Positions 1 to 64,000 of a DNA stretch of 64,000 nt are shown here, piece by piece; position 1 is the stretch's first letter, and every line of letters begins with the position of its first letter. Position numbers and translations under genes: made by a program. Source of the DNA: an uncultured Dongia sp. (GTDB lineage Bacteria > Pseudomonadota > Alphaproteobacteria > Dongiales > Dongiaceae); NCBI RefSeq assembly GCF_936916975.1, contig NZ_CAKZGO010000022.1, forward strand, positions 124,001-188,000. The letters run 5' to 3'. The notes under the pieces were generated by a model, which saw nothing but the letters and a program-made list of their open reading frames with translations, did no database searches and was not told the origin of the DNA.

Positions 1-741
1 GGAAAGGCGAGAGGTCATCACCTCGTCGAAGATGAGGATGATGTCGAGCTCGCTTGCCGCCTGACGCAAGGCGCCCAGGAAATCCCGCCGCGCGGGAAGA
101 CATCCGCCGCTGCCCATCATCGGTTCAATCAGAATGGCGGCAAGGTCCGCGCCATGCCGGCGGATGAGGTCGAGTGTGCCTTCGACATCGTTATAGGGGG
201 CCAGCACCCAATCCAGCGGCAGATTGATGGGCACGCCACCATGGCCGAAATAAAGCACGCCGCCATGATAGCCGCCGTCGAACACCATGATTTTCTTGCG
301 CCCGGTGAGCGCCTGCGCGGTCATCAGCGCAAAGACATTCGCCTCGGTCCCAGAATTGCAGAAGCGCAATTGCTGCAATGACGGGAACCGACTCTTGAGC
401 AGGCCAGCAAGTTCCGCTTCATACACATTCGGACCACCGAGCACCGTGCCGTCATCGATCGCCTTGCGCATGGCGGCCTGGATGAGCGGGTTGGAATGCC
501 CATAGAGCCCGGCCGAGTATTCGCCGAGGAAATCGGTATAGAGATTGCCGTCGAGATCGGTGAGCGTGGCACCTGCACCCTTGGCCCAGGCCAGCGGAAA
601 CGGCGAATAATGGAGAACGGTGCGGGTATTGCCGCCCGGCATGGCGCTCCGCGCCGCATCATGGCGCGCAAGGCTCAGCGGATTGGCGGCAACAAAGCGG
701 CTTTCGGCCTCGGCCAGGGCCGCATCAAGAGAAACGTTCAT
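1..741 (-). CDS. Class III PLP aminotransferase, glutamate-1-semialdehyde aminomutase-like (3' end outside window)
   Basis: Reading the minus strand from the ATG at 739-741 gives an uninterrupted frame to the window edge, about 247 residues, starting MNVSLDAALAEAESRF. It contains the N-terminal half of a fold-type I class III aminotransferase: GNLYTDFLGEYSAGLYGH near residue 70, a CNSGTEAN segment that binds the PLP phosphate, GGYHGG, and LIFDEVMTSRLS near the end, whose Asp contacts the PLP ring nitrogen. The PLP lysine lies beyond the window. Glutamate-1-semialdehyde aminomutase and omega-amino-acid transaminases share these motifs, so the substrate is open. It is divergent from the S9 peptidase, with 91 bp between the two starts. 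Confidence 0.85.
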   Translation of the reverse strand, partial: MNVSLDAALAEAESRFVAANPLSLARHDAARSAMPGGNTRTVLHYSPFPLAWAKGAGATLTDLDGNLYTDFLGEYSAGLYGHSNPLIQAAMRKAIDDGTVLGGPNVYEAELAGLLKSRFPSLQQLRFCNSGTEANVFALMTAQALTGRKKIMVFDGGYHGGVLYFGHGGVPINLPLDWVLAPYNDVEGTLDLIRRHGADLAAILIEPMMGSGGCLPARRDFLGALRQAASELDIILIFDEVMTSRLS

Positions 742-832
742 GTCTGACCTCATATTATCTGCATCAAGCATTGCCGCAGCGTGCTTCGGCCTGTCAAGAT
801 GCGCGTTCTAGCGCATTTCCATCGGAATCGTC

Positions 833-2674
833 ATGACAAAGCCCCATGATCTTGCAGCCTTCGATCCGTTCCTGGGTCAGCTGCTGAATCTCCCCACGAT
901 CTATTCCGCCGGCCTGTCGCCGGACGGAACACAGCTTGCCTGGATCTGGGCGAAGCTCGGCCCGACGACACAGCTATGGCTGCAGCCGTCCGATGGCAGC
1001 GCGCCGCCACGTTGCCTCATCGATGACGGGCGCGATTGCGACTATCTCATCTGGGGGCGGGACAGCCGTTCCATCATCGTCGGCCAATCTTCCGGTGGCG
1101 ACGAACGCACCAGCCTGCTGCAGGTCTTCCTCGATGGCCAGCCACCGCGCCGGCTGACGCCGGAAGAACCCGATTACTACATCCATGGCGGCCAGTTGCT
1201 GGCCGATAACAGGCATCTGATTTATGCCGCCAATGTCGATCCCGATAGCGGTGCGGAGATCGAGCCGGCGTTGATCTACGTGCATGACATCGAGACCGAT
1301 ACGAAGCGCGTGATCGCGCGGCCGGCGAAGGCTGCCTTCATGTGGCCGCTGGTGTCGCCCGACGATACCCACGTACTCTATGAACGCAAGGACCTCGATC
1401 CTGCAGGTTGTCAGCTCTGGCTGGCGGCGGTCGATGGCAGTTTCGACCGCGAGATCGTCAATGTCGGCGACAATGCCAAGGTCGACGGCGCCTGGTCGCC
1501 GGACGGGCAGCACATCGTGCTCGCCGCCGAAGGCAAGCCACACCGCCGCATCGGCCTCTATCATCTGAAAGATGGCAAAATCGACTGGCTGGTCGACGAT
1601 CCAGCCCGCAATGTCGAGGACGCTGTGTGGCTGCGCCGCACTTCCCATGTCGTCATCGAGGAAGTGCGCGCCGCCCGTACCCATATGTCCTTGCTCGACC
1701 CGGCGACGCGTCTCGAAACGCCGTTCAATCCAGGCGGCGGCACCTATGATCCGATTGGCCGCACGGCGGGCGGCGATTGGGTCACCTGGCATTACGACGC
1801 GCAAACGCCGGCACGCCTCTTACGTCTGGACAAGACGTATCGAGTAGAAGGCGCGTTGGCGGAGCATCCCACGCGTTCCACCATCCCTGCCGCGAACCTT
1901 GTCCCGGCCACGGATTATCGCTGGACGTCGGTCGACGGGATTGAGATCCAGGGCTGGCTCTATCGCGCCAAGCAAACGGTGCTCGGCACCATCCTGCTGG
2001 TCCATGGCGGCCCCACCCATCACGATGAAGACGAATTCGATCCGGAAATCCAGTATTACGTCGCCTGCGGCTTCAACGTGCTGACGCCGAACTATCGCGG
2101 CTCGACCGGTTTCAGCCTCGCCTTCGAGGAATCGATCAAGGTGGAGGGCTGGGGTGGGTTGGAGCAGGAGGATATCCGCACCGGCGCCGAGGCTCTCATC
2201 CGCGACGGCATCGCGGCGAAGGGGCAGGTCGGCATCACCGGCACCTCCTATGGCGGCTATTCATCCTGGTGGGCGATCACCCATTTCCCTGTCGAAACGA
2301 TCGCGGCCGCTGCGCCGATCTGCGGTATGACGGATCTTGTGGTGGATTACGAGACGACGCGGCCTGATCTCCGGCCTTATTCCGAGGAGATGATGGGTGG
2401 CGCACCCACGCAGGTGCCGGGGCGCTACCGCGAACGTTCACCCATTCACTTCGTCGGCGATATCAAGGGCCGGCTGCTGATCGTCCAGGGCGATAACGAC
2501 CCCAATGTGACGCCGCAGAATGTCACTGACGTGATCACGCGGCTGAAGGCGGCGAACATTGCCTTCGAACTGCTGACCTTCGCCGATGAAGGCCATGGCA
2601 TCGGCCGGCCGGAGAACCAGCGGGTGCTCTATCGCCGCATCGCGGAGTTCTTCGGCCAAGCTTTCGGCACGTAG
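833..2674 (+). CDS. S9 family serine peptidase (prolyl oligopeptidase / acylaminoacyl peptidase type)
   Basis: A 613-residue protein with an N-terminal beta-propeller (WSPDGQHIVLA-type blades, roughly residues 30-340) and a C-terminal alpha/beta hydrolase domain. The nucleophile is Ser472 in GTSYGGY; Asp556 in GDNDPNV and His588 in DEGHGIG complete the triad in the expected order. HGGPTHHDEDEFDPEIQYY is the oxyanion-hole region. No signal peptide is visible, so it is probably cytoplasmic, cleaving short peptides. It converges on the PKHD hydroxylase with only 4 bp between the stop codons and no obvious terminator. Confidence 0.9.
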   Translation: MTKPHDLAAFDPFLGQLLNLPTIYSAGLSPDGTQLAWIWAKLGPTTQLWLQPSDGSAPPRCLIDDGRDCDYLIWGRDSRSIIVGQSSGGDERTSLLQVFLDGQPPRRLTPEEPDYYIHGGQLLADNRHLIYAANVDPDSGAEIEPALIYVHDIETDTKRVIARPAKAAFMWPLVSPDDTHVLYERKDLDPAGCQLWLAAVDGSFDREIVNVGDNAKVDGAWSPDGQHIVLAAEGKPHRRIGLYHLKDGKIDWLVDDPARNVEDAVWLRRTSHVVIEEVRAARTHMSLLDPATRLETPFNPGGGTYDPIGRTAGGDWVTWHYDAQTPARLLRLDKTYRVEGALAEHPTRSTIPAANLVPATDYRWTSVDGIEIQGWLYRAKQTVLGTILLVHGGPTHHDEDEFDPEIQYYVACGFNVLTPNYRGSTGFSLAFEESIKVEGWGGLEQEDIRTGAEALIRDGIAAKGQVGITGTSYGGYSSWWAITHFPVETIAAAAPICGMTDLVVDYETTRPDLRPYSEEMMGGAPTQVPGRYRERSPIHFVGDIKGRLLIVQGDNDPNVTPQNVTDVITRLKAANIAFELLTFADEGHGIGRPENQRVLYRRIAEFFGQAFGT

Positions 2675-2678
2675 CGGA

Positions 2679-3353
2679 TCAAGTCTCTGCCCACATGCGC
2701 AGCAGATTGGTGTGCAGGCGAAAGGCCGTATCCGTCTCCGGCGCCTTTGGGTCGAGCGCATGCAATCTGTCGCGAATTTGCGCCGCATCCGACAGGAACT
2801 GCCGCTGCCGCTCATCGCGGACATAGGATTGTACCCAGGTGACCGCCACCAGCCGCTCACCCCTAGTCACCTCGGCCACTTCGTGCAAGGTGCCGGAGGG
2901 ATAGATGACGGCATAGCGTTCCGGCAGTTTCACTTCCTGAATGCCGAAGGGCGAATGGATCACCAACTCCCCGCCGTCATATTCGGTGGCATCGTTGATG
3001 AACACGGTGACAGACACATCGGTGCGGTCGCGGTTGTTGGCCGGGCCCATCAAGGCATCGTCCACATGGGTGCCATAGGTCATGCCGGGACGGTAACGGC
3101 TGATCAGCGGCGGGCGGATGCGGTGCGGAATGGCACCACGGCGGAATTCCTTCGACCGATTGAGGGCAGCCACCACGATCTCCTGCAATTGCCGCTTGTT
3201 GGTGGCGTCCTTGGCAACCTGCTCGTTGTTCTTCACCAGCTTCGCGCGGAAGCCGGCGGTTTCCTTACCGTCGACAAAGGTCGATTGTGCTGCCAGAAGC
3301 TTCAGTTGCGACTGCTCGTCCTTGGAGAGGACATCGGGGATGATCACGATCAT
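2679..3353 (-). CDS. PKHD-type Fe(II)/2-oxoglutarate hydroxylase (PiuC/YbiX family)
   Basis: 224 residues, the usual length for this family. The double-stranded beta-helix iron site is complete: His96 and Asp98 in THVDD, and His157 in SGTLHEV, with an Arg-containing RGERLVAV strand following that fits the 2-oxoglutarate carboxylate. The N-terminal IIPDVLSKDE and RYRPGMTYGTHVDDA segments are typical of PiuC/YbiX. Relatives are often linked to TonB-dependent siderophore receptors, but no such receptor is present here. It lies 24 bp downstream of sufS on the same strand, so the two may be co-transcribed and share an iron-related role. The protein substrate of this family is not established. Confidence 0.88.
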   Translation of the reverse strand: MIVIIPDVLSKDEQSQLKLLAAQSTFVDGKETAGFRAKLVKNNEQVAKDATNKRQLQEIVVAALNRSKEFRRGAIPHRIRPPLISRYRPGMTYGTHVDDALMGPANNRDRTDVSVTVFINDATEYDGGELVIHSPFGIQEVKLPERYAVIYPSGTLHEVAEVTRGERLVAVTWVQSYVRDERQRQFLSDAAQIRDRLHALDPKAPETDTAFRLHTNLLRMWAET

Positions 3354-3377
3354 GCGGCTGTTCCCATTTCGGCGTTG

Positions 3378-4619
3378 CTAGCGCAGCATCTGCCGTACCC
3401 GTGCCAAGCTGTCAACCAGCCGGTCGACATCAGGGCGGGTATTGTGGACGCCGAACGAGATCCGGGCGGTCCCGGTGATCCCCAGATGCTCCATCAACGG
3501 CTGCGCGCAATGGTGCCCGGCCCGCAGGCATACCCCGCTTTCGCCCAGCAGCGTCCCGATATCATGGGGGTGCAGCCCGTCCAGGGTGAAGGAAATGATG
3601 CCGATATGCTCTGTGGGCGCGCCGATGATCTTGAGCCCCGCAATCTCCGGCAGCCGCTCGGCGGCATAGTTGAAGAGGGCGGCATCATGGGCGGCAATGG
3701 CCTCGAACCCGATGTCCTCTATGAAATCGAGCGCTGTGCTGAGGCCGAGGGCGGCACCGATGGCCGGCGTCCCGGCTTCGAACCGGCGTGGCCCGTCGGC
3801 GAATTCGGTGTGATCGAGGCTCACTGACCGGATCATGCCGCCGCCACCCATGAAGGGGGGCAAATCGGCCAGGATACCGGCTTTGACATAAAGCGCGCCG
3901 ATCCCGTCCGGGCCATAAAGTTTGTGCCCGGTAATGGTGAGGAAATCGCAATCCAGTGCCTTCACGTCGAGTGCGAAATGGGGCGCCGCCTGGGCCGCAT
4001 CCACCATCACCAGCGCGCCGGCGCGATGTGCCATTGCAATGATGGTCTTGAGCGGCGTCACCGTGCCGATGGTGTTGGCGGCGGCGGTGATGCAGACGAT
4101 CTTGGGCTCCCGCGACAGCAGCATTTCATAACGCGCGAGATCGAGATCGCCCTTGGCATCGATGGGAATGCCGGCAAGGCGCAGGCGCTTGCGCTCCTTC
4201 AGCAACTGCCAGGGCACGATATTGGCGTGGTGCTCCAGCAGCGAGGTGAGGATGAGATCGCCCGGCCGCAGATTATGATCGCCATAGGCATGGGCGACCA
4301 GATTGATGCCCTCGGTGGCATTGTGCGTGAAGATGATTTCGTCCTTGTCCGCGCCGAGGAACCGTGCCACCCGCGCCCGGGATTGGTCGTAGGCCTCGCT
4401 CGCCCCCTCGCTCAATTGATAGAGGCCGCGATGGATGTTGGCGTATTCGCTCTCATAGAACCGGGTCAGCCGGTCGATCACCACCGCCGGCTTCTGTGCA
4501 CTTGCAGCACTGTCGAGATAAACCAGCTCCGGGTTGTTTTTGAGCAGCGGAAACTGCGCGCGCGGCACCAGGGCCTCGTCGCCGGGCGTAGCTTTGAGAA
4601 TGGGCAGCGGGCTCGACAT
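3378..4619 (-). CDS. sufS: Cysteine desulfurase SufS
   Basis: 413 residues. It removes sulfur from L-cysteine as a persulfide for Fe-S assembly. The PLP lysine is Lys233 in TGHKLYGPDG, and the persulfide-forming cysteine is Cys371 in RAGHHCAQP, the signature that separates SufS/CsdA (group II) from IscS. The N-terminal NIHRGLYQLSE and THNATEGIN segments are also characteristic. No sufBCDE genes are adjacent, so this is a solitary copy as far as the window shows. A CsdA-like or selenocysteine-lyase role cannot be excluded. Confidence 0.9.
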   Translation of the reverse strand: MSSPLPILKATPGDEALVPRAQFPLLKNNPELVYLDSAASAQKPAVVIDRLTRFYESEYANIHRGLYQLSEGASEAYDQSRARVARFLGADKDEIIFTHNATEGINLVAHAYGDHNLRPGDLILTSLLEHHANIVPWQLLKERKRLRLAGIPIDAKGDLDLARYEMLLSREPKIVCITAAANTIGTVTPLKTIIAMAHRAGALVMVDAAQAAPHFALDVKALDCDFLTITGHKLYGPDGIGALYVKAGILADLPPFMGGGGMIRSVSLDHTEFADGPRRFEAGTPAIGAALGLSTALDFIEDIGFEAIAAHDAALFNYAAERLPEIAGLKIIGAPTEHIGIISFTLDGLHPHDIGTLLGESGVCLRAGHHCAQPLMEHLGITGTARISFGVHNTRPDVDRLVDSLARVRQMLR

Positions 4620-4650
4620 CGTTCAGATCAGCGCCTTATTTCGCAGAAAA

Positions 4651-4748
4651 GCCGTCATGCCCGGACCCAGCCTTGAATCAAGACTGGCCGGGCATCCACT
4701 CTATCAGCTGCGATTGTGGATCCCCGGGTCAAGTCCGGGGATGACGGC
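4651..4748. repeat. Palindromic intergenic repeat, REP-like
   Basis: The outer arms GCCGTCATGCCCGGAC (4651-4666) and GTCCGGGGATGACGGC (4733-4748) are reverse complements at 15 of 16 positions. Inside is a smaller arm containing a CCCCGGGTCAAG segment. Sequences of the type GTCATCCCCGGACTTGACCC are dispersed repeats in many alphaproteobacterial genomes. It sits between the divergent sufS and transporter operon. Confidence 0.7.
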
Positions 4749-4806
4749 AATTTATTTTTGTACCATCGGTCAGGAATTTGGCGGCCCGCATCACCCACAG
4801 GTGATA

Positions 4807-4836
4807 CAAAGATTGTTTGCATGCAAACGATCTTTG
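4807..4836. promoter_or_regulatory. 30-bp near-perfect palindrome, candidate operator of the transporter operon
   Basis: The 30 bp centred between 4821 and 4822 are self-complementary at 28 of 30 positions, with a perfect core GTTTGCATGCAAAC. A CATAAT -10-like hexamer follows at 4849-4854, placing a likely transcription start near 4861 and the palindrome over the -35 region, where a repressor would act. The cognate regulator is not in the window; the dyad is in the style of GntR- or LacI-family sites, but that is inference. Confidence 0.75.
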
Positions 4837-4912
4837 CTTGAACGGGACCATAATCCATGTTTTGCTCGACACTGATGGCACCGCTCCGTGTGCCACTGGA
4901 GGAGGGCAGAAA

Positions 4913-6028
4913 ATGACTGGGAAGACGCGGGACGGTAAGGGCAGCTTCGGCAGGGTGTCGCGGCGCCAATTTGTGGCCGGTGCTTCGGCATTGGGCGTTG
5001 CGGCGGGGCTTACCCCGTTCGGCAGCCGGCAAGCGATGGCTGCCGGTGAAGTGAAGGTGTTGAACTGGCAAGGCTACGGCACGGACGAGAAATGGGCGCT
5101 TGAAGCGTTCAAGAAGGCGACCGGCCTCGACGTGGTCCATGAATATTACAACTCCGAATCGGAGATGATCACCAAGCTGCAGACCAATCCCGGCGCCTAT
5201 GACGTCATCGTCACCAATTCCGCCTGGAATGATCGTGCGTCGGAACTGGGCGTCATCCAGCCGATCGACACGGCGCAGATCAGCCATTTCGGCGACCTCA
5301 ACCCCGCGTTTCGTGATTCGGACCTGCTCGGCGCCGATGGCAAGGTCTACGGTGTTTCCTGGGTCTGGGGCATCACGGCCGTTGCCTATTCGACCGAGGT
5401 GTTCAAGGAAACGCCGAAATCGCTCGAAGCTCTGTGGGACGCGAAGAACGCCAAGCGCGTCTCGTTCCGCGACGATGCGATCGAGGCGGTAAGCTTCGCG
5501 GCTATCGCCACCGGCCAGGACATGAACCACCCCAAGGACCTCGCCAAGGTGAAGGAAAAGCTTCTCGCCTTGAAGCCGAACCTCGCCATGCTGTGGTCGT
5601 CGGAAGATGATTGGAACAAACAATTCCAGGCCAAGGCGTTCGACATTTCGATCTATTGGAGCGGCTCGGCGCTGCGCAGCAAGAACAACTTCAAGCTGCC
5701 GGTCGGCTTTGTCGTGCCGGATGAGGGCGCCGTAGGCTGGTTCGACGGCCTTGCCATCGGCAAGGACGCGCCCAATGCCGAGGGTGCCCACAAGTTTATC
5801 GATTACATGATCGATCCGACCTTCTACGTCGAATGGGCCACCAAGGTTGGTGCGCCGGCTTCCGCCAACAATGCGGCGATGGGAGCCTTGCCGGAGAGCG
5901 ACGACAAGACCCTCTATTCGGACCAGGCTGCCATCAAGCGGCTGCAGTTCATGGCCCCGCTCACCGATGAAGAGCGCCAGGCCTATTCGGATCTCTGGGC
6001 TGAAGTGAAGACCGAGTTCGCCAAGTAA
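4913..6028 (+). CDS. TAT-exported substrate-binding protein of a spermidine/putrescine-type ABC transporter
   Basis: 371 residues from the ATG at 4913, which follows GGAGGAGGG with good spacing; an upstream in-frame start at 4817 would precede the likely transcription start and lacks such a site. The N-terminus has a twin-arginine signal, SRRQFVAG at residues 16-23, a hydrophobic stretch and an AMAA cleavage region near 41-44. The mature protein begins VKVLNWQGYGTDEK, as in PotD/PotF-like solute-binding proteins. It should deliver ligand to the two downstream permeases. The real ligand is uncertain: neighbouring glycosidase and ribokinase genes hint at a glycosylated compound rather than a simple polyamine. 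Confidence 0.88.
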   Translation: MTGKTRDGKGSFGRVSRRQFVAGASALGVAAGLTPFGSRQAMAAGEVKVLNWQGYGTDEKWALEAFKKATGLDVVHEYYNSESEMITKLQTNPGAYDVIVTNSAWNDRASELGVIQPIDTAQISHFGDLNPAFRDSDLLGADGKVYGVSWVWGITAVAYSTEVFKETPKSLEALWDAKNAKRVSFRDDAIEAVSFAAIATGQDMNHPKDLAKVKEKLLALKPNLAMLWSSEDDWNKQFQAKAFDISIYWSGSALRSKNNFKLPVGFVVPDEGAVGWFDGLAIGKDAPNAEGAHKFIDYMIDPTFYVEWATKVGAPASANNAAMGALPESDDKTLYSDQAAIKRLQFMAPLTDEERQAYSDLWAEVKTEFAK

Positions 6029-6050
6029 ACGCGGCTCGCGCATGAACGAG

Positions 6051-6084
6051 GGGCGCCGCGCCAGATTGAAATGGCGCGGCGTCC
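6051..6084 (+). other. Intercistronic hairpin after the binding-protein gene
   Basis: CGCCGCGCCA (6054-6063) pairs perfectly with TGGCGCGGCG (6072-6081) around an 8-nt loop; three further pairs, one G-U, extend the stem to 13 bp. No T-run follows, so it is not a classical terminator. A hairpin between the binding-protein gene and the permease genes is a known way to stabilise the upstream mRNA and keep binding protein in excess. Confidence 0.6.
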
Positions 6085-6102
6085 ACGTTCGAAGGATTCT
6101 GC

Positions 6103-6966
6103 ATGACACCGACGACGCGCACGCGCTGGGCCATTCTCGGCCTGACAGGACCGGCATATCTCTGGCTGGCCTGCACGATCTTCCTGCCGATCGCCGCGAT
6201 GCTGGCGCTGAGCTTTCTCGATAAATCGCCACTTGTCCCCAAGCCAGCGAGCTTCACCCTTGCCAATTACGGCGCCTTCTTCGGCAAGCCGTTCTATTGG
6301 TCGCTGACGCGCTGGTCTATCGAACTCGGCTTCTGGGTCACCCTGTTCTCGTTCCTGATCGGCTATCCCGCCGCCTATGCGCTGGCCAAGCGCGTCAAGG
6401 GCCGCTGGCGCGAAGCGATCTTCCTGCTCATCGTGCTGCCGTTCTGGTCGAATGCGCTGGTGCGCATCTTCTCCTGGACCATGGTGCTGCGCCCGAACGG
6501 CATCATCGATCTCGGCGTGCAATCGGTCTTGCCCGGCGCACCCACGGTCGATCTGCTGTTCACCTATCCCGCCGTCATCATCGGCCTGGTGCACTCTTAT
6601 CTCCCTTACATGATCCTCACCTGCTACATCGCGCTGCAGGCGATCGATGACAGCCTGATCGAAGCCGGCCGGTCTTTGGGGGCCAACAAACTCACCACCT
6701 TCCGCCGCGTGGTGTTGCCGCTCAGCCTGCCCGGCATCATCTCAGGGTCAGCCCTCATCTTCGTGCCCGTGATCGGCTCCTTCATGGAGCCGCGTATTCT
6801 GGGCGGCACCAAGGGGGCGACACTCGGCATGAATATCGAGGAGCAATTCACCGTGACGGCAAACTGGCCGCTGGGCGCCGCACTTTCCTTCATCCTGCTG
6901 GCGATCGTGCTCGTCATCTTCGGCATGCTCTATCCCTTCTTGCGCAAACAGAGCGGTGCCGCATGA
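6103..6966 (+). CDS. ABC transporter permease, PotB-like
   Basis: 287 residues with about six hydrophobic helices. The EAA loop that docks the ATPase is EAGRSLGANKLTTFRRVVLPLSLPGI (near residue 188), typical of the PotB/PotH branch. An AAGGAT ribosome-binding site stands six bases before the ATG. It forms the translocation channel with the next permease, whose start overlaps this stop by 4 bp (ATGA), so the two are translationally coupled. Confidence 0.92.
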   Translation: MTPTTRTRWAILGLTGPAYLWLACTIFLPIAAMLALSFLDKSPLVPKPASFTLANYGAFFGKPFYWSLTRWSIELGFWVTLFSFLIGYPAAYALAKRVKGRWREAIFLLIVLPFWSNALVRIFSWTMVLRPNGIIDLGVQSVLPGAPTVDLLFTYPAVIIGLVHSYLPYMILTCYIALQAIDDSLIEAGRSLGANKLTTFRRVVLPLSLPGIISGSALIFVPVIGSFMEPRILGGTKGATLGMNIEEQFTVTANWPLGAALSFILLAIVLVIFGMLYPFLRKQSGAA

Positions 6967-7778
6967 AGAACTTTGCCGATGCGGGCATCCGCTTCTATCT
7001 CATCCTGGTGCTGGTCTTTCTCTATCTGCCGATCCTGGTGATGGCGCTCCTTGCCTTCAATAAATCGCCGCTCTATGCGCTGCCGTTCGAATTCGACCTG
7101 GTGTGGTTCAAGGCGCTGGCGGAAAACGACCGGCTGCTGAAAGCCGGGCTCAACAGCGTGCTTATCGCGCTTGCCAATACGGTGATCGCGACGTCGCTGG
7201 GCACCATGGCCGCCGTGGCCTTCGGCCGCTACACCTTCCGCGGCAAGACCATGATGCAGGCGCTGCTCTTCCCGCCCATCGCCATTCCATGGCTGGTGAT
7301 CGGCACGGCGATGCTGGTGTTCTTCTTCTGGATCGGGCGTGCGATCGGCTATCCCGGCATCGCCCGGGGCCTGCACGCGATCCTGCTGGGGCACGTCGCC
7401 CTGTCGCTGCCCTATGTGATCTTCGTTGTCGGAGCCAGGCTCAACGACTATCCAAAGGCGCTTGAGGAAGCTGCGGCAACCTTGGGGGCGACGCCCTGGC
7501 AGGTGTTCCGCCGCATCTCTGTGCCCATTCTGGCACCCGGCGTGGTCGCGGCATCCTTGTTCGCCTTCGCGGTCTCGTTCGATCAATTCGTAATTTCGTA
7601 TTTCCTGGCCCCACCCGGCGTCACCACCTTGCCGGTCGAGATTTATACCTCGATCCGCAAGGGCTTCACGCCGGAAATCAATGCCATCTCGACCATCATC
7701 ATTCTGGTGTCGATGGGCTTGATGCTGATCGTGGCCAGGTTCTATCGCTTCGGTGGGGAGAGGTCGGGTAATGAGTGA
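6963..7778 (+). CDS. ABC transporter permease, PotC-like
   Basis: 271 residues, six predicted membrane helices. The EAA motif EEAAATLGATPWQVFRRISVPILAPGV lies near residue 165, and the C-terminal FDQFVISYFLAPPGVTTLPVEIYTSIRKG segment is characteristic of PotC/PotI. Start and stop overlap both neighbours (4 bp upstream, 8 bp downstream), showing a tightly coupled operon. Confidence 0.92.
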   Translation: MKNFADAGIRFYLILVLVFLYLPILVMALLAFNKSPLYALPFEFDLVWFKALAENDRLLKAGLNSVLIALANTVIATSLGTMAAVAFGRYTFRGKTMMQALLFPPIAIPWLVIGTAMLVFFFWIGRAIGYPGIARGLHAILLGHVALSLPYVIFVVGARLNDYPKALEEAAATLGATPWQVFRRISVPILAPGVVAASLFAFAVSFDQFVISYFLAPPGVTTLPVEIYTSIRKGFTPEINAISTIIILVSMGLMLIVARFYRFGGERSGNE

Positions 7779-8844
7779 AGTTGCCGTCAAGGGCGCCGTC
7801 AAACGATACGGGCCCATCGCCGCCTTGGATGGCGTCGATCTGACCTTCGCCGATGGCGAATTCTTCGGGCTGTTGGGACCATCCGGTTCCGGCAAGACGA
7901 CCCTGCTGCGCGCCATCGCCGGCTTCATCGAATTGGATGCGGGCGAGATCCGCATCGACGGCACCGACATCTCGCGGATCCCCGTGCATCAGCGCAATAT
8001 CGGCATGGTGTTCCAGAACTACGCCCTGTTTCCGCATATGAATGTAGCCGAGAACATCGCCTTCGGCCTCGACGTCCGCAATGTGCCGGCTGCCGAGATC
8101 AAGCAGCGTGTCGGCGAAAGCCTCGATCTGGTGCGCCTCGCCGGTCTCGAGCAGCGCCGGCCCAAACAATTGTCCGGTGGCCAGCAACAGCGTGTCGCGC
8201 TCGCGCGTGCGCTGGTGACGCGACCGCAGGTGCTGCTGCTGGACGAGCCGCTGAGTGCGCTCGACAAGCATCTCCGCCAAGAAATGCAGGTGGAACTCCG
8301 CCGCATCCAGCGCCAGATCGGCATCACCACCATCTTCGTGACACATGACCAGGAAGAGGCGCTGACCCTCTCCGACCGCGTCGCCATCTTCAACAAGGGC
8401 CAGGTCGTTCAGGCCGGCAGTCCGCGCGTCGTCTATGAACGCCCCGTCGACCGTTTCGCGGCAGGCTTCCTGGGCGAAGCGAACTTCCTCGATGGCCGGG
8501 TGAGCGGCATCGCCGGCGGTGTTGCCCGTGTGGCACTCAGCACCGGCGGCGAAGTGCTGACACCGGCCAATGAGCTTGGCGTCAACGATGCTGTCCTCAT
8601 CGCCTTGCGGCCGGAAAAAATCAGCATCGACCCCGCGCCGGCAGGTGTTGCCGCCATGCCCAACCGGATTCTGGGCACGGTCAGTGCGGCGATCTTCTCC
8701 GGCTCCAGCCTCACCTATCGCATCGCCGTGGGTGACCGCATCTTCATCGTGTTCGAACAGAACAAAAGCCGGGCACCTTTGCCTGAACACAGCACGGTCA
8801 TGTTGGAATGGCCGACTGCCGACAACGTCGTGGTGAAATCTTGA
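7771..8844 (+). CDS. ABC transporter ATP-binding protein, PotA-like
   Basis: 357 residues from the ATG at 7771; a longer in-frame start at 7753 would extend further into the permease gene. Walker A GPSGSGKTT is at residues 37-45, the Q-loop in MVFQNYALFPHM, the signature LSGGQQQRVALARAL, Walker B VLLLDEPLSALD, and the switch His in FVTHDQEEA. A TOBE-type domain follows after about residue 240 (RPEKISIDP). It energises the two PotB/C-like permeases. Confidence 0.93.
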   Translation: MSEVAVKGAVKRYGPIAALDGVDLTFADGEFFGLLGPSGSGKTTLLRAIAGFIELDAGEIRIDGTDISRIPVHQRNIGMVFQNYALFPHMNVAENIAFGLDVRNVPAAEIKQRVGESLDLVRLAGLEQRRPKQLSGGQQQRVALARALVTRPQVLLLDEPLSALDKHLRQEMQVELRRIQRQIGITTIFVTHDQEEALTLSDRVAIFNKGQVVQAGSPRVVYERPVDRFAAGFLGEANFLDGRVSGIAGGVARVALSTGGEVLTPANELGVNDAVLIALRPEKISIDPAPAGVAAMPNRILGTVSAAIFSGSSLTYRIAVGDRIFIVFEQNKSRAPLPEHSTVMLEWPTADNVVVKS

Positions 8845-9431
8845 CCAAACTACCGCTGACCGACCGCAGCCTCCACATCGTCGTCGACATGCAGGAAGTC
8901 TTCGCCAGCAACCCGCAATGGGGTTTTGCCGGTATCCACGCCATCGTGCCGGCGATTGCCAAGCTTGCCGCGGCCAAGCCGACGCAGACGCTGTGGACGC
9001 GCTTCATCTCAGCCCATTCGGCGGCCGAGGCGGAAGGGTCCTGGGCAGCGCTCTATCGCCTTTGGCCGGGGGCGACGCTGTCCGCCGGCGCGCAGATGGA
9101 CATCCTCCCGTCGCTGCTGCCGCTGGTCAGCACGCCAGATGCGGTGTTCGACAAGCCGACCTATTCGGCCTTCCACAATCCGGCGTTCGTCAAAGCGCTG
9201 AAGCAACGCAAGGCCGATACGCTGGTGCTCACCGGCATTGAAACCGATGTCTGCGTGCTGGCGACCTTGCTTGAAGCGGTGGATCGCGGCTATTTCGTCG
9301 TATTGCCGGCTGACGCGCTGACCAGCAGCGATCCGGATGGCCACAAGCAGATCATGGACGTGATTCCGCGCCGGCTGAAATCGCAGATCTTTACGGCCGA
9401 CGTCGCGACGGTGCTGGAGCAGTGGTCGTGA
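8841..9431 (+). CDS. Isochorismatase-family cysteine hydrolase
   Basis: 196 residues if translation starts at the TTG at 8841, which overlaps the ATPase stop as TTGA; a longer in-frame start at 8808 lies inside the ATPase gene. The catalytic triad of the superfamily is visible: Asp16 in VVDMQEVF, Lys105 in DKPTYSAF and Cys138 in TGIETDVCVL. The cis-peptide glycine region TGIETD is intact. Members hydrolyse amides or vinyl ethers (nicotinamide, N-carbamoyl compounds, biuret, isochorismate). The context suggests it acts on the imported substrate, perhaps cleaving an amide bond; this is inference. Confidence 0.85.
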   Translation: MTKLPLTDRSLHIVVDMQEVFASNPQWGFAGIHAIVPAIAKLAAAKPTQTLWTRFISAHSAAEAEGSWAALYRLWPGATLSAGAQMDILPSLLPLVSTPDAVFDKPTYSAFHNPAFVKALKQRKADTLVLTGIETDVCVLATLLEAVDRGYFVVLPADALTSSDPDGHKQIMDVIPRRLKSQIFTADVATVLEQWS

Positions 9432-11641
9432 CCAAGCCCTATCCCGACCTCTCGCCCGCACGTCACTGGAACAGCTGGCAGAGCGAGTTCCCGGCCCAGA
9501 TGATGCATCTGCCGCTCGGCCTCACCGTCTCGGTTGCAGCCTATTCCGGCGCCAAGAACAGCTTCACCGATTTTCCGGCCAATAAGGGCCAGCTCACCTA
9601 TGGGCCGCGCGATGTGACCGGCCGGCAGATCGGTTTCACTGCGCGCCATGCGGACACGATGTTCGATTGGTGCTGGGATCAGCCGGTGGAAGGCGCCATC
9701 CGCGGCGCGTGGGCGGCCAAGGATTACGGCGAATGGGGCCTGCGCTTCTGGCTCATGCCGGTCTTTGGCGTCACCGGGCGTGACGACATCTCGTGGCGTT
9801 TTGATCCCGCGACCGGCGTGCTCACCAGCGTCATCGATGGCCAGCATGTGGCGGCGATCGGTGACGCCATCCCCTTGATGGCGACCTTCCATGACAGCCG
9901 CCAGGCTTTGGCGGAAGAGTTCGAGCGCGAAGGCTATTTCTTCCTCGGCTCGCGGGGCACGCAGGGCCGCGTGCCCGCGTTGCGCTACAATCTCGACGAG
10001 ACGCCCAGGATGCGCTTTGCGGTGGCGGTCGCGGCGACCGCTGCCGAAGCGCTCAATTGCGCCAAGGCGGCACTTGCCGCACCGGAGCCCGCCGATCTCC
10101 CCGCCCATCAATCGCTCGATGCCATCCGCGACATCGTGGGCTGGAACTCGGTCCATGATTTCATCAACGACTGGCCCTATATGAGCCTCAGCCGTACCTG
10201 GGTCGCCCAAAAGTTCGGCGGCTTCGGCCTGTGGCTCGACGACATCTTCTATCATGCGCTGGCCTCCAGCCTGCTGAATGCCGACATGGCGCGCGAAAAC
10301 ATCCGCGCGGTCCTCGACCGCGAAACGCCGGAAGGCAATCTCGCTTGCCTCCTCACCGGGCGCGACAGCTGGATCGACCGCTCGCAATTGCCGGTCTGCT
10401 CGCTGGTGCTGTGGAAGATCTGGCAGCATACCGGCGCCGACGATCTCATCGAGCTCGGCTACAAGAAGCTGTTGCGCAATCACGATTGGTGGTTCAGCCA
10501 CCGCGATGGCAAAAAGCAAGGCCTGATGGGCTGGGGCACCTCGGCCAGTGTCGGCGATGGGCTCTATAAGGGCACCAAGCTCGGCGCCAAGAACGAATCC
10601 ACCATGGACAATTCACCGCTCCATGATGACACCATCTTCGATCCTGTAAGCGGCTGTCTGGACGCCGCCGATGTCGGCCTCAATTCCATCCTGGTGGTGG
10701 ATGCCGAAGTCCTGGCGTCCTGGGCCAAATCGCTGGGTGACCAGGCGACCGCCGACCGGTTGCTGACGCGCGCCAACGCCTTGCGCGCGCGTATCGGCGC
10801 TGAGCTCTGGGACGACAGCCGCCAGATCTTCGCCAACCGCCGATGGTCCGGCGATTTCGTGCGGGCGCTCGCCCCCACCAGTTGCTACCCGCTGCTGGCC
10901 GATGCCGCCGATGATCGTCAGCAGCAGGGCGTTGTCGCAGTGCTCAGCGACCCCAAGAAGTTCGGCGGGAAATGGCGTTTGCCCTCGATCACCCGCGACG
11001 ATCCCGGCTATCACGACAACGTCTATTGGCGTGGCCGCGTCTGGCCGCCGCTCAACTACCTTACCTATCAGGGCCTGAAGCGCGCTGGTCTCGACGACAT
11101 GGCGCAGGAGCTCGCGGCCGATTCCGGCGAGATATTCAAATCGGCCTGGGCGCGCCGCCAATGCCCGGAGAACTTTTCCGCCGAAACTGGCCTCGGCGAC
11201 GACCAGCCGGATACCGATCTTTTCTATGGTTGGGGCGCTCTTATGCCGATCATCGCCGTGAACGAGGTGGTCGACGTCACCCCCTGGCATGGCTGGGAAC
11301 TCACCAACCAGCCGGGAGACTGGCAGATCGGCCCCTTGAATGCCTTCAACGGGCGCAAGACCGTGATCGCGGCGAAGGACGGCCGCCTCACGCTGACGCT
11401 CGACGGCCGCGCAGTCTTTGCGACGGATATCGCGGGCCGATTCCGGCATATCGACATCGCCGATGGCCGCCTCAGCTTCGAACCACCGCTTGCCGGCGGT
11501 AGGATATTCTTGAACGGATCCGCGCAGCGTGTCAGTTACGGCGGCAGCGTGATCACCCCACGGCAGATCGGCGGCGAGACCGTCATAGACCTGCCGAAAG
11601 TGGCATCACGCCAGCTTTGCGGGATCGAGGGACTCTCATGA
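9428..11641 (+). CDS. MGH1/GH63-like (alpha/alpha)6 glycoside hydrolase
   Basis: About 737 residues from a GTG at 9428 that overlaps the previous stop (GTGA). The C-terminal two thirds show the (alpha/alpha)6 barrel: STMDNSPLHDD with the candidate acid Asp394, the diagnostic YWRGRVWPPLNYLTYQGLKRAG, and CPENFSAETG with candidate base Glu581, followed by FYGWGALM. The pattern fits the GH63/trehalase-like group, which includes mannosyl- and glucosylglycerate hydrolases. No signal peptide is present, so it would act in the cytoplasm after uptake. The exact glycosidic substrate cannot be read from sequence. Confidence 0.82.
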   Translation: MTKPYPDLSPARHWNSWQSEFPAQMMHLPLGLTVSVAAYSGAKNSFTDFPANKGQLTYGPRDVTGRQIGFTARHADTMFDWCWDQPVEGAIRGAWAAKDYGEWGLRFWLMPVFGVTGRDDISWRFDPATGVLTSVIDGQHVAAIGDAIPLMATFHDSRQALAEEFEREGYFFLGSRGTQGRVPALRYNLDETPRMRFAVAVAATAAEALNCAKAALAAPEPADLPAHQSLDAIRDIVGWNSVHDFINDWPYMSLSRTWVAQKFGGFGLWLDDIFYHALASSLLNADMARENIRAVLDRETPEGNLACLLTGRDSWIDRSQLPVCSLVLWKIWQHTGADDLIELGYKKLLRNHDWWFSHRDGKKQGLMGWGTSASVGDGLYKGTKLGAKNESTMDNSPLHDDTIFDPVSGCLDAADVGLNSILVVDAEVLASWAKSLGDQATADRLLTRANALRARIGAELWDDSRQIFANRRWSGDFVRALAPTSCYPLLADAADDRQQQGVVAVLSDPKKFGGKWRLPSITRDDPGYHDNVYWRGRVWPPLNYLTYQGLKRAGLDDMAQELAADSGEIFKSAWARRQCPENFSAETGLGDDQPDTDLFYGWGALMPIIAVNEVVDVTPWHGWELTNQPGDWQIGPLNAFNGRKTVIAAKDGRLTLTLDGRAVFATDIAGRFRHIDIADGRLSFEPPLAGGRIFLNGSAQRVSYGGSVITPRQIGGETVIDLPKVASRQLCGIEGLS

Positions 11642-12561
11642 TCGTTGTGTTCGGCTCGCTCAACGTCGATGTGATGATTGCGGTCGAGCATCTGCCGCTG
11701 CCCGGTGAAACCGTGCTGGGCCCCGGCTATCAGCTGACCGCCGGTGGCAAGGGCGGCAACCAGGCCTTGGCCGCCGCCCGCGCTGGTGCCGAGGTGAAGA
11801 TGATCGGCTGCATCGGTGGCGATCCGCTGGCAGAAACGGCCTTGGCAGATCTGCGCGCCGCCGGCGTTGATCTCACGACTCTCACCACGGTGGCCGATCC
11901 CACTGGCCTTGCCGCGATCTGCGTCGACAAGCTAGGCGAAAACCATGTTGTCGTGGCGTCCGGCGCCAACCGCCAAACCCGCGCCGCGCAATTCCCCGAT
12001 GCGCTGCTGGGGCCAAAGACGCTCATTGTTCTGCAGATGGAAGTGCCGCTGCCTGAGAACTGGTCGCTCATCCGCCGCGCCAAGGAGAAAGGTGCCCGCA
12101 TCCTGCTCAATGCAGCACCTGCCGCTGCCATTCCGGCCGATGTGCTGGGCCTGCTCGACTGGCTGATCGTCAATGAGAACGAGGCGAAGCAGATCGCCGC
12201 CGGCCTTGACCTCAAAACGGACGACGCCCGTGCCGCCGCGCAAGCCATCGCCAAGGCGCATGGCGTCACCGTGATCGTGACCCTGGGTGCCGCGGGTGCT
12301 GCGGCCTATCTCGGCAAAGGCGGCGGCCTCTCCGTCGGCGCGTTGCCAATCCAGCCGGTCGACACCGTTGGTGCCGGCGATTCCTTCGTCGGCGGATTCG
12401 CGGCAGCCACCGATCGTGGCCATGATCTTGCTGAGGCATTGCGCTACGCCACCATCGGCGGCGCGCTCGCCTGCCTGAAGCCAGGCGCACAACCCAGCCT
12501 GCCGCTGCTGGCGGCCATCGAAGCACGGTTGGCGGATCTGCCGGCGGTCAGCACGATTTAG
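11638..12561 (+). CDS. rbsK: Ribokinase (PfkB family)
   Basis: 307 residues from the ATG at 11638, overlapping the glycosidase stop by 4 bp. It has the PfkB signatures: N-terminal GSLNVDVM, the sugar-binding GGKGGNQALAAARAGA, and the C-terminal DTVGAGDSFVGGF with the catalytic Asp in GAGD. The overall sequence is closest in style to ribokinase, but related kinases phosphorylate other sugars and nucleosides. As the last gene of the operon it would trap the sugar released by the glycosidase. Confidence 0.82.
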   Translation: MIVVFGSLNVDVMIAVEHLPLPGETVLGPGYQLTAGGKGGNQALAAARAGAEVKMIGCIGGDPLAETALADLRAAGVDLTTLTTVADPTGLAAICVDKLGENHVVVASGANRQTRAAQFPDALLGPKTLIVLQMEVPLPENWSLIRRAKEKGARILLNAAPAAAIPADVLGLLDWLIVNENEAKQIAAGLDLKTDDARAAAQAIAKAHGVTVIVTLGAAGAAAYLGKGGGLSVGALPIQPVDTVGAGDSFVGGFAAATDRGHDLAEALRYATIGGALACLKPGAQPSLPLLAAIEARLADLPAVSTI

Positions 12562-12565
12562 CCCC

Positions 12566-12601
12566 CATCGTCATGGTTGGCGAAGGCCGACCATGACGAT
12601 G
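12566..12601. terminator. Bidirectional hairpin between convergent genes
   Basis: CATCGTCATGGTTGGC (12566-12581) pairs with GCCGACCATGACGATG (12586-12601), 16 bp with a single G-U, around a GAAG tetraloop. It lies exactly between the ribokinase and M81 stop codons. No strong T-run follows on either strand. Confidence 0.6.
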
Positions 12602-12607
12602 AAAGAC

Positions 12608-14104
12608 CTAGCGCTGGCTCAGCGGATACAGCGTCTTCGGCGCATACTTGAACTCATAGTGATCCAGCGTCACCGCTGCCGGCCCCGGCGCATCGCACTC
12701 GACGATGGTGCGGGTGAGTTCCGTGAAGCCGGCACGGAAATGGTTCTTCGCCTTCACGCACAGCAGCCCAACCTTGGCAAGATCGATGCCGTGCAGCGTG
12801 AAATAGGCAGGATCGTTGGGCGTCTGGCAGGACGAGGTGACGATCACCTGGATGCCCTCGACATCGAACAGTACCGTGTTGCCAACATCGACCGGCAGGT
12901 TGTTCTCGAACGGTCCCACATTGCGGAATCTGCCGTCGGTCAACGCCAGCACCTTGGCGCCGATGCGCACCGGCTTGCCGAAGCGGGGGCTGACACGGCC
13001 GCCGAAGGACACATCCATGGTGGCACCGACCCCGGCCTTGCGCGCGCGCTCGACCAGGTCCGGGTCCCAGAAGAAGCCGAACACGCAGGGCACCTCCGGC
13101 TTCTCATCCAGCAGCGCCCGGAACAACGCCGTCGTGTCACCGATGCCACCGGACAGCGGATTGTCGGCAGGATCGGTGATCGCCGCGGGCTTGTCGCCGG
13201 GTGTTGCCAGCGCCAGTGCGATGGCGTCGGCGGGCGAGGGTGGCCGCGATTGAAAACGCGCCTGCCGCGCCGCCATCTCCGCCGCCAGATCCTTCGCCGC
13301 GCGCTGTGCCAGCATGCGGTCGCCATCGGCGAACACCATCGCCGTCGGCCCTGCAAAGGGTGAATCGCCATAGGCAAAGCCGCCGAACACGGTTGCCTCC
13401 AAGATGCCCGGCTCCGCACGCCACCCCGCGGCAAGCTTCGCGATCTCGGCCATCGGTCCGTCGGTCGTGCGCATGTTGAAGCTGGTATAGATCGCCGGCA
13501 CCTTGGCGATGGCACCGACCGGCTTGATCCGGCCCTCGGCCATGCCCGTCAGCAGTTCCAAGGCGCGCGCTGCCGTCGCATCCATGTCGACATGCGGGTA
13601 GGTCTTATAGCCGACCGCCACGTCGAGGAGCTCGATCATCGCCGGGCCCAGATTGGCATGAAGATCGAACGTGGCGGCGAGCGGCACCTTGCCGATGACC
13701 TCACGCACGTCTTCAAGCAACTCAAGTTCCGGCGTCGGATTCCCACAGGTGATCATGGCACCATGAAGCGAAAGATAGACCGCGTCCCATTTCTGCCGCT
13801 GCAAGCCGTCCAGGATCTCGCCGCGGATGGTGGCAAAGGCCGTGTCGGTGACTGGCCCGCCGGGCGGTGCCGCGGCGCAGCGCAGGAACGTCACCTCCCA
13901 ATCGGGCTGGCTGTCGGCAAAAGCAATGGCGGCGCCGATTTCGGTGGCGGTATCTCGGTAGAGCTTGATGGCATCTTCGCCCTCGGCCCATTCCCGCACC
14001 TGGAAAATATCGAGATCGGTGGTGAGTGGCGAAAACGAATTGCCCTCATACCACAGCCGCGCGACCGCCAGCTTTTTTGTCGCCAATTTCTTCGTCATTG
14101 CCAC
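12608..14104 (-). CDS. M81 family metallopeptidase (MlrC / microcystinase-C-like)
   Basis: 498 residues, the usual length for MlrC relatives. N-terminal LWYEGNSFSPLTTDLDIFQ, the metal-region segments YLSLHGAMIT and ATFDLHANLG, YPHVDMDATAARALELL, and DNPLSGGIGDTTALFRALLD are family hallmarks. MlrC hydrolyses linearised microcystin fragments, but most homologues lie in amine or amino-acid catabolic loci and their true substrates are unknown. It is divergent from the amine-dehydrogenase-like gene with 121 bp between starts, so the two may be co-regulated. Confidence 0.88.
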   Translation of the reverse strand: MAMTKKLATKKLAVARLWYEGNSFSPLTTDLDIFQVREWAEGEDAIKLYRDTATEIGAAIAFADSQPDWEVTFLRCAAAPPGGPVTDTAFATIRGEILDGLQRQKWDAVYLSLHGAMITCGNPTPELELLEDVREVIGKVPLAATFDLHANLGPAMIELLDVAVGYKTYPHVDMDATAARALELLTGMAEGRIKPVGAIAKVPAIYTSFNMRTTDGPMAEIAKLAAGWRAEPGILEATVFGGFAYGDSPFAGPTAMVFADGDRMLAQRAAKDLAAEMAARQARFQSRPPSPADAIALALATPGDKPAAITDPADNPLSGGIGDTTALFRALLDEKPEVPCVFGFFWDPDLVERARKAGVGATMDVSFGGRVSPRFGKPVRIGAKVLALTDGRFRNVGPFENNLPVDVGNTVLFDVEGIQVIVTSSCQTPNDPAYFTLHGIDLAKVGLLCVKAKNHFRAGFTELTRTIVECDAPGPAAVTLDHYEFKYAPKTLYPLSQR

Positions 14105-14225
14105 CGGCTATTGTTCGCAGATCTGCCGCGAAAATTAGCCCATGGCGTGGCTTGCGTCTATCTCGGCTGGGCGTCTACAGTCCCCGCGCGACCCGCATAC
14201 CCACGATTGAGGCAGGGGGAAGACC

Positions 14226-16292
14226 ATGGCCCGCGACCCACGTTACGACATCCTGTTCGAACCGGTGAAGATCGGGCCGGTGACGGCCCGCAACCGCTTC
14301 TTCCAGGTGCCGCATTGCAACGGCATGGGCCACCAGCATCCGCAAGGCCATGCGTTCATGCGGGGCATGAAGGCCGAAGGCGGCTGGGCCGTGGTGTCGA
14401 CCGAGGAATGCGAGATACATCCTTCAGGCGACGTGACGCCTTATGTCGAGGCGCGCATCTGGGACGATCACGACATCCCCTATCTTTCCATGATGACCGA
14501 GGCCGTCCATCGCCATGGCTCGCTGGCGGCGGTCGAACTGGTCCATAACGGCCCGTCCGCCTCCAATCTCTACAGCCGCGAAGTGCCGATGGGCCCAATC
14601 CATCAGCCAACCAGCTATTACCCGTTCCAGGCCCGCGCCATGGACCGCGAGGACATCCGCAATTATCGCCGCTGGCACCGTGACGCGGCCATCCGCGCAA
14701 AGAAGGCCGGCTTCGACATCGTCTATGTCTATGCCGGGCACGATCTCAGCCTGCCGATGCATTTCATGCAAAAGCGCCGCAACCAGCGGACCGACGAATA
14801 TGGCGGCTCTCTCGAGAACCGCGTGCGCCTGTTCCGCGAATTGATCGAGGAAGCCAAATCCGCCGTCGGTGACCGCTGCGGTATCGCAGTGCGCTTTGCG
14901 GTCGATGAAATGATGGGCGAAGACGGTATCAGCGCGGATGGCGAGGCACCCGAGATCGTCGCCATGCTGGCGGAGCATCCCGATCTCTGGGACGTCAATC
15001 TCTCCAGCTGGAAATACGATTCCCAGACCTCGCGTTTTTCTGAAGAGGGCTTCCAGGAACCCTTCACGGCCTTCGTGAAATCGCTCACCACCAAGCCGGT
15101 GGTGGGTGTCGGCCGCTACACCTCGCCTGATCGCATGGTCTCGCTCATCAAGAAGGGCGTCCTCGACATGATCGGCGCCGCGCGGCCGTCGATCGCGGAT
15201 CCATATCTCCCGAAGAAGATCGAGGAGGGCCGCCTCGACGATATCCGCGAATGCATCGGCTGTAATATCTGCGTCTCCGGCGACTACACCATCACGCCGC
15301 TACGGTGCACCCAGAACCCGACCATGGGCGAGGAATGGCGCAAGGGCTGGCATCCGGAAATCATGCCGGCCAAGGCGTCACAGGACCGCGTGCTGATCGT
15401 GGGCGGTGGTCCGGCCGGCCTTGAAGCTGCCCGCGCCCTGGGCCTGCGCGGCTATGAAGTGGCACTGGCCGAGGCCTCGACCGAACTCGGTGGCCGCGTG
15501 AATGCGGAATCGCGTTTGCCGGGCCTCTCCGCCTGGGGCCGCGTGCGCGACTATCGTCTCGGCCAGATTGCCAAGATGACCAATGTTGAAACCTATCTCG
15601 ACAGCCGCATGACCGCCGCCAACATCCTGGAACAGGGCTTCGAGCGCGTGGTGCTGGCGACCGGCTGCCATTGGCGCAAGGACGGTGTCGGGCGCAGCCA
15701 TGCCTTCGCTATTCCCGGCCTTGCCACGACAGCGGTCTTCTCGCCCGACGACATCATGGCGGGCAGACTGCCGGGGCAGGGCACGGTGCTGGTCTATGAC
15801 GACGATTTGTTCTATCTGGCTGGTGTGTTGGCCGAGCGGCTGGTGAAGGCCGGCCTCAGCGTCGTCTATGTGACGCCGGGCGACACGGCATCGAGCTGGA
15901 CCACCAACACGCTCGAACTCCTCTTCATCAACAAGCGCCTGCGCAGCATCGGTGTCAAAGTGATCACGGCACATGATCTGGTTGCCGTGAAGGATGGAAT
16001 CGCCGAACTCGCCTCAGGCTATGGCGAACCGGCTCAGCACATCGCCATCGACGCCGTCGTGCCGGTCACCGCGCGGCTGCCGGAAGATACGCTCTATTAC
16101 GACCTCACCGCGAACGACGCGGCGTTGAAGGATGCCGGAATCAAATCGGTGACGCGGATCGGCGACTGCCTCGCCCCCGGCCTCATCGCCTACGCCGTCT
16201 ATGCCGGCCACCGCTATGCGCGCGAACTGGACACGAATGACGTCGGCGAAGTGAAGTTCCGGAGACCATTGCCGCTGATGACGACGAGCTAA
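14226..16292 (+). CDS. NADH:flavin oxidoreductase of the trimethylamine/dimethylamine/histamine dehydrogenase type
   Basis: 688 residues aligning end to end with the amine dehydrogenase family. An N-terminal TIM barrel (1-370) carries QVPHC with Cys31, equivalent to the cysteine that binds FMN covalently in trimethylamine dehydrogenase (TMADH). ECIGCNIC supplies three cluster cysteines and CTQNP the fourth ([4Fe-4S]). DRVLIVGGGPAGLEAARALG begins the ADP/FAD-binding domain. As I recall the TMADH aromatic bowl, Tyr60 is Glu61 here and the Trp355 position is Asp, so trimethylamine itself is unlikely to be the substrate. Electrons would pass to an electron-transfer flavoprotein, which is not encoded here. 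The start follows AGGGGGA. Confidence 0.88.
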   Translation: MARDPRYDILFEPVKIGPVTARNRFFQVPHCNGMGHQHPQGHAFMRGMKAEGGWAVVSTEECEIHPSGDVTPYVEARIWDDHDIPYLSMMTEAVHRHGSLAAVELVHNGPSASNLYSREVPMGPIHQPTSYYPFQARAMDREDIRNYRRWHRDAAIRAKKAGFDIVYVYAGHDLSLPMHFMQKRRNQRTDEYGGSLENRVRLFRELIEEAKSAVGDRCGIAVRFAVDEMMGEDGISADGEAPEIVAMLAEHPDLWDVNLSSWKYDSQTSRFSEEGFQEPFTAFVKSLTTKPVVGVGRYTSPDRMVSLIKKGVLDMIGAARPSIADPYLPKKIEEGRLDDIRECIGCNICVSGDYTITPLRCTQNPTMGEEWRKGWHPEIMPAKASQDRVLIVGGGPAGLEAARALGLRGYEVALAEASTELGGRVNAESRLPGLSAWGRVRDYRLGQIAKMTNVETYLDSRMTAANILEQGFERVVLATGCHWRKDGVGRSHAFAIPGLATTAVFSPDDIMAGRLPGQGTVLVYDDDLFYLAGVLAERLVKAGLSVVYVTPGDTASSWTTNTLELLFINKRLRSIGVKVITAHDLVAVKDGIAELASGYGEPAQHIAIDAVVPVTARLPEDTLYYDLTANDAALKDAGIKSVTRIGDCLAPGLIAYAVYAGHRYARELDTNDVGEVKFRRPLPLMTTS

Positions 16293-16303
16293 GTGAAGCC
16301 CCT

Positions 16304-17581
16304 CTAATCCGGCATTGCCCTGGCGCCTACATGCGGCATGTGTTCGCCGCGTGGGTCCAGCTCCGGCGCGCCATAGGCACCCTGTACGGCGGGCACGGCC
16401 ACGTAATTGCCTTGCTCCTGCGGAGTCTTCGCTTTGCGCCGGAACACGCGGTAGAGCGCGAAGGCGACGATGAGTCCATAGCCGGCCCCCACGAACAGGA
16501 ACAGCGCGCGGGACCCCAGCTCATGCATGGCGACACCGGCCAGCGACGGGCCGATCGATGCGCCAAGACCCCAGGCAAAAAGAAGCCCGCTCGACGCCGC
16601 GACGAAATCCTTGCGGGCGATGTAGTCGCTGGTCTGGCCGATGCCCAGCGCGTAGAGAGGCGATTGGAAGGCCGAGAGCAGGAAGAAGATCACCAGCAGG
16701 AAAATATAAGGCATCTCCGGCGTCGCATAGACTATCAGGCATAGCAGGGCCGAGGCAGTCACCGTGCCGATGATGATCGGACGGCGGCCATGGACATCGG
16801 CCGCGTGGCCGATCGGGAACTGCGCGATCAGCACGGCAATGGTGCCAATCAGGAGCAGGAACGACAGTTCCCGTTCTCCCATCGCCATGGCGTCGACAAA
16901 GGCCGGCAGCAGGCCATAGAGCGAGCCGTTGAGGAAGCCTGCGCCAAAGCAGCAGACGACGCCCAGGGGCGATATCTTGAACAGGCGCCGCAGGCTGAGA
17001 TGAGTGTGCTCACTGATCACCGGGTTGCCGATCTTGGTGAGGCCGAGCGGGATCATCGCGCTGGCGAGGCACAGCGTGCAGAGTGCGAACAGCAAAATGC
17101 CGGTCGGGTCGTCGATGTTCAGCAGCAAGGGCGAGATGCCGGAGGCGCCCCAGCTCACCGCGGTATAGATTGCAAAGATGCGGCTGCGCGTCTCGTCGGT
17201 CGATTTATCGTTGAGCCAGGATTCGATCACGACAAACCCGCCGGCCAGCGAAAAACCGGCGATGGCACGCAGCGCGATCCAGAAATAGGCATCCTGGATG
17301 ACGAGATGCAGCACCGTGGCATCGGCCGCGAGCACCACGAAGACGCCGAAGGCGCGGATGTGCCCCACGCGGCGGATGATGCGCTGGCACACCACGGTGC
17401 CGGCCAGGAATCCGACGAAATAGGCAGACGCGGCGACACCGACGACGATCTCCGAGACGCCCCAGCGCGCCAGCTGGATACCGATGAGCGGCATCAGAAT
17501 GCCCAGCGCCACCTCGATCAGCGTGATGCCGATGAGGACCGGCAGGACCGGCTGTGTGGTGCGCCAGATCGCCTGAAACAT
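16304..17581 (-). CDS. MFS transporter, YcaD-like
   Basis: 425 residues starting at MFQAIWRTTQPVLP; the chosen ATG follows GGGGGTTTTG, whereas an in-frame start 24 bases upstream lacks a ribosome-binding site. About twelve membrane helices are visible in two halves. The YcaD/major-facilitator features include LARWGVSEIVVGVAASAYFVGF and a GHAADVHGRRPI loop between helices 8 and 9. It converges on the dehydrogenase-like gene with an 11-bp gap and lies upstream of the acyl-CoA dehydrogenase, so it may move a substrate or product of that pathway. Confidence 0.85.
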   Translation of the reverse strand: MFQAIWRTTQPVLPVLIGITLIEVALGILMPLIGIQLARWGVSEIVVGVAASAYFVGFLAGTVVCQRIIRRVGHIRAFGVFVVLAADATVLHLVIQDAYFWIALRAIAGFSLAGGFVVIESWLNDKSTDETRSRIFAIYTAVSWGASGISPLLLNIDDPTGILLFALCTLCLASAMIPLGLTKIGNPVISEHTHLSLRRLFKISPLGVVCCFGAGFLNGSLYGLLPAFVDAMAMGERELSFLLLIGTIAVLIAQFPIGHAADVHGRRPIIIGTVTASALLCLIVYATPEMPYIFLLVIFFLLSAFQSPLYALGIGQTSDYIARKDFVAASSGLLFAWGLGASIGPSLAGVAMHELGSRALFLFVGAGYGLIVAFALYRVFRRKAKTPQEQGNYVAVPAVQGAYGAPELDPRGEHMPHVGARAMPD

Positions 17582-17643
17582 CAAAACCCCCAAATGACCA
17601 CCCACAACCCCAGCGGACTGTAGAGGGTCGGGGGCCGGTTTGG

Positions 17644-18834
17644 CTAGTCCACCAGCGCCCCGGCTCCGCGCTTGAGCAAGCCGTTCGCGATGATGACGCG
17701 CTGGATTTCGCTGGCCCCTTCCCAGATGCGGTCGACGCGGAGCTCGCGGAAGAAGCGTTCGGCGACGTTCTCGCGCATATAGCCGCGGCCGCCGAAGATC
17801 TGGACGGCGCGGTCAGCGACGCGACCGGCCATCTCGCTGGCATAGAGCTTCACCATGGCGCATTGCGCATGGGTGGTCTTCAGATCAGCACCCCTAGGAT
17901 CCGTACTGGCGTCAATGGCCCGCGCCGTCTCATAGGTCATCAGCCGTGCTGCGAACAATTCGGTCAAGGAATCGGCCAGCATGAACTGGACCGCCTGCTG
18001 CTCGGCCAAAGGCTTGCCGAAGATGATGCGGCCCTTGGCAAAGGCTGTCGCCTCCTCGATCAGGCGCTGTGCCGCCCCGCAGCAGCGTGCTGCGATCATC
18101 AGGCGCTCATGGCGGAACCAGGCATAGGTGAAATCCATGCCGGCGCCTTCTTCGCCAATGCGGTTGGCGACCGGCACGCGCACATCGGTAAAGCGATAGA
18201 TCGGGTGATGCGCGCGGTAGGTGTGGGTATAGGCCGGCGTGCGCACCACCTCGACACCCGGTGTCCCCTGGTCGATGAAGAACAGCGCATGGGCGCCCTT
18301 CTTCGGGCCATCGGCGATCTTCGCCTGGAAGAAGATGAAATCGGCGAGGTTGGCTGACGTCACATGCCACTTCTCGCCATTGAGCACATAGTGGTCGCCA
18401 TCACGTCGCGCCGTCGCTTGGATCGCGTCCACGTCCGATCCGGCATCGGCCTCGGTGATGGCGTAGCATTCGTGCCGCGCGTCGGTCATCAGCGGCTTGA
18501 TCCAGGTCTCGATCTGATAGGGCGAGCAGGCTTCCAGCATCCATTTCTGCGGGTTGTTGGAACACCAGCCCAGCGCATTGGTGACGCGCCCGGTCTCCTC
18601 TTGCGCCGCTACCTGCTCCAGATGGCTGTAGCCGCGACCACCGATGCTCTCCGGCATATCCATATTGTCGAGGCCGGCTTCTCTGGCCTTGGCCTTCATG
18701 CGCGTCCAGATGTCGTCCGGCACCAACCCTTCATGCATCTCGGCGTGCTCTTCCCAGGGGATAAGCTCGGCCTGGACGAAGGCACGCACGCGCTCCTTGA
18801 TGGCGCGGGCGCGGGGCGGCAAGGGTATGGTCAT
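17644..18834 (-). CDS. Acyl-CoA dehydrogenase
   Basis: 396 residues from MTIPLPPRARAIKERVR; a GGAG site precedes this ATG, while the longer frame would run into the upstream regulator. Family features include CYAITEADAGSDVDAIQATARRDGD in the middle domain and the C-terminal IFGGRGYMRENVAERFFRELRVDRIWEGASEIQ, where the WEG glutamate is at the catalytic-base position. FAD-dependent alpha,beta-desaturation of an acyl-CoA is expected. It is downstream of the TetR gene by 29 bp. In carnitine or betaine loci such enzymes act on carnitinyl- or crotonobetainyl-CoA; that link is inference. Confidence 0.9.
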   Translation of the reverse strand: MTIPLPPRARAIKERVRAFVQAELIPWEEHAEMHEGLVPDDIWTRMKAKAREAGLDNMDMPESIGGRGYSHLEQVAAQEETGRVTNALGWCSNNPQKWMLEACSPYQIETWIKPLMTDARHECYAITEADAGSDVDAIQATARRDGDHYVLNGEKWHVTSANLADFIFFQAKIADGPKKGAHALFFIDQGTPGVEVVRTPAYTHTYRAHHPIYRFTDVRVPVANRIGEEGAGMDFTYAWFRHERLMIAARCCGAAQRLIEEATAFAKGRIIFGKPLAEQQAVQFMLADSLTELFAARLMTYETARAIDASTDPRGADLKTTHAQCAMVKLYASEMAGRVADRAVQIFGGRGYMRENVAERFFRELRVDRIWEGASEIQRVIIANGLLKRGAGALVD

Positions 18835-18863
18835 TGATCGCTCCGGGATAAAGAGGAGATGGT

Positions 18864-19505
18864 TCAGGCGGCGGCGTTGCCGTTGGCGGGTGCCGCCTTG
18901 CTGCCGAATTCGCGCGGGAACAGGCCGGCGAGGAAGGCGCGGACGCTGGCCTTGGCCGTGTCGCGGTCGGTCTGCTTGGGATTGAGCAGCATGTCGAGCC
19001 ACAGCCCGTCGATCATCGCGTTGAATCCGCGCGCGATCAGGCCGGCATCAAGGCCCTGATAGCCGCCCTCATCGATGAGGGCCTGGAAGGTCTCGGTGGT
19101 CGCCTTCTGGAACGAGGTCGAGAGATCGGCGCAGAGTTTCAGGAATTCCGGCCGCCAGCGCGTCTCGCCCCAGAACGCGTACCAGACGGTGACCTGCTTA
19201 CGGTTGGCATGAGTCCGGGCGAAATCCGCCTCGATCATCGCGTCGAGCTGGGCCGCGGCCGACTTCCCGGCCTTGGCCAGGATGGCCTGCATGTGCTGCT
19301 CGTAGTCTTCGACGAGATGCTTGAAGGTCGCGATGAGCAGCGCGTCCTTGCTCTTGAAATAGAAATTGACGATGCCGACCGACAGGCCGGCTTCCGCCGC
19401 CACGTCGGCGATCTTCAACTCGGTAAAGCCCTTGCGGGCAATCCCGTCGATCGTCGCCTCAATGAGCTGCCGGCGCCGGGCCTCCTTGGCCAATTCGCGG
19501 CTCAT
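18864..19505 (-). CDS. TetR family regulator, BetI-like
   Basis: 213 residues from MSRELAKEARRRQLIEATIDGIARKG, with AAGGGA upstream; a longer start at 19556 adds 17 residues without family resemblance. The helix-turn-helix is ADVAAEAGLSVGIVNFYFKSKDALL. The C-terminal half, with HANRKQVTVWYAFWGETRWRPEFLKLC, is typical of BetI, the choline-responsive repressor of betaine genes. It lies between the acyl-CoA dehydrogenase and the Rieske oxygenase on one strand. The dyads at 20847-20920 are candidate operators. Confidence 0.85.
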   Translation of the reverse strand: MSRELAKEARRRQLIEATIDGIARKGFTELKIADVAAEAGLSVGIVNFYFKSKDALLIATFKHLVEDYEQHMQAILAKAGKSAAAQLDAMIEADFARTHANRKQVTVWYAFWGETRWRPEFLKLCADLSTSFQKATTETFQALIDEGGYQGLDAGLIARGFNAMIDGLWLDMLLNPKQTDRDTAKASVRAFLAGLFPREFGSKAAPANGNAAA

Positions 19506-19573
19506 GCCAGGTATTTCCCTTTCGGGCGGCAGAACCGGCCAGGCGATGACGGCCACGCTCAGCAGGCCTTGGC

Positions 19574-20800
19574 TCAGGCCGCCGACCGGCTGGTGTCACG
19601 CAAGGCATCATTGCGCCGCCGCAATGTCCCGGCCGCCGGCGCCTGCACCTCATTCACGATGGGGCAGGCCGCCCGAATCCGGTCGTGGAAATCTACCACT
19701 GCATGCTCGTAATTGGAAAGCGGCCCCGGCTCATACCCGTGTGAGCCCATGCCCAGCTGGACCCGCTCGCACAACTCCCGGTCCTCGCCGCCGACTTGGC
19801 GGTTGATGCGGGCGTTCAAATACTGCATCGCCTTCACTTCCCGGCTCGCATCCGGCCGGACATAGATCGGATAGCGCATGACGCAGGTCTCGCCGGCCAT
19901 GGGCAGTATCTGGAAGATGTCGAAGCTGTCCGGATAGATGTCGAGGCCGATATTGGGGGCCAGTGAGAAGAACAGCCAGGTCTTGCGCACGTCGTCCGGC
20001 AGCTCGGTCAGCGCATCCTTGGCGAGGCTCTGATACTGGCGCTCGGCCCAGTTGGGCGACGGATTGTCCTTCAGCACGCTGCGGCTATAGGCGACGCCAT
20101 GCTCGTTGATGACGCCGGTCAGCTCATTGTCCAGCATGCGGTTGAGGCCGGGATGGCCGATCGCCACGTGATAGTTCTCAAGATTGTTGTCGACCGCGAT
20201 CTTCCAATTGCAGTTCCAGCTCTCGGTCCAGGCGGGACCGGCCAGCACCATCTCTTCCAGCTTGTAGGGGGCGATGAGGTCGGCACTCGCCCCGAATGTC
20301 TCGCGCAAAGTCGGGCCGCCCGGCACGACGCGGGTGAACACCAGGCCATGGAGGATCTCGATCTCGATCTCCTTCAGGCCGAGCTTGTCCTTCTCAACGC
20401 CGGGGAAGGTCTTCTCCGACGGGATACCCTTCAATTCGCCCGAGAGGTCATAGCTCCAGCCATGATAGGGGCAGGTGATGCGCGCCTTGCAGTTGCCGGT
20501 GCCGTCGAGGAGCTTCGCCGCGCGGTGGCGGCAGACATTCATGAAGGCGCGCAAGACATCGTCCTTGCCGCGCATGACCAGGATCGAATCGCGCTTGAGG
20601 TCCAGGGTCGCATAATCGCCGGCCTTGGCGACCTGGCTGATATGGCAGACGAACTGCCAGCTGGGCAGGATGACATGCTCGTATTCGAGGTCGACCAGCT
20701 CCGTGCTGCTATAGGCCCAGGCCGGCAGGCTGACCGCGAGGCCACCATGCACATCGTCCCGAACCGTCCGGCTTTTGATTTGCTCGATCATCGTCATCAT
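19574..20800 (-). CDS. Rieske [2Fe-2S] oxygenase, carnitine/glycine-betaine monooxygenase type
   Basis: 408 residues. The Rieske cluster ligands are Cys90, His92, Cys110 and His113 (CRHRA and CPYHGW). The mononuclear iron site is DNNLENYHVAIGH: His211 and His216, with Glu208 at the bridging position where most ring hydroxylases have Asp. A bridging Glu with this spacing is known from carnitine monooxygenase CntA. I therefore favour oxidation of a quaternary amine (glycine betaine, carnitine, choline or stachydrine). No reductase partner is adjacent, so electrons must come from a protein encoded elsewhere. Confidence 0.85.
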   Translation of the reverse strand: MMTMIEQIKSRTVRDDVHGGLAVSLPAWAYSSTELVDLEYEHVILPSWQFVCHISQVAKAGDYATLDLKRDSILVMRGKDDVLRAFMNVCRHRAAKLLDGTGNCKARITCPYHGWSYDLSGELKGIPSEKTFPGVEKDKLGLKEIEIEILHGLVFTRVVPGGPTLRETFGASADLIAPYKLEEMVLAGPAWTESWNCNWKIAVDNNLENYHVAIGHPGLNRMLDNELTGVINEHGVAYSRSVLKDNPSPNWAERQYQSLAKDALTELPDDVRKTWLFFSLAPNIGLDIYPDSFDIFQILPMAGETCVMRYPIYVRPDASREVKAMQYLNARINRQVGGEDRELCERVQLGMGSHGYEPGPLSNYEHAVVDFHDRIRAACPIVNEVQAPAAGTLRRRNDALRDTSRSAA

Positions 20801-20846
20801 CCCGCTCCGATTTGTCGTTCGCGTTTATATGAGGACACTTCTAACG

Positions 20847-20876
20847 TATGAGAACATTAAAGTCAATGTTTTCATA
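20847..20876. promoter_or_regulatory. Inverted repeat upstream of the Rieske oxygenase
   Basis: TATGAGAACATT (20847-20858) and AATGTTTTCATA (20865-20876) are 12-bp arms with one mismatch, spaced by 6 bp. A related half-site, TATGAGGACACTT, lies 19 bp to the left (20828-20840), so one protein could bind in tandem. The position, 46-76 bp before the start codon, suits a repressor. Confidence 0.6.
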
Positions 20877-20885
20877 TCAATAGAG

Positions 20886-20920
20886 TTCATATATTGAATG
20901 ATGGTTCAATCAAATATGAA
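20886..20920. promoter_or_regulatory. Nested dyad with ATTGAA-N6-TTCAAT core, possible BetI-type box
   Basis: ATTGAA (20893-20898) and TTCAAT (20905-20910) are inverted with a 6-bp spacer, flanked by outer arms TTCATAT and ATATGAA. As I recall, BetI operators carry ATTGAAC/GTTCAAT-like half-sites, which fits the BetI-like gene two positions away; direct binding is inference. Confidence 0.5.
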
Positions 20921-21002
20921 GAAAATCAAGGACTTGGCCGGGCGGTCCTAAGGCGCCGAGGAAAGCGCGGGATTTAAGTGGGTGGGGTGGAGAATGGGGA
21001 TA

Positions 21003-21124
21003 CCCCCTCTCCCCGACCCTCTCCCACGTTGGGGGGAGGGGGCTCACCGAGTTCGCAGTGGCAGTGGCGCTCAAGCTGGCTGGAATTCCCTCCCCCAGCG
21101 TGGGGGAGGGTTAGGGAGAGGGGG
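21003..21124. repeat. GC-rich inverted repeat
   Basis: The left arm at 21004-21028 (CCCCTCTCCCCGACCCTCTC, continuing to ACG) is complementary to the right arm at 21099-21123 at about 22 of 25 positions. Elements of this composition are dispersed in alphaproteobacterial intergenic DNA. It may also end transcription of neighbouring genes. Confidence 0.65.
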
Positions 21125-21139
21125 CTAACCGACCAGCAC

Positions 21140-22069
21140 TCAGCCCTGCACCATCGCCACCGCGATCGCCGCTCCCAGATGCGCGTTGTTGCGCACCAGG
21201 GCGATGTTGGCGACCAGCGAACGGCCTTCGGTCAGCGCTGCCACGCGCTTCAGCAGGAACGGCGTCAGCGTCTTGCCGCGATAGCCGGTGGTATCCGCCT
21301 CGATGAGCGCGCCCTGGATCTGGCGATCGATTTCGGCGGCCGGAATTTCGTCGGCCACCGGAATGGGATTGGCAATCACCAACCCGCCTTTCAGGCCCAG
21401 TTCCCATTTGGTTCGCATGATGGCGGCGATCTCGCTGGCGTTCGTTGCAGTGAACGGCGATTTGTGGCCGCTGTCGCGCGAATAGAAGGCCGGGAAAATA
21501 TCGCTGCCCATGGTGATCACCGGCACGCCGGCCGTCTCGAGATATTCCAGCGTGAGGCCGATATCGAGGATCGACTTCGCCCCGGCACAGACGACCGCCA
21601 CATTGCTCTCCGCCATCTCCTCAAGATCGGCGGAGATGTCGAAGCTTTTAGCAGCACCGCGGTGTACGCCGCCGATGCCGCCGGTCACGAACACCTGGAT
21701 GCCGGCCATGGCGGCGATGCGCATGGTGCTGGCAACCGTGGTGGCGCCATTGCCGTGTGTGGCCACCAGGACAGGGATATCCCGGATGCTGGCCTTCACC
21801 ATGTCCGGCGATTGCGCGACGCGCTGCAGTTCCACTTCCGATAAGCCGACCTTGAGCCGGCCGTCGAGAATGGCAATGGTGGCCGGCAGCGCGCCGCCGG
21901 CACGGACCAAGCCCTCGACTTCCTCCGCCGTCACCAGGTTCTGCGGGAACGGCATGCCATGGGCGACGATGGTCGATTCCAGCGCCACCACCGGCTGCCC
22001 GGCCTGCAGGCCGGCGGCGATCTCGGGCGCGATATCGAGATACTGGTTCATGACCGCTCCTTGGTTCAT
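21140..22069 (-). CDS. psuG: Pseudouridine-5'-phosphate glycosidase
   Basis: 309 residues. It cleaves the C-C glycosidic bond of pseudouridine 5'-phosphate to uracil and ribose 5-phosphate. Hallmark segments are VVALESTIVAHGMPFPQN at the N-terminus, VATHGNGATTVASTM, and FVTGGIGGVHRGAAKSFDISADLEEM. The start could be at MNQGAV or six codons later at MNQYLD. Its start overlaps the psuK stop by 4 bp, so kinase and glycosidase are translated as a coupled pair. Confidence 0.95.
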   Translation of the reverse strand: MNQGAVMNQYLDIAPEIAAGLQAGQPVVALESTIVAHGMPFPQNLVTAEEVEGLVRAGGALPATIAILDGRLKVGLSEVELQRVAQSPDMVKASIRDIPVLVATHGNGATTVASTMRIAAMAGIQVFVTGGIGGVHRGAAKSFDISADLEEMAESNVAVVCAGAKSILDIGLTLEYLETAGVPVITMGSDIFPAFYSRDSGHKSPFTATNASEIAAIMRTKWELGLKGGLVIANPIPVADEIPAAEIDRQIQGALIEADTTGYRGKTLTPFLLKRVAALTEGRSLVANIALVRNNAHLGAAIAVAMVQG

Positions 22070-22974
22070 TTGTTGGCGGCGGCGACACTGGTCAGGGAAT
22101 GCACGGCACGGCCGGCGAGTTCCTGGCCCATGCGTGCAGCTTGCGCAGCACTCTTGCCGCGCGCAAGGCCATAGGCAAAGCCAGCCACCATCGCATCGCC
22201 GCCACCGGTGACATCCCGGACCTTGGCGCGCAATGGTGCCGGCAGATGCACCGCAAAATTGATCTCGTCATGGGCGGACGACAAATAACAGCCCTGCGGC
22301 CCCAACCCGACCAGCACATGGCGCACACCGCGGCGGTGCAGCAAGCGAGTCGCACGCTTCAGCGCGGCATCGGTCTTGACCGGAAAGCCCGCCAGCGCCG
22401 CCAGCTCATCGCGATTCGGCGTCACGGCGTGGATGGGCAGGCCGGATCGCAGCAACGACGCCAGGCGCTTGGCCTTCGGGACAGAGACCGGCTCGATGAT
22501 CAACGGAATATTCGCCTTCGCCGCGATCTTCGCGACCTCCGCCAGTGCTTCGGCGCTGAGATTGCAGTCCGCCACCAACAACCGCGCAGCTTCCAATTGT
22601 GCTTTGTGCCGGGCGATGAAACGCGGCGTGATGCCATCCACCAGGCGCATGTCGGCGACACCGATCACCATCTCGCCCGACCTATCGATCACGACGGCAT
22701 AGGTGCCGGTATTGCCCTTGGCGCGGGTGACAAGGCTCATATCGATGCCAGCCGCGGCCGAGCCGTCGATCAGCGTTGTGCCCGCATCATCATCGCCGAC
22801 CACCGACAGCAACGCGACGGGGGCGCTGAGGCGCGCGATGTTCTCCGCGATGTTGCGCCCGACCCCGCCCAGGCTCAGCGTGCTGTTGCCGGGATTGGAT
22901 GTCGCGGGCACGGTCTTTCCCGCGATGACGCTCTTGATATCAAGATTGGCGCCACCGATGACGATGATGCTCAT
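22066..22974 (-). CDS. psuK: Pseudouridine kinase (PfkB family)
   Basis: 302 residues from MSIIVIGGANLDIKSVI; longer in-frame starts run into the ABC exporter gene. PfkB signatures are NSTLSLGGVGRNIAENIARL and DVTGGGDAMVAGFAYGLARG, where the usual GAGD is GGGD but the catalytic Asp is kept. Coupling to psuG identifies the substrate as pseudouridine, presumably from RNA turnover. The upstream exporter ends 4 bp before this start, so it may belong to the same transcript. No pseudouridine importer is visible. Confidence 0.88.
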   Translation of the reverse strand: MSIIVIGGANLDIKSVIAGKTVPATSNPGNSTLSLGGVGRNIAENIARLSAPVALLSVVGDDDAGTTLIDGSAAAGIDMSLVTRAKGNTGTYAVVIDRSGEMVIGVADMRLVDGITPRFIARHKAQLEAARLLVADCNLSAEALAEVAKIAAKANIPLIIEPVSVPKAKRLASLLRSGLPIHAVTPNRDELAALAGFPVKTDAALKRATRLLHRRGVRHVLVGLGPQGCYLSSAHDEINFAVHLPAPLRAKVRDVTGGGDAMVAGFAYGLARGKSAAQAARMGQELAGRAVHSLTSVAAANK

Positions 22975-22978
22975 GATC

Positions 22979-24784
22979 TCACGCCGCTGCTTCAGGCTTT
23001 GCGCCGGCCGGCTGGTCGAATTGCAGTTCGGCCAGGCGCGCATAGAGCCCGCCCTGGCGGATGAGTTCGGCATGCGTGCCGATGGCGTCGATGCGGCCCT
23101 TGTCGAGCACGACGATGCGGTCGGCCTTCAACACGGTGGCCAGACGATGGGCGATCACCAGCGTCGTGCGCCCGACCATCAATTTGTCGAGCGCTGCCTG
23201 CACCAATTGCTCGCTCTCGGCATCCAAGGCCGAGGTCGCTTCATCGAGCAGCAGCAGGACGGGATTGCGCAACACAGCCCGCGCGATCGCAATACGCTGG
23301 CGCTGGCCACCGGACAGACGCACACCGCGTTCGCCAAGATGCGTGTCGAAGCCCTGCGGCAGCCGGTCGAGGAATTCCGTGGCATGGGCTGCGTCGGCGG
23401 CCTTGCGGATCGCCGCATCTTCGGCATCGGGCTTGCCGTAGCGGATGTTCTCGGCGGCGGAGGAGGAGAAAATCACCGGATCCTGCGGCACCAGCCCCAT
23501 GGTCTCGCGCAAGGCCTCCGGCACCACGTCGCGGACATCGATGCCGTCCACAGAAATGCCGCCCTGGTCGGGATCATAGAAGCGCATCAGCAATTGCATG
23601 ACGGTGGTCTTGCCGGCGCCGGATGGGCCGACGATGGCGACTGTCTCGCCGGGTGCGATCTCCAGGTTGAAATCGTCGAGCGCCTTGGTCTCCGGGCGCG
23701 ACGGATAATAGAAGGTCACATGGTCGAATTTGATACGGCCGGTGAGGGGCTGCGGCAGATGCTTCGGCAAGGCAGGTGCGGTGATGATCGGCCTTGTGTT
23801 GAGCAGTTCGATGATCCGCTCCATGGCGCCCGCCGCCCGCTGCAGATCGCCCACCACCTCGGTGATGGCGCCGAGCGAGCCAGCGACGACGATGGCATAG
23901 AAAACGAAGGCCGACAGCTGGCCGGCCGAAATGCTGCCTGCCAGCACATCGGCTCCACCGATCCACAACACGATGCTGATCGCACCGAAGATGAGCAGGA
24001 TGACGAGGCCGGTCAGGAAGGCGCGCGCGCGCACCCGGGCGGTCGCGGCATCGAAGGATTCCTCGACCCGCGCACCGAAGCGCTTCCGCTCTTCGACCTC
24101 ATGGGCGAAGGCCTGCACGGTACGGATGCCATAGAGCGATTCGCTGGCATCGGCCGACACCTCGGCGATCTTGTCCTGGGAGAGGCGCGAGAGCACGCGC
24201 ACCTTGCGGCCATAGATGATGATCGGCGCCACCACGAACGGCACCACCAGGAAGACCAGGCCGGTGAGCTTGGGACTGGTGATGAACAGCATCACCGTGG
24301 CGCCCACCATCATCAGAGTGTTGCGGAGCGCGATCGAGGCAGAAGAACCCACCACGGTCTGCAGCAAAGTGGTGTCGGTGGTGAGGCGCGAGATCACCTC
24401 GCCGGTCCGGGTCACTTCGAAGAATCCGGGGCTCAAGGACACGATATGGTCGAACACCGCCTTGCGGATATCGGCCACCACGCGCTCGCCGACCCAGGTC
24501 ACGAAGTAGAACCGGGCATAGGTCGAAATAGCCATGATCACGGTGACGCAGAACAGTGCCAGCACCGTCTGATCCAGGATATGCGGATCGCCGAGGCCAA
24601 AGCCCCGATCGACCAGATAGCGCATGCCGCTGCCGAGCGCCAACACCGTGCTGGCCGAGACCATGAGGGCCAGGGTGCCGCCGACCACACGCAGGCGATA
24701 GGGGGCGACGAAGCGCAACAGGTCGGTGAGGCGCCGGAACTCGCGGGAGGTCGGCCGGTCGGGGAGGGGGGCACCGCGCGCCAT
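22979..24784 (-). CDS. ABC transporter, fused permease-ATPase exporter (MsbA/BmrA-like)
   Basis: 601 residues, a half-size exporter that should work as a homodimer. Six membrane helices occupy roughly residues 20-330 (RRLTDLLRFVAPYRLRVV at the start). The ATPase domain has Walker A GPSGAGKTT, signature LSGGQRQRIAIARA and Walker B VLLLLDEATSALD, with the switch His in VIAHRLATV. The substrate could be a lipid or drug. It is immediately upstream of psuK on the same strand and 7 bp downstream of cyaY. Confidence 0.92.
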   Translation of the reverse strand: MARGAPLPDRPTSREFRRLTDLLRFVAPYRLRVVGGTLALMVSASTVLALGSGMRYLVDRGFGLGDPHILDQTVLALFCVTVIMAISTYARFYFVTWVGERVVADIRKAVFDHIVSLSPGFFEVTRTGEVISRLTTDTTLLQTVVGSSASIALRNTLMMVGATVMLFITSPKLTGLVFLVVPFVVAPIIIYGRKVRVLSRLSQDKIAEVSADASESLYGIRTVQAFAHEVEERKRFGARVEESFDAATARVRARAFLTGLVILLIFGAISIVLWIGGADVLAGSISAGQLSAFVFYAIVVAGSLGAITEVVGDLQRAAGAMERIIELLNTRPIITAPALPKHLPQPLTGRIKFDHVTFYYPSRPETKALDDFNLEIAPGETVAIVGPSGAGKTTVMQLLMRFYDPDQGGISVDGIDVRDVVPEALRETMGLVPQDPVIFSSSAAENIRYGKPDAEDAAIRKAADAAHATEFLDRLPQGFDTHLGERGVRLSGGQRQRIAIARAVLRNPVLLLLDEATSALDAESEQLVQAALDKLMVGRTTLVIAHRLATVLKADRIVVLDKGRIDAIGTHAELIRQGGLYARLAELQFDQPAGAKPEAAA

Positions 24785-24791
24785 GATCGGG

Positions 24792-25139
24792 TCAGCTCTC
24801 CCGGGTCAGGGCGGGCAAGCCCAGCGGCACGCCCAGGACCAGTGCCAATTCGGCCTCCAGGCGGTCATGGAGGGGTTCGCCACCGCGGGTCGGCAGCCAG
24901 GCGCCGCTCGCCGGATCGTGCTTGAAATGGGCGGCGCCGCTTTTGGGACTGGAAAGCCAGATTTCCTGGTTGGCGCCATGCTTGTTGATGACATAGGTGC
25001 CGCCATCTTCCAGCTTGATGGTCAGGACCGGCCCCTGCAGCTCGATATCGTCGAGCACGTCTTCCATGGCATCCTCGATGGCGACGGTCAGGCGCTTCAG
25101 GGTCAGGGTGGCCAGGCGGTCGAAGTCGGAATCGTCCAT
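24792..25139 (-). CDS. cyaY: Frataxin homologue, iron donor protein CyaY
   Basis: 115 residues, full length for CyaY. The frataxin core is clear: an acidic first helix (EDAMEDVLDDIEL), then GGTYVINKHGANQEIWLSSPKSGAAHFKHD on the beta-sheet, and a C-terminal helix LHDRLEAELALVLG. Frataxins bind iron through the acidic ridge and modulate cysteine desulfurase in Fe-S assembly. It is divergent from rpmE. Confidence 0.93.
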   Translation of the reverse strand: MDDSDFDRLATLTLKRLTVAIEDAMEDVLDDIELQGPVLTIKLEDGGTYVINKHGANQEIWLSSPKSGAAHFKHDPASGAWLPTRGGEPLHDRLEAELALVLGVPLGLPALTRES

Positions 25140-25350
25140 GCGGCGTTCTTTCTATGGTCGGCCCTGGAATAACCGGCCCGGGACGGGCCTGCAACGGCTA
25201 TTGTCAAAGCCCCGTTAACCATATTATTGGGTGTCCCTGCGGCCATATCCCTGCTTGCCATATGGGGCCCCCTTGGTTATAAACCGGCCAAATTCGCCCA
25301 AGGGTCATGTCCCAAGGGTCTTATCCCATGGGTACGCAGGAGTTTTCGCC

Positions 25351-25584
25351 ATGAAGGCCAACATTCATCCGGAATATCACGAGATCAATGTCGTCATGAC
25401 CGACGGCACCAAGTTCAAGACCCGCTCGACCTGGGGCAAAGAGGGCGACACGCTCAACCTCGATATCGATCCCAAGTCGCATCCGGCCTGGACCGGCGTT
25501 CACCGCCTCCTGGATTCCGGCGGCCAGCTCGCGAAGTTCAACAAGCGCTTCGCCGGCATCGGTCTCAAGAACAACAACGACTAA
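25351..25584 (+). CDS. rpmE: 50S ribosomal protein L31
   Basis: 77 residues from [19 protein letters not shown], preceded by CAGGAG. It keeps [26 protein letters not shown] and the KFNKRFAG tail. The zinc-binding CxxC cysteines of the C+ form are absent, so this is the zinc-independent form usual in alphaproteobacteria. A TTGTCA/TATTAT pair at 25201-25227 could be part of its promoter, although a 15-bp spacer is short. Confidence 0.96.
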
Positions 25585-25610
25585 GACGGCAATCTACTTG
25601 TCGCCGCGAC

Positions 25611-25641
25611 GGCCGCCCCTTGGGGCGGCCGTTTTGCGTTT
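25611..25641. terminator. Rho-independent terminator after rpmE
   Basis: GGCCGCCCC (25611-25619) and GGGGCGGCC (25622-25630) form a perfect 9-bp stem followed by GTTTTGCGTTT on the plus strand. It overlaps the end of the convergent TerC gene at one base. Confidence 0.85.
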
Positions 25642-26615
25642 CAGGCGGTCGCAGGTCGCGTCCGCCACAGCGAATAGAGGACACCTGCGGCCAGGATGGC
25701 GAAGGTGACGCCGAGCGACCAGGAGGCCGGGAACTTCTCCCAGCCGAGGAAGTCGGCGACGAAGATCTTCGACCCGATGAAGACCAGCAGGATCGCCAGC
25801 GCCTGTTTGAGATAGGCGAAGCGGTGGAGGATCGCCGCCAGCGCGAAATAGAGCGCGCGCAGGCCCAGGATCGCAAAGATGTTCGAGGTGTAGACCAGAT
25901 AGGGATCGGTGGTGATGGCGAAGATCGCCGGCACCGAATCCACCGCGAACACCACATCGGCAATCTCGATCAGCACCAGCGCCATGAACAGCGGGGTCAC
26001 ATAGCTGACAAGACGCCCGCTTTTGCCGTCCATCTGCCGCACGAAGAAGTTCTGGCCATGCAGCTTCTCCGTCACCTTGAACCGACGTTGCATGAATTTC
26101 AGCACCGGGTTGTCGGCCAGATCCGATTCCTTATCGCCCAGCCACAGCATCTTGATGCCGGTGAGGATGAGGAACGCCGCGAAGATATAGAGCACCCAGT
26201 GGAATTCGCTGACCAAAGCGGCGCCGAAGCCGATCATGACGGCGCGCAAGGCGATGGCGCCCAAGATGCCCCAGAACAGCACGCGGTGCTGATACGCCCG
26301 CGGGATTGCGAAGAAGCTGAAGATGAGGGCGATGACAAAGACGTTGTCGAGGGCGAGGCTTTTTTCGACCACGAAGCCGGTCAGATATTCGACCCCGGCC
26401 TGCGACCCCAATTGCAGCCAGACGAAGCCGCCGAAGCCAAGGCCCAGTACGATATAGACGCTGGAGAGCAACAGGCTCTCGCGAACCCCGATCTCGCGCG
26501 TCTTGCGATGGAGAATACCGAGGTCGAAGGCCAGCAACGTGGCGACAATGCCGATGAAGGCAAGCCACATCCACAGCGGCTGGCCGAGAAAGAGGGTACT
26601 GACAAAAATATCCAT
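25641..26615 (-). CDS. TerC/Alx family integral membrane protein
   Basis: 324 residues from MDIFVSTLFLGQPLWMWLAFIG, with GGGGAG just upstream; the longer frame lacks a ribosome-binding site. About nine membrane helices. Conserved acidic residues in helices are visible in ATLLAFDLGILHRKTREIG, SLALDNVFVIALIFSFF and LIEIADVVFAVDSVPAIFAIT, the TerC signature. Members move manganese or other divalent metals (Alx, MeeF/MeeY). The 237-bp leader holds a small hairpin (ACGATA/TATCGT near 26727-26745) but no recognisable manganese riboswitch. Confidence 0.9.
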   Translation of the reverse strand: MDIFVSTLFLGQPLWMWLAFIGIVATLLAFDLGILHRKTREIGVRESLLLSSVYIVLGLGFGGFVWLQLGSQAGVEYLTGFVVEKSLALDNVFVIALIFSFFAIPRAYQHRVLFWGILGAIALRAVMIGFGAALVSEFHWVLYIFAAFLILTGIKMLWLGDKESDLADNPVLKFMQRRFKVTEKLHGQNFFVRQMDGKSGRLVSYVTPLFMALVLIEIADVVFAVDSVPAIFAITTDPYLVYTSNIFAILGLRALYFALAAILHRFAYLKQALAILLVFIGSKIFVADFLGWEKFPASWSLGVTFAILAAGVLYSLWRTRPATA

Positions 26616-26852
26616 GATGCTCCCCGAATGAAGATGAGGGGCAGCTCGCGGCACAGCATTATCTGGAAATCATCTGGAAAGACGTTCCGGACCCGGCATC
26701 GAGCTCACCCGATGCGGTCCGACATCACGATAAAACGGATATCGTCAGAGGGGCCCGGCCCGCGCTCCCGGAGATGGGGTGGCGGTATCGCAAGATCAAC
26801 CCCGCCCGCACAGAAATTTCTGCGACGGGAGAATCCGTGGCAAACTGCCGCC

Positions 26853-27389
26853 ATGGATGAGATCGAGATCGTTCCCTATGATGCGAACTGGCGGGACCTC
26901 TTTGCCGCCGAGGCGGCCAGGCTGCGGGGTGCTCTGGCGCCGGGCCTGATCATCGGCCTGGAGCATTTCGGCAGCACCGCCGTGCCAGGACTCGCTGCCA
27001 AGCCGATCATCGACATCCTCATCGCCGTCCCCGATCTCGCGCGGGCACGCAGGCAAATGGTCGAGCCGCTGGCGGAACTCGGCTATGCCTTCTGGGCGGA
27101 CAATCCAAAGACCGACCGGCTGTTTTTTGTGAAAGGTCTGCCGCCCGCCGGCACAGGCCGCACCCATCACATCCATATTGCCGAACCGGATGCGGAACCC
27201 TGGCGTCGATTGCCCTTCCGCGACTATCTCCGCGCGCATCCGTTGGACGCGCGGCGCTATGAGCAACTGAAGCGCGAGCTCGCCGTCCGATATGCCACGG
27301 ATCGCGAGGCCTATACTGCCGCCAAGGAAGACTTCATCTGCGAAATTCTCGCCAAGGCAATCGTGACGGATTCGTCATCAAAGTCATAA
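26853..27389 (+). CDS. GrpB family protein (UPF0157)
   Basis: 178 residues from MDEIEIVPYDANWRDLF. Hallmarks are IGLEHFGSTAVPGLAAKPIIDILIAV near residue 35 and RTHHIHIAEPDAEPWRRLPFRDYLRAHP, matching the nucleotidyltransferase-like GrpB fold. The biochemical role of the family is unsettled. The same frame stays open far upstream, antisense to terC, but that part has no family resemblance. Confidence 0.9.
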   Translation: MDEIEIVPYDANWRDLFAAEAARLRGALAPGLIIGLEHFGSTAVPGLAAKPIIDILIAVPDLARARRQMVEPLAELGYAFWADNPKTDRLFFVKGLPPAGTGRTHHIHIAEPDAEPWRRLPFRDYLRAHPLDARRYEQLKRELAVRYATDREAYTAAKEDFICEILAKAIVTDSSSKS

Positions 27390-27468
27390 CGTTCTGTCAT
27401 GGTCGGTTGGCAATTCTTGCGCCCCGATAGCGATGTCGCTCGCTTGCTCAGCTAACATGGAGTTCCCG

Positions 27469-29046
27469 ATGGCCTTCCGCGTGATCGAAAACCGTCTCTC
27501 CCGCCGCCATTTCTTGCGCAGTACGGCGGCGGCCGGCCTGATCACCGCCGGCAGCCTTGCCTCTCCGCGCCTCAGCCGTGCGGCACAGCGACCGGTCATC
27601 ACCCACGGCGTCCAATCAGGCGATGTCGGCATGGATCACGGTGTCCTGTGGTCGCGCACCGACCGTCCCGCCAACGCGATCTACGAATGGGCGACGACGG
27701 AGAGCTTCCGCGACGTGCGGCACCTGCCCAAGGTGGCAGCGCTGCCGGAATCGGATTTCACCGCCAAGATCCTGGCGACACATCTGCCGCCGGATCAGGA
27801 AATTTTCTACCGCGTGCGGTTCCAGGACCTCGCCGATTCCGGCGTCGACAGCGAACCCGTCATCGGGCATTTCCGCACAGCACCCCGCGGCAAACGCGAT
27901 GTCTCCTTCGTCTGGTCGGGCGACACGGTGGGGCAGGGCTGGGGCATCGATGTGGATCGCGGCGGCATGAAGGGCTATGCCACGATGCTCAAGCATGAGC
28001 CCGACTTCTTCATCCATTCCGGCGACAACGTCTATGCCGATGGCCCGCTCGTGCCGGAAATCCTGCTCGCCGACGGCACCAAATGGAAAAACCTGGTGAC
28101 GCCGGAAAAATCCAAGGTGGCAGAGACGCTCGACGAATTCCGCGGCCAGTATAAATACAACTTCATGGATGAGAATGTGCGGGCGATGTACGCGCAGGTT
28201 CCCGTGCTCACGCAATGGGACGACCATGAAGTGACCAATAATTGGTCGGATTCAAAAGTCCTGCCCGATGCCTATCAGGAAAAATCGATCGCCCTGCTCG
28301 GCGCAAGAGCTGCGCGCGCGTTCCACGAATACATGCCGATCGCGACCGTGGCGGACGAGCCCAACCGCGTCTACCGCAAGATCGCCTATGGCCCGCTCCT
28401 TGATGTGTTCATGATCGACATGCGCGCCTATCGCGGCCCCAACGGCGACAATCTGGAAAGCCGCACGGACGCCACAAGCGCTTTCCTCGGCACCGATCAA
28501 CTGAACTGGCTGAAGCGGGAATTGGCGCTATCGACAGCGACGTGGAAAGTGATCGCCGCCGACATGCCGCTCTCCCTGCTGGTCTGGAACAACGCCGCCG
28601 ACAAGAAGGGCTTCGAGGGCATCTCGAACAACGAGTCCGGCACACCGCTCGGCCGCGAGCTGGAATTTGCCAATCTGCTGCGCTTCATGAAGTCGGCCAA
28701 GGTGCGGAACACGGTCTGGCTGACGGCCGATGTGCATTATACCGCAGCACACTATTACGATCCCAGCCAGGCCGCCTTCCAGGATTTCGACCCGTTCTGG
28801 GAGTTCGTCTCCGGCCCCATCCATGCCGGCAGCTTCGGTCCCAATGAGATCGACAAGACCTTCGGGCCGCAGGTGAAATTCGTGAAGGCCCCGGAGCCGG
28901 GCCAAGAGAAAGTGGGTCCCGCCGCCGGCCTGCAATTCTTCGGTCATGTGAAGATTGCCGCCGACAGCGGGATCATGACAGTCACGTTGCGCGACACCGC
29001 CGACAACGCCCTCTGGTCGATTGACCTGCCGCCGCAGGGGGCATGA
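27469..29046 (+). CDS. phoD: Alkaline phosphatase D (PhoD family), TAT-exported
   Basis: 525 residues from MAFRVIENRLSRRHFLRS, with a GGAG site seven bases upstream; starts at 27433 or 27457 are possible. The signal peptide carries the twin-arginine motif SRRHFLRS and ends near LSRAA. The PhoD N-terminal domain follows (VITHGVQSGDV), then the metallophosphatase motifs VWSGDTVG, HSGDNVYADG, WDDHEVTNNW and LTADVHYTAAHYYDP. It should act in the periplasm as a Ca/Fe-dependent phosphodiesterase/monoesterase to gain phosphate. No Pho box was identified. Confidence 0.93.
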   Translation: MAFRVIENRLSRRHFLRSTAAAGLITAGSLASPRLSRAAQRPVITHGVQSGDVGMDHGVLWSRTDRPANAIYEWATTESFRDVRHLPKVAALPESDFTAKILATHLPPDQEIFYRVRFQDLADSGVDSEPVIGHFRTAPRGKRDVSFVWSGDTVGQGWGIDVDRGGMKGYATMLKHEPDFFIHSGDNVYADGPLVPEILLADGTKWKNLVTPEKSKVAETLDEFRGQYKYNFMDENVRAMYAQVPVLTQWDDHEVTNNWSDSKVLPDAYQEKSIALLGARAARAFHEYMPIATVADEPNRVYRKIAYGPLLDVFMIDMRAYRGPNGDNLESRTDATSAFLGTDQLNWLKRELALSTATWKVIAADMPLSLLVWNNAADKKGFEGISNNESGTPLGRELEFANLLRFMKSAKVRNTVWLTADVHYTAAHYYDPSQAAFQDFDPFWEFVSGPIHAGSFGPNEIDKTFGPQVKFVKAPEPGQEKVGPAAGLQFFGHVKIAADSGIMTVTLRDTADNALWSIDLPPQGA

Positions 29047-29062
29047 CGCGACGCCAGCGGCG

Positions 29063-29605
29063 TCAATCGGTGGCGTCACCCGCTTGCGGCGCGCGCTTGC
29101 GACCCGTGACCATGGCCCGCACCAGGTTCTCCTGGTGGCGGAAGCCGGCCATGATCACGCCGCCCACATGCAGGATGACGAGGGCGAGCAAGACATTGGC
29201 CAGCGCTTCATGGATCTCCTCGACCCAATCGACGCCCCAAAAGGCATCGGTCGTGTAGAGCCAGCCGGTCAGGCATAACCCCGCCATGCAGCTGATGAGC
29301 GCCAGGATCATCAGGCCGCCGGCCGGATTGTGGCCGAGATAGCGGCGTTCGCGCCCCGTCACGATATCGCGGAGATAGGCGGCAGCGGTCAGTGGTGATC
29401 GCACGAACTGCGTGAACCTGGCATAGCGCGAACCCACCAGGCCCCAGACCAGCCGGAAGGCGATCAATGCCCCCGCGCTATAGCCGGCCCATTCATGCAG
29501 ATCGCCCCATTCCTCGGCGCTGAGCCAGGCAATCGCAAAGCTGGCTACCAGACTCCAATGGAACACGCGCACCAGCGGATCCCAGATCTTGACCGTCGCC
29601 GCCAT
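29063..29605 (-). CDS. Cytochrome b561 family membrane protein
   Basis: 180 residues from MAATVKIWDPLVRVFHWSLV. Four helices with candidate heme-ligand histidines in RVFHWSL, DLHEWAGYSAG, VEEIHEAL and VILHVGGV. Such proteins move electrons between the quinone pool or periplasmic partners. It lies 10 bp downstream of the PepSY protein gene, and the divergent two-component system is next, so the four genes look like one regulated module. Confidence 0.88.
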   Translation of the reverse strand: MAATVKIWDPLVRVFHWSLVASFAIAWLSAEEWGDLHEWAGYSAGALIAFRLVWGLVGSRYARFTQFVRSPLTAAAYLRDIVTGRERRYLGHNPAGGLMILALISCMAGLCLTGWLYTTDAFWGVDWVEEIHEALANVLLALVILHVGGVIMAGFRHQENLVRAMVTGRKRAPQAGDATD

Positions 29606-29615
29606 GATCCGGTTC

Positions 29616-29876
29616 CTACTTCGACTTGACGACGACGAAGGTCTTCGGATCGAAATAGCTTTCCATCCGAGCGCCCGTGGCATCGGTGCCGTAGACTTCG
29701 TAGCAGCCTTCGTCGATCTTCACTTTCTTGATCGTCCAGCCTTCGGCTTCAAGCTTCTGCTGCAGGACTTCCTTCGGCTGCCATTCGGCTTGCGGAACGT
29801 TGCACATGTCTTCGGCGGCGGCCGTGCCGATACCGAAGGTGGCCAGAAGGGCGGCGGAAAGGAACAGGCGTTTCAT
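29616..29876 (-). CDS. Secreted PepSY-domain protein
   Basis: 86 residues. A signal peptide, MKRLFLSAALLATFGIGTAAA, precedes a single PepSY-like unit: QKLEAEGWTIKKVKIDEGCYEVYGTDATGARMESYFDP. Two cysteines (in EDMCNV and DEGCYEV) could form a disulfide. Similar small PepSY proteins often sit with cytochrome b561 and OmpR/histidine-kinase pairs. A periplasmic role, such as metal or envelope sensing, is plausible but unproven. Confidence 0.85.
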   Translation of the reverse strand: MKRLFLSAALLATFGIGTAAAEDMCNVPQAEWQPKEVLQQKLEAEGWTIKKVKIDEGCYEVYGTDATGARMESYFDPKTFVVVKSK

Positions 29877-29950
29877 GGTAGACCTCGATGTATGGTTGCG
29901 TTGGGGGTGGTTGCTGCCAGCGGGTTGCCGACGGCCGAACCATCGGCCTC

Positions 29951-29996
29951 CAAGCTGAAGCCAGGCTGACGGCGCCGACAAAAGTTGTTCAGCTTG
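29951..29996. promoter_or_regulatory. 9-bp inverted repeat between the PepSY gene and the response regulator
   Basis: CAAGCTGAA (29951-29959) and TTCAGCTTG (29988-29996) are exact reverse complements, 28 bp apart, midway in the divergent promoter region. They could be two half-sites for the adjacent response regulator, acting on both transcription units. Confidence 0.5.
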
Positions 29997-30045
29997 GCGT
30001 AAGGTAGGACCTTGAGGATGCAGGCCTATCAAGGAGCCCGGAACG

Positions 30046-30705
30046 ATGCGTGTCTTGCTGATTGAAGACGAACCCGGCCTGGGGCAGGCGGTCCAGGAGC
30101 ACATCGCCGCCGCCGGCCATGCGGTCGATTGGGTGCTGCGGCTCGATGACGCAGAAGCCTCGCTGCGCGCCGTCGATTATGGCCTGGTGCTGCTCGACCT
30201 TCATCTGCCGGATGGTGCCGGGCTCGATCTGCTGCGCACCCTGCGGCGGCGCGGCGATGCGCGGCCGGTTATCATTCTCACCGCCCGCGACCAGATACGC
30301 GACCGCATCGACGGGCTCAACGCGGGCGCCGATGACTATCTCGTGAAACCCTTCGACCTTGATGAATTGCGGGCAAGAGTGGCCGCGGTGGCGCGCCGCT
30401 ATGCCGGTAATCCCAACCCGATCGTCCGTCTCGGTACGCTCGACATCGATCAGGCGAACCGGCAGATCTCGCAGGCCGGCAAGCGCATCGATCTCACCGG
30501 CCGCGAATGGGCGATCCTTGAGCAGTTGCTGCGCCGGCCGAACGGCATCGTCACCAAGGAACAGCTGGAGGAAGCGCTGTATCCCTTTGGCGCCGAGATC
30601 GAGAGCAACACCATCGAGGTCCATGTCAGCCGCCTGCGCAAAAAGCTGGGGCGAGATTTCGTCACGACGTTGCGCGGCATGGGCTACCGGCTGGAACAGG
30701 CATGA
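30046..30705 (+). CDS. OmpR-family response regulator (QseB-like)
   Basis: 219 residues. The receiver domain has the acidic pocket IEDEP, phosphoacceptor Asp51 in VLLDLHLPDG, and the switch Lys in LVKPFD. The C-terminal winged helix is visible in LTGREWAILEQLLRRPNGIVTKEQLEEALY and NTIEVHVSRLRKKLGRDFVTTLRGMGYRL. Its stop overlaps the kinase start by 4 bp. It probably controls the divergent PepSY/cytochrome b561 genes. Confidence 0.94.
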   Translation: MRVLLIEDEPGLGQAVQEHIAAAGHAVDWVLRLDDAEASLRAVDYGLVLLDLHLPDGAGLDLLRTLRRRGDARPVIILTARDQIRDRIDGLNAGADDYLVKPFDLDELRARVAAVARRYAGNPNPIVRLGTLDIDQANRQISQAGKRIDLTGREWAILEQLLRRPNGIVTKEQLEEALYPFGAEIESNTIEVHVSRLRKKLGRDFVTTLRGMGYRLEQA

Positions 30706-32030
30706 AAGAATCCTGGAGTCTCGCGCGGCGGCTGGTTCTGGCCCTCACCCTGGGCCTCGGCGTGCTGTGGCTGGGCGCAGTGGCGGTCTCCGCCCTCGTG
30801 ACCATGCACGAGCTCAACGAGGTGTTCGACAGCGCGCTCCAGGAAACAGCGCAGCGCCTGCTGCCGCTGGCGACGGACGATCTCGAGGAACTTGCCGAGG
30901 ATGATGATCGGGCCATCGGTGGCACGGTCGCCGGGCACCGCGAGTATCTGATCTATCAGGTCCGTGACGCCGCGGGGCGCGTCATCCTGCGATCCCATGA
31001 TGCGCCGCTGGCGGCTTTCCCGATTCCACTCGTCCATGGATTCAGCGACATGGACGGGCGGCGTTTCTATACCGAGGTGGCGCTGGAAAACGGCTTCGCG
31101 ATTCAGGTCGCGGAAAAGGCCGGCCACCGGGCGGAGGCGCTGTTGGACACCCTGATCTGGCTGGCCTCACCACTCTTGCTGCTGCTGCCCCTGGCAGGCA
31201 GCATCATCTATTGGACCGTTGGCCGCACTGTCCGGCCGATCCGCGCGGTGCGGGAAGCCATCCGTGCGCGCGGTGGATCTAATCTGGCGGTCATTTCCGA
31301 TGCCGGATTGCCCTCGGAACTGGCGCCGATCGTCAAGGATGTGAACCGCTTGCTGGAACGCCTCGGCCGCGCGCTGGAGGCCGAGCGCGCCTTTGCCGCC
31401 AACAGCGCCCATGAATTGCGCACCCCGGTCGCCACTGCCTTGGCGCAGATCCAGCGGCTGGGCGCGGAACTGGAGGGCACACCGCATCAGGCGCGGCTGC
31501 AGCAGATCACCACTGCCATGCGTCGGCTTGGGCATCTGGTGGAAAAGTTGCTGCAATTGTCGCGGGCCGAAAGCGGCATCGCCATGTCGGAAGAACGCAG
31601 CGACCTCGCACCCGTCATGCGCCTGGTGCTGGACGAAATCGGGCGCCAGACGCCGTTTGCGGGGCGGATCGACTTCGACATGCCGCCCGCGATCCCTCTC
31701 ATGGCAGCCATCGACATCGACGCCTTTGCGATCGTGTTCCGCAACCTTGTTGAAAATGCCCTGCTGCATGGCGCAGCGACCGTACCGGTGCGGATCTTCG
31801 TCGATGCGGACCAGCATATTCATGTCGTCAATCGCGGGCCGGCGGTGCCGGCACCGGCAATCCCGCATCTGACCGACCGCTTCACCCGCGGTACCAGCGG
31901 CGCGCCGGGTTCCGGCCTCGGTCTTGCCATCGCCGACACGATCCTGCGGCAGGCAGGCGGCGCATTGGAACTGCACTCGCCCGCCCAGGGCCATGATGAC
32001 GGCTTCGAGGCGGTCATCATTCTTGGCTAG
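30702..32030 (+). CDS. Sensor histidine kinase (QseC-like)
   Basis: 442 residues. Membrane helices at about residues 10-30 and 150-173 flank a periplasmic sensor of about 120 residues. A HAMP-like linker (VGRTVRPIRAVREAI) leads to the H-box HELRTPVATALAQIQ with His238, an N-box FRNLVENALLHG, and G-box GSGLGLAIADTILRQ. It phosphorylates the upstream regulator. The periplasmic ligand is unknown; the small PepSY protein might be part of the sensing route. Confidence 0.93.
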   Translation: MKESWSLARRLVLALTLGLGVLWLGAVAVSALVTMHELNEVFDSALQETAQRLLPLATDDLEELAEDDDRAIGGTVAGHREYLIYQVRDAAGRVILRSHDAPLAAFPIPLVHGFSDMDGRRFYTEVALENGFAIQVAEKAGHRAEALLDTLIWLASPLLLLLPLAGSIIYWTVGRTVRPIRAVREAIRARGGSNLAVISDAGLPSELAPIVKDVNRLLERLGRALEAERAFAANSAHELRTPVATALAQIQRLGAELEGTPHQARLQQITTAMRRLGHLVEKLLQLSRAESGIAMSEERSDLAPVMRLVLDEIGRQTPFAGRIDFDMPPAIPLMAAIDIDAFAIVFRNLVENALLHGAATVPVRIFVDADQHIHVVNRGPAVPAPAIPHLTDRFTRGTSGAPGSGLGLAIADTILRQAGGALELHSPAQGHDDGFEAVIILG

Positions 32031-32042
32031 ATACCGCCCAAG

Positions 32043-32348
32043 CTAGCTCAGCACCGGCCGCATGAAGCTGCGCTCATAGCTCACGATGCTGCGGTTGCGC
32101 TTCTCCAGGTCGAGCGCCGCCTGGCATCCGGCATCTGTCACCATACGCTGGCGATAATCCTCATAGGCGGCGAAGCTCGGGAAGCTGAACAGTGCCACGG
32201 CGATGTTGTTGGCCCCTTCGCTCGGCAGGAAATAGCCGTGATGGGTGCCGCCCATGCGGTTCACCAACGGAATCCACAGGCGGGCATATTCCTCGAACTC
32301 GGCAAGCTTGTAGGGATCGAGCACGTATTTGAGATGGCAGGTGATCAA
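32043..32348 (-). CDS. NIPSNAP family protein
   Basis: 101 residues, one ferredoxin-like NIPSNAP unit: MITCHLKYVLDPYKLAEFEEYARLW, then HHGYFLPSEGANNIAVALFSFPSFAAYEDYRQRM. Members are small dimeric alpha-beta barrel proteins without a settled reaction. It is 32 bp downstream of the LysR regulator on the same strand and ends 12 bp from the convergent kinase gene. Confidence 0.88.
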   Translation of the reverse strand: MITCHLKYVLDPYKLAEFEEYARLWIPLVNRMGGTHHGYFLPSEGANNIAVALFSFPSFAAYEDYRQRMVTDAGCQAALDLEKRNRSIVSYERSFMRPVLS

Positions 32349-32380
32349 GACTGGCTCCTTTTCGAGATGAGGCGTGAAGT

Positions 32381-33238
32381 TCAGATCCGTTGCATCAAAT
32401 CGCGACGCAGAAACTCGTTCAGCCTGTCGACCGCGGCATTGGCCGAGGCCGGGTTGCGCAGGATGCCGATTTCGAGATCTTGCAAGGGCGGCAATCCTTC
32501 ATCCTCGCCGATGACGCGCAAGGTCGGCGGCACGCTGCATTGCGCGAGCCCCGCGACCGCGAGCCCAGCCTGGACCACGGCGACGAGCCCGAGCAGGCTG
32601 GCGCTCGAATAGGTGCAGCGATAGGCGATGTCGGCCTCGCCCAAGGCGTGGAGCACATTGGTGCGGGCGACGCAGCCCGGCTCGAACAGGGCGATCGGCA
32701 GGGGATCGCTCTCCCAGGCGACATGCTGCGGGGACGCCACCCAGATGAACCGCTCTCGCCGCAGAACCTCGAGCGGTTGTGACGGCAGGCGCGAGACGAT
32801 GGCAAGGTCGATCCGCCCTTCCTGCATGGTCTTCACCAGCGCACTCGATTGCTCGCAGATGAGTTCCACCGTCACGAAGGGGTGTTCCGCCGCGAAGCGC
32901 GACAGCACCGGCGGCAGCAGGAAGGCGGCGTAATCGTCCGGCACGCCAAGGCGGACGCTGCCGGCAGCCTCTGGCTGCGTGACACTGGCCCAGGCCTCGT
33001 CCGACAGTTTGAGGAGCCTACGGGCATAGATCAGGAAGCTCTCACCGGCCTGGGTCGGCGTGACCGCGCGCGGCGTGCGGGTCAGGAGCTGCTTGCCCAC
33101 CGATTGTTCCAATCGCTGCATCTGCATGCTGATGGCCGATTGGCTGCGCCCGATCTGCGGTGCCGCATGCGAAATGCTGCCGCCCTCGACGACGGCGACA
33201 AAGCTGCGGAGAAGGTCAAGATCAAGGGGTGTTGGCAT
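32381..33238 (-). CDS. LysR family transcriptional regulator
   Basis: 285 residues. The N-terminal winged helix is DLDLLRSFVAVVEGGSISHAAPQIGRSQSAISMQMQRLEQSVG, followed by GVPDDYAAFLLPPVLSRFAAEHPFVTVEL of the effector domain. It is divergent from the DMT exporter with a 104-bp intergenic region, so it most likely controls that gene, itself and the NIPSNAP gene. Confidence 0.93.
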   Translation of the reverse strand: MPTPLDLDLLRSFVAVVEGGSISHAAPQIGRSQSAISMQMQRLEQSVGKQLLTRTPRAVTPTQAGESFLIYARRLLKLSDEAWASVTQPEAAGSVRLGVPDDYAAFLLPPVLSRFAAEHPFVTVELICEQSSALVKTMQEGRIDLAIVSRLPSQPLEVLRRERFIWVASPQHVAWESDPLPIALFEPGCVARTNVLHALGEADIAYRCTYSSASLLGLVAVVQAGLAVAGLAQCSVPPTLRVIGEDEGLPPLQDLEIGILRNPASANAAVDRLNEFLRRDLMQRI

Positions 33239-33342
33239 ATCACTATCAATTTATCAGATGAGAATACTCAAATCTATTCGTTTTACTGAACCTTGGAAGG
33301 GCGGCTAGCTGGTGTCGTAGCGTCTTATGAACGGTCATCGGC

Positions 33343-34260
33343 ATGACAACGTCATCCTCCACGGGAAACCGGTTTCCGGCCGCCAGCCTCGGCATCGCCA
33401 TGGCGATCATCGGCACGGTCGGCGCCTTCGCCACGGAATCGAAACTCGATCCGGTCACGATCGTGTTCTGGCGCTGTGTCTTCGGCACGCTGTTCCTGGG
33501 CGCCTGGTGTGCCTTGCGCGGCTATTTGCGCTGGCACGCTCTCTCCATCGCGAAGCTCGGGCTTGCGGCGCTCGGCGGCATCTGCATGGTGCTGAGCTGG
33601 ACGGCGTTCTTCGCGGGCTTTTCGATGACATCGATCGCGACGACGACGATCGTCTATCATATCCAGCCATTCTTCGTGGTGCTCATCGGCGCGGTGATTC
33701 TCAAGGAACGCATCACCCTCGACCAGATCATGTGGATGGCGGCTGCCTTCCTTGGCGTCGTGCTGGCCTCCGGCCTCGTCCTCTCACCCGGCCCGCTCAC
33801 CAGCACCTGGGCACAGGGAATCGTCATGTCGCTGGGGGCGGCACTGCTCTATGCGATTGCGACAATTCTCGCCAAAGGCCTTGGCGATCAGCGCCCGGAA
33901 CTGACCGCCCTCTGCCAGACAATCACGGGATGCATGATGCTGGCTCCGTTTGCGGATTTTGCCCAAGCTGTGCCGGCCGCATCATGGCACTGGCTGATCG
34001 GCATCGGCGTGCTCCATACGGGCATCGCCTATGTCCTCATCTATTCAGCCTATCCGCGCCTCTCAACGCCGATGATCGGCGTGCTCACCTTCATCTATCC
34101 GCTGGTTGCCATCCTCGTCGACTGGGCGATCTACGATCATCCGCTGGGCTGGGCGCAGGCAATCGGCATGGTACTCATTGCTACCGGGACATTGGCCGTC
34201 CGCCTCGGCTGGCGCTTACCATCGCGTACGGCGCCGGCGTCACGCGCCAGATGGCAATGA
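33343..34260 (+). CDS. DMT superfamily transporter (EamA)
   Basis: 305 residues, about ten membrane helices in two EamA repeats. The helix-3/4 segment TAFFAGFSMTSIATTTIVYHIQPFFVVLIGAVILKERIT is the usual EamA motif, repeated as GIAYVLIYSAYPRLSTPMIGVLTFIYPLVAILVDWAIYDHPLG in the second half. It probably exports a small metabolite such as an amino acid. The divergent LysR gene supports ligand-controlled export. Confidence 0.9.
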   Translation: MTTSSSTGNRFPAASLGIAMAIIGTVGAFATESKLDPVTIVFWRCVFGTLFLGAWCALRGYLRWHALSIAKLGLAALGGICMVLSWTAFFAGFSMTSIATTTIVYHIQPFFVVLIGAVILKERITLDQIMWMAAAFLGVVLASGLVLSPGPLTSTWAQGIVMSLGAALLYAIATILAKGLGDQRPELTALCQTITGCMMLAPFADFAQAVPAASWHWLIGIGVLHTGIAYVLIYSAYPRLSTPMIGVLTFIYPLVAILVDWAIYDHPLGWAQAIGMVLIATGTLAVRLGWRLPSRTAPASRARWQ

Positions 34261-34323
34261 GGAAACGCATGCCAGCAGAACGCTGCGGCATGTGAACCGT
34301 TCCGTTGGTGGATTGAAGGGGAG

Positions 34324-34773
34324 CTAGGCCTGGCCGCTGCCGCGCTCGGGCGGCCATGAACCGCTGCTGCCGGGCTGGTGCACCCGGTCGCTTACCTGCG
34401 CATCAAGATGGGCGATGCGTTGATAGAGCTCGAGGCTGCGCGCCATCAGTTTCTGGAAGTCCGGCGGCATCGCGCGCATGTCGTCCGTGGTGTCGCGGCC
34501 GCACAGATGATGACCCCCTAAGCGCCGCTCCGGCGACAGGGCTTCATCCAAGGTCAGTTCCCCGGTGAGGACCGCGCGGTGCGTCAGCAGCCAGGCCAGC
34601 GCCTCGGTAAGGCGGGAGACCAATCGCATGGTTTCGACCGAACTCGCCAGCCCCTGGTCGATCGAGAGTGCCCGCGTATCCGTCTCGGCGCGGTCGCTCA
34701 GATAGCGGCGCGCATCGACCAGCAGGCCCATCGTCTCCGACATGGTGCGGTCATAAAACTCGATCGTGGCCAT
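34324..34773 (-). CDS. DUF1465 family protein (RcdA-like)
   Basis: 149 residues. The helical core FYDRTMSETMGLLVDARRYLS, SSVETMRLVSRLTEALAWLLTHRAVLTGELT matches DUF1465, an alphaproteobacteria-specific family that, as I recall, includes RcdA, an adaptor for ClpXP-dependent CtrA degradation in Caulobacter. Whether this copy is a true RcdA or a paralogue cannot be decided. The C-terminal 20 residues are Ser/Gly/Pro-rich and probably disordered. Confidence 0.8.
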   Translation of the reverse strand: MATIEFYDRTMSETMGLLVDARRYLSDRAETDTRALSIDQGLASSVETMRLVSRLTEALAWLLTHRAVLTGELTLDEALSPERRLGGHHLCGRDTTDDMRAMPPDFQKLMARSLELYQRIAHLDAQVSDRVHQPGSSGSWPPERGSGQA

Positions 34774-34923
34774 CGATCGTCTACTCCGTGACAGCGCCGG
34801 AAATCCGGGCGCCCAAAATTACCTAACACCGCACCCGCCGGAATTGCCCCCGCAATCAGAGCATGGGTGGGTCCCACCGTTAACAGACATTCCAACCAGT
34901 TAAGAAAAAGTGATGATCCGGGC

Positions 34924-34953
34924 TTGAAGGCGCGAAATGCACAACCCAGATAG
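34924..34953 (+). promoter_or_regulatory. Candidate heat-shock (RpoH) promoter of hsp20
   Basis: CTTGAA (34924-34929) and CCCAGATA (34946-34953), separated by 16 bp, resemble the alphaproteobacterial sigma-32 consensus CTTGAA/CCCATNT. The predicted start near 34960 leaves a leader of about 95 nt before the hsp20 ATG. Confidence 0.5.
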
Positions 34954-34996
34954 TGATTTGTCGGCCCGCCACAGAAAGCGGGGGCCGATTTAAACC

Positions 34997-35049
34997 GGGC
35001 CGATCCTGCTGGATGGCCCATTCATCTCCCATGTTGCTCGTTGGAGGAT
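34997..35049 (+). promoter_or_regulatory. ROSE-like RNA thermometer in the hsp20 leader
   Basis: The leader folds into two hairpins. GGGCC (34997-35001) plus ATCC pair with GGAT plus GGCCC (35011-35019) around a TGCT loop. Then ATCTCC (35024-35029) pairs with GGAGGAT (35043-35049), with one bulged G, burying the Shine-Dalgarno. The segment TTGCTCGTTGGAGGAT closely matches the 3' end of rhizobial ROSE elements (a UYGCU motif facing the Shine-Dalgarno). Melting on heating would expose the ribosome-binding site. Confidence 0.65.
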
Positions 35050-35055
35050 ATGGCT

Positions 35056-35514
35056 ATGCGTACGTTTGACCTCACCCCCCTTTTCCGTTCCTCGGTCGGC
35101 TATGACCGTCTGTCGCGCCTGATGGATTCAGCGTCCCGCGTCGACGAAGCCCAGCTGGCCTACCCGCCCTATAACATCGAGCAGGCGAGTGAAGATTCCT
35201 ATCGCATCACGATGGCGGTGGCCGGTTTCACCGACGCCGAAATCACCATCACCGCGCAGGAAAACCAGCTCGTCGTCACCGGCAAGCCCGCCAAGGATGA
35301 GCAGCCCAAGAGCTATCTCCACCGCGGCATTGCCGGTCGCGCGTTCGAGCGTCGTTTTGAGCTTGCGGATCATATCCGCGTGACCGGCGCCAGCCTCGCC
35401 AACGGTCTCTTGAGCATCGATCTCAAGCGCGAAGTGCCGGAAGCGATGAAGCCGCGCACCATCGCGATCAACGGCGCGACGTCGCCGCAGGTGCTGGAGA
35501 GCAAGGCCGCCTAA
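35056..35514 (+). CDS. Small heat-shock protein, Hsp20/IbpA type
   Basis: 152 residues from MRTFDLTPLFRSSVGYDRLSRLMD; the GGAGG at 35043-35047 is eight bases before this ATG but only two before the alternative ATG at 35050. The alpha-crystallin domain spans about residues 35-130 (YRITMAVAGFTDAEITITAQENQLVVTGKP, FERRFELADHIRVTGASLANGLLSIDLKREVPE). An IbpA-like N-terminus and IAING tail (an IxI-type motif) are present. It holds unfolding proteins during heat stress; expression is probably set by a heat-shock promoter and the leader thermometer. Confidence 0.95.
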   Translation: MRTFDLTPLFRSSVGYDRLSRLMDSASRVDEAQLAYPPYNIEQASEDSYRITMAVAGFTDAEITITAQENQLVVTGKPAKDEQPKSYLHRGIAGRAFERRFELADHIRVTGASLANGLLSIDLKREVPEAMKPRTIAINGATSPQVLESKAA

Positions 35515-35556
35515 ACGAAGGCCAAGCCTGAAATAAAAGGCCAGGCCTGAAATAGC

Positions 35557-35600
35557 GGAGGGCCGCTAACCGGTTTCCCGGTTGCGGCCCTCTCAATTTT
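35557..35600 (+). terminator. Rho-independent terminator after hsp20
   Basis: GAGGGCCGC plus AACCGG pair with CCGGTT plus GCGGCCCTC across a short loop, giving a stem of about 15 bp, and AATTTTGT follows on the plus strand. It separates hsp20 from the hairpin-rich non-coding stretch. Confidence 0.85.
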
Positions 35601-35959
35601 GTAAAGCCTCAGACCTGTCTAACTTGTCGCAGCCGAAAGTTAGGAGCGGGGCGTTCACCCGTCAAGCTAGATTCGCTTGGGCGAAGTGGTGCGCGCGCAT
35701 TCGTGATGCAATCCCCTAAACCTGATCGATTGCGTCGTGATTAAGCAGCGTGGAATTCGTTTGTGCAGAAACAAATCCGCCGGCCAATCAGGCCGGCGGC
35801 AAGTTAGACAGGGAGGCATGAAACTGGATCGGAGAGATCCAGGAGAGGAAGGACAAGTCCTTCCTGACTGCCAAAATAGGCCCCGCGCGTGAACAAACGG
35901 TTAACATCACAGATTATTTTATTGCGTTTTCAAATAAGCCTATTTTCCTGAACATCCAT
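35601..35959 (+). ncRNA. Candidate structured non-coding RNA (hairpin array at 35619-35865)
   Basis: No gene fits this interval, but six hairpins follow each other: CTAACTT/AAGTTAG (35619-35643), TTCGC/GCGAA (35672-35685), a 13-bp stem 35701-35713 with 35728-35740, CCGCCGGCC/GGCCGGCGG (35777-35799), CTGGATC/GATCCAG (35824-35842) and AGGAAGGAC/GTCCTTCCT (35846-35865). The 13-bp stem uses three G-U pairs on the plus strand that would be A-C mismatches on the minus strand, which favours plus-strand RNA. The fifth hairpin displays GGAGA in its loop. No clear 3' T-run follows. On the minus strand the fourth hairpin is followed by T-rich DNA and might terminate the DUF1192 gene. Confidence 0.4.
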
Positions 35960-36142
35960 TCAACTTTTGAACAGGCTTTCAGCCGCGGAGAGATGTTTCT
36001 TCTTCTTCGCGATGTCCGCTTCGACCCGGGCGATCTCCTCCCGCAGCTGGGCGATGTAGGCCTGCAGATCCTCCACACCCAGCGGGTCCAGATTGCGCAG
36101 CTTCGGCTTCTTGGTGATGGGGTCGAGATCATCCGTGTCCAT
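35960..36142 (-). CDS. DUF1192 family protein
   Basis: 60 residues: MDTDDLDPITKKPKLRNLDPLGVEDLQAYIAQLREEIARVEADIAKKKKHLSAAESLFKS. The RNLDPLGVEDLQAYIAQLREEI helix is the DUF1192 signature; the second half is a charged coiled coil. It is a small cytoplasmic protein of unknown role. It is divergent from the quinone oxidoreductase, with trcR next, an arrangement I recognise from other alphaproteobacteria. Confidence 0.9.
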   Translation of the reverse strand: MDTDDLDPITKKPKLRNLDPLGVEDLQAYIAQLREEIARVEADIAKKKKHLSAAESLFKS

Positions 36143-36244
36143 GGCGTGGTCTTTCGCTGTTCCTGGAGAAGAGTTTAGACGCGGGCCTTGCCAATTGCCA
36201 TGGCGGGCGGCTAGGGGAGTGTGACCCATCACGAAGGATCCGCC

Positions 36245-37240
36245 ATGACCTTGCCAAACGAGATGACCGCGATCGAGATCAGCAGCTTCGGTGGCCCCGA
36301 GGTGCTGCGCCCGGCGAAACGTCCGCTGCCGCAATTGGCGGCCGACGAGGTCTTGATCAAGGTGGCGGCCGCCGGCATCAACCGGCCGGACATCCTGCAG
36401 CGCACGGGCGGCTATGCGCCGCCGCCGGGGGCGTCCGATCTGCCGGGCCTTGAGGTCGCCGGCGAGATCGTCGCGGTGGCGCCGGGTGTCAGCAGCTGGC
36501 AAATCGGCGACAAGGTCGCGGCCTTGGTCGCAGGCGGTGGCTATGCGGAATATTGCGCAGCACCAGCGCCGCAATGCTTGGCCATCCCCAAAGGCTTCGA
36601 CATGATCCATGCGGCGGCATTGCCGGAGACGTTCTTCACGGTGTGGACGAATGTGTTCGAACGTGGGGGCCTGAAAGCCGGCGAGACGTTCCTGGTGCAT
36701 GGTGGGTCAAGCGGCATCGGCACCACGGCCATTCAGCTCGCGCACCAATTCGGCGCCAAGGTGATCACGACCGTCGGCAGCGACGAGAAGGCGGCGTCGT
36801 GCCGGCAACTCGGCGCCGATGTCGCGATCAATTATCGGAAGTCGGATTTCGTCACCGACGTGATGCTGGCCACCAACAAGAAGGGCGTCGACCTCATCCT
36901 CGACATGGTGGGTGGCGATTACATCAACCGCAATCTCACCTGCCTCGGCATGGATGGCAGGCTGGTGATGATCGCCTTCCTGCAAGGCGCTAAGGCCGAG
37001 GTCAATTTTGCGCAGGTGATGGTGAAGCGCCAGACCATCACCGGGTCCACTTTGCGGCCCCGCTCGGTGGCGCAAAAGGCCAGCATCGCCGCGGCCTTGA
37101 AGGCGCAGGTCTGGCCGCTGCTGGACGCCGGCAAGGTGAAGCCGCAGATCTATAAAACCTTCCCGCTGGCGGAAGCGTCGGAAGGGCACCGATTGATGGA
37201 ATCCAGTGCCCATACCGGCAAGATCGTGTTGACGCTTTAG
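36245..37240 (+). CDS. NAD(P)H:quinone oxidoreductase (zinc-free MDR, QOR/TP53I3-like)
   Basis: 331 residues from MTLPNEMTAIEISSFGGPEVL, after AAGGAT; an upstream in-frame start at 36221 lacks such a site. The medium-chain dehydrogenase fold is clear: AAAGINRPDILQRTGGYAPPPGASDLPGLEVAGEI, then the NADPH motif VHGGSSGIGTTAIQLAHQFGA. The catalytic zinc ligands of alcohol dehydrogenases are missing, as in quinone reductases. Expected role: NADPH-dependent reduction of quinones or enones. Confidence 0.92.
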   Translation: MTLPNEMTAIEISSFGGPEVLRPAKRPLPQLAADEVLIKVAAAGINRPDILQRTGGYAPPPGASDLPGLEVAGEIVAVAPGVSSWQIGDKVAALVAGGGYAEYCAAPAPQCLAIPKGFDMIHAAALPETFFTVWTNVFERGGLKAGETFLVHGGSSGIGTTAIQLAHQFGAKVITTVGSDEKAASCRQLGADVAINYRKSDFVTDVMLATNKKGVDLILDMVGGDYINRNLTCLGMDGRLVMIAFLQGAKAEVNFAQVMVKRQTITGSTLRPRSVAQKASIAAALKAQVWPLLDAGKVKPQIYKTFPLAEASEGHRLMESSAHTGKIVLTL

Positions 37241-37444
37241 GGCCTTATTTCAATTATTTAGCCGAAAAACGGTACCACCGCCAAAAGATTGCCCTTGGCA
37301 GTTTCGGGGGTGAATGCTATTTGCCTCTGTGAAGAGCCGTGTTCGGCGCCCCGTCTTGGCGCCCCGGCCGTTTTTCCAACATTGGTCAAGTCGTTGCTTG
37401 ACCGCCCGACGGGGTTGCCGCCCCGTTGGCGAAGAGGAGTAGTC

Positions 37445-38098
37445 ATGACCCAGATCCTGATGCCCAAAGCCACCGCCGTTTGGCTGATCGACAACACCGC
37501 GCTCTCCTTCGAGCAGATCGGCGCCTTCACCAATCTCCACCCGCTGGAAGTGCAGGGCATCGCCGATGGTGAGGTCGCGGTCGGCATCGTGGGCCAGGAC
37601 CCGATCGGCAACGGCCAGTTGACCGCCGAAGAGATCAAGCGCTGCGAGGACGATGTCAGCGCCAATCTCAAGATGGCGAAGTCCGACATCCCGCAGCCCC
37701 TCACCCGCACCAAGGGCCCGCGCTACACGCCGGTCTCGAAGCGCCAGGATAAGCCGGATGCCGTGGCCTGGCTCATCCGCCATCACCCGGAACTCTCGGA
37801 CGCGCAGGTCTCGCGCCTCATCGGCACGACCAAGCAGACCATCGCCGCCATCCGCGACCGCAGCCATTGGAACGCCGCCAACCTGCGCCCGCGCGATCCC
37901 GTCCTGCTGGGTCTGTGCACCCAGACCGATCTCAACGCCTCGATCCTCAAGGCCCGCAAGGCCGCCGGCAAGCCCGCGACCCTCGATCCGCTGCCCGGCC
38001 ACGAACTGCCGGAAGAGCATCACGAGCATCACGACGAAAGCCAAAACCCCAATTCACGCTGGGGCGATCTCTCGGCGCTGTTCCCGACCAAGGGATAA
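37445..38098 (+). CDS. trcR: Cell-cycle transcriptional regulator TrcR (DUF1013)
   Basis: 217 residues from MTQILMPKATAVWLIDNTALSFEQIGAFTNLHPLEVQGIADGEV, with AGAGGAG before the ATG. Two helix-turn-helix-like segments are visible, around residues 15-45 and 115-140 (HPELSDAQVSRLIGTTKQTIAAIRDRSHW). The family is nearly confined to alphaproteobacteria and includes TrcR. A strong terminator follows. Confidence 0.9.
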   Translation: MTQILMPKATAVWLIDNTALSFEQIGAFTNLHPLEVQGIADGEVAVGIVGQDPIGNGQLTAEEIKRCEDDVSANLKMAKSDIPQPLTRTKGPRYTPVSKRQDKPDAVAWLIRHHPELSDAQVSRLIGTTKQTIAAIRDRSHWNAANLRPRDPVLLGLCTQTDLNASILKARKAAGKPATLDPLPGHELPEEHHEHHDESQNPNSRWGDLSALFPTKG

Positions 38099-38111
38099 GT
38101 CGCCATCGAAC

Positions 38112-38147
38112 AAAAGGCCGCTGCCTGAAAGGGCAGCGGCCTTTTTT
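38112..38147. terminator. Bidirectional terminator between trcR and the beta-propeller gene
   Basis: GGCCGCTGCC (38116-38125) and GGCAGCGGCC (38132-38141) form a perfect 10-bp stem with AAAA before and TTTTTT after, so it can act on both convergent genes. Confidence 0.93.
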
Positions 38148-38168
38148 CGTTAAGGACGACGCGCCGCC

Positions 38169-38801
38169 CTATCTCGGGCGGCGGACGGCGCGGACCTTGC
38201 CGCTCTTGCCGCCGCCGCAGAAGAACCGATCGGCGCCGTCGGATTCGAGGCCGGAGACGCCGATACCGGCGGGGAGATCGAGAGTCTCGAGGGCTTCGCC
38301 CGTGCGCGGATCGACGCGCCGCAGATCGCTCTCATCGCCTTCCCAGGTGCCGTGCCAGAGTTCGCCGTCGACCCAGGTGACACCGGTGACGAAGCGGCTG
38401 CTTTCGATGGTGCGCAGGATGGTGCCGGTTTCGGGATCGATCTGGTGGATCTTCCGATCGCGATATTGCCCGACCCAGAGCGTGCCCTCGCCCCAGGCGA
38501 GGCCCGAGTCACCACCACCGCCCGGTGCCGGGATCGTGGTGATCACATCGCCGCTCTTCGGATCGATCTTCTGAATGCGGCTTTCGGCGATCTGATAGAG
38601 GTGGCGGCCATCGAAGGCCGTGCCGGCATGTGCCGCGACATCGATCGAGCGCTGCGTCTGGCCATCTGCCGGATCGAAGGCGTTGAGCTTGTCACCCGTG
38701 GCAACCCAGACATACCGCCCGTCGAAGGTGACGCCGTGCACGTGCTCGGCACCTGGAAAGGGGCCGTATTCGCGGATAATCTTCGCTGCCGATTGTTTCA
38801 T
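38169..38801 (-). CDS. Beta-propeller protein (glutamine cyclotransferase/Vgb-like)
   Basis: 210 residues with repeating blades of the form VTFDGRYVWVATGDKLNAFDPADGQTQRSIDV, HLYQIAESRIQKIDPKSGDVITTIP, LWVGQYRDRKIHQIDPETGTILRTI. The pattern fits a five-bladed propeller as in glutaminyl cyclotransferases and virginiamycin-lyase-like proteins. No signal peptide is visible. The catalytic function cannot be stated. Confidence 0.75.
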   Translation of the reverse strand: MKQSAAKIIREYGPFPGAEHVHGVTFDGRYVWVATGDKLNAFDPADGQTQRSIDVAAHAGTAFDGRHLYQIAESRIQKIDPKSGDVITTIPAPGGGGDSGLAWGEGTLWVGQYRDRKIHQIDPETGTILRTIESSRFVTGVTWVDGELWHGTWEGDESDLRRVDPRTGEALETLDLPAGIGVSGLESDGADRFFCGGGKSGKVRAVRRPR

Positions 38802-38837
38802 CTCTGCACCCTGCTCGATTGTTGTCCTGAAACGATC

Positions 38838-40058
38838 CTAGCCAATGAGGTCGGGGGCCGGGAGTAACAAGGTTGTCGTGAACCCGGGCAGCGGCGGGGT
38901 CGTCCAGCGCCGCGCCCGGCCGTGGCCGAACGACTGCACCTTCCCGGTGGCCGCCAGCGCATCGAGTGCCCGCTGCACGCTGCGCTGGCTGGTGCGAAGC
39001 GCCAATGCCAGTGCCGAGCTCGACCATGACTCGCCGTCGGCGAGGAAAGCCAGCACCGCGGCATGCCGCTCTTCGACCGGCCGTGCCAGGATCACGACAT
39101 CGCGGGCGCGGGGCGGTACCAGCGCAAAGCCGTCCTTGGTCGCGCTCACCTCGGCCAGTTTCCCGATCATCCGCCGGAGCCGGCCGATTTCGACCCGCAG
39201 CCGGGCACGATGCGAGTCATCGGCGTGTTTGGCACCGAATGCCTTCGCCACCAGCGCATCGCGCGAGACATCACCGGGCCATGCCTCGCCCAGGGCACGG
39301 GCAAGGGCGAACAGCACCGGCCGGGTGGCCAGCGAGACGCTTGCGCGCGCATCCCGCACGACATGACGGCAGGCATCGATGATAAAGGCGTTCGATGCCA
39401 GCAAGGCCTCGACCTCGCTGAGCAGGAGCGGGTGCTCGACACCGCGAGCGATCAGCCGTGCCGCGGGCGTGCGGAGGAGATTGAATGCGCTGGCGACCTC
39501 CGCCGTCAGAGCGGGAATGCCGGCCTGGCGCGCGGCATGGTGGGCGCGGGTGAGTGCCGTGCGCGCTTGTCTTGTCCGGAGGCGGCGCAACGCAATCCCG
39601 GCGACCATCAATTCATGGGCGGCCCGCAAGGCGGGCGGGAAGGGGGCCGGGTCGAGGTCTGCCAGCGCAGCTTCAGCCGCTTCGAGCTCGCCAATCAGCA
39701 GATGCCGCCTGACCCCGAGGTAGCGGGCATGCGCGGCATTGGCCAGATCGCCATGTTGCTCGAGTATCGTCCGCGCAGCATGCAGCGCCTTGGTCGGCCA
39801 GGCCAGATCGCGCGAGGCGAGGGCGATTTCGGCTTCAGCCACGACGCAGCGTGCGCGGGCCACGGGCTCTTTCGGGCCGAAGGCACGCGCCGCCTTCCGC
39901 AGCAGCGCCTTTGCCCGAACGAAATCGCCGAGCTGTGCCATCGCGATGCCGCGGAGAGCCAGCGCCGACGCGTCGTCGCGCAGAGCCACCCGATTGAGGG
40001 CACCCAGCGGGTCACCCGCCGCCAGCGCCCGACCAGCCGCCGTGATCAGCGAGTCCAT
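38838..40058 (-). CDS. Regulator with TPR-like N-terminus and C-terminal winged helix
   Basis: 406 residues from MDSLITAAGRALAAGDPLGALNRVAL; the same frame is open much further upstream, but it runs antisense to the next gene. Residues 1-190 are Ala/Leu-rich helical repeats (TPR-like). Near 290-340 there is RVEIGRLRRMIGKLAEVSATKDGFAL, resembling the winged helix of transcriptional activators, and near 355-390 SSSALALALRTSQRSVQRALDALAATGKVQSFGHGRARRW, a second helix-turn-helix. It faces the secreted-protein gene across 111 bp and probably controls it. Confidence 0.75.
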   Translation of the reverse strand: MDSLITAAGRALAAGDPLGALNRVALRDDASALALRGIAMAQLGDFVRAKALLRKAARAFGPKEPVARARCVVAEAEIALASRDLAWPTKALHAARTILEQHGDLANAAHARYLGVRRHLLIGELEAAEAALADLDPAPFPPALRAAHELMVAGIALRRLRTRQARTALTRAHHAARQAGIPALTAEVASAFNLLRTPAARLIARGVEHPLLLSEVEALLASNAFIIDACRHVVRDARASVSLATRPVLFALARALGEAWPGDVSRDALVAKAFGAKHADDSHRARLRVEIGRLRRMIGKLAEVSATKDGFALVPPRARDVVILARPVEERHAAVLAFLADGESWSSSALALALRTSQRSVQRALDALAATGKVQSFGHGRARRWTTPPLPGFTTTLLLPAPDLIG

Positions 40059-40169
40059 CGCAATCCCGCCACACTTGTCACTCCCACCCTGGGAAGCACG
40101 ACGCCAATCTATCGCACGACCACCGACAAGCCTAGCCAACACGGGGTCGACAACACGAGGAGTGTAGCC

Positions 40170-40952
40170 ATGAGCGCCAATTTCGACTTCAAGAGAGCGT
40201 TGATCGCAACGCTTGCCCTCCCCGTCATCACCGCCGGCCTGGCAGGCATTCTGGCGCCGCGAAGCCAGGCGGCTGAAGAAAATCTCGACCAGATGCCAGC
40301 CGAACTCGAAAGCCGATTTGCGCTGAGCGCCTTGCCACCGGCGCTGCGTGACGCGGCGGCCGTTTATCTCCTTGATCCAGCGAAGGGGTACCACCTTGCG
40401 CGGGCGGGAACGAGCGGTATCGCCTGCCTTGTCGAGCGCACCGCCTGGGAGTTGGCTGACTTTCGCGACGATATCTATTTTCCGCTCTGCTATGACGCCG
40501 CGGGTGCTGCGACATATCTCAACGTCATCATGGATGCGGCAGCCTTGCGCGCCGAGGGGATGAGTGCGGCTGAGCTGAAAAGCGAAATTGAAGGCCGTTA
40601 CCGGGCCAAGATCTACCAAGCACCGGACAAGCCGGGCCTCTCCTACATGGTTGGGCCGGTCATGCGCACGATCGGGCCGCCGGACCTCCAGGTCCATACC
40701 ATGGCCATGCCGCATCTGATGTTCTACGCGCCCCATATCACCAACGAAGACATCGGTGCCAAACCGGATCTCGGCCATCACGCGAGCCTGCTTTATCCGT
40801 TCATCGACAGACAAGGCATCGCGGAGCAGAGCTACATGATCCAACTGCTCGGCGAGGCGGAGAAGGCCAGGATCCTGGCCGACGAGAAAACTCTCATCGA
40901 CGATCTCTGCGCCTATCGCGATGTGCTGTGCCTGCCGCATTCGGCGCACTGA
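40170..40952 (+). CDS. Secreted protein of unknown function
   Basis: 260 residues from the ATG at 40170, after CGAGGAG. The N-terminus MSANFDFKRALIATLALPVITAGLAGILAPRSQAAEEN is a signal peptide with likely cleavage after SQA. The mature part contains SALPPALRDAAAVYLLDPAKGYHLARAGTSGIACLVERTAW and repeated His/Tyr/Met-rich stretches (HTMAMPHLMFYAPHITNEDIG). Four cysteines could form disulfides. I do not recognise the family. It is divergent from the unusual helix-turn-helix regulator. Confidence 0.75.
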   Translation: MSANFDFKRALIATLALPVITAGLAGILAPRSQAAEENLDQMPAELESRFALSALPPALRDAAAVYLLDPAKGYHLARAGTSGIACLVERTAWELADFRDDIYFPLCYDAAGAATYLNVIMDAAALRAEGMSAAELKSEIEGRYRAKIYQAPDKPGLSYMVGPVMRTIGPPDLQVHTMAMPHLMFYAPHITNEDIGAKPDLGHHASLLYPFIDRQGIAEQSYMIQLLGEAEKARILADEKTLIDDLCAYRDVLCLPHSAH

Positions 40953-41002
40953 GTGGATCCTGCGGCGCGGGTCGGCGGCATAGCGCGAGCGATCAGGAAC
41001 GG

Positions 41003-41563
41003 TCAGAATTGATCGAGAACTTTTTGCTCGTTGCAGATTCTCGGGCGCCGGAATCGTCGTGACAGGCGGGTCATTGCCAGCGCGGACAGGGCGCCGACAA
41101 TGGACATGAAGATGAAGGCCGAGCCACGGATTTCCGCCTCGGACCGCTGAAAAATCGGAATATCCAGATCGGGGATGATCAACATCCAAGACGAGGTCGT
41201 GACAATGCCAAGGATCGCGCCACCGACATATAGTGTTCGCTCGCTTGCGCCGCGGACATGCAGTAGCGCCACGAGCAACCCAACGATCACCGCCGGAGCG
41301 GCACCAGCGTAGAAGGCATAGACAAGCCCGATGCCCATGATTGTGCCGATAAGGAGGACGACCAGCATCATCAAGGCATCCGCTGGGCCGGCCGCAAAAA
41401 GAAGAACGACCGGCAGGCACAGCATCCCGGCGATCGGGCCGCATAGGCCAAACAGTACCAAATGCCGGATGACCAGCCCAACGCTGTCTGACACATCAGT
41501 GTCATCATTCGGCAATGCGCCGGCCGATGGCGCGGCGTCGAGAGGCTGTGGAAGGGGTTCCAT
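41003..41563 (-). CDS. Integral membrane protein of unknown function
   Basis: 186 residues with about five hydrophobic segments (HLVLFGLCGPIAGMLCLPVVLLFAAG, LMMLVVLLIGTIMGIGLVYAFYAGAAPAVIVGLLVALL, TLYVGGAILGIVTTSSWMLII, FIFMSIVGALSALAM). The N-terminus is Pro/Asp-rich and cytoplasmic, the C-terminus basic (RLSRRFRRPR). I recognise no family. It is a single gene converging on the secreted-protein gene. Confidence 0.6.
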   Translation of the reverse strand: MEPLPQPLDAAPSAGALPNDDTDVSDSVGLVIRHLVLFGLCGPIAGMLCLPVVLLFAAGPADALMMLVVLLIGTIMGIGLVYAFYAGAAPAVIVGLLVALLHVRGASERTLYVGGAILGIVTTSSWMLIIPDLDIPIFQRSEAEIRGSAFIFMSIVGALSALAMTRLSRRFRRPRICNEQKVLDQF

Positions 41564-41929
41564 GTCGCGCGATTAATGCATGGGATAGCAGTCGGTGCAA
41601 TCGCCCGCGGCAGACTCCGCCAGCGATGGTAGCCATCGCAGTGTTTCGCTATAAATTCTAGTTCTGGCACACCGCGCGTGGCGGGCCGATCCATCCTCAT
41701 TTGTTCACCGCCAGGAACTGAGATAGCGCCCGCGGCGCAAACCCCGTAGAGTCCCGGAATTACAGGATTGCTGGGCTGCTGCGCGCTAGCGCGGCGGTTG
41801 ATGACAAAACCGCGTCTGCGGCATGTTGCGCGGATGCGGTTATACCCCTTTACTCAATAGTGGCATTTAATATACTTGTTTTGTGAATTTCGGGGCTGAA
41901 CGCGCCAACCTGCCCGACAGGAGAGCCAT
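41564..41929. other. Gene-free interval upstream of nap
   Basis: These 366 bases contain no convincing gene. A GCGGTT/AACCGC dyad with an 8-nt loop is at 41794-41813, and the nap promoter candidate is at 41849-41876. I found no FNR-type TTGAT-N4-ATCAA box. Confidence 0.6.
41849..41876 (+). promoter_or_regulatory. Candidate sigma-70-type promoter of the nap operon
   Basis: TTTACT (41849-41854) and TATACT (41871-41876) with a 16-bp spacer lie about 55 bp before the napE ATG, in an AT-rich pocket within otherwise GC-rich DNA. Confidence 0.5.
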
Positions 41930-42115
41930 ATGACAGTTTCCCACCACGCCGCCGGCGACCCGGCCATGAGTCCCACGACCCGCCGTCGCCGCGAACTGCT
42001 GACGTTTCTGTTCCTGACCATCTTCCTGGCACCGCTGCTCGCTGTCGCTTTTGTCGGCAGCTACGGCTTTGCCATCTGGTTCTACCAGATCTTCACCGGG
42101 CCACCGGGCGCCTGA
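41930..42115 (+). CDS. napE: Periplasmic nitrate reductase subunit NapE
   Basis: 61 residues with one membrane helix: RRRRELLTFLFLTIFLAPLLAVAFVGSYGFAIWFYQIFTGPPG. The ELLTFLFLTIFLAPLLAV and GFAIWFYQIFTGPPG segments are diagnostic of NapE. Its role is not settled; it is a small inner-membrane component of nap operons. An AGGAG site precedes the start. Confidence 0.9.
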   Translation: MTVSHHAAGDPAMSPTTRRRRELLTFLFLTIFLAPLLAVAFVGSYGFAIWFYQIFTGPPGA

Positions 42116-42137
42116 GCGCGTAAGAAAGGCGCCCGAT

Positions 42138-42683
42138 ATGGCTGCGCAAGATTCGGCTCGATCCCGCCGCGCTTTTTTGACAGGCCAATCCGCTGCGACG
42201 ATGGCAACGGCGAAGAGCCATGCGCCGCGGCCACCCTGGACGCTGCCGGAATCCGCCTTCGCCGCTGCCTGTACCGGCTGCGGCGAATGTGTGACGGCGT
42301 GCCCCGAAGGCATTCTCTATATCGATGACAGCAAACTGGCGGCGGTCGACTTCCGGCGTGGCGGGAATCTGTGCACATTCTGCGGTGCCTGCGCTGCGAT
42401 CTGTGCGGAGCCCGCCTTCCTGGTCGCGACCGCGCGCGAGGCCGAAGCGCCGTGGCATCTCCGCGCCGCGATCGGCGAGGCATGCCTCACCCATGCCGGC
42501 GTCATGTGCCAGAGTTGCAAGGATGCCTGCGGCGATGGCGCCATCCGCTTTGTCTATGGCGCCTCGCGCATTCCGGGGCCCGATATCGATCTTGCGCGCT
42601 GCACCGGCTGCGGCGCCTGTGCGGCACCGTGTCCTGCCGAGGCCATCACCATTTTTGAATTGGAACCGATCCATGCCAGCTGA
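42138..42683 (+). CDS. napF: Ferredoxin-type protein NapF
   Basis: 181 residues from MAAQDSARSRRAFLTG. Four [4Fe-4S] cysteine sets: Cys45-48-51-55, Cys79-82-85-89, Cys116-124-127-131 and Cys155-158-161-165. NapF is a cytoplasmic iron-sulfur protein thought to help mature or supply electrons to NapA before export. It overlaps napD by 11 bp. Confidence 0.92.
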   Translation: MAAQDSARSRRAFLTGQSAATMATAKSHAPRPPWTLPESAFAAACTGCGECVTACPEGILYIDDSKLAAVDFRRGGNLCTFCGACAAICAEPAFLVATAREAEAPWHLRAAIGEACLTHAGVMCQSCKDACGDGAIRFVYGASRIPGPDIDLARCTGCGACAAPCPAEAITIFELEPIHAS

Positions 42684-42930
42684 CCAGGTGCATATCTCCA
42701 GCCTTGTCGTGCATGTGCGGCCGGAATGCTGTGCCGAGGCGAGCGCGCGCATCGCAGCACTGGCCGGCGCCGAGATTCACGGAGCCAGCGAGACCGGCAA
42801 GCTGGTCGTGGTGCTGGAGACGGCCCATGAGGGCGACATCCTGACCCAGATCAATCTGATCAACGAAATGCCGGGGATTATCACGACATCGATGATCTAT
42901 CACGAGATCGACATTGCCGAGGAGGCATAA
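42673..42930 (+). CDS. napD: NapA chaperone NapD
   Basis: 85 residues from [20 protein letters not shown]. The ferredoxin-like fold of NapD is visible in [30 protein letters not shown] and [18 protein letters not shown]. NapD binds the twin-arginine signal peptide of NapA and delays export until the cofactor is inserted. It starts inside the end of napF and ends just before the napA start. Confidence 0.93.
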
Positions 42931-42931
42931 C

Positions 42932-45439
42932 ATGCTGAGCCTGACCCGCCGCCAAGTCATCAAGGCCAAGGCCGCTGCGATTGCCGCCACCGTTGCCGGC
43001 ATCTCCATCCCCAGCGCGCAGGCTGCCAATGGCATCATTCCCGGTGATGAGGCGCGGCTGGAATGGTCGAAGGCGCCGTGCCGCTTCTGCGGGACAGGCT
43101 GCGGCGTCATGGTGGCGGTGCGCGACAATCACGTGGTGGCCACCCATGGCGACATCCATGCTGAGGTCAATCGCGGCCTCAACTGCGTCAAGGGCTACTT
43201 CCTGTCCAAGATCATGTATGGCGCCGACCGGCTGACGCAGCCTTTGCTGCGCATGAAGGACGGCGTCTATGCCAAGGATGGCGAGTTTCAGCCGGTGAGT
43301 TGGGAACGCGCCTTCGATGAGATGGCAACGCAGTGGAAGCGCGTGCTGAAGGCGAAGGGGCCGACGGCGGTCGGCATGTTCGGCTCCGGCCAATGGACGG
43401 TGTGGGAAGGTTATGCCGCGCTGAAGTTGATGAAGGCCGGCTTCCGTTCCAACAATCTCGATCCCAATGCGCGCCATTGCATGGCCTCGGCCGCGGTCGG
43501 GTTCATGCGCACCTTCGGCATGGACGAGCCGATGGGCTGCTATGACGACATCGAGGTGGCGGACGCCTTCGTACTGTGGGGCTCCAACATGGCGGAGATG
43601 CACCCGATCCTGTGGACCCGCGTCGCCGACCGGCGGCTCTCCAATCCGCATGTCAAGGTCGCGGTCATGTCGACCTTCGAGCATCGCAGCTTCGATCTCG
43701 CCGATATTCCGATCGTGTTCACGCCGCAAAGCGATCTGGCGATCCTCAATTTTATCGCCCATCACATCATCTCGACCAACCGGGTCAACAAGGCTTTCGT
43801 CGAGAAGCACACGACGTTCCGCCGCGGCGTCACCGATATCGGCTATGGCCTGCGGCCGGAACATCCCAAGGAAGCCGCCGCCAAGCACGCAGCGGACGCC
43901 AATGATTCGACGCCGATGACGTTCGAGGAGTTTGCCACCTTCGTTGCCGATTATACGGTCGAGAAGGCCGCCGAACTCAGCGGCGTGCCGCAGGAGCGGT
44001 TGCTGGCACTGGCCGAGCTTTATGCCGATCCCAGCGTCAAGGTGATGTCGTTCTGGACCATGGGCTTCAATCAGCACACGCGCGGCGTCTGGTGCAACAA
44101 TATGGTCTATAACATCCATCTGCTGACTGGAAAGATCTCGGAGCCGGGCAATTCGCCGTTCTCGCTCACGGGCCAGCCATCGGCCTGCGGGACGGCGCGC
44201 GAAGTGGGCACGTTCAGCCATCGCCTGCCGGCCGACATGGTGGTGACGAATCCCGAACACCGCAAACATGCCGAGGAGATCTGGCAGATCCCGCACGGCA
44301 CGATTCCGGAGAAGCCCGGCTATCACGCGGTGATGCAGAACCGCATGCTGAAAGACGGCAAGCTCAATGCCTATTGGGTGCAGGTCAACAACAACATGCA
44401 GGCCGGCGCCAACATGAATGAGGAGACCTATCCGGGCTATCGCAACCCGGAGAATTTCATCACCGTCTCCGACGCCTATCCAACCGTCACCACCTCGGCC
44501 GCCGATCTCATCCTGCCCACCGCGATGTGGGTCGAGAAGGAAGGCGCCTACGGCAATGCCGAGCGGCGCACCCATTTCTGGCACCAGTTGGTGACGGCGC
44601 CGGGCGAGGCGCGGTCCGATCTGTGGCAGCTGATGGAATTCTCGACCCGCTTCACGACCGACGAAGTGTGGGCGCCAGAGGTGCTGGACGCCAACCCGCA
44701 ATTCAAGGGCAAGACCCTCTATGACGTGCTGTTTGCCAACGGGACGGTGAATAAGTTCCCGGTGAGCGAGATCGAAGAGGGCTACAACAATGCCGAATCC
44801 AATGCCTTCGGTTTTTATGTGCAGAAGGGATTGTTCGAGGAATATGCCGGCTTCGGCCGCGGCCATGGTCACGATCTTGCCGACTTCGACCGCTATCACC
44901 AGGAGCGCGGCTTGCGCTGGCCGGTGGTGGACGGCAAGGAGACGCGCTGGCGCTACCGCGAAGGCCTCGACCCCTATGTCGAGGCGGGCAGCGAGGTGCA
45001 GTTCTATGGCTACAAGGACAAGCGGGCGCTGATCTTTGCGCTGCCTTACGAAGCGCCGCCGGAAACGCCGGATGACGAATACGACATGTGGCTGTCCACG
45101 GGCCGGGTGCTGGAGCATTGGCATTCCGGCACGATGACCAGGCGCGTGCCGGAGCTCAACCGTGCTGTGCCGAATGCGCTGTGCTACATGCATCCCGACG
45201 ATGCGAAGAAACGCGATATGCGCCGCGGCGATGAGATCAAAGTGATCTCGCGCCGCGGCGAGATCCGCGTGCGCGTCGAGACCCGTGGCCGTAACAAGCC
45301 GCCGCGCGGCCTCGTCTTCGTGCCCTGGTTCGACGAAGGGCGCCTCATCAACAAGGTGACCTTGGACGCCACCGATCCCATCTCCAAGCAGACCGACTAC
45401 AAGAAATGTGCCGTCCGCATCGAAAAGGTGACGTCATGA
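42932..45439 (+). CDS. napA: Periplasmic nitrate reductase catalytic subunit NapA
   Basis: 835 residues from [19 protein letters not shown], a twin-arginine signal (TRRQVIKA) cleaved near AQAAN. The [4Fe-4S] ligands are Cys50, Cys53, Cys57 and Cys85 (CRFCGTGC and LNCVKGYF). The molybdenum ligand is Cys183 in ARHCMASA. The bis-MGD domains follow to [14 protein letters not shown] near the C-terminus. It reduces nitrate to nitrite in the periplasm. GAGGAGG before the ATG overlaps the end of napD. Confidence 0.97.
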
Positions 45440-45927
45440 GAGGGTTGTGCGGTCTCTGGCTGGTAGCGGCCGTGATCGGTCTTGCCAGCCTTTCCACCAA
45501 TGTCGCCCAGGCGCAGGACGTAAAAGATCTCCGCGGCGGTGTACCGCCGACCGAGGAAGTGGCGCCGCCGGTGATCTATAAGGAGATCAACGACGACAAG
45601 CGGCGGGCGCGCAACTACCCCGAACAGCCACCGGTGATCCCGCACAATATCCGCGACTATCCGGTGACGCTCAACGCCAATAAATGCCTGACCTGCCACA
45701 CCCGCGAATTCACCGCGCAATCCCAGGCACCGATGATCAGCATCACGCATTTCATGGACCGCGAGGGCCAGACGTTGGCGACCGTGACGCCGCGGCGCTA
45801 TTTCTGCACGCAATGCCATGTGACGCAGGCAGAAGCGCCGGATCTGGTCGAGAACCAGTTCGTGCCGATCGAGGAAATCCTGCGCGCCTTCAAGCAGGAT
45901 GGTGAAGCCGGGGAGCAGGCGCCATGA
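45436..45927 (+). CDS. napB: Periplasmic nitrate reductase diheme cytochrome NapB
   Basis: 163 residues from [26 protein letters not shown], a Sec signal peptide. Heme sites are CLTCH (Cys84-His88) and CTQCH (Cys124-His128); His70 (VIPHNI) and His105 (ITHFMD) are the expected distal ligands. NapB passes electrons from NapC to NapA. Its start overlaps the napA stop by 4 bp. Confidence 0.95.
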
Positions 45928-46649
45928 TCCGGCGCCTCGTGCTGTGGGGCTGGCGGCGCGCCAACGAAATCTGGTTCGTGCTGCGCAAGCCCAGTGTGCA
46001 TTTCAGCCTGGGGTTCCTGACCATTGGCGGGTTCCTGGCCGGCATCATCTTCTGGGGTGGCTTCAACACGGCGCTGGAACTGACCAATACCGAGGCCTTC
46101 TGCATCTCGTGCCATGAGATGCGCGATAATGTTTATGAGGAATTGAAGACCACCATCCATTTCACCAACCGGTCCGGCGTGCGCGCGACCTGCCCGGATT
46201 GCCATGTGCCGCATAAATGGACCGACAAGATCGCACGCAAGATGCAGGCGTCGAAGGAAGTCTGGGGCAAGATCTTCGGCACCATCAACACGCGTGAGAA
46301 GTTTGTGGGGCTGCGCCGGGAATTGGCCGAGCATGAATGGAAACGTCTCAAGGCGAACGATTCCCTCGAATGCCGCAACTGCCACAATTTCGAATACATG
46401 GATTTCACCCGGCAGAACGCCCGTGCCGCGGCCGCCCACAGCACGTTCCTGGCGGCGGGCGAAAAGACCTGCATCGATTGCCACAAGGGCATCGCGCATC
46501 ATCTTCCCGACATGCAGGGCGTCCCCGGCTGGGATGCAAGCGAGTTGCCGCCGCTTGAGGCGCCGGATGACACGGCCAGCGACGATATCCGGCGGCTCGG
46601 CGAGGCGATGCGTAACCTCCCGCCGGCGGTGGCCGTGGCGGCACAATAG
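45924..46649 (+). CDS. napC: Tetraheme quinol dehydrogenase NapC
   Basis: 241 residues. One N-terminal membrane anchor ([28 protein letters not shown]) and four heme sites: CISCH (60-64), CPDCH (90-94), CRNCH (150-154), CIDCH (183-187). NapC oxidises quinol and feeds NapB. The operon therefore has the membrane-to-enzyme route without NapG or NapH. Confidence 0.95.
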
Positions 46650-46741
46650 GCGTCTGCTTCTGGCAGCCCAAGCGGATATCGCCAGCGGTGCGGGAATCAT
46701 GGCATCGTGTCGCACTGCGACGATGCCTGGAGTAATTTCGC

Positions 46742-48058
46742 GTGCCCAAGATCCATCTCCTGCCGGCCGATGACGCGACCAATGGCTGGCTCAAGCGATT
46801 GCCACTGCGGCAGCCGAAACCCAGCCTGCAGGGACGCATAACAGCCGACTGGCTGGTCATCGGCGCCGGATTTGCCGGGCTGGCCGCAGCACGCCGGTTG
46901 GCGGAGAACCGGCCCGGGGATCACATCGTCCTCCTGGATGCACGGTCTGTGGGGGATGGTGCGTCGGGCCGGAACTCAGGCTTCGCCATCGACCTGCCGC
47001 ATCATGCCAGCGGCGATCTGCGGCATCTCGACGGGGCAAGGCGTGCCCTTCGGCTCAACCGGATGTCGGTCGATTATCTCGACCAGATCGTGACGACGCA
47101 GGGCATCGACTGCCAGTGGAGCCGGCAGGGCCAGATCATGGCGGCCAGCGCTGTATTGGGCGAAAGGCAGTTGGCGCATTTCCGGACGATGCTCGAAGCA
47201 CTCGATGAACCATATGAAGTCCTGGATCAAGACGCGCTGAAGACCCTTCTGGGCACGCCGTTCTACCAGATGGCCGTGCGGACGCCGGGTACGGTCCTGA
47301 TGCAGCCGGTGGCGCTGGTGCGCGGGTTGGCGGATACATTGTCCGCGAATGTGACGCTTCATGAGAACAGCGCCGTCACATCGATCGAGTATGGCGACGC
47401 GATTGTGGCCACCACGACACATGGCGAGGTACGCGCGGACAAGCTGGTGCTCTGCGTCGATGGTTTCGCCCCGCAATTCGATATTTATCGCAGCCGTCTG
47501 TTCGGCTTGCGCATCTTTGCCAGCATCACGCGGCCATTGACGGAGGCCGAACGGCAGGGGCTGGGCACCGCGCGTGAATGGGGTGTCTTGCCGGCAGCGC
47601 GCTTCGGCGGCGGCACGCTGCGTTATACCCAGGACGGGCGCATCCTGCTGCGCTCCTCCTACCGCTATCGGCCATCGATGCAGGCGGATGCCGGAACCAA
47701 TGCCCGGGTGGCTCTCATTCACCGCCGCAAGTTCGGCGAGCGCTTCCCCCAGCTGAGGCACGTGCCGTTCGAGGCGACCTGGTCGGGGTTCCTGTGCCTG
47801 TCGCAGAACCTGGCGCCGGGATTTGGGCAACATCGGGCGAATGTTTTCTCGGCGGTGTGCCAGAACGGCGTCGGCGTCACCAAGGGCACGCAATCCGGCG
47901 TGCTCATCGCCGATCTCGCCTGCGGGATCGACAATCCGCTGATCGCCGACATGGCAGCACAGGGCCAACCCAACAAATTGCCGCCGGAGCCGTTTCTGGG
48001 GCTGGGGGTAAGAGCGAACCTGCTTTGGCAAGGCTGGCGGGCCAGGAGTGAGCGGTAA
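46742..48058 (+). CDS. FAD-dependent amine/amino-acid oxidoreductase (DadA/PuuB-like)
   Basis: 438 residues from a GTG at 46742, with GGAG nine bases upstream. The dinucleotide-binding motif is DWLVIGAGFAGLAAARRLAE (about residue 37), followed by DARSVGDGASGRNSGFAID, a segment typical of gamma-glutamylputrescine oxidase-like enzymes. The C-terminal GVGVTKGTQSGVLIADLACG closes the FAD site. It probably oxidises a secondary amine or D-amino acid. It follows nap by 92 bp but is functionally unrelated to it. Confidence 0.87.
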   Translation: MPKIHLLPADDATNGWLKRLPLRQPKPSLQGRITADWLVIGAGFAGLAAARRLAENRPGDHIVLLDARSVGDGASGRNSGFAIDLPHHASGDLRHLDGARRALRLNRMSVDYLDQIVTTQGIDCQWSRQGQIMAASAVLGERQLAHFRTMLEALDEPYEVLDQDALKTLLGTPFYQMAVRTPGTVLMQPVALVRGLADTLSANVTLHENSAVTSIEYGDAIVATTTHGEVRADKLVLCVDGFAPQFDIYRSRLFGLRIFASITRPLTEAERQGLGTAREWGVLPAARFGGGTLRYTQDGRILLRSSYRYRPSMQADAGTNARVALIHRRKFGERFPQLRHVPFEATWSGFLCLSQNLAPGFGQHRANVFSAVCQNGVGVTKGTQSGVLIADLACGIDNPLIADMAAQGQPNKLPPEPFLGLGVRANLLWQGWRARSER

Positions 48059-48082
48059 GGCTTTTAAATGAATATTTTTGCA

Positions 48083-48111
48083 TTGACTTAATTAAGTGAA
48101 TGGCGAAATAT
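48083..48111 (+). promoter_or_regulatory. Promoter with embedded palindrome upstream of the ArsR gene
   Basis: TTGACT (48083-48088) and AAATAT (48106-48111) are spaced by 17 bp. A perfect 12-bp palindrome, ACTTAATTAAGT (48086-48097), overlaps the -35, as an autorepressor site would. The predicted start lies at about 48118, where an ATG occurs. Confidence 0.55.
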
Positions 48112-48117
48112 ATCGCC

Positions 48118-48465
48118 ATGGACATTTTCACAGCCCTTGCCGACCCCACCCGTCGCCATATTGTCGAGTTTCTCGGCAAGGGCGAGCAGGCGGTTGGCGC
48201 CATCACTGAGCAGTTCGAACTCAGCCCGCCGGCGATCTCTCAGCATCTCAAGGTGCTGAAGGAGGCCGAACTGGTGCATGTGCGCATCGATGGGCAGCGA
48301 CGCATCTACAGCCTCAATCCGCAGGGCCTGACGGCGCTCGATGATTGGCTGAACCGCATGCGGCGCTTCTGGAACGGCAGCCTTGATGCGCTCGAGCGTG
48401 AACTCAGGAAACCTGTCGCCAAGCCAAAACCCAAATCCGTCAAATCGCGAGGAGACCAAAAATGA
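48118..48465 (+). CDS. ArsR family transcriptional regulator
   Basis: 115 residues from MDIFTALADPTRRHIVEFLGKGEQAVG; an in-frame ATG at 48100 is possible. The winged helix is ITEQFELSPPAISQHLKVLKEAELVHVRIDGQRRIYSLN. No metal-binding cysteines of the ArsR/SmtB metal sensors are present, which fits the subgroup linked to SRPBCC genes. Its stop overlaps the next start by 4 bp. The start at 48118 has no visible ribosome-binding site and may be translated from a leaderless transcript. Confidence 0.9.
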   Translation: MDIFTALADPTRRHIVEFLGKGEQAVGAITEQFELSPPAISQHLKVLKEAELVHVRIDGQRRIYSLNPQGLTALDDWLNRMRRFWNGSLDALERELRKPVAKPKPKSVKSRGDQK

Positions 48466-49007
48466 ACGTCGCCACGGCCGAAAAATACGGAATCATCACC
48501 GAAGCCGGCAGCATTGTTTTCGAGCGCCTGCTCCCAGGCCCTATCGAGCGCGTGTGGGACTATCTGACGGATCCCGATAAGCGCGCCATCTGGCTGGCGG
48601 GTGGATCGACCGATCTGGCACCAGGCGGCAAGATCGAGCTCTTTTTCCGCCACAGCGATCTCCAGGCCAAGCCAGAACCCACGCCAGAGCGCTACAAGGC
48701 GATGGAGAACGGCGTCACCTTGCGTTGCGAGGTCACTGCCTGCAAGAAGCCACATCTTCTCAGCTATCTCTTTGGTAATGACGGGTCGGAGGTGACCTTC
48801 GAACTGAAAAGCCAAGGCAGCGACGTTCTGCTGACCCTCACCCATCGTCGCCTGCCGAACCGGAAAGAGATGCTGAGTGTCGCCGGCGGCTGGCATACGC
48901 ATCTCGGTCTGCTGATGGATCATCTTGCCGGTCGGCCGGGGCGGCCCTTCTGGTCCAATCATGCCAAACTGGAACAGGAATACGATCAGCGCCTCGGCAA
49001 AGCGTGA
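48462..49007 (+). CDS. SRPBCC (AHSA1/START-like) protein
   Basis: 181 residues. The START-like fold is evident: IVFERLLPGPIERVWDYLTDPDKRAIWLAGGSTDLAPGGKIELFF, and C-terminal GGWHTHLGLLMDHLAGRPGRPFWSNHAKLEQEYDQRL. Members bind small hydrophobic ligands or act as co-chaperone-like modules. It is the first of two SRPBCC genes under the ArsR regulator. Confidence 0.88.
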   Translation: MNVATAEKYGIITEAGSIVFERLLPGPIERVWDYLTDPDKRAIWLAGGSTDLAPGGKIELFFRHSDLQAKPEPTPERYKAMENGVTLRCEVTACKKPHLLSYLFGNDGSEVTFELKSQGSDVLLTLTHRRLPNRKEMLSVAGGWHTHLGLLMDHLAGRPGRPFWSNHAKLEQEYDQRLGKA

Positions 49008-49032
49008 CGCGATGTGAAAGGAGAGTCGTGAC

Positions 49033-49461
49033 ATGGCTAGCATCGACCAGATTCAATATGTGAAAGCACCGATCGCCGATGTCTTTCGCGCGCTAACCAC
49101 GGCGGAAGGCCTGGCCGCCATATGGACCGACGATCTCTCCGTCGTGCCGCAGCAGGGCGCAATCAACACATTCAAATTCGGCAACAGCAAGCCGGACCGA
49201 ATGAAGGTCGCCGAACTGACACCCAACAAACGTGTGGTATGGGATTGCGTCGATTCCGATCCGGAATGGATCGGGACGGAGATCAGCTTCGAACTTGAGG
49301 ATCGCGGCGGTTCGGTCGCCGTCACACTGAAACAGGACAAGTGGCGCGCAGTGACCGAATTCTACCGCTCCTGCAACTACAATTGGGGCATCTTCCTGCT
49401 GAGCCTCAAGGGTTATTGCGAAGACGGCAAAGGCGTGCCGTATCAGAATCGAAAGTTCTAG
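49033..49461 (+). CDS. SRPBCC (AHSA1/START-like) protein, second copy
   Basis: 142 residues from MASIDQIQYVKAPIADVFRALTTAEGLAAIWTDDLSV, after AAAGGAGAG. It keeps the fold (WDCVDSDPEWIGTEISFELEDRGGSVAVTLKQDKW) and ends with NYNWGIFLLSLKGYCEDGKGVPYQNRKF, a tail typical of this group. It differs strongly from the upstream copy, so the pair is not a recent duplication. Confidence 0.88.
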   Translation: MASIDQIQYVKAPIADVFRALTTAEGLAAIWTDDLSVVPQQGAINTFKFGNSKPDRMKVAELTPNKRVVWDCVDSDPEWIGTEISFELEDRGGSVAVTLKQDKWRAVTEFYRSCNYNWGIFLLSLKGYCEDGKGVPYQNRKF

Positions 49462-49513
49462 GGTTCAGCAGAGTTTTCGCGCATGACGGCGATCCTGATC
49501 GGCGCGGCGAACC

Positions 49514-50398
49514 TCACACCGCCACCGCGAGCAGGGCATGCCGATAGCCATCAAGAGCGGCCATTGCATTCCCCAGCAGCGTGGCATCGCCGATCTCGGC
49601 AAGATCGGCACGCATAACGTCGGCAAGGCCGAAATCGAACAGGGAGTGGATGTCGTCGAGGGTCTCATCCCACGGCCATGATGGACCAGCCTCGACCATC
49701 CGGTATTCCAGTATCAGCATGTCGGCGATGATGAAGAGCATGGTTCTGGCCTTGGCCGCGACCTGGGTGAGGCCTAGTGCGCCCGCGCGTTTCTCGACAT
49801 TGCGCAGTTGCACGTTCAGATGATTGCGCCTGGCCGTGATCACGGCCAGGCGATGTGCGACACGCGACGGCGTGTCGATGGGACAGGCGAGGCTCTCGGC
49901 AAGATCGTTGAGCTTGCCAATGATATCGACAATGTTGTTCATCCCGCGAAAATAGATGCCGACCAGGACATGGTCGACGCGCTGGCGACCAGCCGATAAG
50001 GGCAGGATCAATTTGGTCTGGTGGGCAAACACGCCATCGCTGTTGGTGAAGGCGGACTCAAAATAGGCCGGGCGCCGCGATGCCAGCACCGTGCCATATT
50101 GCTCGATGAGAAGGTCGCGTTCTTTTGTGGCCGTCAGCGTCTCCATGCCATGCCCGGCACGGCCTGTGCCGTAATATTGCTGCAGCCCCAAGCCTTCCCA
50201 TTCGACCTCGTAGGTCGTGACGGCGCCACGAAACCGGATCAGCATCAGGTTTCTGCGCCATCGCCTCAGACCAGCGTGTTCAAGGCCTACGTCGACGGCC
50301 TGGGCGCTTGAATGTCTCTTGCGCCAATGAATATAGAGCGACCAGAGACGTGGTTCAGGCCGAATGGGATAGGGGTCGAAATCATACTCGGTCATCAT
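49514..50398 (-). CDS. PAS-like domain protein with helical C-terminal domain
   Basis: 294 residues. The first half (PEPRLWSLYIHWRKRH, LMLIRFRGAVTTYEVEWEGLGLQQYYGTGRAGHGMETLTATKERDLL) looks like the PAS_5-type sensory domain found in Rhodospirillales and Rhizobiales. The second half (160-294) is mostly helical with no enzyme motif. No output domain is recognisable, so it may act through protein contacts. Confidence 0.7.
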   Translation of the reverse strand: MMTEYDFDPYPIRPEPRLWSLYIHWRKRHSSAQAVDVGLEHAGLRRWRRNLMLIRFRGAVTTYEVEWEGLGLQQYYGTGRAGHGMETLTATKERDLLIEQYGTVLASRRPAYFESAFTNSDGVFAHQTKLILPLSAGRQRVDHVLVGIYFRGMNNIVDIIGKLNDLAESLACPIDTPSRVAHRLAVITARRNHLNVQLRNVEKRAGALGLTQVAAKARTMLFIIADMLILEYRMVEAGPSWPWDETLDDIHSLFDFGLADVMRADLAEIGDATLLGNAMAALDGYRHALLAVAV

Positions 50399-50768
50399 CC
50401 CCGCAACCCTCCTTGAGATAAGAGTTGTCGTGAGAGCTCCCTTTTTGCGACCTTTATCGCCTAGATGATAGGTGCCCTGCGATCTCCAGACATTATGTCG
50501 ACATCGCCGGGGAGAAGTTCCATCAGACAGTTTCTGTCTGCACCTATGAGCCGTTCACCTGTGTTGCTGCGTCGGCGATCGTCGGCCCAAGAGCAAGCCA
50601 AAGCCTCGGAACGGCGACACCAATGCTGCTTTTAGGAATTATTGCAGAGATCGTCAACAAGTTGCTTCAGCTCGTTTTGTGCGCCCCGTCATAGCGAGCC
50701 GAGCCGCCGACGATTAGAGTGAACATCATGCGTGTGTCGATGTGCGCAATATTTGCGAGGAGTGCTGC
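50399..50768. other. Gene-free interval
   Basis: These 370 bases show no convincing gene. The only clear element is a 7-bp hairpin, CAGACAG/CTGTCTG with a TTT loop (50524-50540). The last 40 bases hold the leader of the lipoprotein gene. Confidence 0.6.
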
Positions 50769-51338
50769 ATGCGATCGATCGGTTTGGTCCTTAGCCTGGC
50801 AGCCGCCCTGGGCCTGGCGGCGTGCTTTGTCCAACATCCAGATTTGATCGGCGCGGCAGAACCGGCCGAGGCCGGTGCCTGGAGTGCCGCCTGGGTGGCG
50901 GCACCCTTGCGTGACGGCGATGAGCCGGGCTTCTTCCGCGTCACTGATGTTGACCCGGCGCAGGGCGTCTTCACGGTCGAGGAAGCCGATGCCGACGGCG
51001 TGGGCATGGGCGAGAAGATGGAATTGCATCTGCGCCGCGTGGACGCGCAATTGTTTCTGGATGTGCGTGACAAGAAAGACGGTCCGTGGATGCTGTTCGT
51101 GGTGGAAAAGGCGACGCCGGAGGAGATTGTGCTCGCCTGGAAACCAGCGACGAAGCCGTTCGAGGACGCGATCGCCAAGGGCGATTACAAGGCGCATCTC
51201 ACCAAGACCGGCGAGGACGTGCGGGAGATCGCGATGAACGAGCTCAGCGTGGCCGAAGCCAAGCTGCTCGCCGCAAATTGGCGTAATCTCTTCGTTGCCG
51301 AACGCATTACGCTCAAACGCATGGCTGACGCCAATTGA
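50769..51338 (+). CDS. Putative lipoprotein of unknown function
   Basis: 189 residues from MRSIGLVLSLAAALGLAACF, with GAGGAG nine bases before the ATG. The N-terminus is a lipoprotein signal with lipobox LAAC (acylated Cys near residue 19). The mature part is acidic with WMLFVVEKATPEEIVLAWKPATKPFEDAIAKGDYKAHLTKTG. I recognise no family. It is followed by a 433-bp gap before the DUF2589 cassette. Confidence 0.7.
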   Translation: MRSIGLVLSLAAALGLAACFVQHPDLIGAAEPAEAGAWSAAWVAAPLRDGDEPGFFRVTDVDPAQGVFTVEEADADGVGMGEKMELHLRRVDAQLFLDVRDKKDGPWMLFVVEKATPEEIVLAWKPATKPFEDAIAKGDYKAHLTKTGEDVREIAMNELSVAEAKLLAANWRNLFVAERITLKRMADAN

Positions 51339-51771
51339 AAATGTATCGTTTCAACAGGCTGCGGTAGTCCGGCTGGCGGCAACCATTTTTACCGTGCGCC
51401 GACCTCGGCGTGTGTGCCTGCACAATCGGTGACTGATTCGCCGGCATAATCGTTCATGCCGCTGGGCCACGGTCGCGGATGCGGCAGGCTTGCCTTAACA
51501 GGCGAACAATCTTTACGGGTTTTCTGGTCTGACAGGCGTTGCGAAAGAGCGTAGCTTTCTCGTTGCGCGCCCAATGGGTCGGGCGTGTTATCGATCCCAG
51601 CGTGTACCAACATTTCGGCACCAGCTTTGCGCCCCAGCTTTATGCGATGGGGTGCGACGCGGGGCGTTTTTCGCGCATCCAGAGGACGTGCTGGGTTTGA
51701 GCGGGGCCAAGATTTCAGAATGAAGACATGAGGGAGTGACTCTGACGTCAGCTATTTGAGGAGACATGGTC
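51339..51771. other. Gene-free interval upstream of the DUF2589 cassette
   Basis: These 433 bases contain only short overlapping frames without ribosome-binding sites. They should hold the cassette promoter, but I could not single out a convincing -35/-10 pair. Confidence 0.5.
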
Positions 51772-52440
51772 ATGCCTAATCCGGGACAGGAATTATCGAG
51801 TATAGATTTTGCCTCCATGCTCGGTGGACCGCTGCGGGCGGTCATCAATGCGCAAGCCCAGGCCGCGATCTCCACGGTCAATTTCATCAAGGAGGTCGGC
51901 TTCAAGAAGCCGGCGGCCGAAGAAGTCGCGGGCGGCGATACCTCGACGCAGGAACCGATCTACGTCAAATTCAAATATCCCAAGGAACTGAGCCCGTTCC
52001 AGCCGGCCATTCCGGCCGATGCCGGTGACCCGGCCGCGGTGCCGCCACGGGCCGCTCGTCCAGCGGTGGCCGCGGTACCGGCGGTCTTCGAGACGCAGCA
52101 GCTGGAAGTGCCGATTCTTACCATGCTGCCGATCCCGTTCATCCGCATCGACCTCACCACCATCGACTTCAATGCCAAGATCAATTCGGTCGAGTACCAG
52201 AAGACCGATACCAATCTGAAGATCGATGCCGCCCTGGAGGCCAAGGCTGGCTGGCTGTGGGGCTCGGCCAAGCTCAATGTTTCGACGTCGTTCCAGCGCA
52301 CGACGCAGCAAGGCAACACGGTCGACCGGACCTATTCCATGGCTGTCCATATCAAGGCGGTGCAGGACGAAATGCCCGCTGGCATGGAACGGATTCTTGG
52401 CATCCTGGAGGGTGCCATCACCTCGAAGCCTGCGGCATAG
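51772..52440 (+). CDS. DUF2589 family protein
   Basis: 222 residues from MPNPGQELSSIDFASMLGGPLRAVINAQAQAAISTVNFI; GAGGAG is eight bases before this ATG and only two before the alternative at 51766. Family features are the N-terminal amphipathic helix and the beta-rich block VPILTMLPIPFIRIDLTTIDFNAKI, followed by GSAKLNVSTSFQRTTQQGNTVDRTYSMAVHIKAVQDEMPAGMERILGILEGAI. A Pro/Ala-rich linker (about residues 68-107) separates the two. No signal peptide is present. The function of DUF2589 is unknown to me. It starts a four-gene cassette. Confidence 0.85.
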   Translation: MPNPGQELSSIDFASMLGGPLRAVINAQAQAAISTVNFIKEVGFKKPAAEEVAGGDTSTQEPIYVKFKYPKELSPFQPAIPADAGDPAAVPPRAARPAVAAVPAVFETQQLEVPILTMLPIPFIRIDLTTIDFNAKINSVEYQKTDTNLKIDAALEAKAGWLWGSAKLNVSTSFQRTTQQGNTVDRTYSMAVHIKAVQDEMPAGMERILGILEGAITSKPAA

Positions 52441-52467
52441 GGGCCGATCACTAGAGGGTGACGCCGC

Positions 52468-53160
52468 ATGCCCTATCTCGGCGACTATCTCGGACAGATC
52501 CTGTCGGAGATTTCGATGGCACGCCTGCAGGCGGATCTGGAAACGGTCCGCCTGGCCGAGCTTTATGCGGCCCATCCCCTGCTGCGCACGATGCCGGTGC
52601 CGCATGTCCGATTGCCCGATGTCGATCTCGATATCCCTGTCCTCATCAAGGCGTCGGAAGAACCGCGCGATGCTGAATCGTCGCGCGGTGGGGCGACCTT
52701 GCCGGAGATATCCAAGAAGTTCGACGAAGTGTTCACCGCCCATCTGGTCAGATCCGGCGTCGCCTTGTCGGATGCCGATCAGAAGAAGCTGCGCGCGACG
52801 CTCGATGAGCGCCTCGCTTCGGGCCGCTTGCCGCGGGAGATCGCCGTCGATGTGCACCGGATGGCGGACGATCTTACCACTGCGGCGTTGCGTGTCGTCG
52901 ATGAGGCACGGCCCGCGGCAGAGCGCGAAAAGCCGATGGCACAGCCGGCCGCAGCGCTCAAGGAAGCAGTGCGGCTGGAACTGCTGAAACTGCGCACGGC
53001 CCCACCGCGGCTCAGCGTACTGGTGACCAGTTCGGAAATCCGCGAAGCCGCCTCTGCCGACAATGTGACGCGGCTGCGGCTCAAGGTCTCGGAGCACGGG
53101 GTCGAATGGACCTCGGTCGAGACCGATGGCGTGCAGCACGACCGTCTCGTGCCTGAGTGA
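52468..53160 (+). CDS. DUF2589-cassette protein 2, unknown function
   Basis: 230 residues. The N-terminus MPYLGDYLGQILSEISMARLQADLETVRLAELYAAHPLLRTMPVPHVRLPDVDLDIPVLI pairs a helix with a segment that echoes the DUF2589 core (PxPxxR followed by alternating hydrophobics). The middle is helical and charged; the C-terminus RLRLKVSEHGVEWTSVE is beta-like. It lacks signal peptide and membrane helices. It lies 27 bp after the DUF2589 gene and 6 bp before the next, so co-expression is likely. Confidence 0.7.
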   Translation: MPYLGDYLGQILSEISMARLQADLETVRLAELYAAHPLLRTMPVPHVRLPDVDLDIPVLIKASEEPRDAESSRGGATLPEISKKFDEVFTAHLVRSGVALSDADQKKLRATLDERLASGRLPREIAVDVHRMADDLTTAALRVVDEARPAAEREKPMAQPAAALKEAVRLELLKLRTAPPRLSVLVTSSEIREAASADNVTRLRLKVSEHGVEWTSVETDGVQHDRLVPE

Positions 53161-53166
53161 ACGGCG

Positions 53167-53769
53167 ATGCTGCGGCTCATGCATGCTGAGGGCATCGCCG
53201 ATCTGCTGCTGGAGCTGCCGGGTCTGATCGGGCAGCAGGAGCGGCGCTCGACCGATTTTGTGCGCAATGCCGTGGCCTGGCTGACGGCGCTTGAGGATCT
53301 GTTCACCGCGAGCCGCCTGCACCAGGCCGGCAGCATCGCCATCCTGCGCAGCGGGCTGCTTTCCGCCGAACATGGTCATGTGCCGGAGGGCTTGCAGTTT
53401 CGCGGGCGTCCGACGCGCACGCGCGTCCTCACGGCACTGGCGGCCCAGGCCCTGAAGCAAGCGGCAGATACGGCGTCAGAGTTGCTTTCCGAAAACCGGG
53501 CGCGTCTCGCCGAAGCGGAACGGGTGGCTCAGCAGATCGTGGCCGCCGGCCTGTCGCGCGGGGTGATCATGGGCCGTGGGGAAGAGGCCAGCAACACCGA
53601 GTTCCTGCGCGCGCTGCGTCGGGGCCTCAGCACCAGCGCCGATCTGGAGCCGGCGGCGGTCCATCTCGAAGGATTGGTCGGACCGTATGATGCGCTCATT
53701 TTGTTCGACCGGGCGCTGGCGCCGCATCTTGCCGTGCTGGCCGTCGCCATGACCGGGCAGATGCAATGA
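53167..53769 (+). CDS. DUF2589-cassette protein 3, unknown function
   Basis: 200 residues, almost wholly helical: NAVAWLTALEDLFTASRLHQAGSIAILRSGLL, ALAAQALKQAADTASELLSENRARLAEAERVAQQIVAAGLSRGVIMG. The C-terminal half contains LVGPYDALILFDRALAPHLAVLAVAM. I recognise no family. No membrane segment or signal. Its position between protein 2 and the M15-like protein, with gaps of 6 and 19 bp, ties it to the cassette. Confidence 0.65.
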   Translation: MLRLMHAEGIADLLLELPGLIGQQERRSTDFVRNAVAWLTALEDLFTASRLHQAGSIAILRSGLLSAEHGHVPEGLQFRGRPTRTRVLTALAAQALKQAADTASELLSENRARLAEAERVAQQIVAAGLSRGVIMGRGEEASNTEFLRALRRGLSTSADLEPAAVHLEGLVGPYDALILFDRALAPHLAVLAVAMTGQMQ

Positions 53770-53788
53770 GATCTGGAAGGAGCAAGCC

Positions 53789-54352
53789 ATGGCGACATCC
53801 AATTTGAGCGGCAAGGATTGGTGGCGGGCCAATCAGCGGAATTATCCCAACAGCCAGGATATCGACGATCTCGAATCCGGCTTTCGCGCGCGGGTGCAGG
53901 ATTTCATTGGGTCGCTGCGCCATGCCGGTGCCAGCGTCACAATCGCCAGCACGCGCCGCAATGCCACCCGCGCGCATCTCATGCATTATTGCTGGAAGGT
54001 TGCCCATGGCGACATCGCCGCCGCCGACGTGCCGGCAATGAGTGGCCTCACCATCGACTGGGATCATGGCGATGCGGAGAAATCCAAGCAAGGGGCGCAG
54101 GAGATGGTCAATCTGTTCGGCATGGCGCACATCGCCTCGCTCAGCTCCAACCATATCAGCGGCAAAGCCATCGACATGAACATCTCGTGGAAAGAGACGC
54201 TGGTTCTGACACAGCCGGCGCCCCTGCTTACGCGTATCGAGAGCCGGCCGCGCAGCGGGCAGAATCGTGAGCTTCACGGGATTGGCGGTGACGTTTTCCG
54301 GGTCTTCAAATTGTGTTCCGACCCGCCGCATTGGTCCTTCAACGGCCGTTAG
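53789..54352 (+). CDS. VanY/M15-like zinc peptidase homologue, cytoplasmic
   Basis: 187 residues after GGAAGGAG. The pattern SxHxxGxAxD of M15 D,D-peptidases is present as SNHISGKAID: His122 and Asp129 should bind zinc. The third ligand would be His181 in DPPHWSFNGR; the residue three positions earlier, where M15 enzymes have the catalytic Glu, is Asp178. There is no signal peptide, so it would need a lysis or injection route to reach peptidoglycan, as phage endolysins do. It may instead cleave another peptide or be inactive. Confidence 0.7.
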   Translation: MATSNLSGKDWWRANQRNYPNSQDIDDLESGFRARVQDFIGSLRHAGASVTIASTRRNATRAHLMHYCWKVAHGDIAAADVPAMSGLTIDWDHGDAEKSKQGAQEMVNLFGMAHIASLSSNHISGKAIDMNISWKETLVLTQPAPLLTRIESRPRSGQNRELHGIGGDVFRVFKLCSDPPHWSFNGR

Positions 54353-54601
54353 CCGGCGCTCGTTTCCCGTGAAGTCTTGAGGGCGTGCCGCGTTTACTGG
54401 CGGCCTCGGTCCGTCGCATCCAATCAAAGAATATTGTCAAACCAACAGGAGTGAAGTCACCCGTTTGGATTGTATTTGGTCCCACATTCCTATTTTTTGG
54501 GACATTTCCCCGATTTCTGTTAGGATTTAATTTAGTCTCATTCGTGTAAAATTTGATCGATATTGTTCTCAAACTGTTTGGATCGGCCTTTGGGGGGCTA
54601 A
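54353..54601. other. AT-rich non-coding interval before the GNAT gene
   Basis: These 249 bases include a markedly AT-rich stretch (about 54420-54570) unlike the surroundings, with a loose GTCCC/GGGAC dyad near 54479-54502. It probably carries the promoter of the GNAT gene. Confidence 0.5.
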
Positions 54602-55567
54602 ATGGGGATCGTCGAACGGCGCTCGCAGATCGAGGTTTCGGTCATCAAAGAGATGGGCGCCATGATGCAAGCGATGGCCATCCGCTCGGCGGTGTTCATC
54701 GGTGAATTCGGCTGCGGCCATGACGAAGAATTCGACGGCAACGATTTCAGCGCCACGCATATCATTGCGCGCGTCGGCGGTGAACCGGCCGGCACCATGC
54801 GCCTGCGCTATTTCGCCGACTTCGTCATTCCCGAACGCCTCGCTGTCCTGCCTGCCTTCCGCAAGGGCCGCTATGGCGACCGCGGTGTGGCTTACGCGCT
54901 GGCCACCTTCGGCTTCAACCTCTCGCGCATGAAAGGCTACAAGCGCTTCGTCGGCTATTCGGTGCTGGGCCTCGAACAATTCTGGGACCGCGTCGCATTG
55001 GCGAGTGGCGGCCGCGTCGACCGCTTCGGCGATGCGCCCATCGAATGCTCAGGCTCGACCTGCATCGGCGTGTTCGGGTCATTGGACCCGATGCCGGGTG
55101 CCGTGGATTCCCGCGAACATCATCATATGCTCACCGCCTGCGAGGCCGAACTGCCGCACCATGTGCAGCAGCGGGCGCAGCTGATGCAGTCGGTGAGTCA
55201 TGAGGTGCCCATCGATGCATTGCCGGTCGACAGCCGGCGTGCCAGCGACCGCCGTGGCGCAGATAAACGTGGTGGCGACCGTCGGGCCACCGACCGTCGG
55301 GCCGATGAACGCCGCGCCACCGATCGCCGTGCGCTCGACCGCCGCGGCGACAATCGGCGGAGTGTGGAGAATCGCGGCTCGGATGTGGTCGGCCAGGATT
55401 TGCGCTTTGGCGACCGTCGCGCCGATGAACGCCGCTCAGACGAGCGCCGTGCCCAGGATCGCCGGGCAGGAGACCGCCGCGCCAGCGACCGCCGCCATCA
55501 CGAAGCAGCAGCCGCGCCAGAACAGCGCAACACGTTCCATCATTATGTTGAGGCCGCGGTCGCGTAA
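54602..55567 (+). CDS. GNAT-type acetyltransferase with C-terminal xxDRR repeat tail
   Basis: 321 residues. Residues 1-160 look like a GNAT domain: IRSAVFIGEFGCGHDEEFDGNDFSATHIIARVGGEPAGTMRLRYFADFVIPERLAVLPAFRKGRYGDRGVAYALATFGFNLSRMKGYKRFVGYS, with the RKGRYGDRGVAYAL segment at the acetyl-CoA site. Residues 211-298 (DNA 55232-55495) are about 14 tandem pentads of the form xxDRR or xxERR, in two blocks split by an 18-residue spacer. The tail is dense in both charges and probably disordered or a salt-bridged helix. The acyl acceptor is unknown. Confidence 0.75.
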   Translation: MGIVERRSQIEVSVIKEMGAMMQAMAIRSAVFIGEFGCGHDEEFDGNDFSATHIIARVGGEPAGTMRLRYFADFVIPERLAVLPAFRKGRYGDRGVAYALATFGFNLSRMKGYKRFVGYSVLGLEQFWDRVALASGGRVDRFGDAPIECSGSTCIGVFGSLDPMPGAVDSREHHHMLTACEAELPHHVQQRAQLMQSVSHEVPIDALPVDSRRASDRRGADKRGGDRRATDRRADERRATDRRALDRRGDNRRSVENRGSDVVGQDLRFGDRRADERRSDERRAQDRRAGDRRASDRRHHEAAAAPEQRNTFHHYVEAAVA

Positions 55568-55577
55568 GGCCGCTGAG

Positions 55578-57092
55578 CTACTCCGGCAGAAAGGCGCAAC
55601 CATGCGTGCTGGCTGGAAACTTCCATGGCCGGCACTCGGCTGGCAATGCCAGATCATGGTCGATGGCGGTAGCGCAGCTTTTGTCCAGCGTGACGCCTTT
55701 CTGAGTGACGGCGAGGTCGCGAATGATGGCAAGTTCGCGTAGCGCGTTGGTCCAGATACGTGCGGAATCAGCGGGTGATTTGTCTCGGAAGTAGTGGGCC
55801 CTGATCGGCGTGCAAGAGAGGGTCGCTCCGGCAAGATTGGCGTTCATGACAATCGCCCCGAAACCAGGATCGTCTCCTCGGCCGGGGTCGAACATGAGTT
55901 CATTCCCGGCGAAGCGCGCGCCGGTGAGATCGCTGTCAATGAAAGCGGATATCTGCAGCGACTGGCCTGATCTGGTTTGCGAGAAATCGGCCGCCTTCAG
56001 CGAGGCGTTGTAGAAGCGCGCACTCTCTACATCGGCATTTGTCAGATTGACGCCGTTCATCGACGCACTAAAGAACTCGGCGCCGATCAGTTCCGCGTCA
56101 GTGAAATTGGCTCCATCCAGTTTCGTGTTGGCGAAGGATGTGCTGCCGATGCGCGCCTCGCTGAAATCGATCCCTCGCAGATCCTGGTCGCCGAGACGCA
56201 GGTTCCAGCCCTCTAGGCCGCGAAAATCCACCAGCCTTGGGTCGATATCTCTCTTCAACAGTAAGATCTGTCGGCGGCGCAGCATTTCCAATTCTGGATC
56301 GTCCGGCAGCTGGCGCAGGCCGGTCTCGGCGGCCGTTAGTGCCGCTGTGAATTCTTTATCCAGTTGCAGACTGCGCACCAAACCGGCATGGGCGTCGGCG
56401 AGAGTTGGATTGCTGGCAAGTAGCCTCCGATAGAGAGCGATCGCAGCATCAAGATCATGGCCGCGTTCGAGATGCGCGCCAAAGCGCAGATTGAGGTTGA
56501 TGTCGTCCGGCGTTTGAGCAAGGTCTGCGGCAAGGGACCTCGTCTCCGCGCGATACGCGGCAAGGATGGGGTGTGCGATGTGCCCAAAGGCATTGTCTGT
56601 CGTGCCGAAGGTGCTCAGTGGTGCAATCAAATAATCGGCGGTTCCCCAGGTGCCGTCATCCCGGTGGTCGGCGATCAAGCCAATCCGATCGCCAGTGTGC
56701 AGCATCGGGCCGCAATTCATGCCGTCGCCTTCGGTGTACTGCAGCGTCAGCGTCTGTGTTTCGGGGCCTTTCCACACGTCGGATAGCGCCACCACCGTGA
56801 CCGTCTCAAAAAACACGGCAATGGCTTCGGGGCAACCCTTCAGGCGCTCCATGAACGGTGCCCGGCACGTCGCGTCAGCGGTATCGGGGCAAGCGGCCCA
56901 CATTTCGGTGGCGGCGCCGATGCAGGGCGTACCCGGCGTGGTCTCGACCGAAGTCACGGTGCCCTCGGCGATCAGATCGCCGGCCGCGAGAATGTCTTCA
57001 GGCTGGACGCTGCCCCCCATGCAGGCCGATGCTTGGGGCACGGCTGTCACAGCGAGCAGAGCCACCAGCAGCAGTTTCCGAGTTCGGCGCAT
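55578..57092 (-). CDS. Secreted protein with TPR and pentapeptide repeats
   Basis: 504 residues. A Sec signal (MRRTRKLLLVALLAVTAVPQASACMGG) leads to a Cys-rich domain (1-190), then TPR-like helices (GAHLERGHDLDAAIALYRRLLASNPTLADAHAGLVRSL, 205-265). Residues about 290-410 are pentapeptide repeats of the A(D/N)Lxx type: DLRGIDFSEARIGSTSFANTKLDGANFTDAELIGAEFF and so on, which fold into a right-handed quadrilateral helix. The C-terminus has paired cysteines. The combination is unusual; the likely site of action is the periplasm. Confidence 0.78.
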   Translation of the reverse strand: MRRTRKLLLVALLAVTAVPQASACMGGSVQPEDILAAGDLIAEGTVTSVETTPGTPCIGAATEMWAACPDTADATCRAPFMERLKGCPEAIAVFFETVTVVALSDVWKGPETQTLTLQYTEGDGMNCGPMLHTGDRIGLIADHRDDGTWGTADYLIAPLSTFGTTDNAFGHIAHPILAAYRAETRSLAADLAQTPDDINLNLRFGAHLERGHDLDAAIALYRRLLASNPTLADAHAGLVRSLQLDKEFTAALTAAETGLRQLPDDPELEMLRRRQILLLKRDIDPRLVDFRGLEGWNLRLGDQDLRGIDFSEARIGSTSFANTKLDGANFTDAELIGAEFFSASMNGVNLTNADVESARFYNASLKAADFSQTRSGQSLQISAFIDSDLTGARFAGNELMFDPGRGDDPGFGAIVMNANLAGATLSCTPIRAHYFRDKSPADSARIWTNALRELAIIRDLAVTQKGVTLDKSCATAIDHDLALPAECRPWKFPASTHGCAFLPE

Positions 57093-57166
57093 GGGTTCCC
57101 CAACGAAATGCGAAGCCGAATTGTGGCGGGAGAATTGGGCGTTTTGATGACCGGAAAGGGCGTCGC

Positions 57167-58309
57167 CTACCGCTGGTCCAGTTTGAACTCGATGCGGCGG
57201 TTCTTGTTGTAGGCGGCGTCGGTGTCGGCGGGGTCGAGGGGGCGGAATTCGGCGTAGCCGGCGATGACCATGCGGTCCGCGGGCAGTCCACGGCTTATAA
57301 GGTACTTGGCGACGGCGCCGGCGCGGGCTGTTGAGAGTTCCCAGTTGGAGGGGAACTGCGCGGTGAAGATCGGGCGGCGGTCGGTATGGCCGTCGATGCG
57401 CAGCACCCAGTCGAGATCCGCCGGAATATCCATGGAGAGCAGAATGAGTGTCGTCGCGAGGTCGTCGAGCTGCGACTTGCCGGCATCGCCCAGCACGGCT
57501 GAGCCGCTGTCGAACAGCACTTCGGATTGGAACACGAAACGGTCGCCGACGATGCGGATGTCCTGGCGGTCGCCCAGCACTTCGCGGAGACGCCCGAAGA
57601 ATTCCGAGCGGTAGCGGGCCAACTCCTCGACCTTGGAGGCGAGCGCTGCATTCAGACGATTGCCGAGGTCGACGATCTGGACTTCCTGGTCCTTGGATTT
57701 CTGTTCCGAAGCGTCGAGAGCCGCCGTGATGCGCCCCAACTCCTCGCGCAGCGCCAGCATCTGCTTGTTCAGCAGTTCGACCTGGAACTGCGCCTCGTCG
57801 GTGATCTTCTTCTTCTCGGCGTCTGATCCCAGGATCTTTTGCTGCAGATCGTCCTTGAGGCTTTCCAGGGCGGCGATATCGGAGAGGAGGGCCGTGATGC
57901 GCTGCCGGTCGGCGTCGATGGTCTGATAGGCGTCAGCAAGCTTCTTCGCCTGGTCGGCATTGAGCGTCGCCTGGCGGTTGGCGGCGTCACGCTCGCCGAT
58001 CACGACGTTGAGCTGGTTCTTCATCTCATCGCGCTCGGCGGTGGAGCTTGCGAGCTCGCCGGAGAGTTGGGAGAGCTGGGCTTTCAGATCCTCGGCGGTC
58101 TTCTTTTCCATCGCCAGCATGTTGGCGATTTCCGAGATCTGCAAATTCAGTTTGGCCAGCGCATCGTCGCGGCCGGATAGCGCCTGACTGAGGAACATCT
58201 GCGCGATCACGAACACCATGAGCACGAAGACGATGACCATGAGCAAGGTCGAGAGCACATCGACATAGCCCGGCCAGGCTTCCATCGGGCGTGCGCGACG
58301 GCGGCTCAT
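57167..58309 (-). CDS. MotB/OmpA-like peptidoglycan-binding stator protein
   Basis: 380 residues. One N-terminal membrane helix (YVDVLSTLLMVIVFVLMVFVIAQMFL) carries Asp17 at the place of the proton-conducting Asp of MotB/TolR/ExbD. Residues 45-230 form a long coiled coil. The OmpA domain (about 250-380) has VLFDSGSAVLG, IDGHTDRRPI and NWELSTARAGAVAKYL. It ends 3 bp before the MotA-like gene and should form a proton-driven stator with it, anchored to peptidoglycan. Confidence 0.85.
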   Translation of the reverse strand: MSRRRARPMEAWPGYVDVLSTLLMVIVFVLMVFVIAQMFLSQALSGRDDALAKLNLQISEIANMLAMEKKTAEDLKAQLSQLSGELASSTAERDEMKNQLNVVIGERDAANRQATLNADQAKKLADAYQTIDADRQRITALLSDIAALESLKDDLQQKILGSDAEKKKITDEAQFQVELLNKQMLALREELGRITAALDASEQKSKDQEVQIVDLGNRLNAALASKVEELARYRSEFFGRLREVLGDRQDIRIVGDRFVFQSEVLFDSGSAVLGDAGKSQLDDLATTLILLSMDIPADLDWVLRIDGHTDRRPIFTAQFPSNWELSTARAGAVAKYLISRGLPADRMVIAGYAEFRPLDPADTDAAYNKNRRIEFKLDQR

Positions 58310-58312
58310 GGC

Positions 58313-59419
58313 TTAGCGCTCGTTGCTGGCGGCGGCGGCGATGGTGCGGGCCAGGAGCTTGATCTCGCCGCGGATTTCCTGGACGGATTGGGTGCGGCCC
58401 GTCGCCAGTTCGTCGGAGAGGCGGGTGAGATGCGCGTCAAGATTGCGGAGATGGTTGCGGCTGTTGGCATCGATGCCAAAGCCGCCGGATGACGCCAGTT
58501 CGGCAAGCCGTGCGGTGACCTGCTGCTGGCTGCGGAGCTGGTCGTTGAGCACCGCCAGCTGATCCGAGATCTGCTTGAAGCCCTGGCCAGAGGCGCCGCG
58601 TCCTTCCTCGCCGCGCTGCATGACACGCTGCAGCTCGTTGAGGCTTTCGGCGGTCTGTTCGAGGAGCGCCTGGATGTAAGCCGGGATCGGCTGGTCGCCG
58701 GCATCGGCAAAGGCGCCGGTGCCCGCGGAGGTGAGGCGGGTCTGGCCGGAGAGCCAGTCTTCAAGCTCGTTGAAGAAGCGGTTCTGCGCCTGGCTTGCCA
58801 TCAATTCCATGAAGCCGATGATGAGCGAGCCGGCCAAGCCGAACAGCGACGACGAGAACGCGATGCCCATGCCGCCCAGGGGCTTGGCGAGGCTTTGCTT
58901 CAAGGTATCGAACATCAGGGTCGGATCCTGCCCGCCGCTGATCTGCAGATTGGTAATGGCATCTGAAACGCCCTTCACCGTGCCGAGCAGGCCCCAGAAG
59001 GTACCCAGCAATCCCAGGAAGATGAGCAGAGAGGTCACATAGCGGCTGATCTCGCGGCTGTCATCGAGGCGCGACTGGATGCCGTCCAAGAGCGAGCGGA
59101 GCGAACTGGTGTTGAGATGGAGCCGGCCGGTCTTGTCTTTCAGCATCGCCGCCATCGGCGCCAGCAGGCGCGGCTGGGTGTAGCTCTGCGAGAAGCCACC
59201 GGTGCGGTAATCCTCGATCCAGGCGATGTCGCTGTAGAGTCGCAGCACCTGCCAGATGGTGAAGAGGATACCGAGCAGCAGCACGACGAGGATGCCGGTG
59301 TTCAGAATCGGGTTGTGGGAATAGGCGACCGAGATCGGGTCCCACAACAGGATTGTGATGCCGATGGACGCAAGCAGCGCCACCAGCATCCACAGCAATT
59401 GCCAGATCGGACGACTCAT
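58313..59419 (-). CDS. MotA/TolQ/ExbB-like proton channel protein
   Basis: 368 residues. Helices at about 8-26 and 38-60, then the pair VTSLLIFLGLLGTFWGLLGTVKGVSDAI and LGGMGIAFSSSLFGLAGSLIIGFMELMASQ, which is the MotA/TolQ channel core. The C-terminal 130 residues are helical and cytoplasmic. With the MotB-like partner it would convert proton flow into mechanical work on the envelope. No flagellar, Tol or TonB genes are nearby. Confidence 0.86.
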   Translation of the reverse strand: MSRPIWQLLWMLVALLASIGITILLWDPISVAYSHNPILNTGILVVLLLGILFTIWQVLRLYSDIAWIEDYRTGGFSQSYTQPRLLAPMAAMLKDKTGRLHLNTSSLRSLLDGIQSRLDDSREISRYVTSLLIFLGLLGTFWGLLGTVKGVSDAITNLQISGGQDPTLMFDTLKQSLAKPLGGMGIAFSSSLFGLAGSLIIGFMELMASQAQNRFFNELEDWLSGQTRLTSAGTGAFADAGDQPIPAYIQALLEQTAESLNELQRVMQRGEEGRGASGQGFKQISDQLAVLNDQLRSQQQVTARLAELASSGGFGIDANSRNHLRNLDAHLTRLSDELATGRTQSVQEIRGEIKLLARTIAAAASNER

Positions 59420-59489
59420 TCAGGCACCGTTCTCAAAAAATGCGACCGGGCTGGGAATTGCGACCAAGCTAGCTGGGTCACGCGGGGTC

Positions 59490-60752
59490 TCAGCCAGCTG
59501 CCGGGACGATGTCGACGCGGTCGGCCGGGCTGCCCTCGGATTTGGTGCCGAGCGCGCGGACGTCGATGCGATTCGACCGCACACCCTTGCCGATGAGGTA
59601 TTTGCGCACTTCGAGGCCGCGGGCCAGCGCCTTGCGGCGCGCCTGGCTCTCGGCATCCGGGGTGCCGCTGCTATAGGCGAGCACCTGGACCTTAATGGTC
59701 TCGTCGGCCAGCATCTTGTCAGCGATGGCGTCGAGGTCGCCGGTGGCACCTTGCGGCAGGTCGTCGCTCTCGCCCTCGAACACGATGCGGGTGGCGCCGC
59801 CGGGGAGAACAGCATTGCCGCCGGTATCGGGCAGGGTTTCATCCGGTGCCTCGGCGCTGGCGACCTGTTCGGCCGGAGCGTCAGCACCCGGAGCATCGGC
59901 AGCGGGCGCGTCAGCAGACGGGGCAGCGTCGGCCGCGGGCGCTTCAGCCGCGGGTGCGGCAGCAGCAACTGCCGAGGCCGGCGCGTTGGCGGCTGGCGAC
60001 GGCACGCTGGCGGGAACTTCGGTCGGCTCGGCCGGCGGTGTCGGTGCCGGGATGGGCTCAGCCGGGGCTTCGACCGCAGGCGCTTCGGCGGCCGGGGTTT
60101 CCGGTACGACCGGTTCTGCCGGCGGGACAACCGGTGCGGATTCAAGGGCGGCTTCGGCGGCGGCTACTTGAGCTGCGGCACCTTCCTCGGTCGCGGTCGG
60201 TGTGGATGCCGGTGCGGGCGCTGCGGCAGCCTTCTTCTTGCGCTTTTTCTTGGTCGGCGCGGCGTCACCCGGTGCCTTCAAGGCGACCGGCTGTGCGCCC
60301 GGGACGTTCAGATAGCTTTGCGGATTGGCGTTGGTGGGCGTGCTCATTGGCAGGCCCGCACGATTGCCGGGGGCGAAGGCCGGATTGGCGTAGGGCGCCA
60401 CGAAGGGTGCGTTGGTCGGCATGGCGGCATAGCCATAGACCGGCGCTACCTGGCCGTAGACGGGCGCACCGGCAGGCGTGAAGACCGATCTGGGCTGCGC
60501 GCTGACGCGGGCAGGTGCGGCATAGCCATAGGGCTGGAAGGCGCCAGGTGCGGCCGGCGCGCCGTAAGGCGAGAGAGCGCCGTAATTCACCGTGACTGGG
60601 GCGGAGCTCGCTTGCGGGAAGTAATAGGCCTGCTGGGCCTGGGCACCACCTGCCAGGGCAAGGGGCGTTGCCAGAGCAATACCGGCCAGCAGGGTCTTTG
60701 CCAAAAGGGTGGTCTTACGTCCGCCGCGCGCTGCGTTCGCCTGCTTGCTCAT
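59490..60752 (-). CDS. OmpA-family protein with Pro/Ala-rich linker
   Basis: 420 residues. A signal peptide ends near GGAQAQQ. Residues 40-150 are Tyr/Pro/Ala-rich; a lysine run KKKRKKK lies near 170; residues 175-300 are a long Ala/Pro/Glu linker; the last 110 residues form an OmpA domain (RRKALARGLEVRKYLIGKGVRSNRIDVRALG). The linker could span the periplasm. It lies 70 bp upstream of the MotA-like gene on the same strand, so the three proteins may form one envelope assembly. Confidence 0.8.
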   Translation of the reverse strand: MSKQANAARGGRKTTLLAKTLLAGIALATPLALAGGAQAQQAYYFPQASSAPVTVNYGALSPYGAPAAPGAFQPYGYAAPARVSAQPRSVFTPAGAPVYGQVAPVYGYAAMPTNAPFVAPYANPAFAPGNRAGLPMSTPTNANPQSYLNVPGAQPVALKAPGDAAPTKKKRKKKAAAAPAPASTPTATEEGAAAQVAAAEAALESAPVVPPAEPVVPETPAAEAPAVEAPAEPIPAPTPPAEPTEVPASVPSPAANAPASAVAAAAPAAEAPAADAAPSADAPAADAPGADAPAEQVASAEAPDETLPDTGGNAVLPGGATRIVFEGESDDLPQGATGDLDAIADKMLADETIKVQVLAYSSGTPDAESQARRKALARGLEVRKYLIGKGVRSNRIDVRALGTKSEGSPADRVDIVPAAG

Positions 60753-60895
60753 ATCCGCCTGCCAGTCTCACTAGAGGGATGCCAATCGGAGAGGACTATA
60801 ACCGATCCGAATTTGTCCCTACAACCCGCCCTTTGCCGAGCCGGTATAAGTATTTAGCTGGTAAAAAGGGCGGACTCGGGTCCCTGGAGGCGGGC

Positions 60896-61684
60896 TTAGT
60901 GGCCGATCAGGTTCTGAATCGGCGCGTGGAGCGTGTTGTTGGTGGCGAGAATCTCGCCATTGGCCAGCACCACCGGCTTGCCCTTGAGGTCGCTGACATA
61001 GCCGCCAGCTTCCTTGACCAGCAGGATGCCTGCCGCGATGTCCCAGGGCGAGAGGAACTCCTCCCAGAAGCCTTCATAGCGGCCGCAGGCGACGTAAGCG
61101 AGGTCAAGGGCTGCAGCACCGAAGCGGCGGACGCCGGCGGTCTCGCGCATCGCCTTGTCCATCTGCTTCTGGAAGCGTTCGATATGGCCGTGGCCACGGA
61201 ACGGGATGCCGGTCGCGACGACGCTCTCGTTCAAATTCTTGCGGCCAGAGACGCGGATGCGGCGGTCGTTCAGGAAAGCGCCGGCACCCTTCTCGGCATA
61301 GAACAGCTCGTCCTTGATCGGGTCGAAGATGACGCCGGCGGTGATCTCGCCCTTCACTTCGAGCGCGATCGAGATGCAGAAATGCGGAATGCCATGGAGG
61401 AAGTTGGTGGTGCCGTCGAGCGGATCGACGATCCAGCGGGTGTCCGGATCGGGACCTATTTCCACGCCGCTTTCTTCCATCAGGAAGCCGAAATTCGGCC
61501 GCGCCTTTTTCAACTCTTCCTTGATGATGGCTTCGGCCTTGTGATCGGCATTGCTGACGAAATCCGCCGGGCCCTTCTGCGAAACCTGCAATTGCTCGAC
61601 CTCGCCGAAGTCACGGCGAAGACCTCGGGCTGCCTTGTCGGCCGCCTTGCACATCACATTGATCAGGGCAGAACGCATCGCCAT
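60896..61684 (-). CDS. suhB: Inositol monophosphatase family protein (SuhB-like)
   Basis: 262 residues. Metal-site motifs are FLMEESG near residue 70, DPDTRWIVDPLDGTTNFLHGIPHFCISIAL, and the C-terminal WDIAAGILLVKEAGG. SuhB hydrolyses inositol phosphates and in some bacteria also takes part in rRNA transcription complexes. It lies 8 bp downstream of efp. Confidence 0.93.
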   Translation of the reverse strand: MAMRSALINVMCKAADKAARGLRRDFGEVEQLQVSQKGPADFVSNADHKAEAIIKEELKKARPNFGFLMEESGVEIGPDPDTRWIVDPLDGTTNFLHGIPHFCISIALEVKGEITAGVIFDPIKDELFYAEKGAGAFLNDRRIRVSGRKNLNESVVATGIPFRGHGHIERFQKQMDKAMRETAGVRRFGAAALDLAYVACGRYEGFWEEFLSPWDIAAGILLVKEAGGYVSDLKGKPVVLANGEILATNNTLHAPIQNLIGH

Positions 61685-61692
61685 AGTTGGGG

Positions 61693-62259
61693 TTAATCCT
61701 TCGAGCGTTCCATGTATTCGGAATCGGCGGTGCGGACCACGATCTTGGTGCCGGCGCCGACATGCGGCGGGACCAGGACGCGGACGCCGTTCTCCAGCAC
61801 GGCCGGCTTGTAGGAGGAGGAGGCGGTCTGCCCCTTCACCACGGCATCGGCTTCGACGATCAGGCAGACAACGGTTTCCGGCAGGGTCACCGAGATGGGC
61901 GAATCTTCGTAGCTTTCGACCGTCACCACCATGCCCTCGGTGAGATAGACGACCGGCTCGCCGATGAGATCGGCGTTGAGCGTCAGCTGTTCGAAGGTGT
62001 TGGCATCCATGAAGGTGTAGTCTTCGCCGGAGGAGAACAGGAACTGGTATTCCTTTTCGTCGAGGCGGACGCGGTCGACGGTGTCCGACGAGCGGAAGCG
62101 CTCGTTGAGCTTGGTCCCGTCGCGGATGTCCTTCAACTCGACCTGCAGGAAGGCGCCGCCCTTGCCCGGCTTCACATGCTGGGTCTTCACGGCGCGCCAG
62201 AGGCGCGCCTGATGTTCGATGATGTTGCCCGGACGAATGGCGTTGCCGTTGATCTTCAT
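61693..62259 (-). CDS. efp: Translation elongation factor P
   Basis: 188 residues, full length. Domain I holds HVKPGKGGAF with Lys33 at the tip, the position modified by beta-lysine in many bacteria; domains II and III follow (LDEKEYQFLFSSGEDYTFMDANTFEQ, KGQTASSSYKPAVLENGVRVLVPPHVGAGTKIVVRT). It relieves stalling at polyproline motifs. The neighbouring OmpA and MotB-like proteins are not the cause of the linkage; efp-suhB is a common pair. Confidence 0.97.
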   Translation of the reverse strand: MKINGNAIRPGNIIEHQARLWRAVKTQHVKPGKGGAFLQVELKDIRDGTKLNERFRSSDTVDRVRLDEKEYQFLFSSGEDYTFMDANTFEQLTLNADLIGEPVVYLTEGMVVTVESYEDSPISVTLPETVVCLIVEADAVVKGQTASSSYKPAVLENGVRVLVPPHVGAGTKIVVRTADSEYMERSKD

Positions 62260-62653
62260 GGCGTCAACCTGATCAGTCTTGAAATGTTGTCTGGAAAAGC
62301 GGGCGGTTTCTAGCAGGTGGGCTCTGGATAGTAAACCGGCGGATAGGCGCGGGCCTCGGGCCGGCGTCTATGACGTGCGGGTACTGAAAATGACACGCCT
62401 AATACGAGCTGGTCGATTCGTGTGTCGAGGGGACCGTCGGGCAATGTCGGAGAGAACGCCGGAGTCGCGCTGCCGGTTGTGGTTGTTCTCACGAACGGAA
62501 TACCATATCTAGCTGGAAAAGAACAAAAAATCCTCAATCGTTCTCTTTTCGATCTAAAGTCTTTACAAGTGGAACAAAGCCTGTACATTGGGCGTCATTC
62601 GGCGCCGATTTGTCACTGATCCGGTGCTGTGATCTAAGGTGGGAGAGAGACTT
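62260..62653. other. Intergenic region between efp and recA
   Basis: These 394 bases hold the divergent promoters of efp and recA. No convincing gene. The part next to recA (62480-62600) is AT-rich and contains the promoter and SOS-box candidates. Confidence 0.7.
62540..62589 (+). promoter_or_regulatory. recA promoter with a possible LexA box
   Basis: TTTACA (62562-62567) and TACATT (62584-62589) with a 16-bp spacer form a plausible promoter. GTTCTCTTTTCGATC (62540-62554) matches the alphaproteobacterial LexA box GTTC-N7-GTTC with one mismatch. A second degenerate site, GAAC-N7-GTAC, is at 62572-62586. Confidence 0.45.
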
Positions 62654-63745
62654 ATGTCGCAGAACGTGGTCAAGATTTCGGACAGGGATAGCAAAGAAAA
62701 CATGGATAAGAACAAGGCGTTGGACGCCGCGCTGGCGCAGATCGAGCGAGCCTTCGGCAAGGGTTCGATCATGCGTCTCGGCAGCAGCGAACAGGCGGTG
62801 GAAACCGAAGTCGTTTCAACGGGTTCGCTGGGGTTGGATATCGCCCTTGGCATCGGTGGCCTGCCGCGCGGGCGCATCGTCGAGATCTACGGCCCGGAAA
62901 GCTCGGGCAAGACCACATTGGCGCTGCAGGTCTGCGCCGAGGCCCAGAAGGCCGGCGGCACCTGCGCCTATATCGATGCGGAACATGCGCTCGATCCCTC
63001 TTACGCCACCAAGCTCGGCGTCAATGTCAGCGACCTCCTCATCTCGCAGCCGGATGCCGGCGAACAGGCGCTCGAAATCACCGACACGCTGGTCCGCTCC
63101 GGCGCCATCGACATCCTGGTGGTGGATTCGGTTGCGGCCCTGGTGCCGCGGGCCGAACTTGAGGGCGAGATGGGCGACAGCCATGTCGGCCTTCATGCCC
63201 GCCTGATGAGCCAGGCCCTGCGCAAGCTCACCGGCTCGATCAGCCGCTCCAAGACCATGGTCATCTTCATCAACCAGATCCGCATGAAGATCGGCGTGAT
63301 GTTCGGCAATCCCGAAACCACGACCGGCGGCAACGCCCTCAAATTCTACGCCTCGGTCCGCCTTGATATCCGCCGCATCGGCGCCATCAAGGATAAGGAA
63401 ACCGTGGTCGGCAACCAGACCAAGGTGAAGGTGGTCAAGAACAAGCTGGCGCCACCCTTCCGCGTCGTTGAATTCGACATCATGTATGGCGAAGGAATCT
63501 CGAAGATGGGCGAACTCATCGATCTGGGTGTTGCTGCCGGGGTGGTCGAGAAATCCGGTGCCTGGTTCTCCTACAGCACCCAGCGCATCGGCCAGGGGCG
63601 TGAGAACGCCAAGGGCTTCCTGCGCGACAACCCGGCCATGGCGAAGGAGATCGAACAGAAGATCCGCGCCAATGCGGGCCTCGTCGCCGGCGCCATGATG
63701 GATGCCAGTGGCGGCGACAAGGCCGCAGATGACGCCGACGCGTAA
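62654..63745 (+). CDS. recA: Recombinase RecA
   Basis: 363 residues from [20 protein letters not shown], preceded by GGGAGAGAG. Walker A is GPESSGKTT, Walker [11 protein letters not shown], loop L1 [25 protein letters not shown] and loop L2 [30 protein letters not shown]. It forms filaments on single-stranded DNA for strand exchange and activates LexA self-cleavage. The C-terminal tail is acidic (DKAADDADA). Confidence 0.99.
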
Positions 63746-63808
63746 GGTTTAGCCCAAACGATCGCGGTCCTGCCCTCATAGGCCGGACCGCCTGCTTCTC
63801 TCTCCGGC

Positions 63809-63852
63809 AAACGCGCCGGTCCCGGGTATCCCCCGAGGCCGGCGCGTTTTGT
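63809..63852 (+). terminator. Rho-independent terminator after recA
   Basis: AAACGCGCCGG (63809-63819) pairs with CCGGCGCGTTT (63839-63849), an 11-bp stem with a 19-nt loop, ending in TTTT on the plus strand. Confidence 0.82.
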
Positions 63853-63956
63853 CGTTCTGGGGGAGGTGGCTCCTGCGAGAGTTGTGGTAATCCTCGCCGC
63901 GCAAGCCAATGGACCCTGGTGCGCATTGGCAGTTCTGCATGTTACGCTCGGCCACC

Positions 63957-64000
63957 ATGACTGACGCCGCGCTGCCCCTTGATTCAAGCACAGTCCTTAC
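63957..64000 (+). CDS. Start of an unidentified gene (truncated by the window)
   Basis: An ATG at 63957 opens a frame MTDAALPLDSSTVL that runs to the window end. Only 14 codons are seen and there is no clear ribosome-binding site, so both the start and the gene are tentative. Confidence 0.3.
   Translation, partial: MTDAALPLDSSTVL

Follow-up and report, generated by a model that had tools for sequence, protein, structure and literature searches.

A run of four closely spaced genes in the genome of an uncultured Dongia sp. raises the question of what a protein of the orphan DUF2589 family does beside a putative cell wall peptidase that has no signal peptide. The genes lie in a window of 64,000 nucleotides, by which we mean the whole stretch of DNA analyzed (contig NZ_CAKZGO010000022.1, positions 124,001 to 188,000 of the forward strand). 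An earlier note, made from the sequence alone, had grouped these genes as a cassette and likened it to phage-derived injection or lysis assemblies.

Layout and conservation of the four-gene cassette

The cassette consists of four ORFs on the forward strand that are separated by gaps of 27 (A-B), 6 (B-C), and 19 (C-D) bp, exactly as the earlier note reported. Gene A (51772..52440) encodes a 222-aa protein that is a member of DUF2589 (PF11655, 1.5e-23; 84.3 bits against a cutoff of 23), which bears out the family assignment made in that note. Gene B (52468..53160) encodes a companion of 230 aa that is possibly a diverged DUF2589 protein, gene C (53167..53769) a 200-aa protein without a Pfam or NCBIfam match, and gene D (53789..54352) a leaderless 187-aa peptidase placed in the M15/LAS fold by its predicted structure. 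An AGGAG motif lies 8 bases upstream of the gene A start at 51772. There is an alternative in-frame ATG at 51766, but 51772 is better placed relative to AGGAG and matches where the copy in contig L010 begins (see below). By hydropathy, none of the four proteins has a signal or transmembrane segment (maximum KD19 of 1.47, 0.76, 1.73, and 0.95 for A, B, C, and D, respectively), and the claim that D has no signal peptide therefore held. Searches of the four proteins against PHROGs and NCBIfam gave nothing above noise; the best match, phrog_21149 for gene C (0.0027), was a weak lead and was dropped. Promoter- and terminator-like sites around the cassette scored no better than shuffled sequences, so it is the spacing of the genes that suggests a single transcript for A to D. 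The GC content is 0.645 for the cassette versus 0.58 to 0.67 across the window, and base composition does not indicate an island at the cassette.

The full A-B-C-D order recurs in L010, a contig labeled Phycisphaerae bacterium HBSAPP03 (a planctomycete), a label that could be wrong because the contig comes from a MAG. Protein identities between the window and L010 are 85% for A, 49% for B, 44% for C, and 68% for D, with pN/pS values of 0.17, 0.49, 0.63, and 0.35, respectively. Genes A, B, and C also recur together in L038 (genome G410) and L040 (G624), where gene A is 76% and 46% identical to that of the window. A different M15 endolysin (phrog_465, 1.3e-25) occupies the place of D after A-B-C in L040, and no hydrolase was seen beside A-B-C in L038, the one locus among the four with A-B-C at which none could be recognized. 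Conservation at the other cassette loci does not extend to the genes that flank the cassette in the window. When D was used as the query in a scan of genome contigs, two relatives were found, one of which is L010. The cassette thus consists of genuine genes that lie close together and have been conserved, and their grouping is more than chance.

The earlier note had called B and C unrecognized proteins, which stands for C, a protein without a family, but not fully for B, which is faintly DUF2589-like. Gene B scored 13.7 bits against PF11655, under the cutoff of 23 bits (E value of 0.082), and hhalign of the gene B family against the DUF2589 alignment gave an E value of 4.6e-4 and a probability of 33; PF11655 matched none of five gene B relatives (L010, L038, L040, L071, and L015). 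Of these relatives, those in L010, L038, and L040 adjoin gene A, as does the one in L071 (G875; 34% over 53 aa). From these comparisons, B may be, at best, a faint or diverged DUF2589 relative. Two PF11655 genes per genome are a general habit of the family, found in 10 of 13 DUF2589-positive genomes; the A-B-C genomes (G000, G410, and G624) differ in that each has a single clear DUF2589 gene, with B in second place. Gene C has relatives in L010, L038, and L040, and its profile gave four matches in a 398-genome sample of the phylum, of which the three solid ones all lie at A-B-C loci. The fourth, in G745, is weak (3.8e-4 over 56 residues), in a genome without DUF2589, and was set aside. Identification of C as TssA (0.1) was a weak lead, and identification as SspC by PADLOC (4.8e-4) was matched in one of four relatives only; both were dropped.

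DUF2589 is rare and patchily spread. It was found in 4 of 61 genomes of relatives, including none of six congeners and none of ten confamilials. Positive genomes numbered 5 among 385 of the class, 9 among the 398 of the phylum sample, and 3 among 321 of the class of G543; these samples, all drawn within Pseudomonadota, overlap and together yield 13 positive genomes. The open-access literature that was searched contained no mention of PF11655 or of "DUF2589 domain-containing," nor was DUF2589 found there together with endolysin and holin. DUF2589 itself came up there in one paper, among up-regulated genes of Archaeoglobus.

Gene D and its predicted M15/LAS fold

The earlier note had described D as a VanY-like peptidase. 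D itself matched no Pfam family, including M15, and the VanY Pfam was matched by 1 of 14 gene D family members, at 0.018. hhalign of D with two M15 endolysins gave a probability of 2.4, and sequence profiles of D found no entry in the PDB. The AlphaFold model of D was confident (pLDDT of 92), and the best 16 rows of a Foldseek search of the PDB with this model were all M15/LAS enzymes (best E value of 1.2e-3, TM of about 0.4; no PDB match fell under an E value of 0.001). Next came models of viral proteins, with peptidase M15B or endolysin as their names. VIA gave the model Z scores of 8.1 with Ply500, 7.8 with LysB4, and about 6.5 with hedgehog domains, whose fold is related to that of the M15/LAS enzymes. 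Residues H122, D129, D178, and H181 are invariant in all 14 aligned relatives and keep the M15/LAS spacing, H-x6-D followed by D-x2-H. Since the sequence routes were weak or failed, it was the predicted structure that decided the M15 assignment; the VanY likeness survives in the model of D and not in Pfam. These results suggest that D is a putative leaderless zinc peptidase of the M15/LAS fold, probably active on peptidoglycan. It resembles the M15/LAS peptidases and endolysins (VanY, Ply500, LysB4, and ChiX) in predicted fold and in the four invariant residues but differs from them in having no Pfam M15 match and in having extra conserved RAHLMHY and I-x-W-x-H segments. That none of the four genes has a known process is thus correct for A, B, and C and no longer for D, which can be assigned.

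Structure prediction, which the earlier note had suggested for all four proteins, was poor for gene A (pLDDT of 52 and pTM of 0.30, from a 10-sequence alignment), and the description of "structural-looking beta proteins" is unsupported. As a hint only, the topology of the model comprises a helix at residues 13 to 43, six strands, and a C-terminal helix. A beta-pore role for A was considered and gained at most modest support, the helix and hairpin being only modestly amphipathic. Together with the lack of a transmembrane segment in A to D, this modest amphipathicity leaves no direct sign of membrane action.

Relatives of D occur in varied settings. A tblastn search of 50,697 named phage records found none, the gene D family has no PHROG, and a single-protein scan of viral contigs with D gave no match. 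An alignment-based scan of viral contigs found 24 relatives, which often have long tail-like genes on one side and, on the other, small ORFs that encode hydrophobic segments (13 of the 24 viewed, by eye). In Calothrix, a relative forms part of a peptidoglycan-binding fusion whose N-terminal part matches the endolysin family phrog_2649. Five genomes in the phylum sample are positive for D or a relative of it, and of these five the window genome alone has DUF2589. These varied contexts, mostly without DUF2589, point to D as a mobile enzyme type that is not specific to DUF2589.

Two of these contexts raise the alternative that D is an antibacterial effector meant for another cell, with A, B, and C as carrier, chaperone, or adaptor for a system such as a T6SS. 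In a Rahnella T6SS cluster, a gene D relative is the C terminus of a 1162-aa protein encoded two genes after VgrG; this D-type domain is a likeness to T6SS wall-degrading effectors. In L097, a relative directly follows a VgrG-like ORF, beyond which lies an ORF resembling Hcp (by eye). Phospholipase-like genes also lie by two DUF2589 loci (patatin at L042 and, by eye, a DUF2235-like gene at L037). The window cassette differs in that no VgrG, Hcp, PAAR, or other T6SS or injection gene is found among the four flanking genes scanned, and the injection assembly raised in the earlier note finds no support there. Nor does the cassette encode a signal peptide-bearing protein as a candidate periplasmic immunity protein; a lipoprotein-like gene lies 430 bp upstream of it but was not found at L010, L038, or L040. 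Phage contigs that encode a portal and a capsid carry pairs of DUF2589 genes as well (see below), which argues further against an effector module. We consider this explanation unlikely.

DUF2589 next to leaderless wall hydrolases

The neighborhoods of DUF2589 were compared across 23 lineages, all detected through DUF2589 and none through a hydrolase: 13 genomes, 5 plasmid-collection records, 1 fecal scaffold, and 4 viral-contig groups (L075 to L077 and L078 to L086 were merged as groups, with 7 of 12 members viewed). L010 was left out because gene D was its bait. An endolysin-type peptidoglycan hydrolase free of a signal peptide lies within about 2.1 kb of DUF2589 in 13 of the 23 lineages, and seven enzyme types are represented. 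GH19 enzymes are found at L013 and L035, phage lysozymes at L022, L036, and L075, PF11860 muramidases at L023 and L074, an amidase_3 at L037, a pesticin-type enzyme at L039, GH108 at L041, M15_4 at L042, the M15 endolysin at L040, and gene D in the window. In the 12 lineages outside the window, the distance from hydrolase to DUF2589 is 0 to 2042 bp, and these 12 enzymes, like D, have no signal-like N terminus (maximum KD12 of ≤1.24, with an internal Met chosen as the start of the L035 enzyme).

No recognizable hydrolase was found in the other 10 lineages (L012, L014, L015, L020, L021, L038, L071, L072, L073, and L078 to L086), four of which allow a limited view: the contigs of L015 and L072 are short, the sequence of L014 is incomplete, and L020 runs up to where its record stops. 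Two of the ten, L021 and L073, have an SLT enzyme, which was not counted because of a signal-like N terminus (tested for L021) and because SLT also matches 2 of 20 control regions. Also uncounted were proteins judged by eye to be hydrolases at L015 (303 aa) and L071 (329 aa) and a 195-aa protein at L079 that looks NlpC-like, each without a Pfam, PHROG, or NCBIfam assignment.

The adjacency was compared with the rest of the DUF2589-positive genomes. Across the 13 genomes, the only two GH19 genes above the cutoff both lie 27 to 44 bp from DUF2589, and the sole strong pesticin match adjoins DUF2589 (G699 has two weak matches at other positions); for amidase_3, 1 of 19 genes is beside DUF2589. When 14 enzyme queries were run by tblastn against 20 control regions, which total 297 kb and were taken from 10 genomes positive for DUF2589, no endolysin-type match was found; cross-lineage queries matched five DUF2589 loci (L023, L035, L036, L074, and L075). 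The control regions were hand-picked, several on contigs already met in earlier results, and the search missed a known amidase_3 gene in L104, indicating low sensitivity. The rule that an endolysin lies next to DUF2589 also predicted genes that had at first been overlooked, at L035 and L036. The association of DUF2589 with leaderless wall hydrolases is well supported, and the occurrence of one DUF2589 core with differing hydrolases suggests that the enzyme is an interchangeable part. The exact A-B-C-D set is rare, whereas the architecture of a leaderless hydrolase with DUF2589 is not.

These counts bear on the earlier note. Co-occurrence across genomes, which it had proposed as a measure of the cassette, was found in part: in the 398-genome sample, C is present in three of the nine DUF2589-positive genomes and D in the window genome only, so what recurs with DUF2589 is the type of hydrolase and not D itself. 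The link to phage lysis that the note drew is likely. A chance grouping, or the joint movement of unrelated genes, would account for the gene D relatives that mostly have no DUF2589 (four of the five positive genomes), but it is at odds with the synteny across phyla seen in L010, with the confinement of solid gene C matches to A-B-C loci, and with the repeated adjacency of hydrolases to DUF2589; we regard it as very improbable.

Phage loci, lysis cassettes, and a proposed role for DUF2589

Five phage contigs (L078, L079, L080, L083, and L086) carry a DUF2589 pair and, a few genes farther on, genes for the portal and capsid, which were confirmed by both Pfam and PHROGs in L078. The gene next to the pair encodes, in all five, a coiled-coil protein whose C-terminal part includes a hydrophobic segment (KD19 of 2.1 to 2.3 in the two tested). 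Such a neighbor could be holin-like; no Pfam or PHROG family supports a holin identity for it. The same loci suggest that DUF2589 proteins might be phage structural or DNA-entry proteins and that D-type enzymes might be virion-associated lysins, in which case the window would hold a relic. PHROGs, however, has no model for DUF2589-1 or DUF2589-2 of L079, no phage structural gene is present among the four flanking genes scanned in the window, and four intact genes with pN/pS values below 1 do not fit a decaying relic. Such an origin is, in our estimate, distinctly unlikely.

The export of leaderless wall hydrolases is normally explained by a holin. We tentatively favor, at somewhat less than even confidence, the reading that a bacterium has kept, in this cassette, a module of phage type for lysis or for the release of enzymes, in which DUF2589 replaces or controls the absent holin. 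D would be a zinc peptidase of the cytoplasm that cleaves the peptides of peptidoglycan after reaching the periplasm, and gene A, with B and C, would take the part that a holin plays in type 10 secretion and in the lysis cassettes of phages. The A, B, and C proteins may hold D in the cytoplasm and, on a signal, let it across the inner membrane, and the released D would then lyse the producing cell or release cargo. The activity of D, the action of A, B, and C on it, the passage through the membrane, and the lysis are all inferred. Elsewhere, the same DUF2589 core would work with GH19, lysozyme, pesticin-type, GH108, PF11860 muramidase, amidase, or other M15 enzymes.

The closest parallel is ChiX of the ChiWXYZ type 10 secretion system of Serratia. 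According to excerpts of the ChiX study (PMC5778951), its zinc ligands are His68, Asp75, and His123 and its catalytic residue is Asp120; the spacing equals that of D, in which H122, D129, and H181 would correspond to the ligands and D178 to Asp120. The same excerpts describe ChiX as having no signal peptide and as reaching the periplasm in dependence on the inner membrane protein ChiW, and type 10 secretion systems are described, in part of a further source (PMC10847048), as working by lysis. As in these systems and in phage lysis cassettes, a leaderless endopeptidase, here predicted to be of the M15/LAS type, is encoded within a small operon. The cassette differs in having no holin-like transmembrane protein (maximum KD19 of 1.73; no known holin family was found in A to D by Pfam and PHROGs) and no spanins, since none of its proteins carries a signal or lipobox. 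In their place are DUF2589, B, and C, which the excerpts of the two papers do not describe with those systems (PMC5778951 and PMC10847048).

A further explanation is a module for restraint or altruistic death: A, B, and C would keep D inactive in the cytoplasm and free it on infection or stress, in the manner of a toxin-antitoxin or abortive infection system. Bacterial genomes do keep leaderless hydrolases beside cytoplasmic proteins, the patatin of L042 scores 159.9 bits for CBASS_lipase (cutoff of 200), and AbiEi/AbiEii genes lie near L073. Against this, PADLOC has no convincing model for A to D (its best is the SspC match to C, 4.8e-4 and in one of four relatives), and phages carry DUF2589 pairs too. 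Because a cytoplasmic wall hydrolase is harmless unless it is exported, restraint alone accounts for little, and we think such a role improbable.

The lysis or enzyme-release reading may be extended from the cassette to the family. DUF2589 proteins would then stand at the center of a holin-free system, widespread and as yet undescribed, whose task is to move or unleash leaderless wall hydrolases of interchangeable kinds and which phages, plasmids, and bacterial chromosomes of distant phyla have in common, a generalization that we consider possible but doubtful. If the partnership of DUF2589 with hydrolases is true, it would give this orphan family its first testable role and perhaps reveal a holin-free path to lysis or protein release.

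A small protein family at DUF2589 loci

A family of proteins of 88 to 94 aa with the motif RIVVG...NPNN was found repeatedly at DUF2589 loci from other genomes, plasmids or viral contigs (L numbers), with members at eight of them: L014 (9107-9370), L021 (6899-7171), L023 (6948-7208), L035 (9320-9583), L036 (7000-7248), L037 (7434-7709), L041 (8690-8968) and L073 (6857-7132). The members scanned had no match in Pfam, PHROG or NCBIfam. No family member was found by tblastn at the loci carrying A-B-C, the first three cassette genes.

Frames around the window cassette

A GNAT-like protein is encoded at 54602-55567 (+); its Pfam match (0.0084) was under the cut-off, and its C terminus carries arginine-rich D/E-R-R repeats in series. 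Antisense to A and B lies a 555-codon open frame (51793-53460, -), which is probably a shadow of high-GC coding sequence.

Enzymes and regulators beside DUF2589 elsewhere

The DUF2589 pair of L075 is flanked on either side by a phage-lysozyme-like gene (1120-3664 and 7233-8498), with a phage integrase close by. Pfam confirmed the downstream lysozyme and the integrase, while the upstream gene was assigned through similarity. Mor-like regulator genes, judged by eye, adjoin DUF2589 loci in L013 (5656-6123) and L021 (7404-7823). In L042, a patatin-like phospholipase gene (6572-7642) lies between an M15_4 enzyme and DUF2589; against CBASS_lipase it scored 159.9 bits, below the cut-off of 200. A 1756-aa protein (L035, 1771-7041) adjoins the DUF2589-GH19 locus and contains a HEAWHVVQQ motif that, by eye, resembles DUF4157.

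The D-type domain in Rahnella

A domain of the type of D, the leaderless M15/LAS-fold peptidase, forms the C-terminal end of a Rahnella protein of 1162 aa (L018, 5028-8516). VgrG is encoded two genes before this protein, which is probably a T6SS effector.
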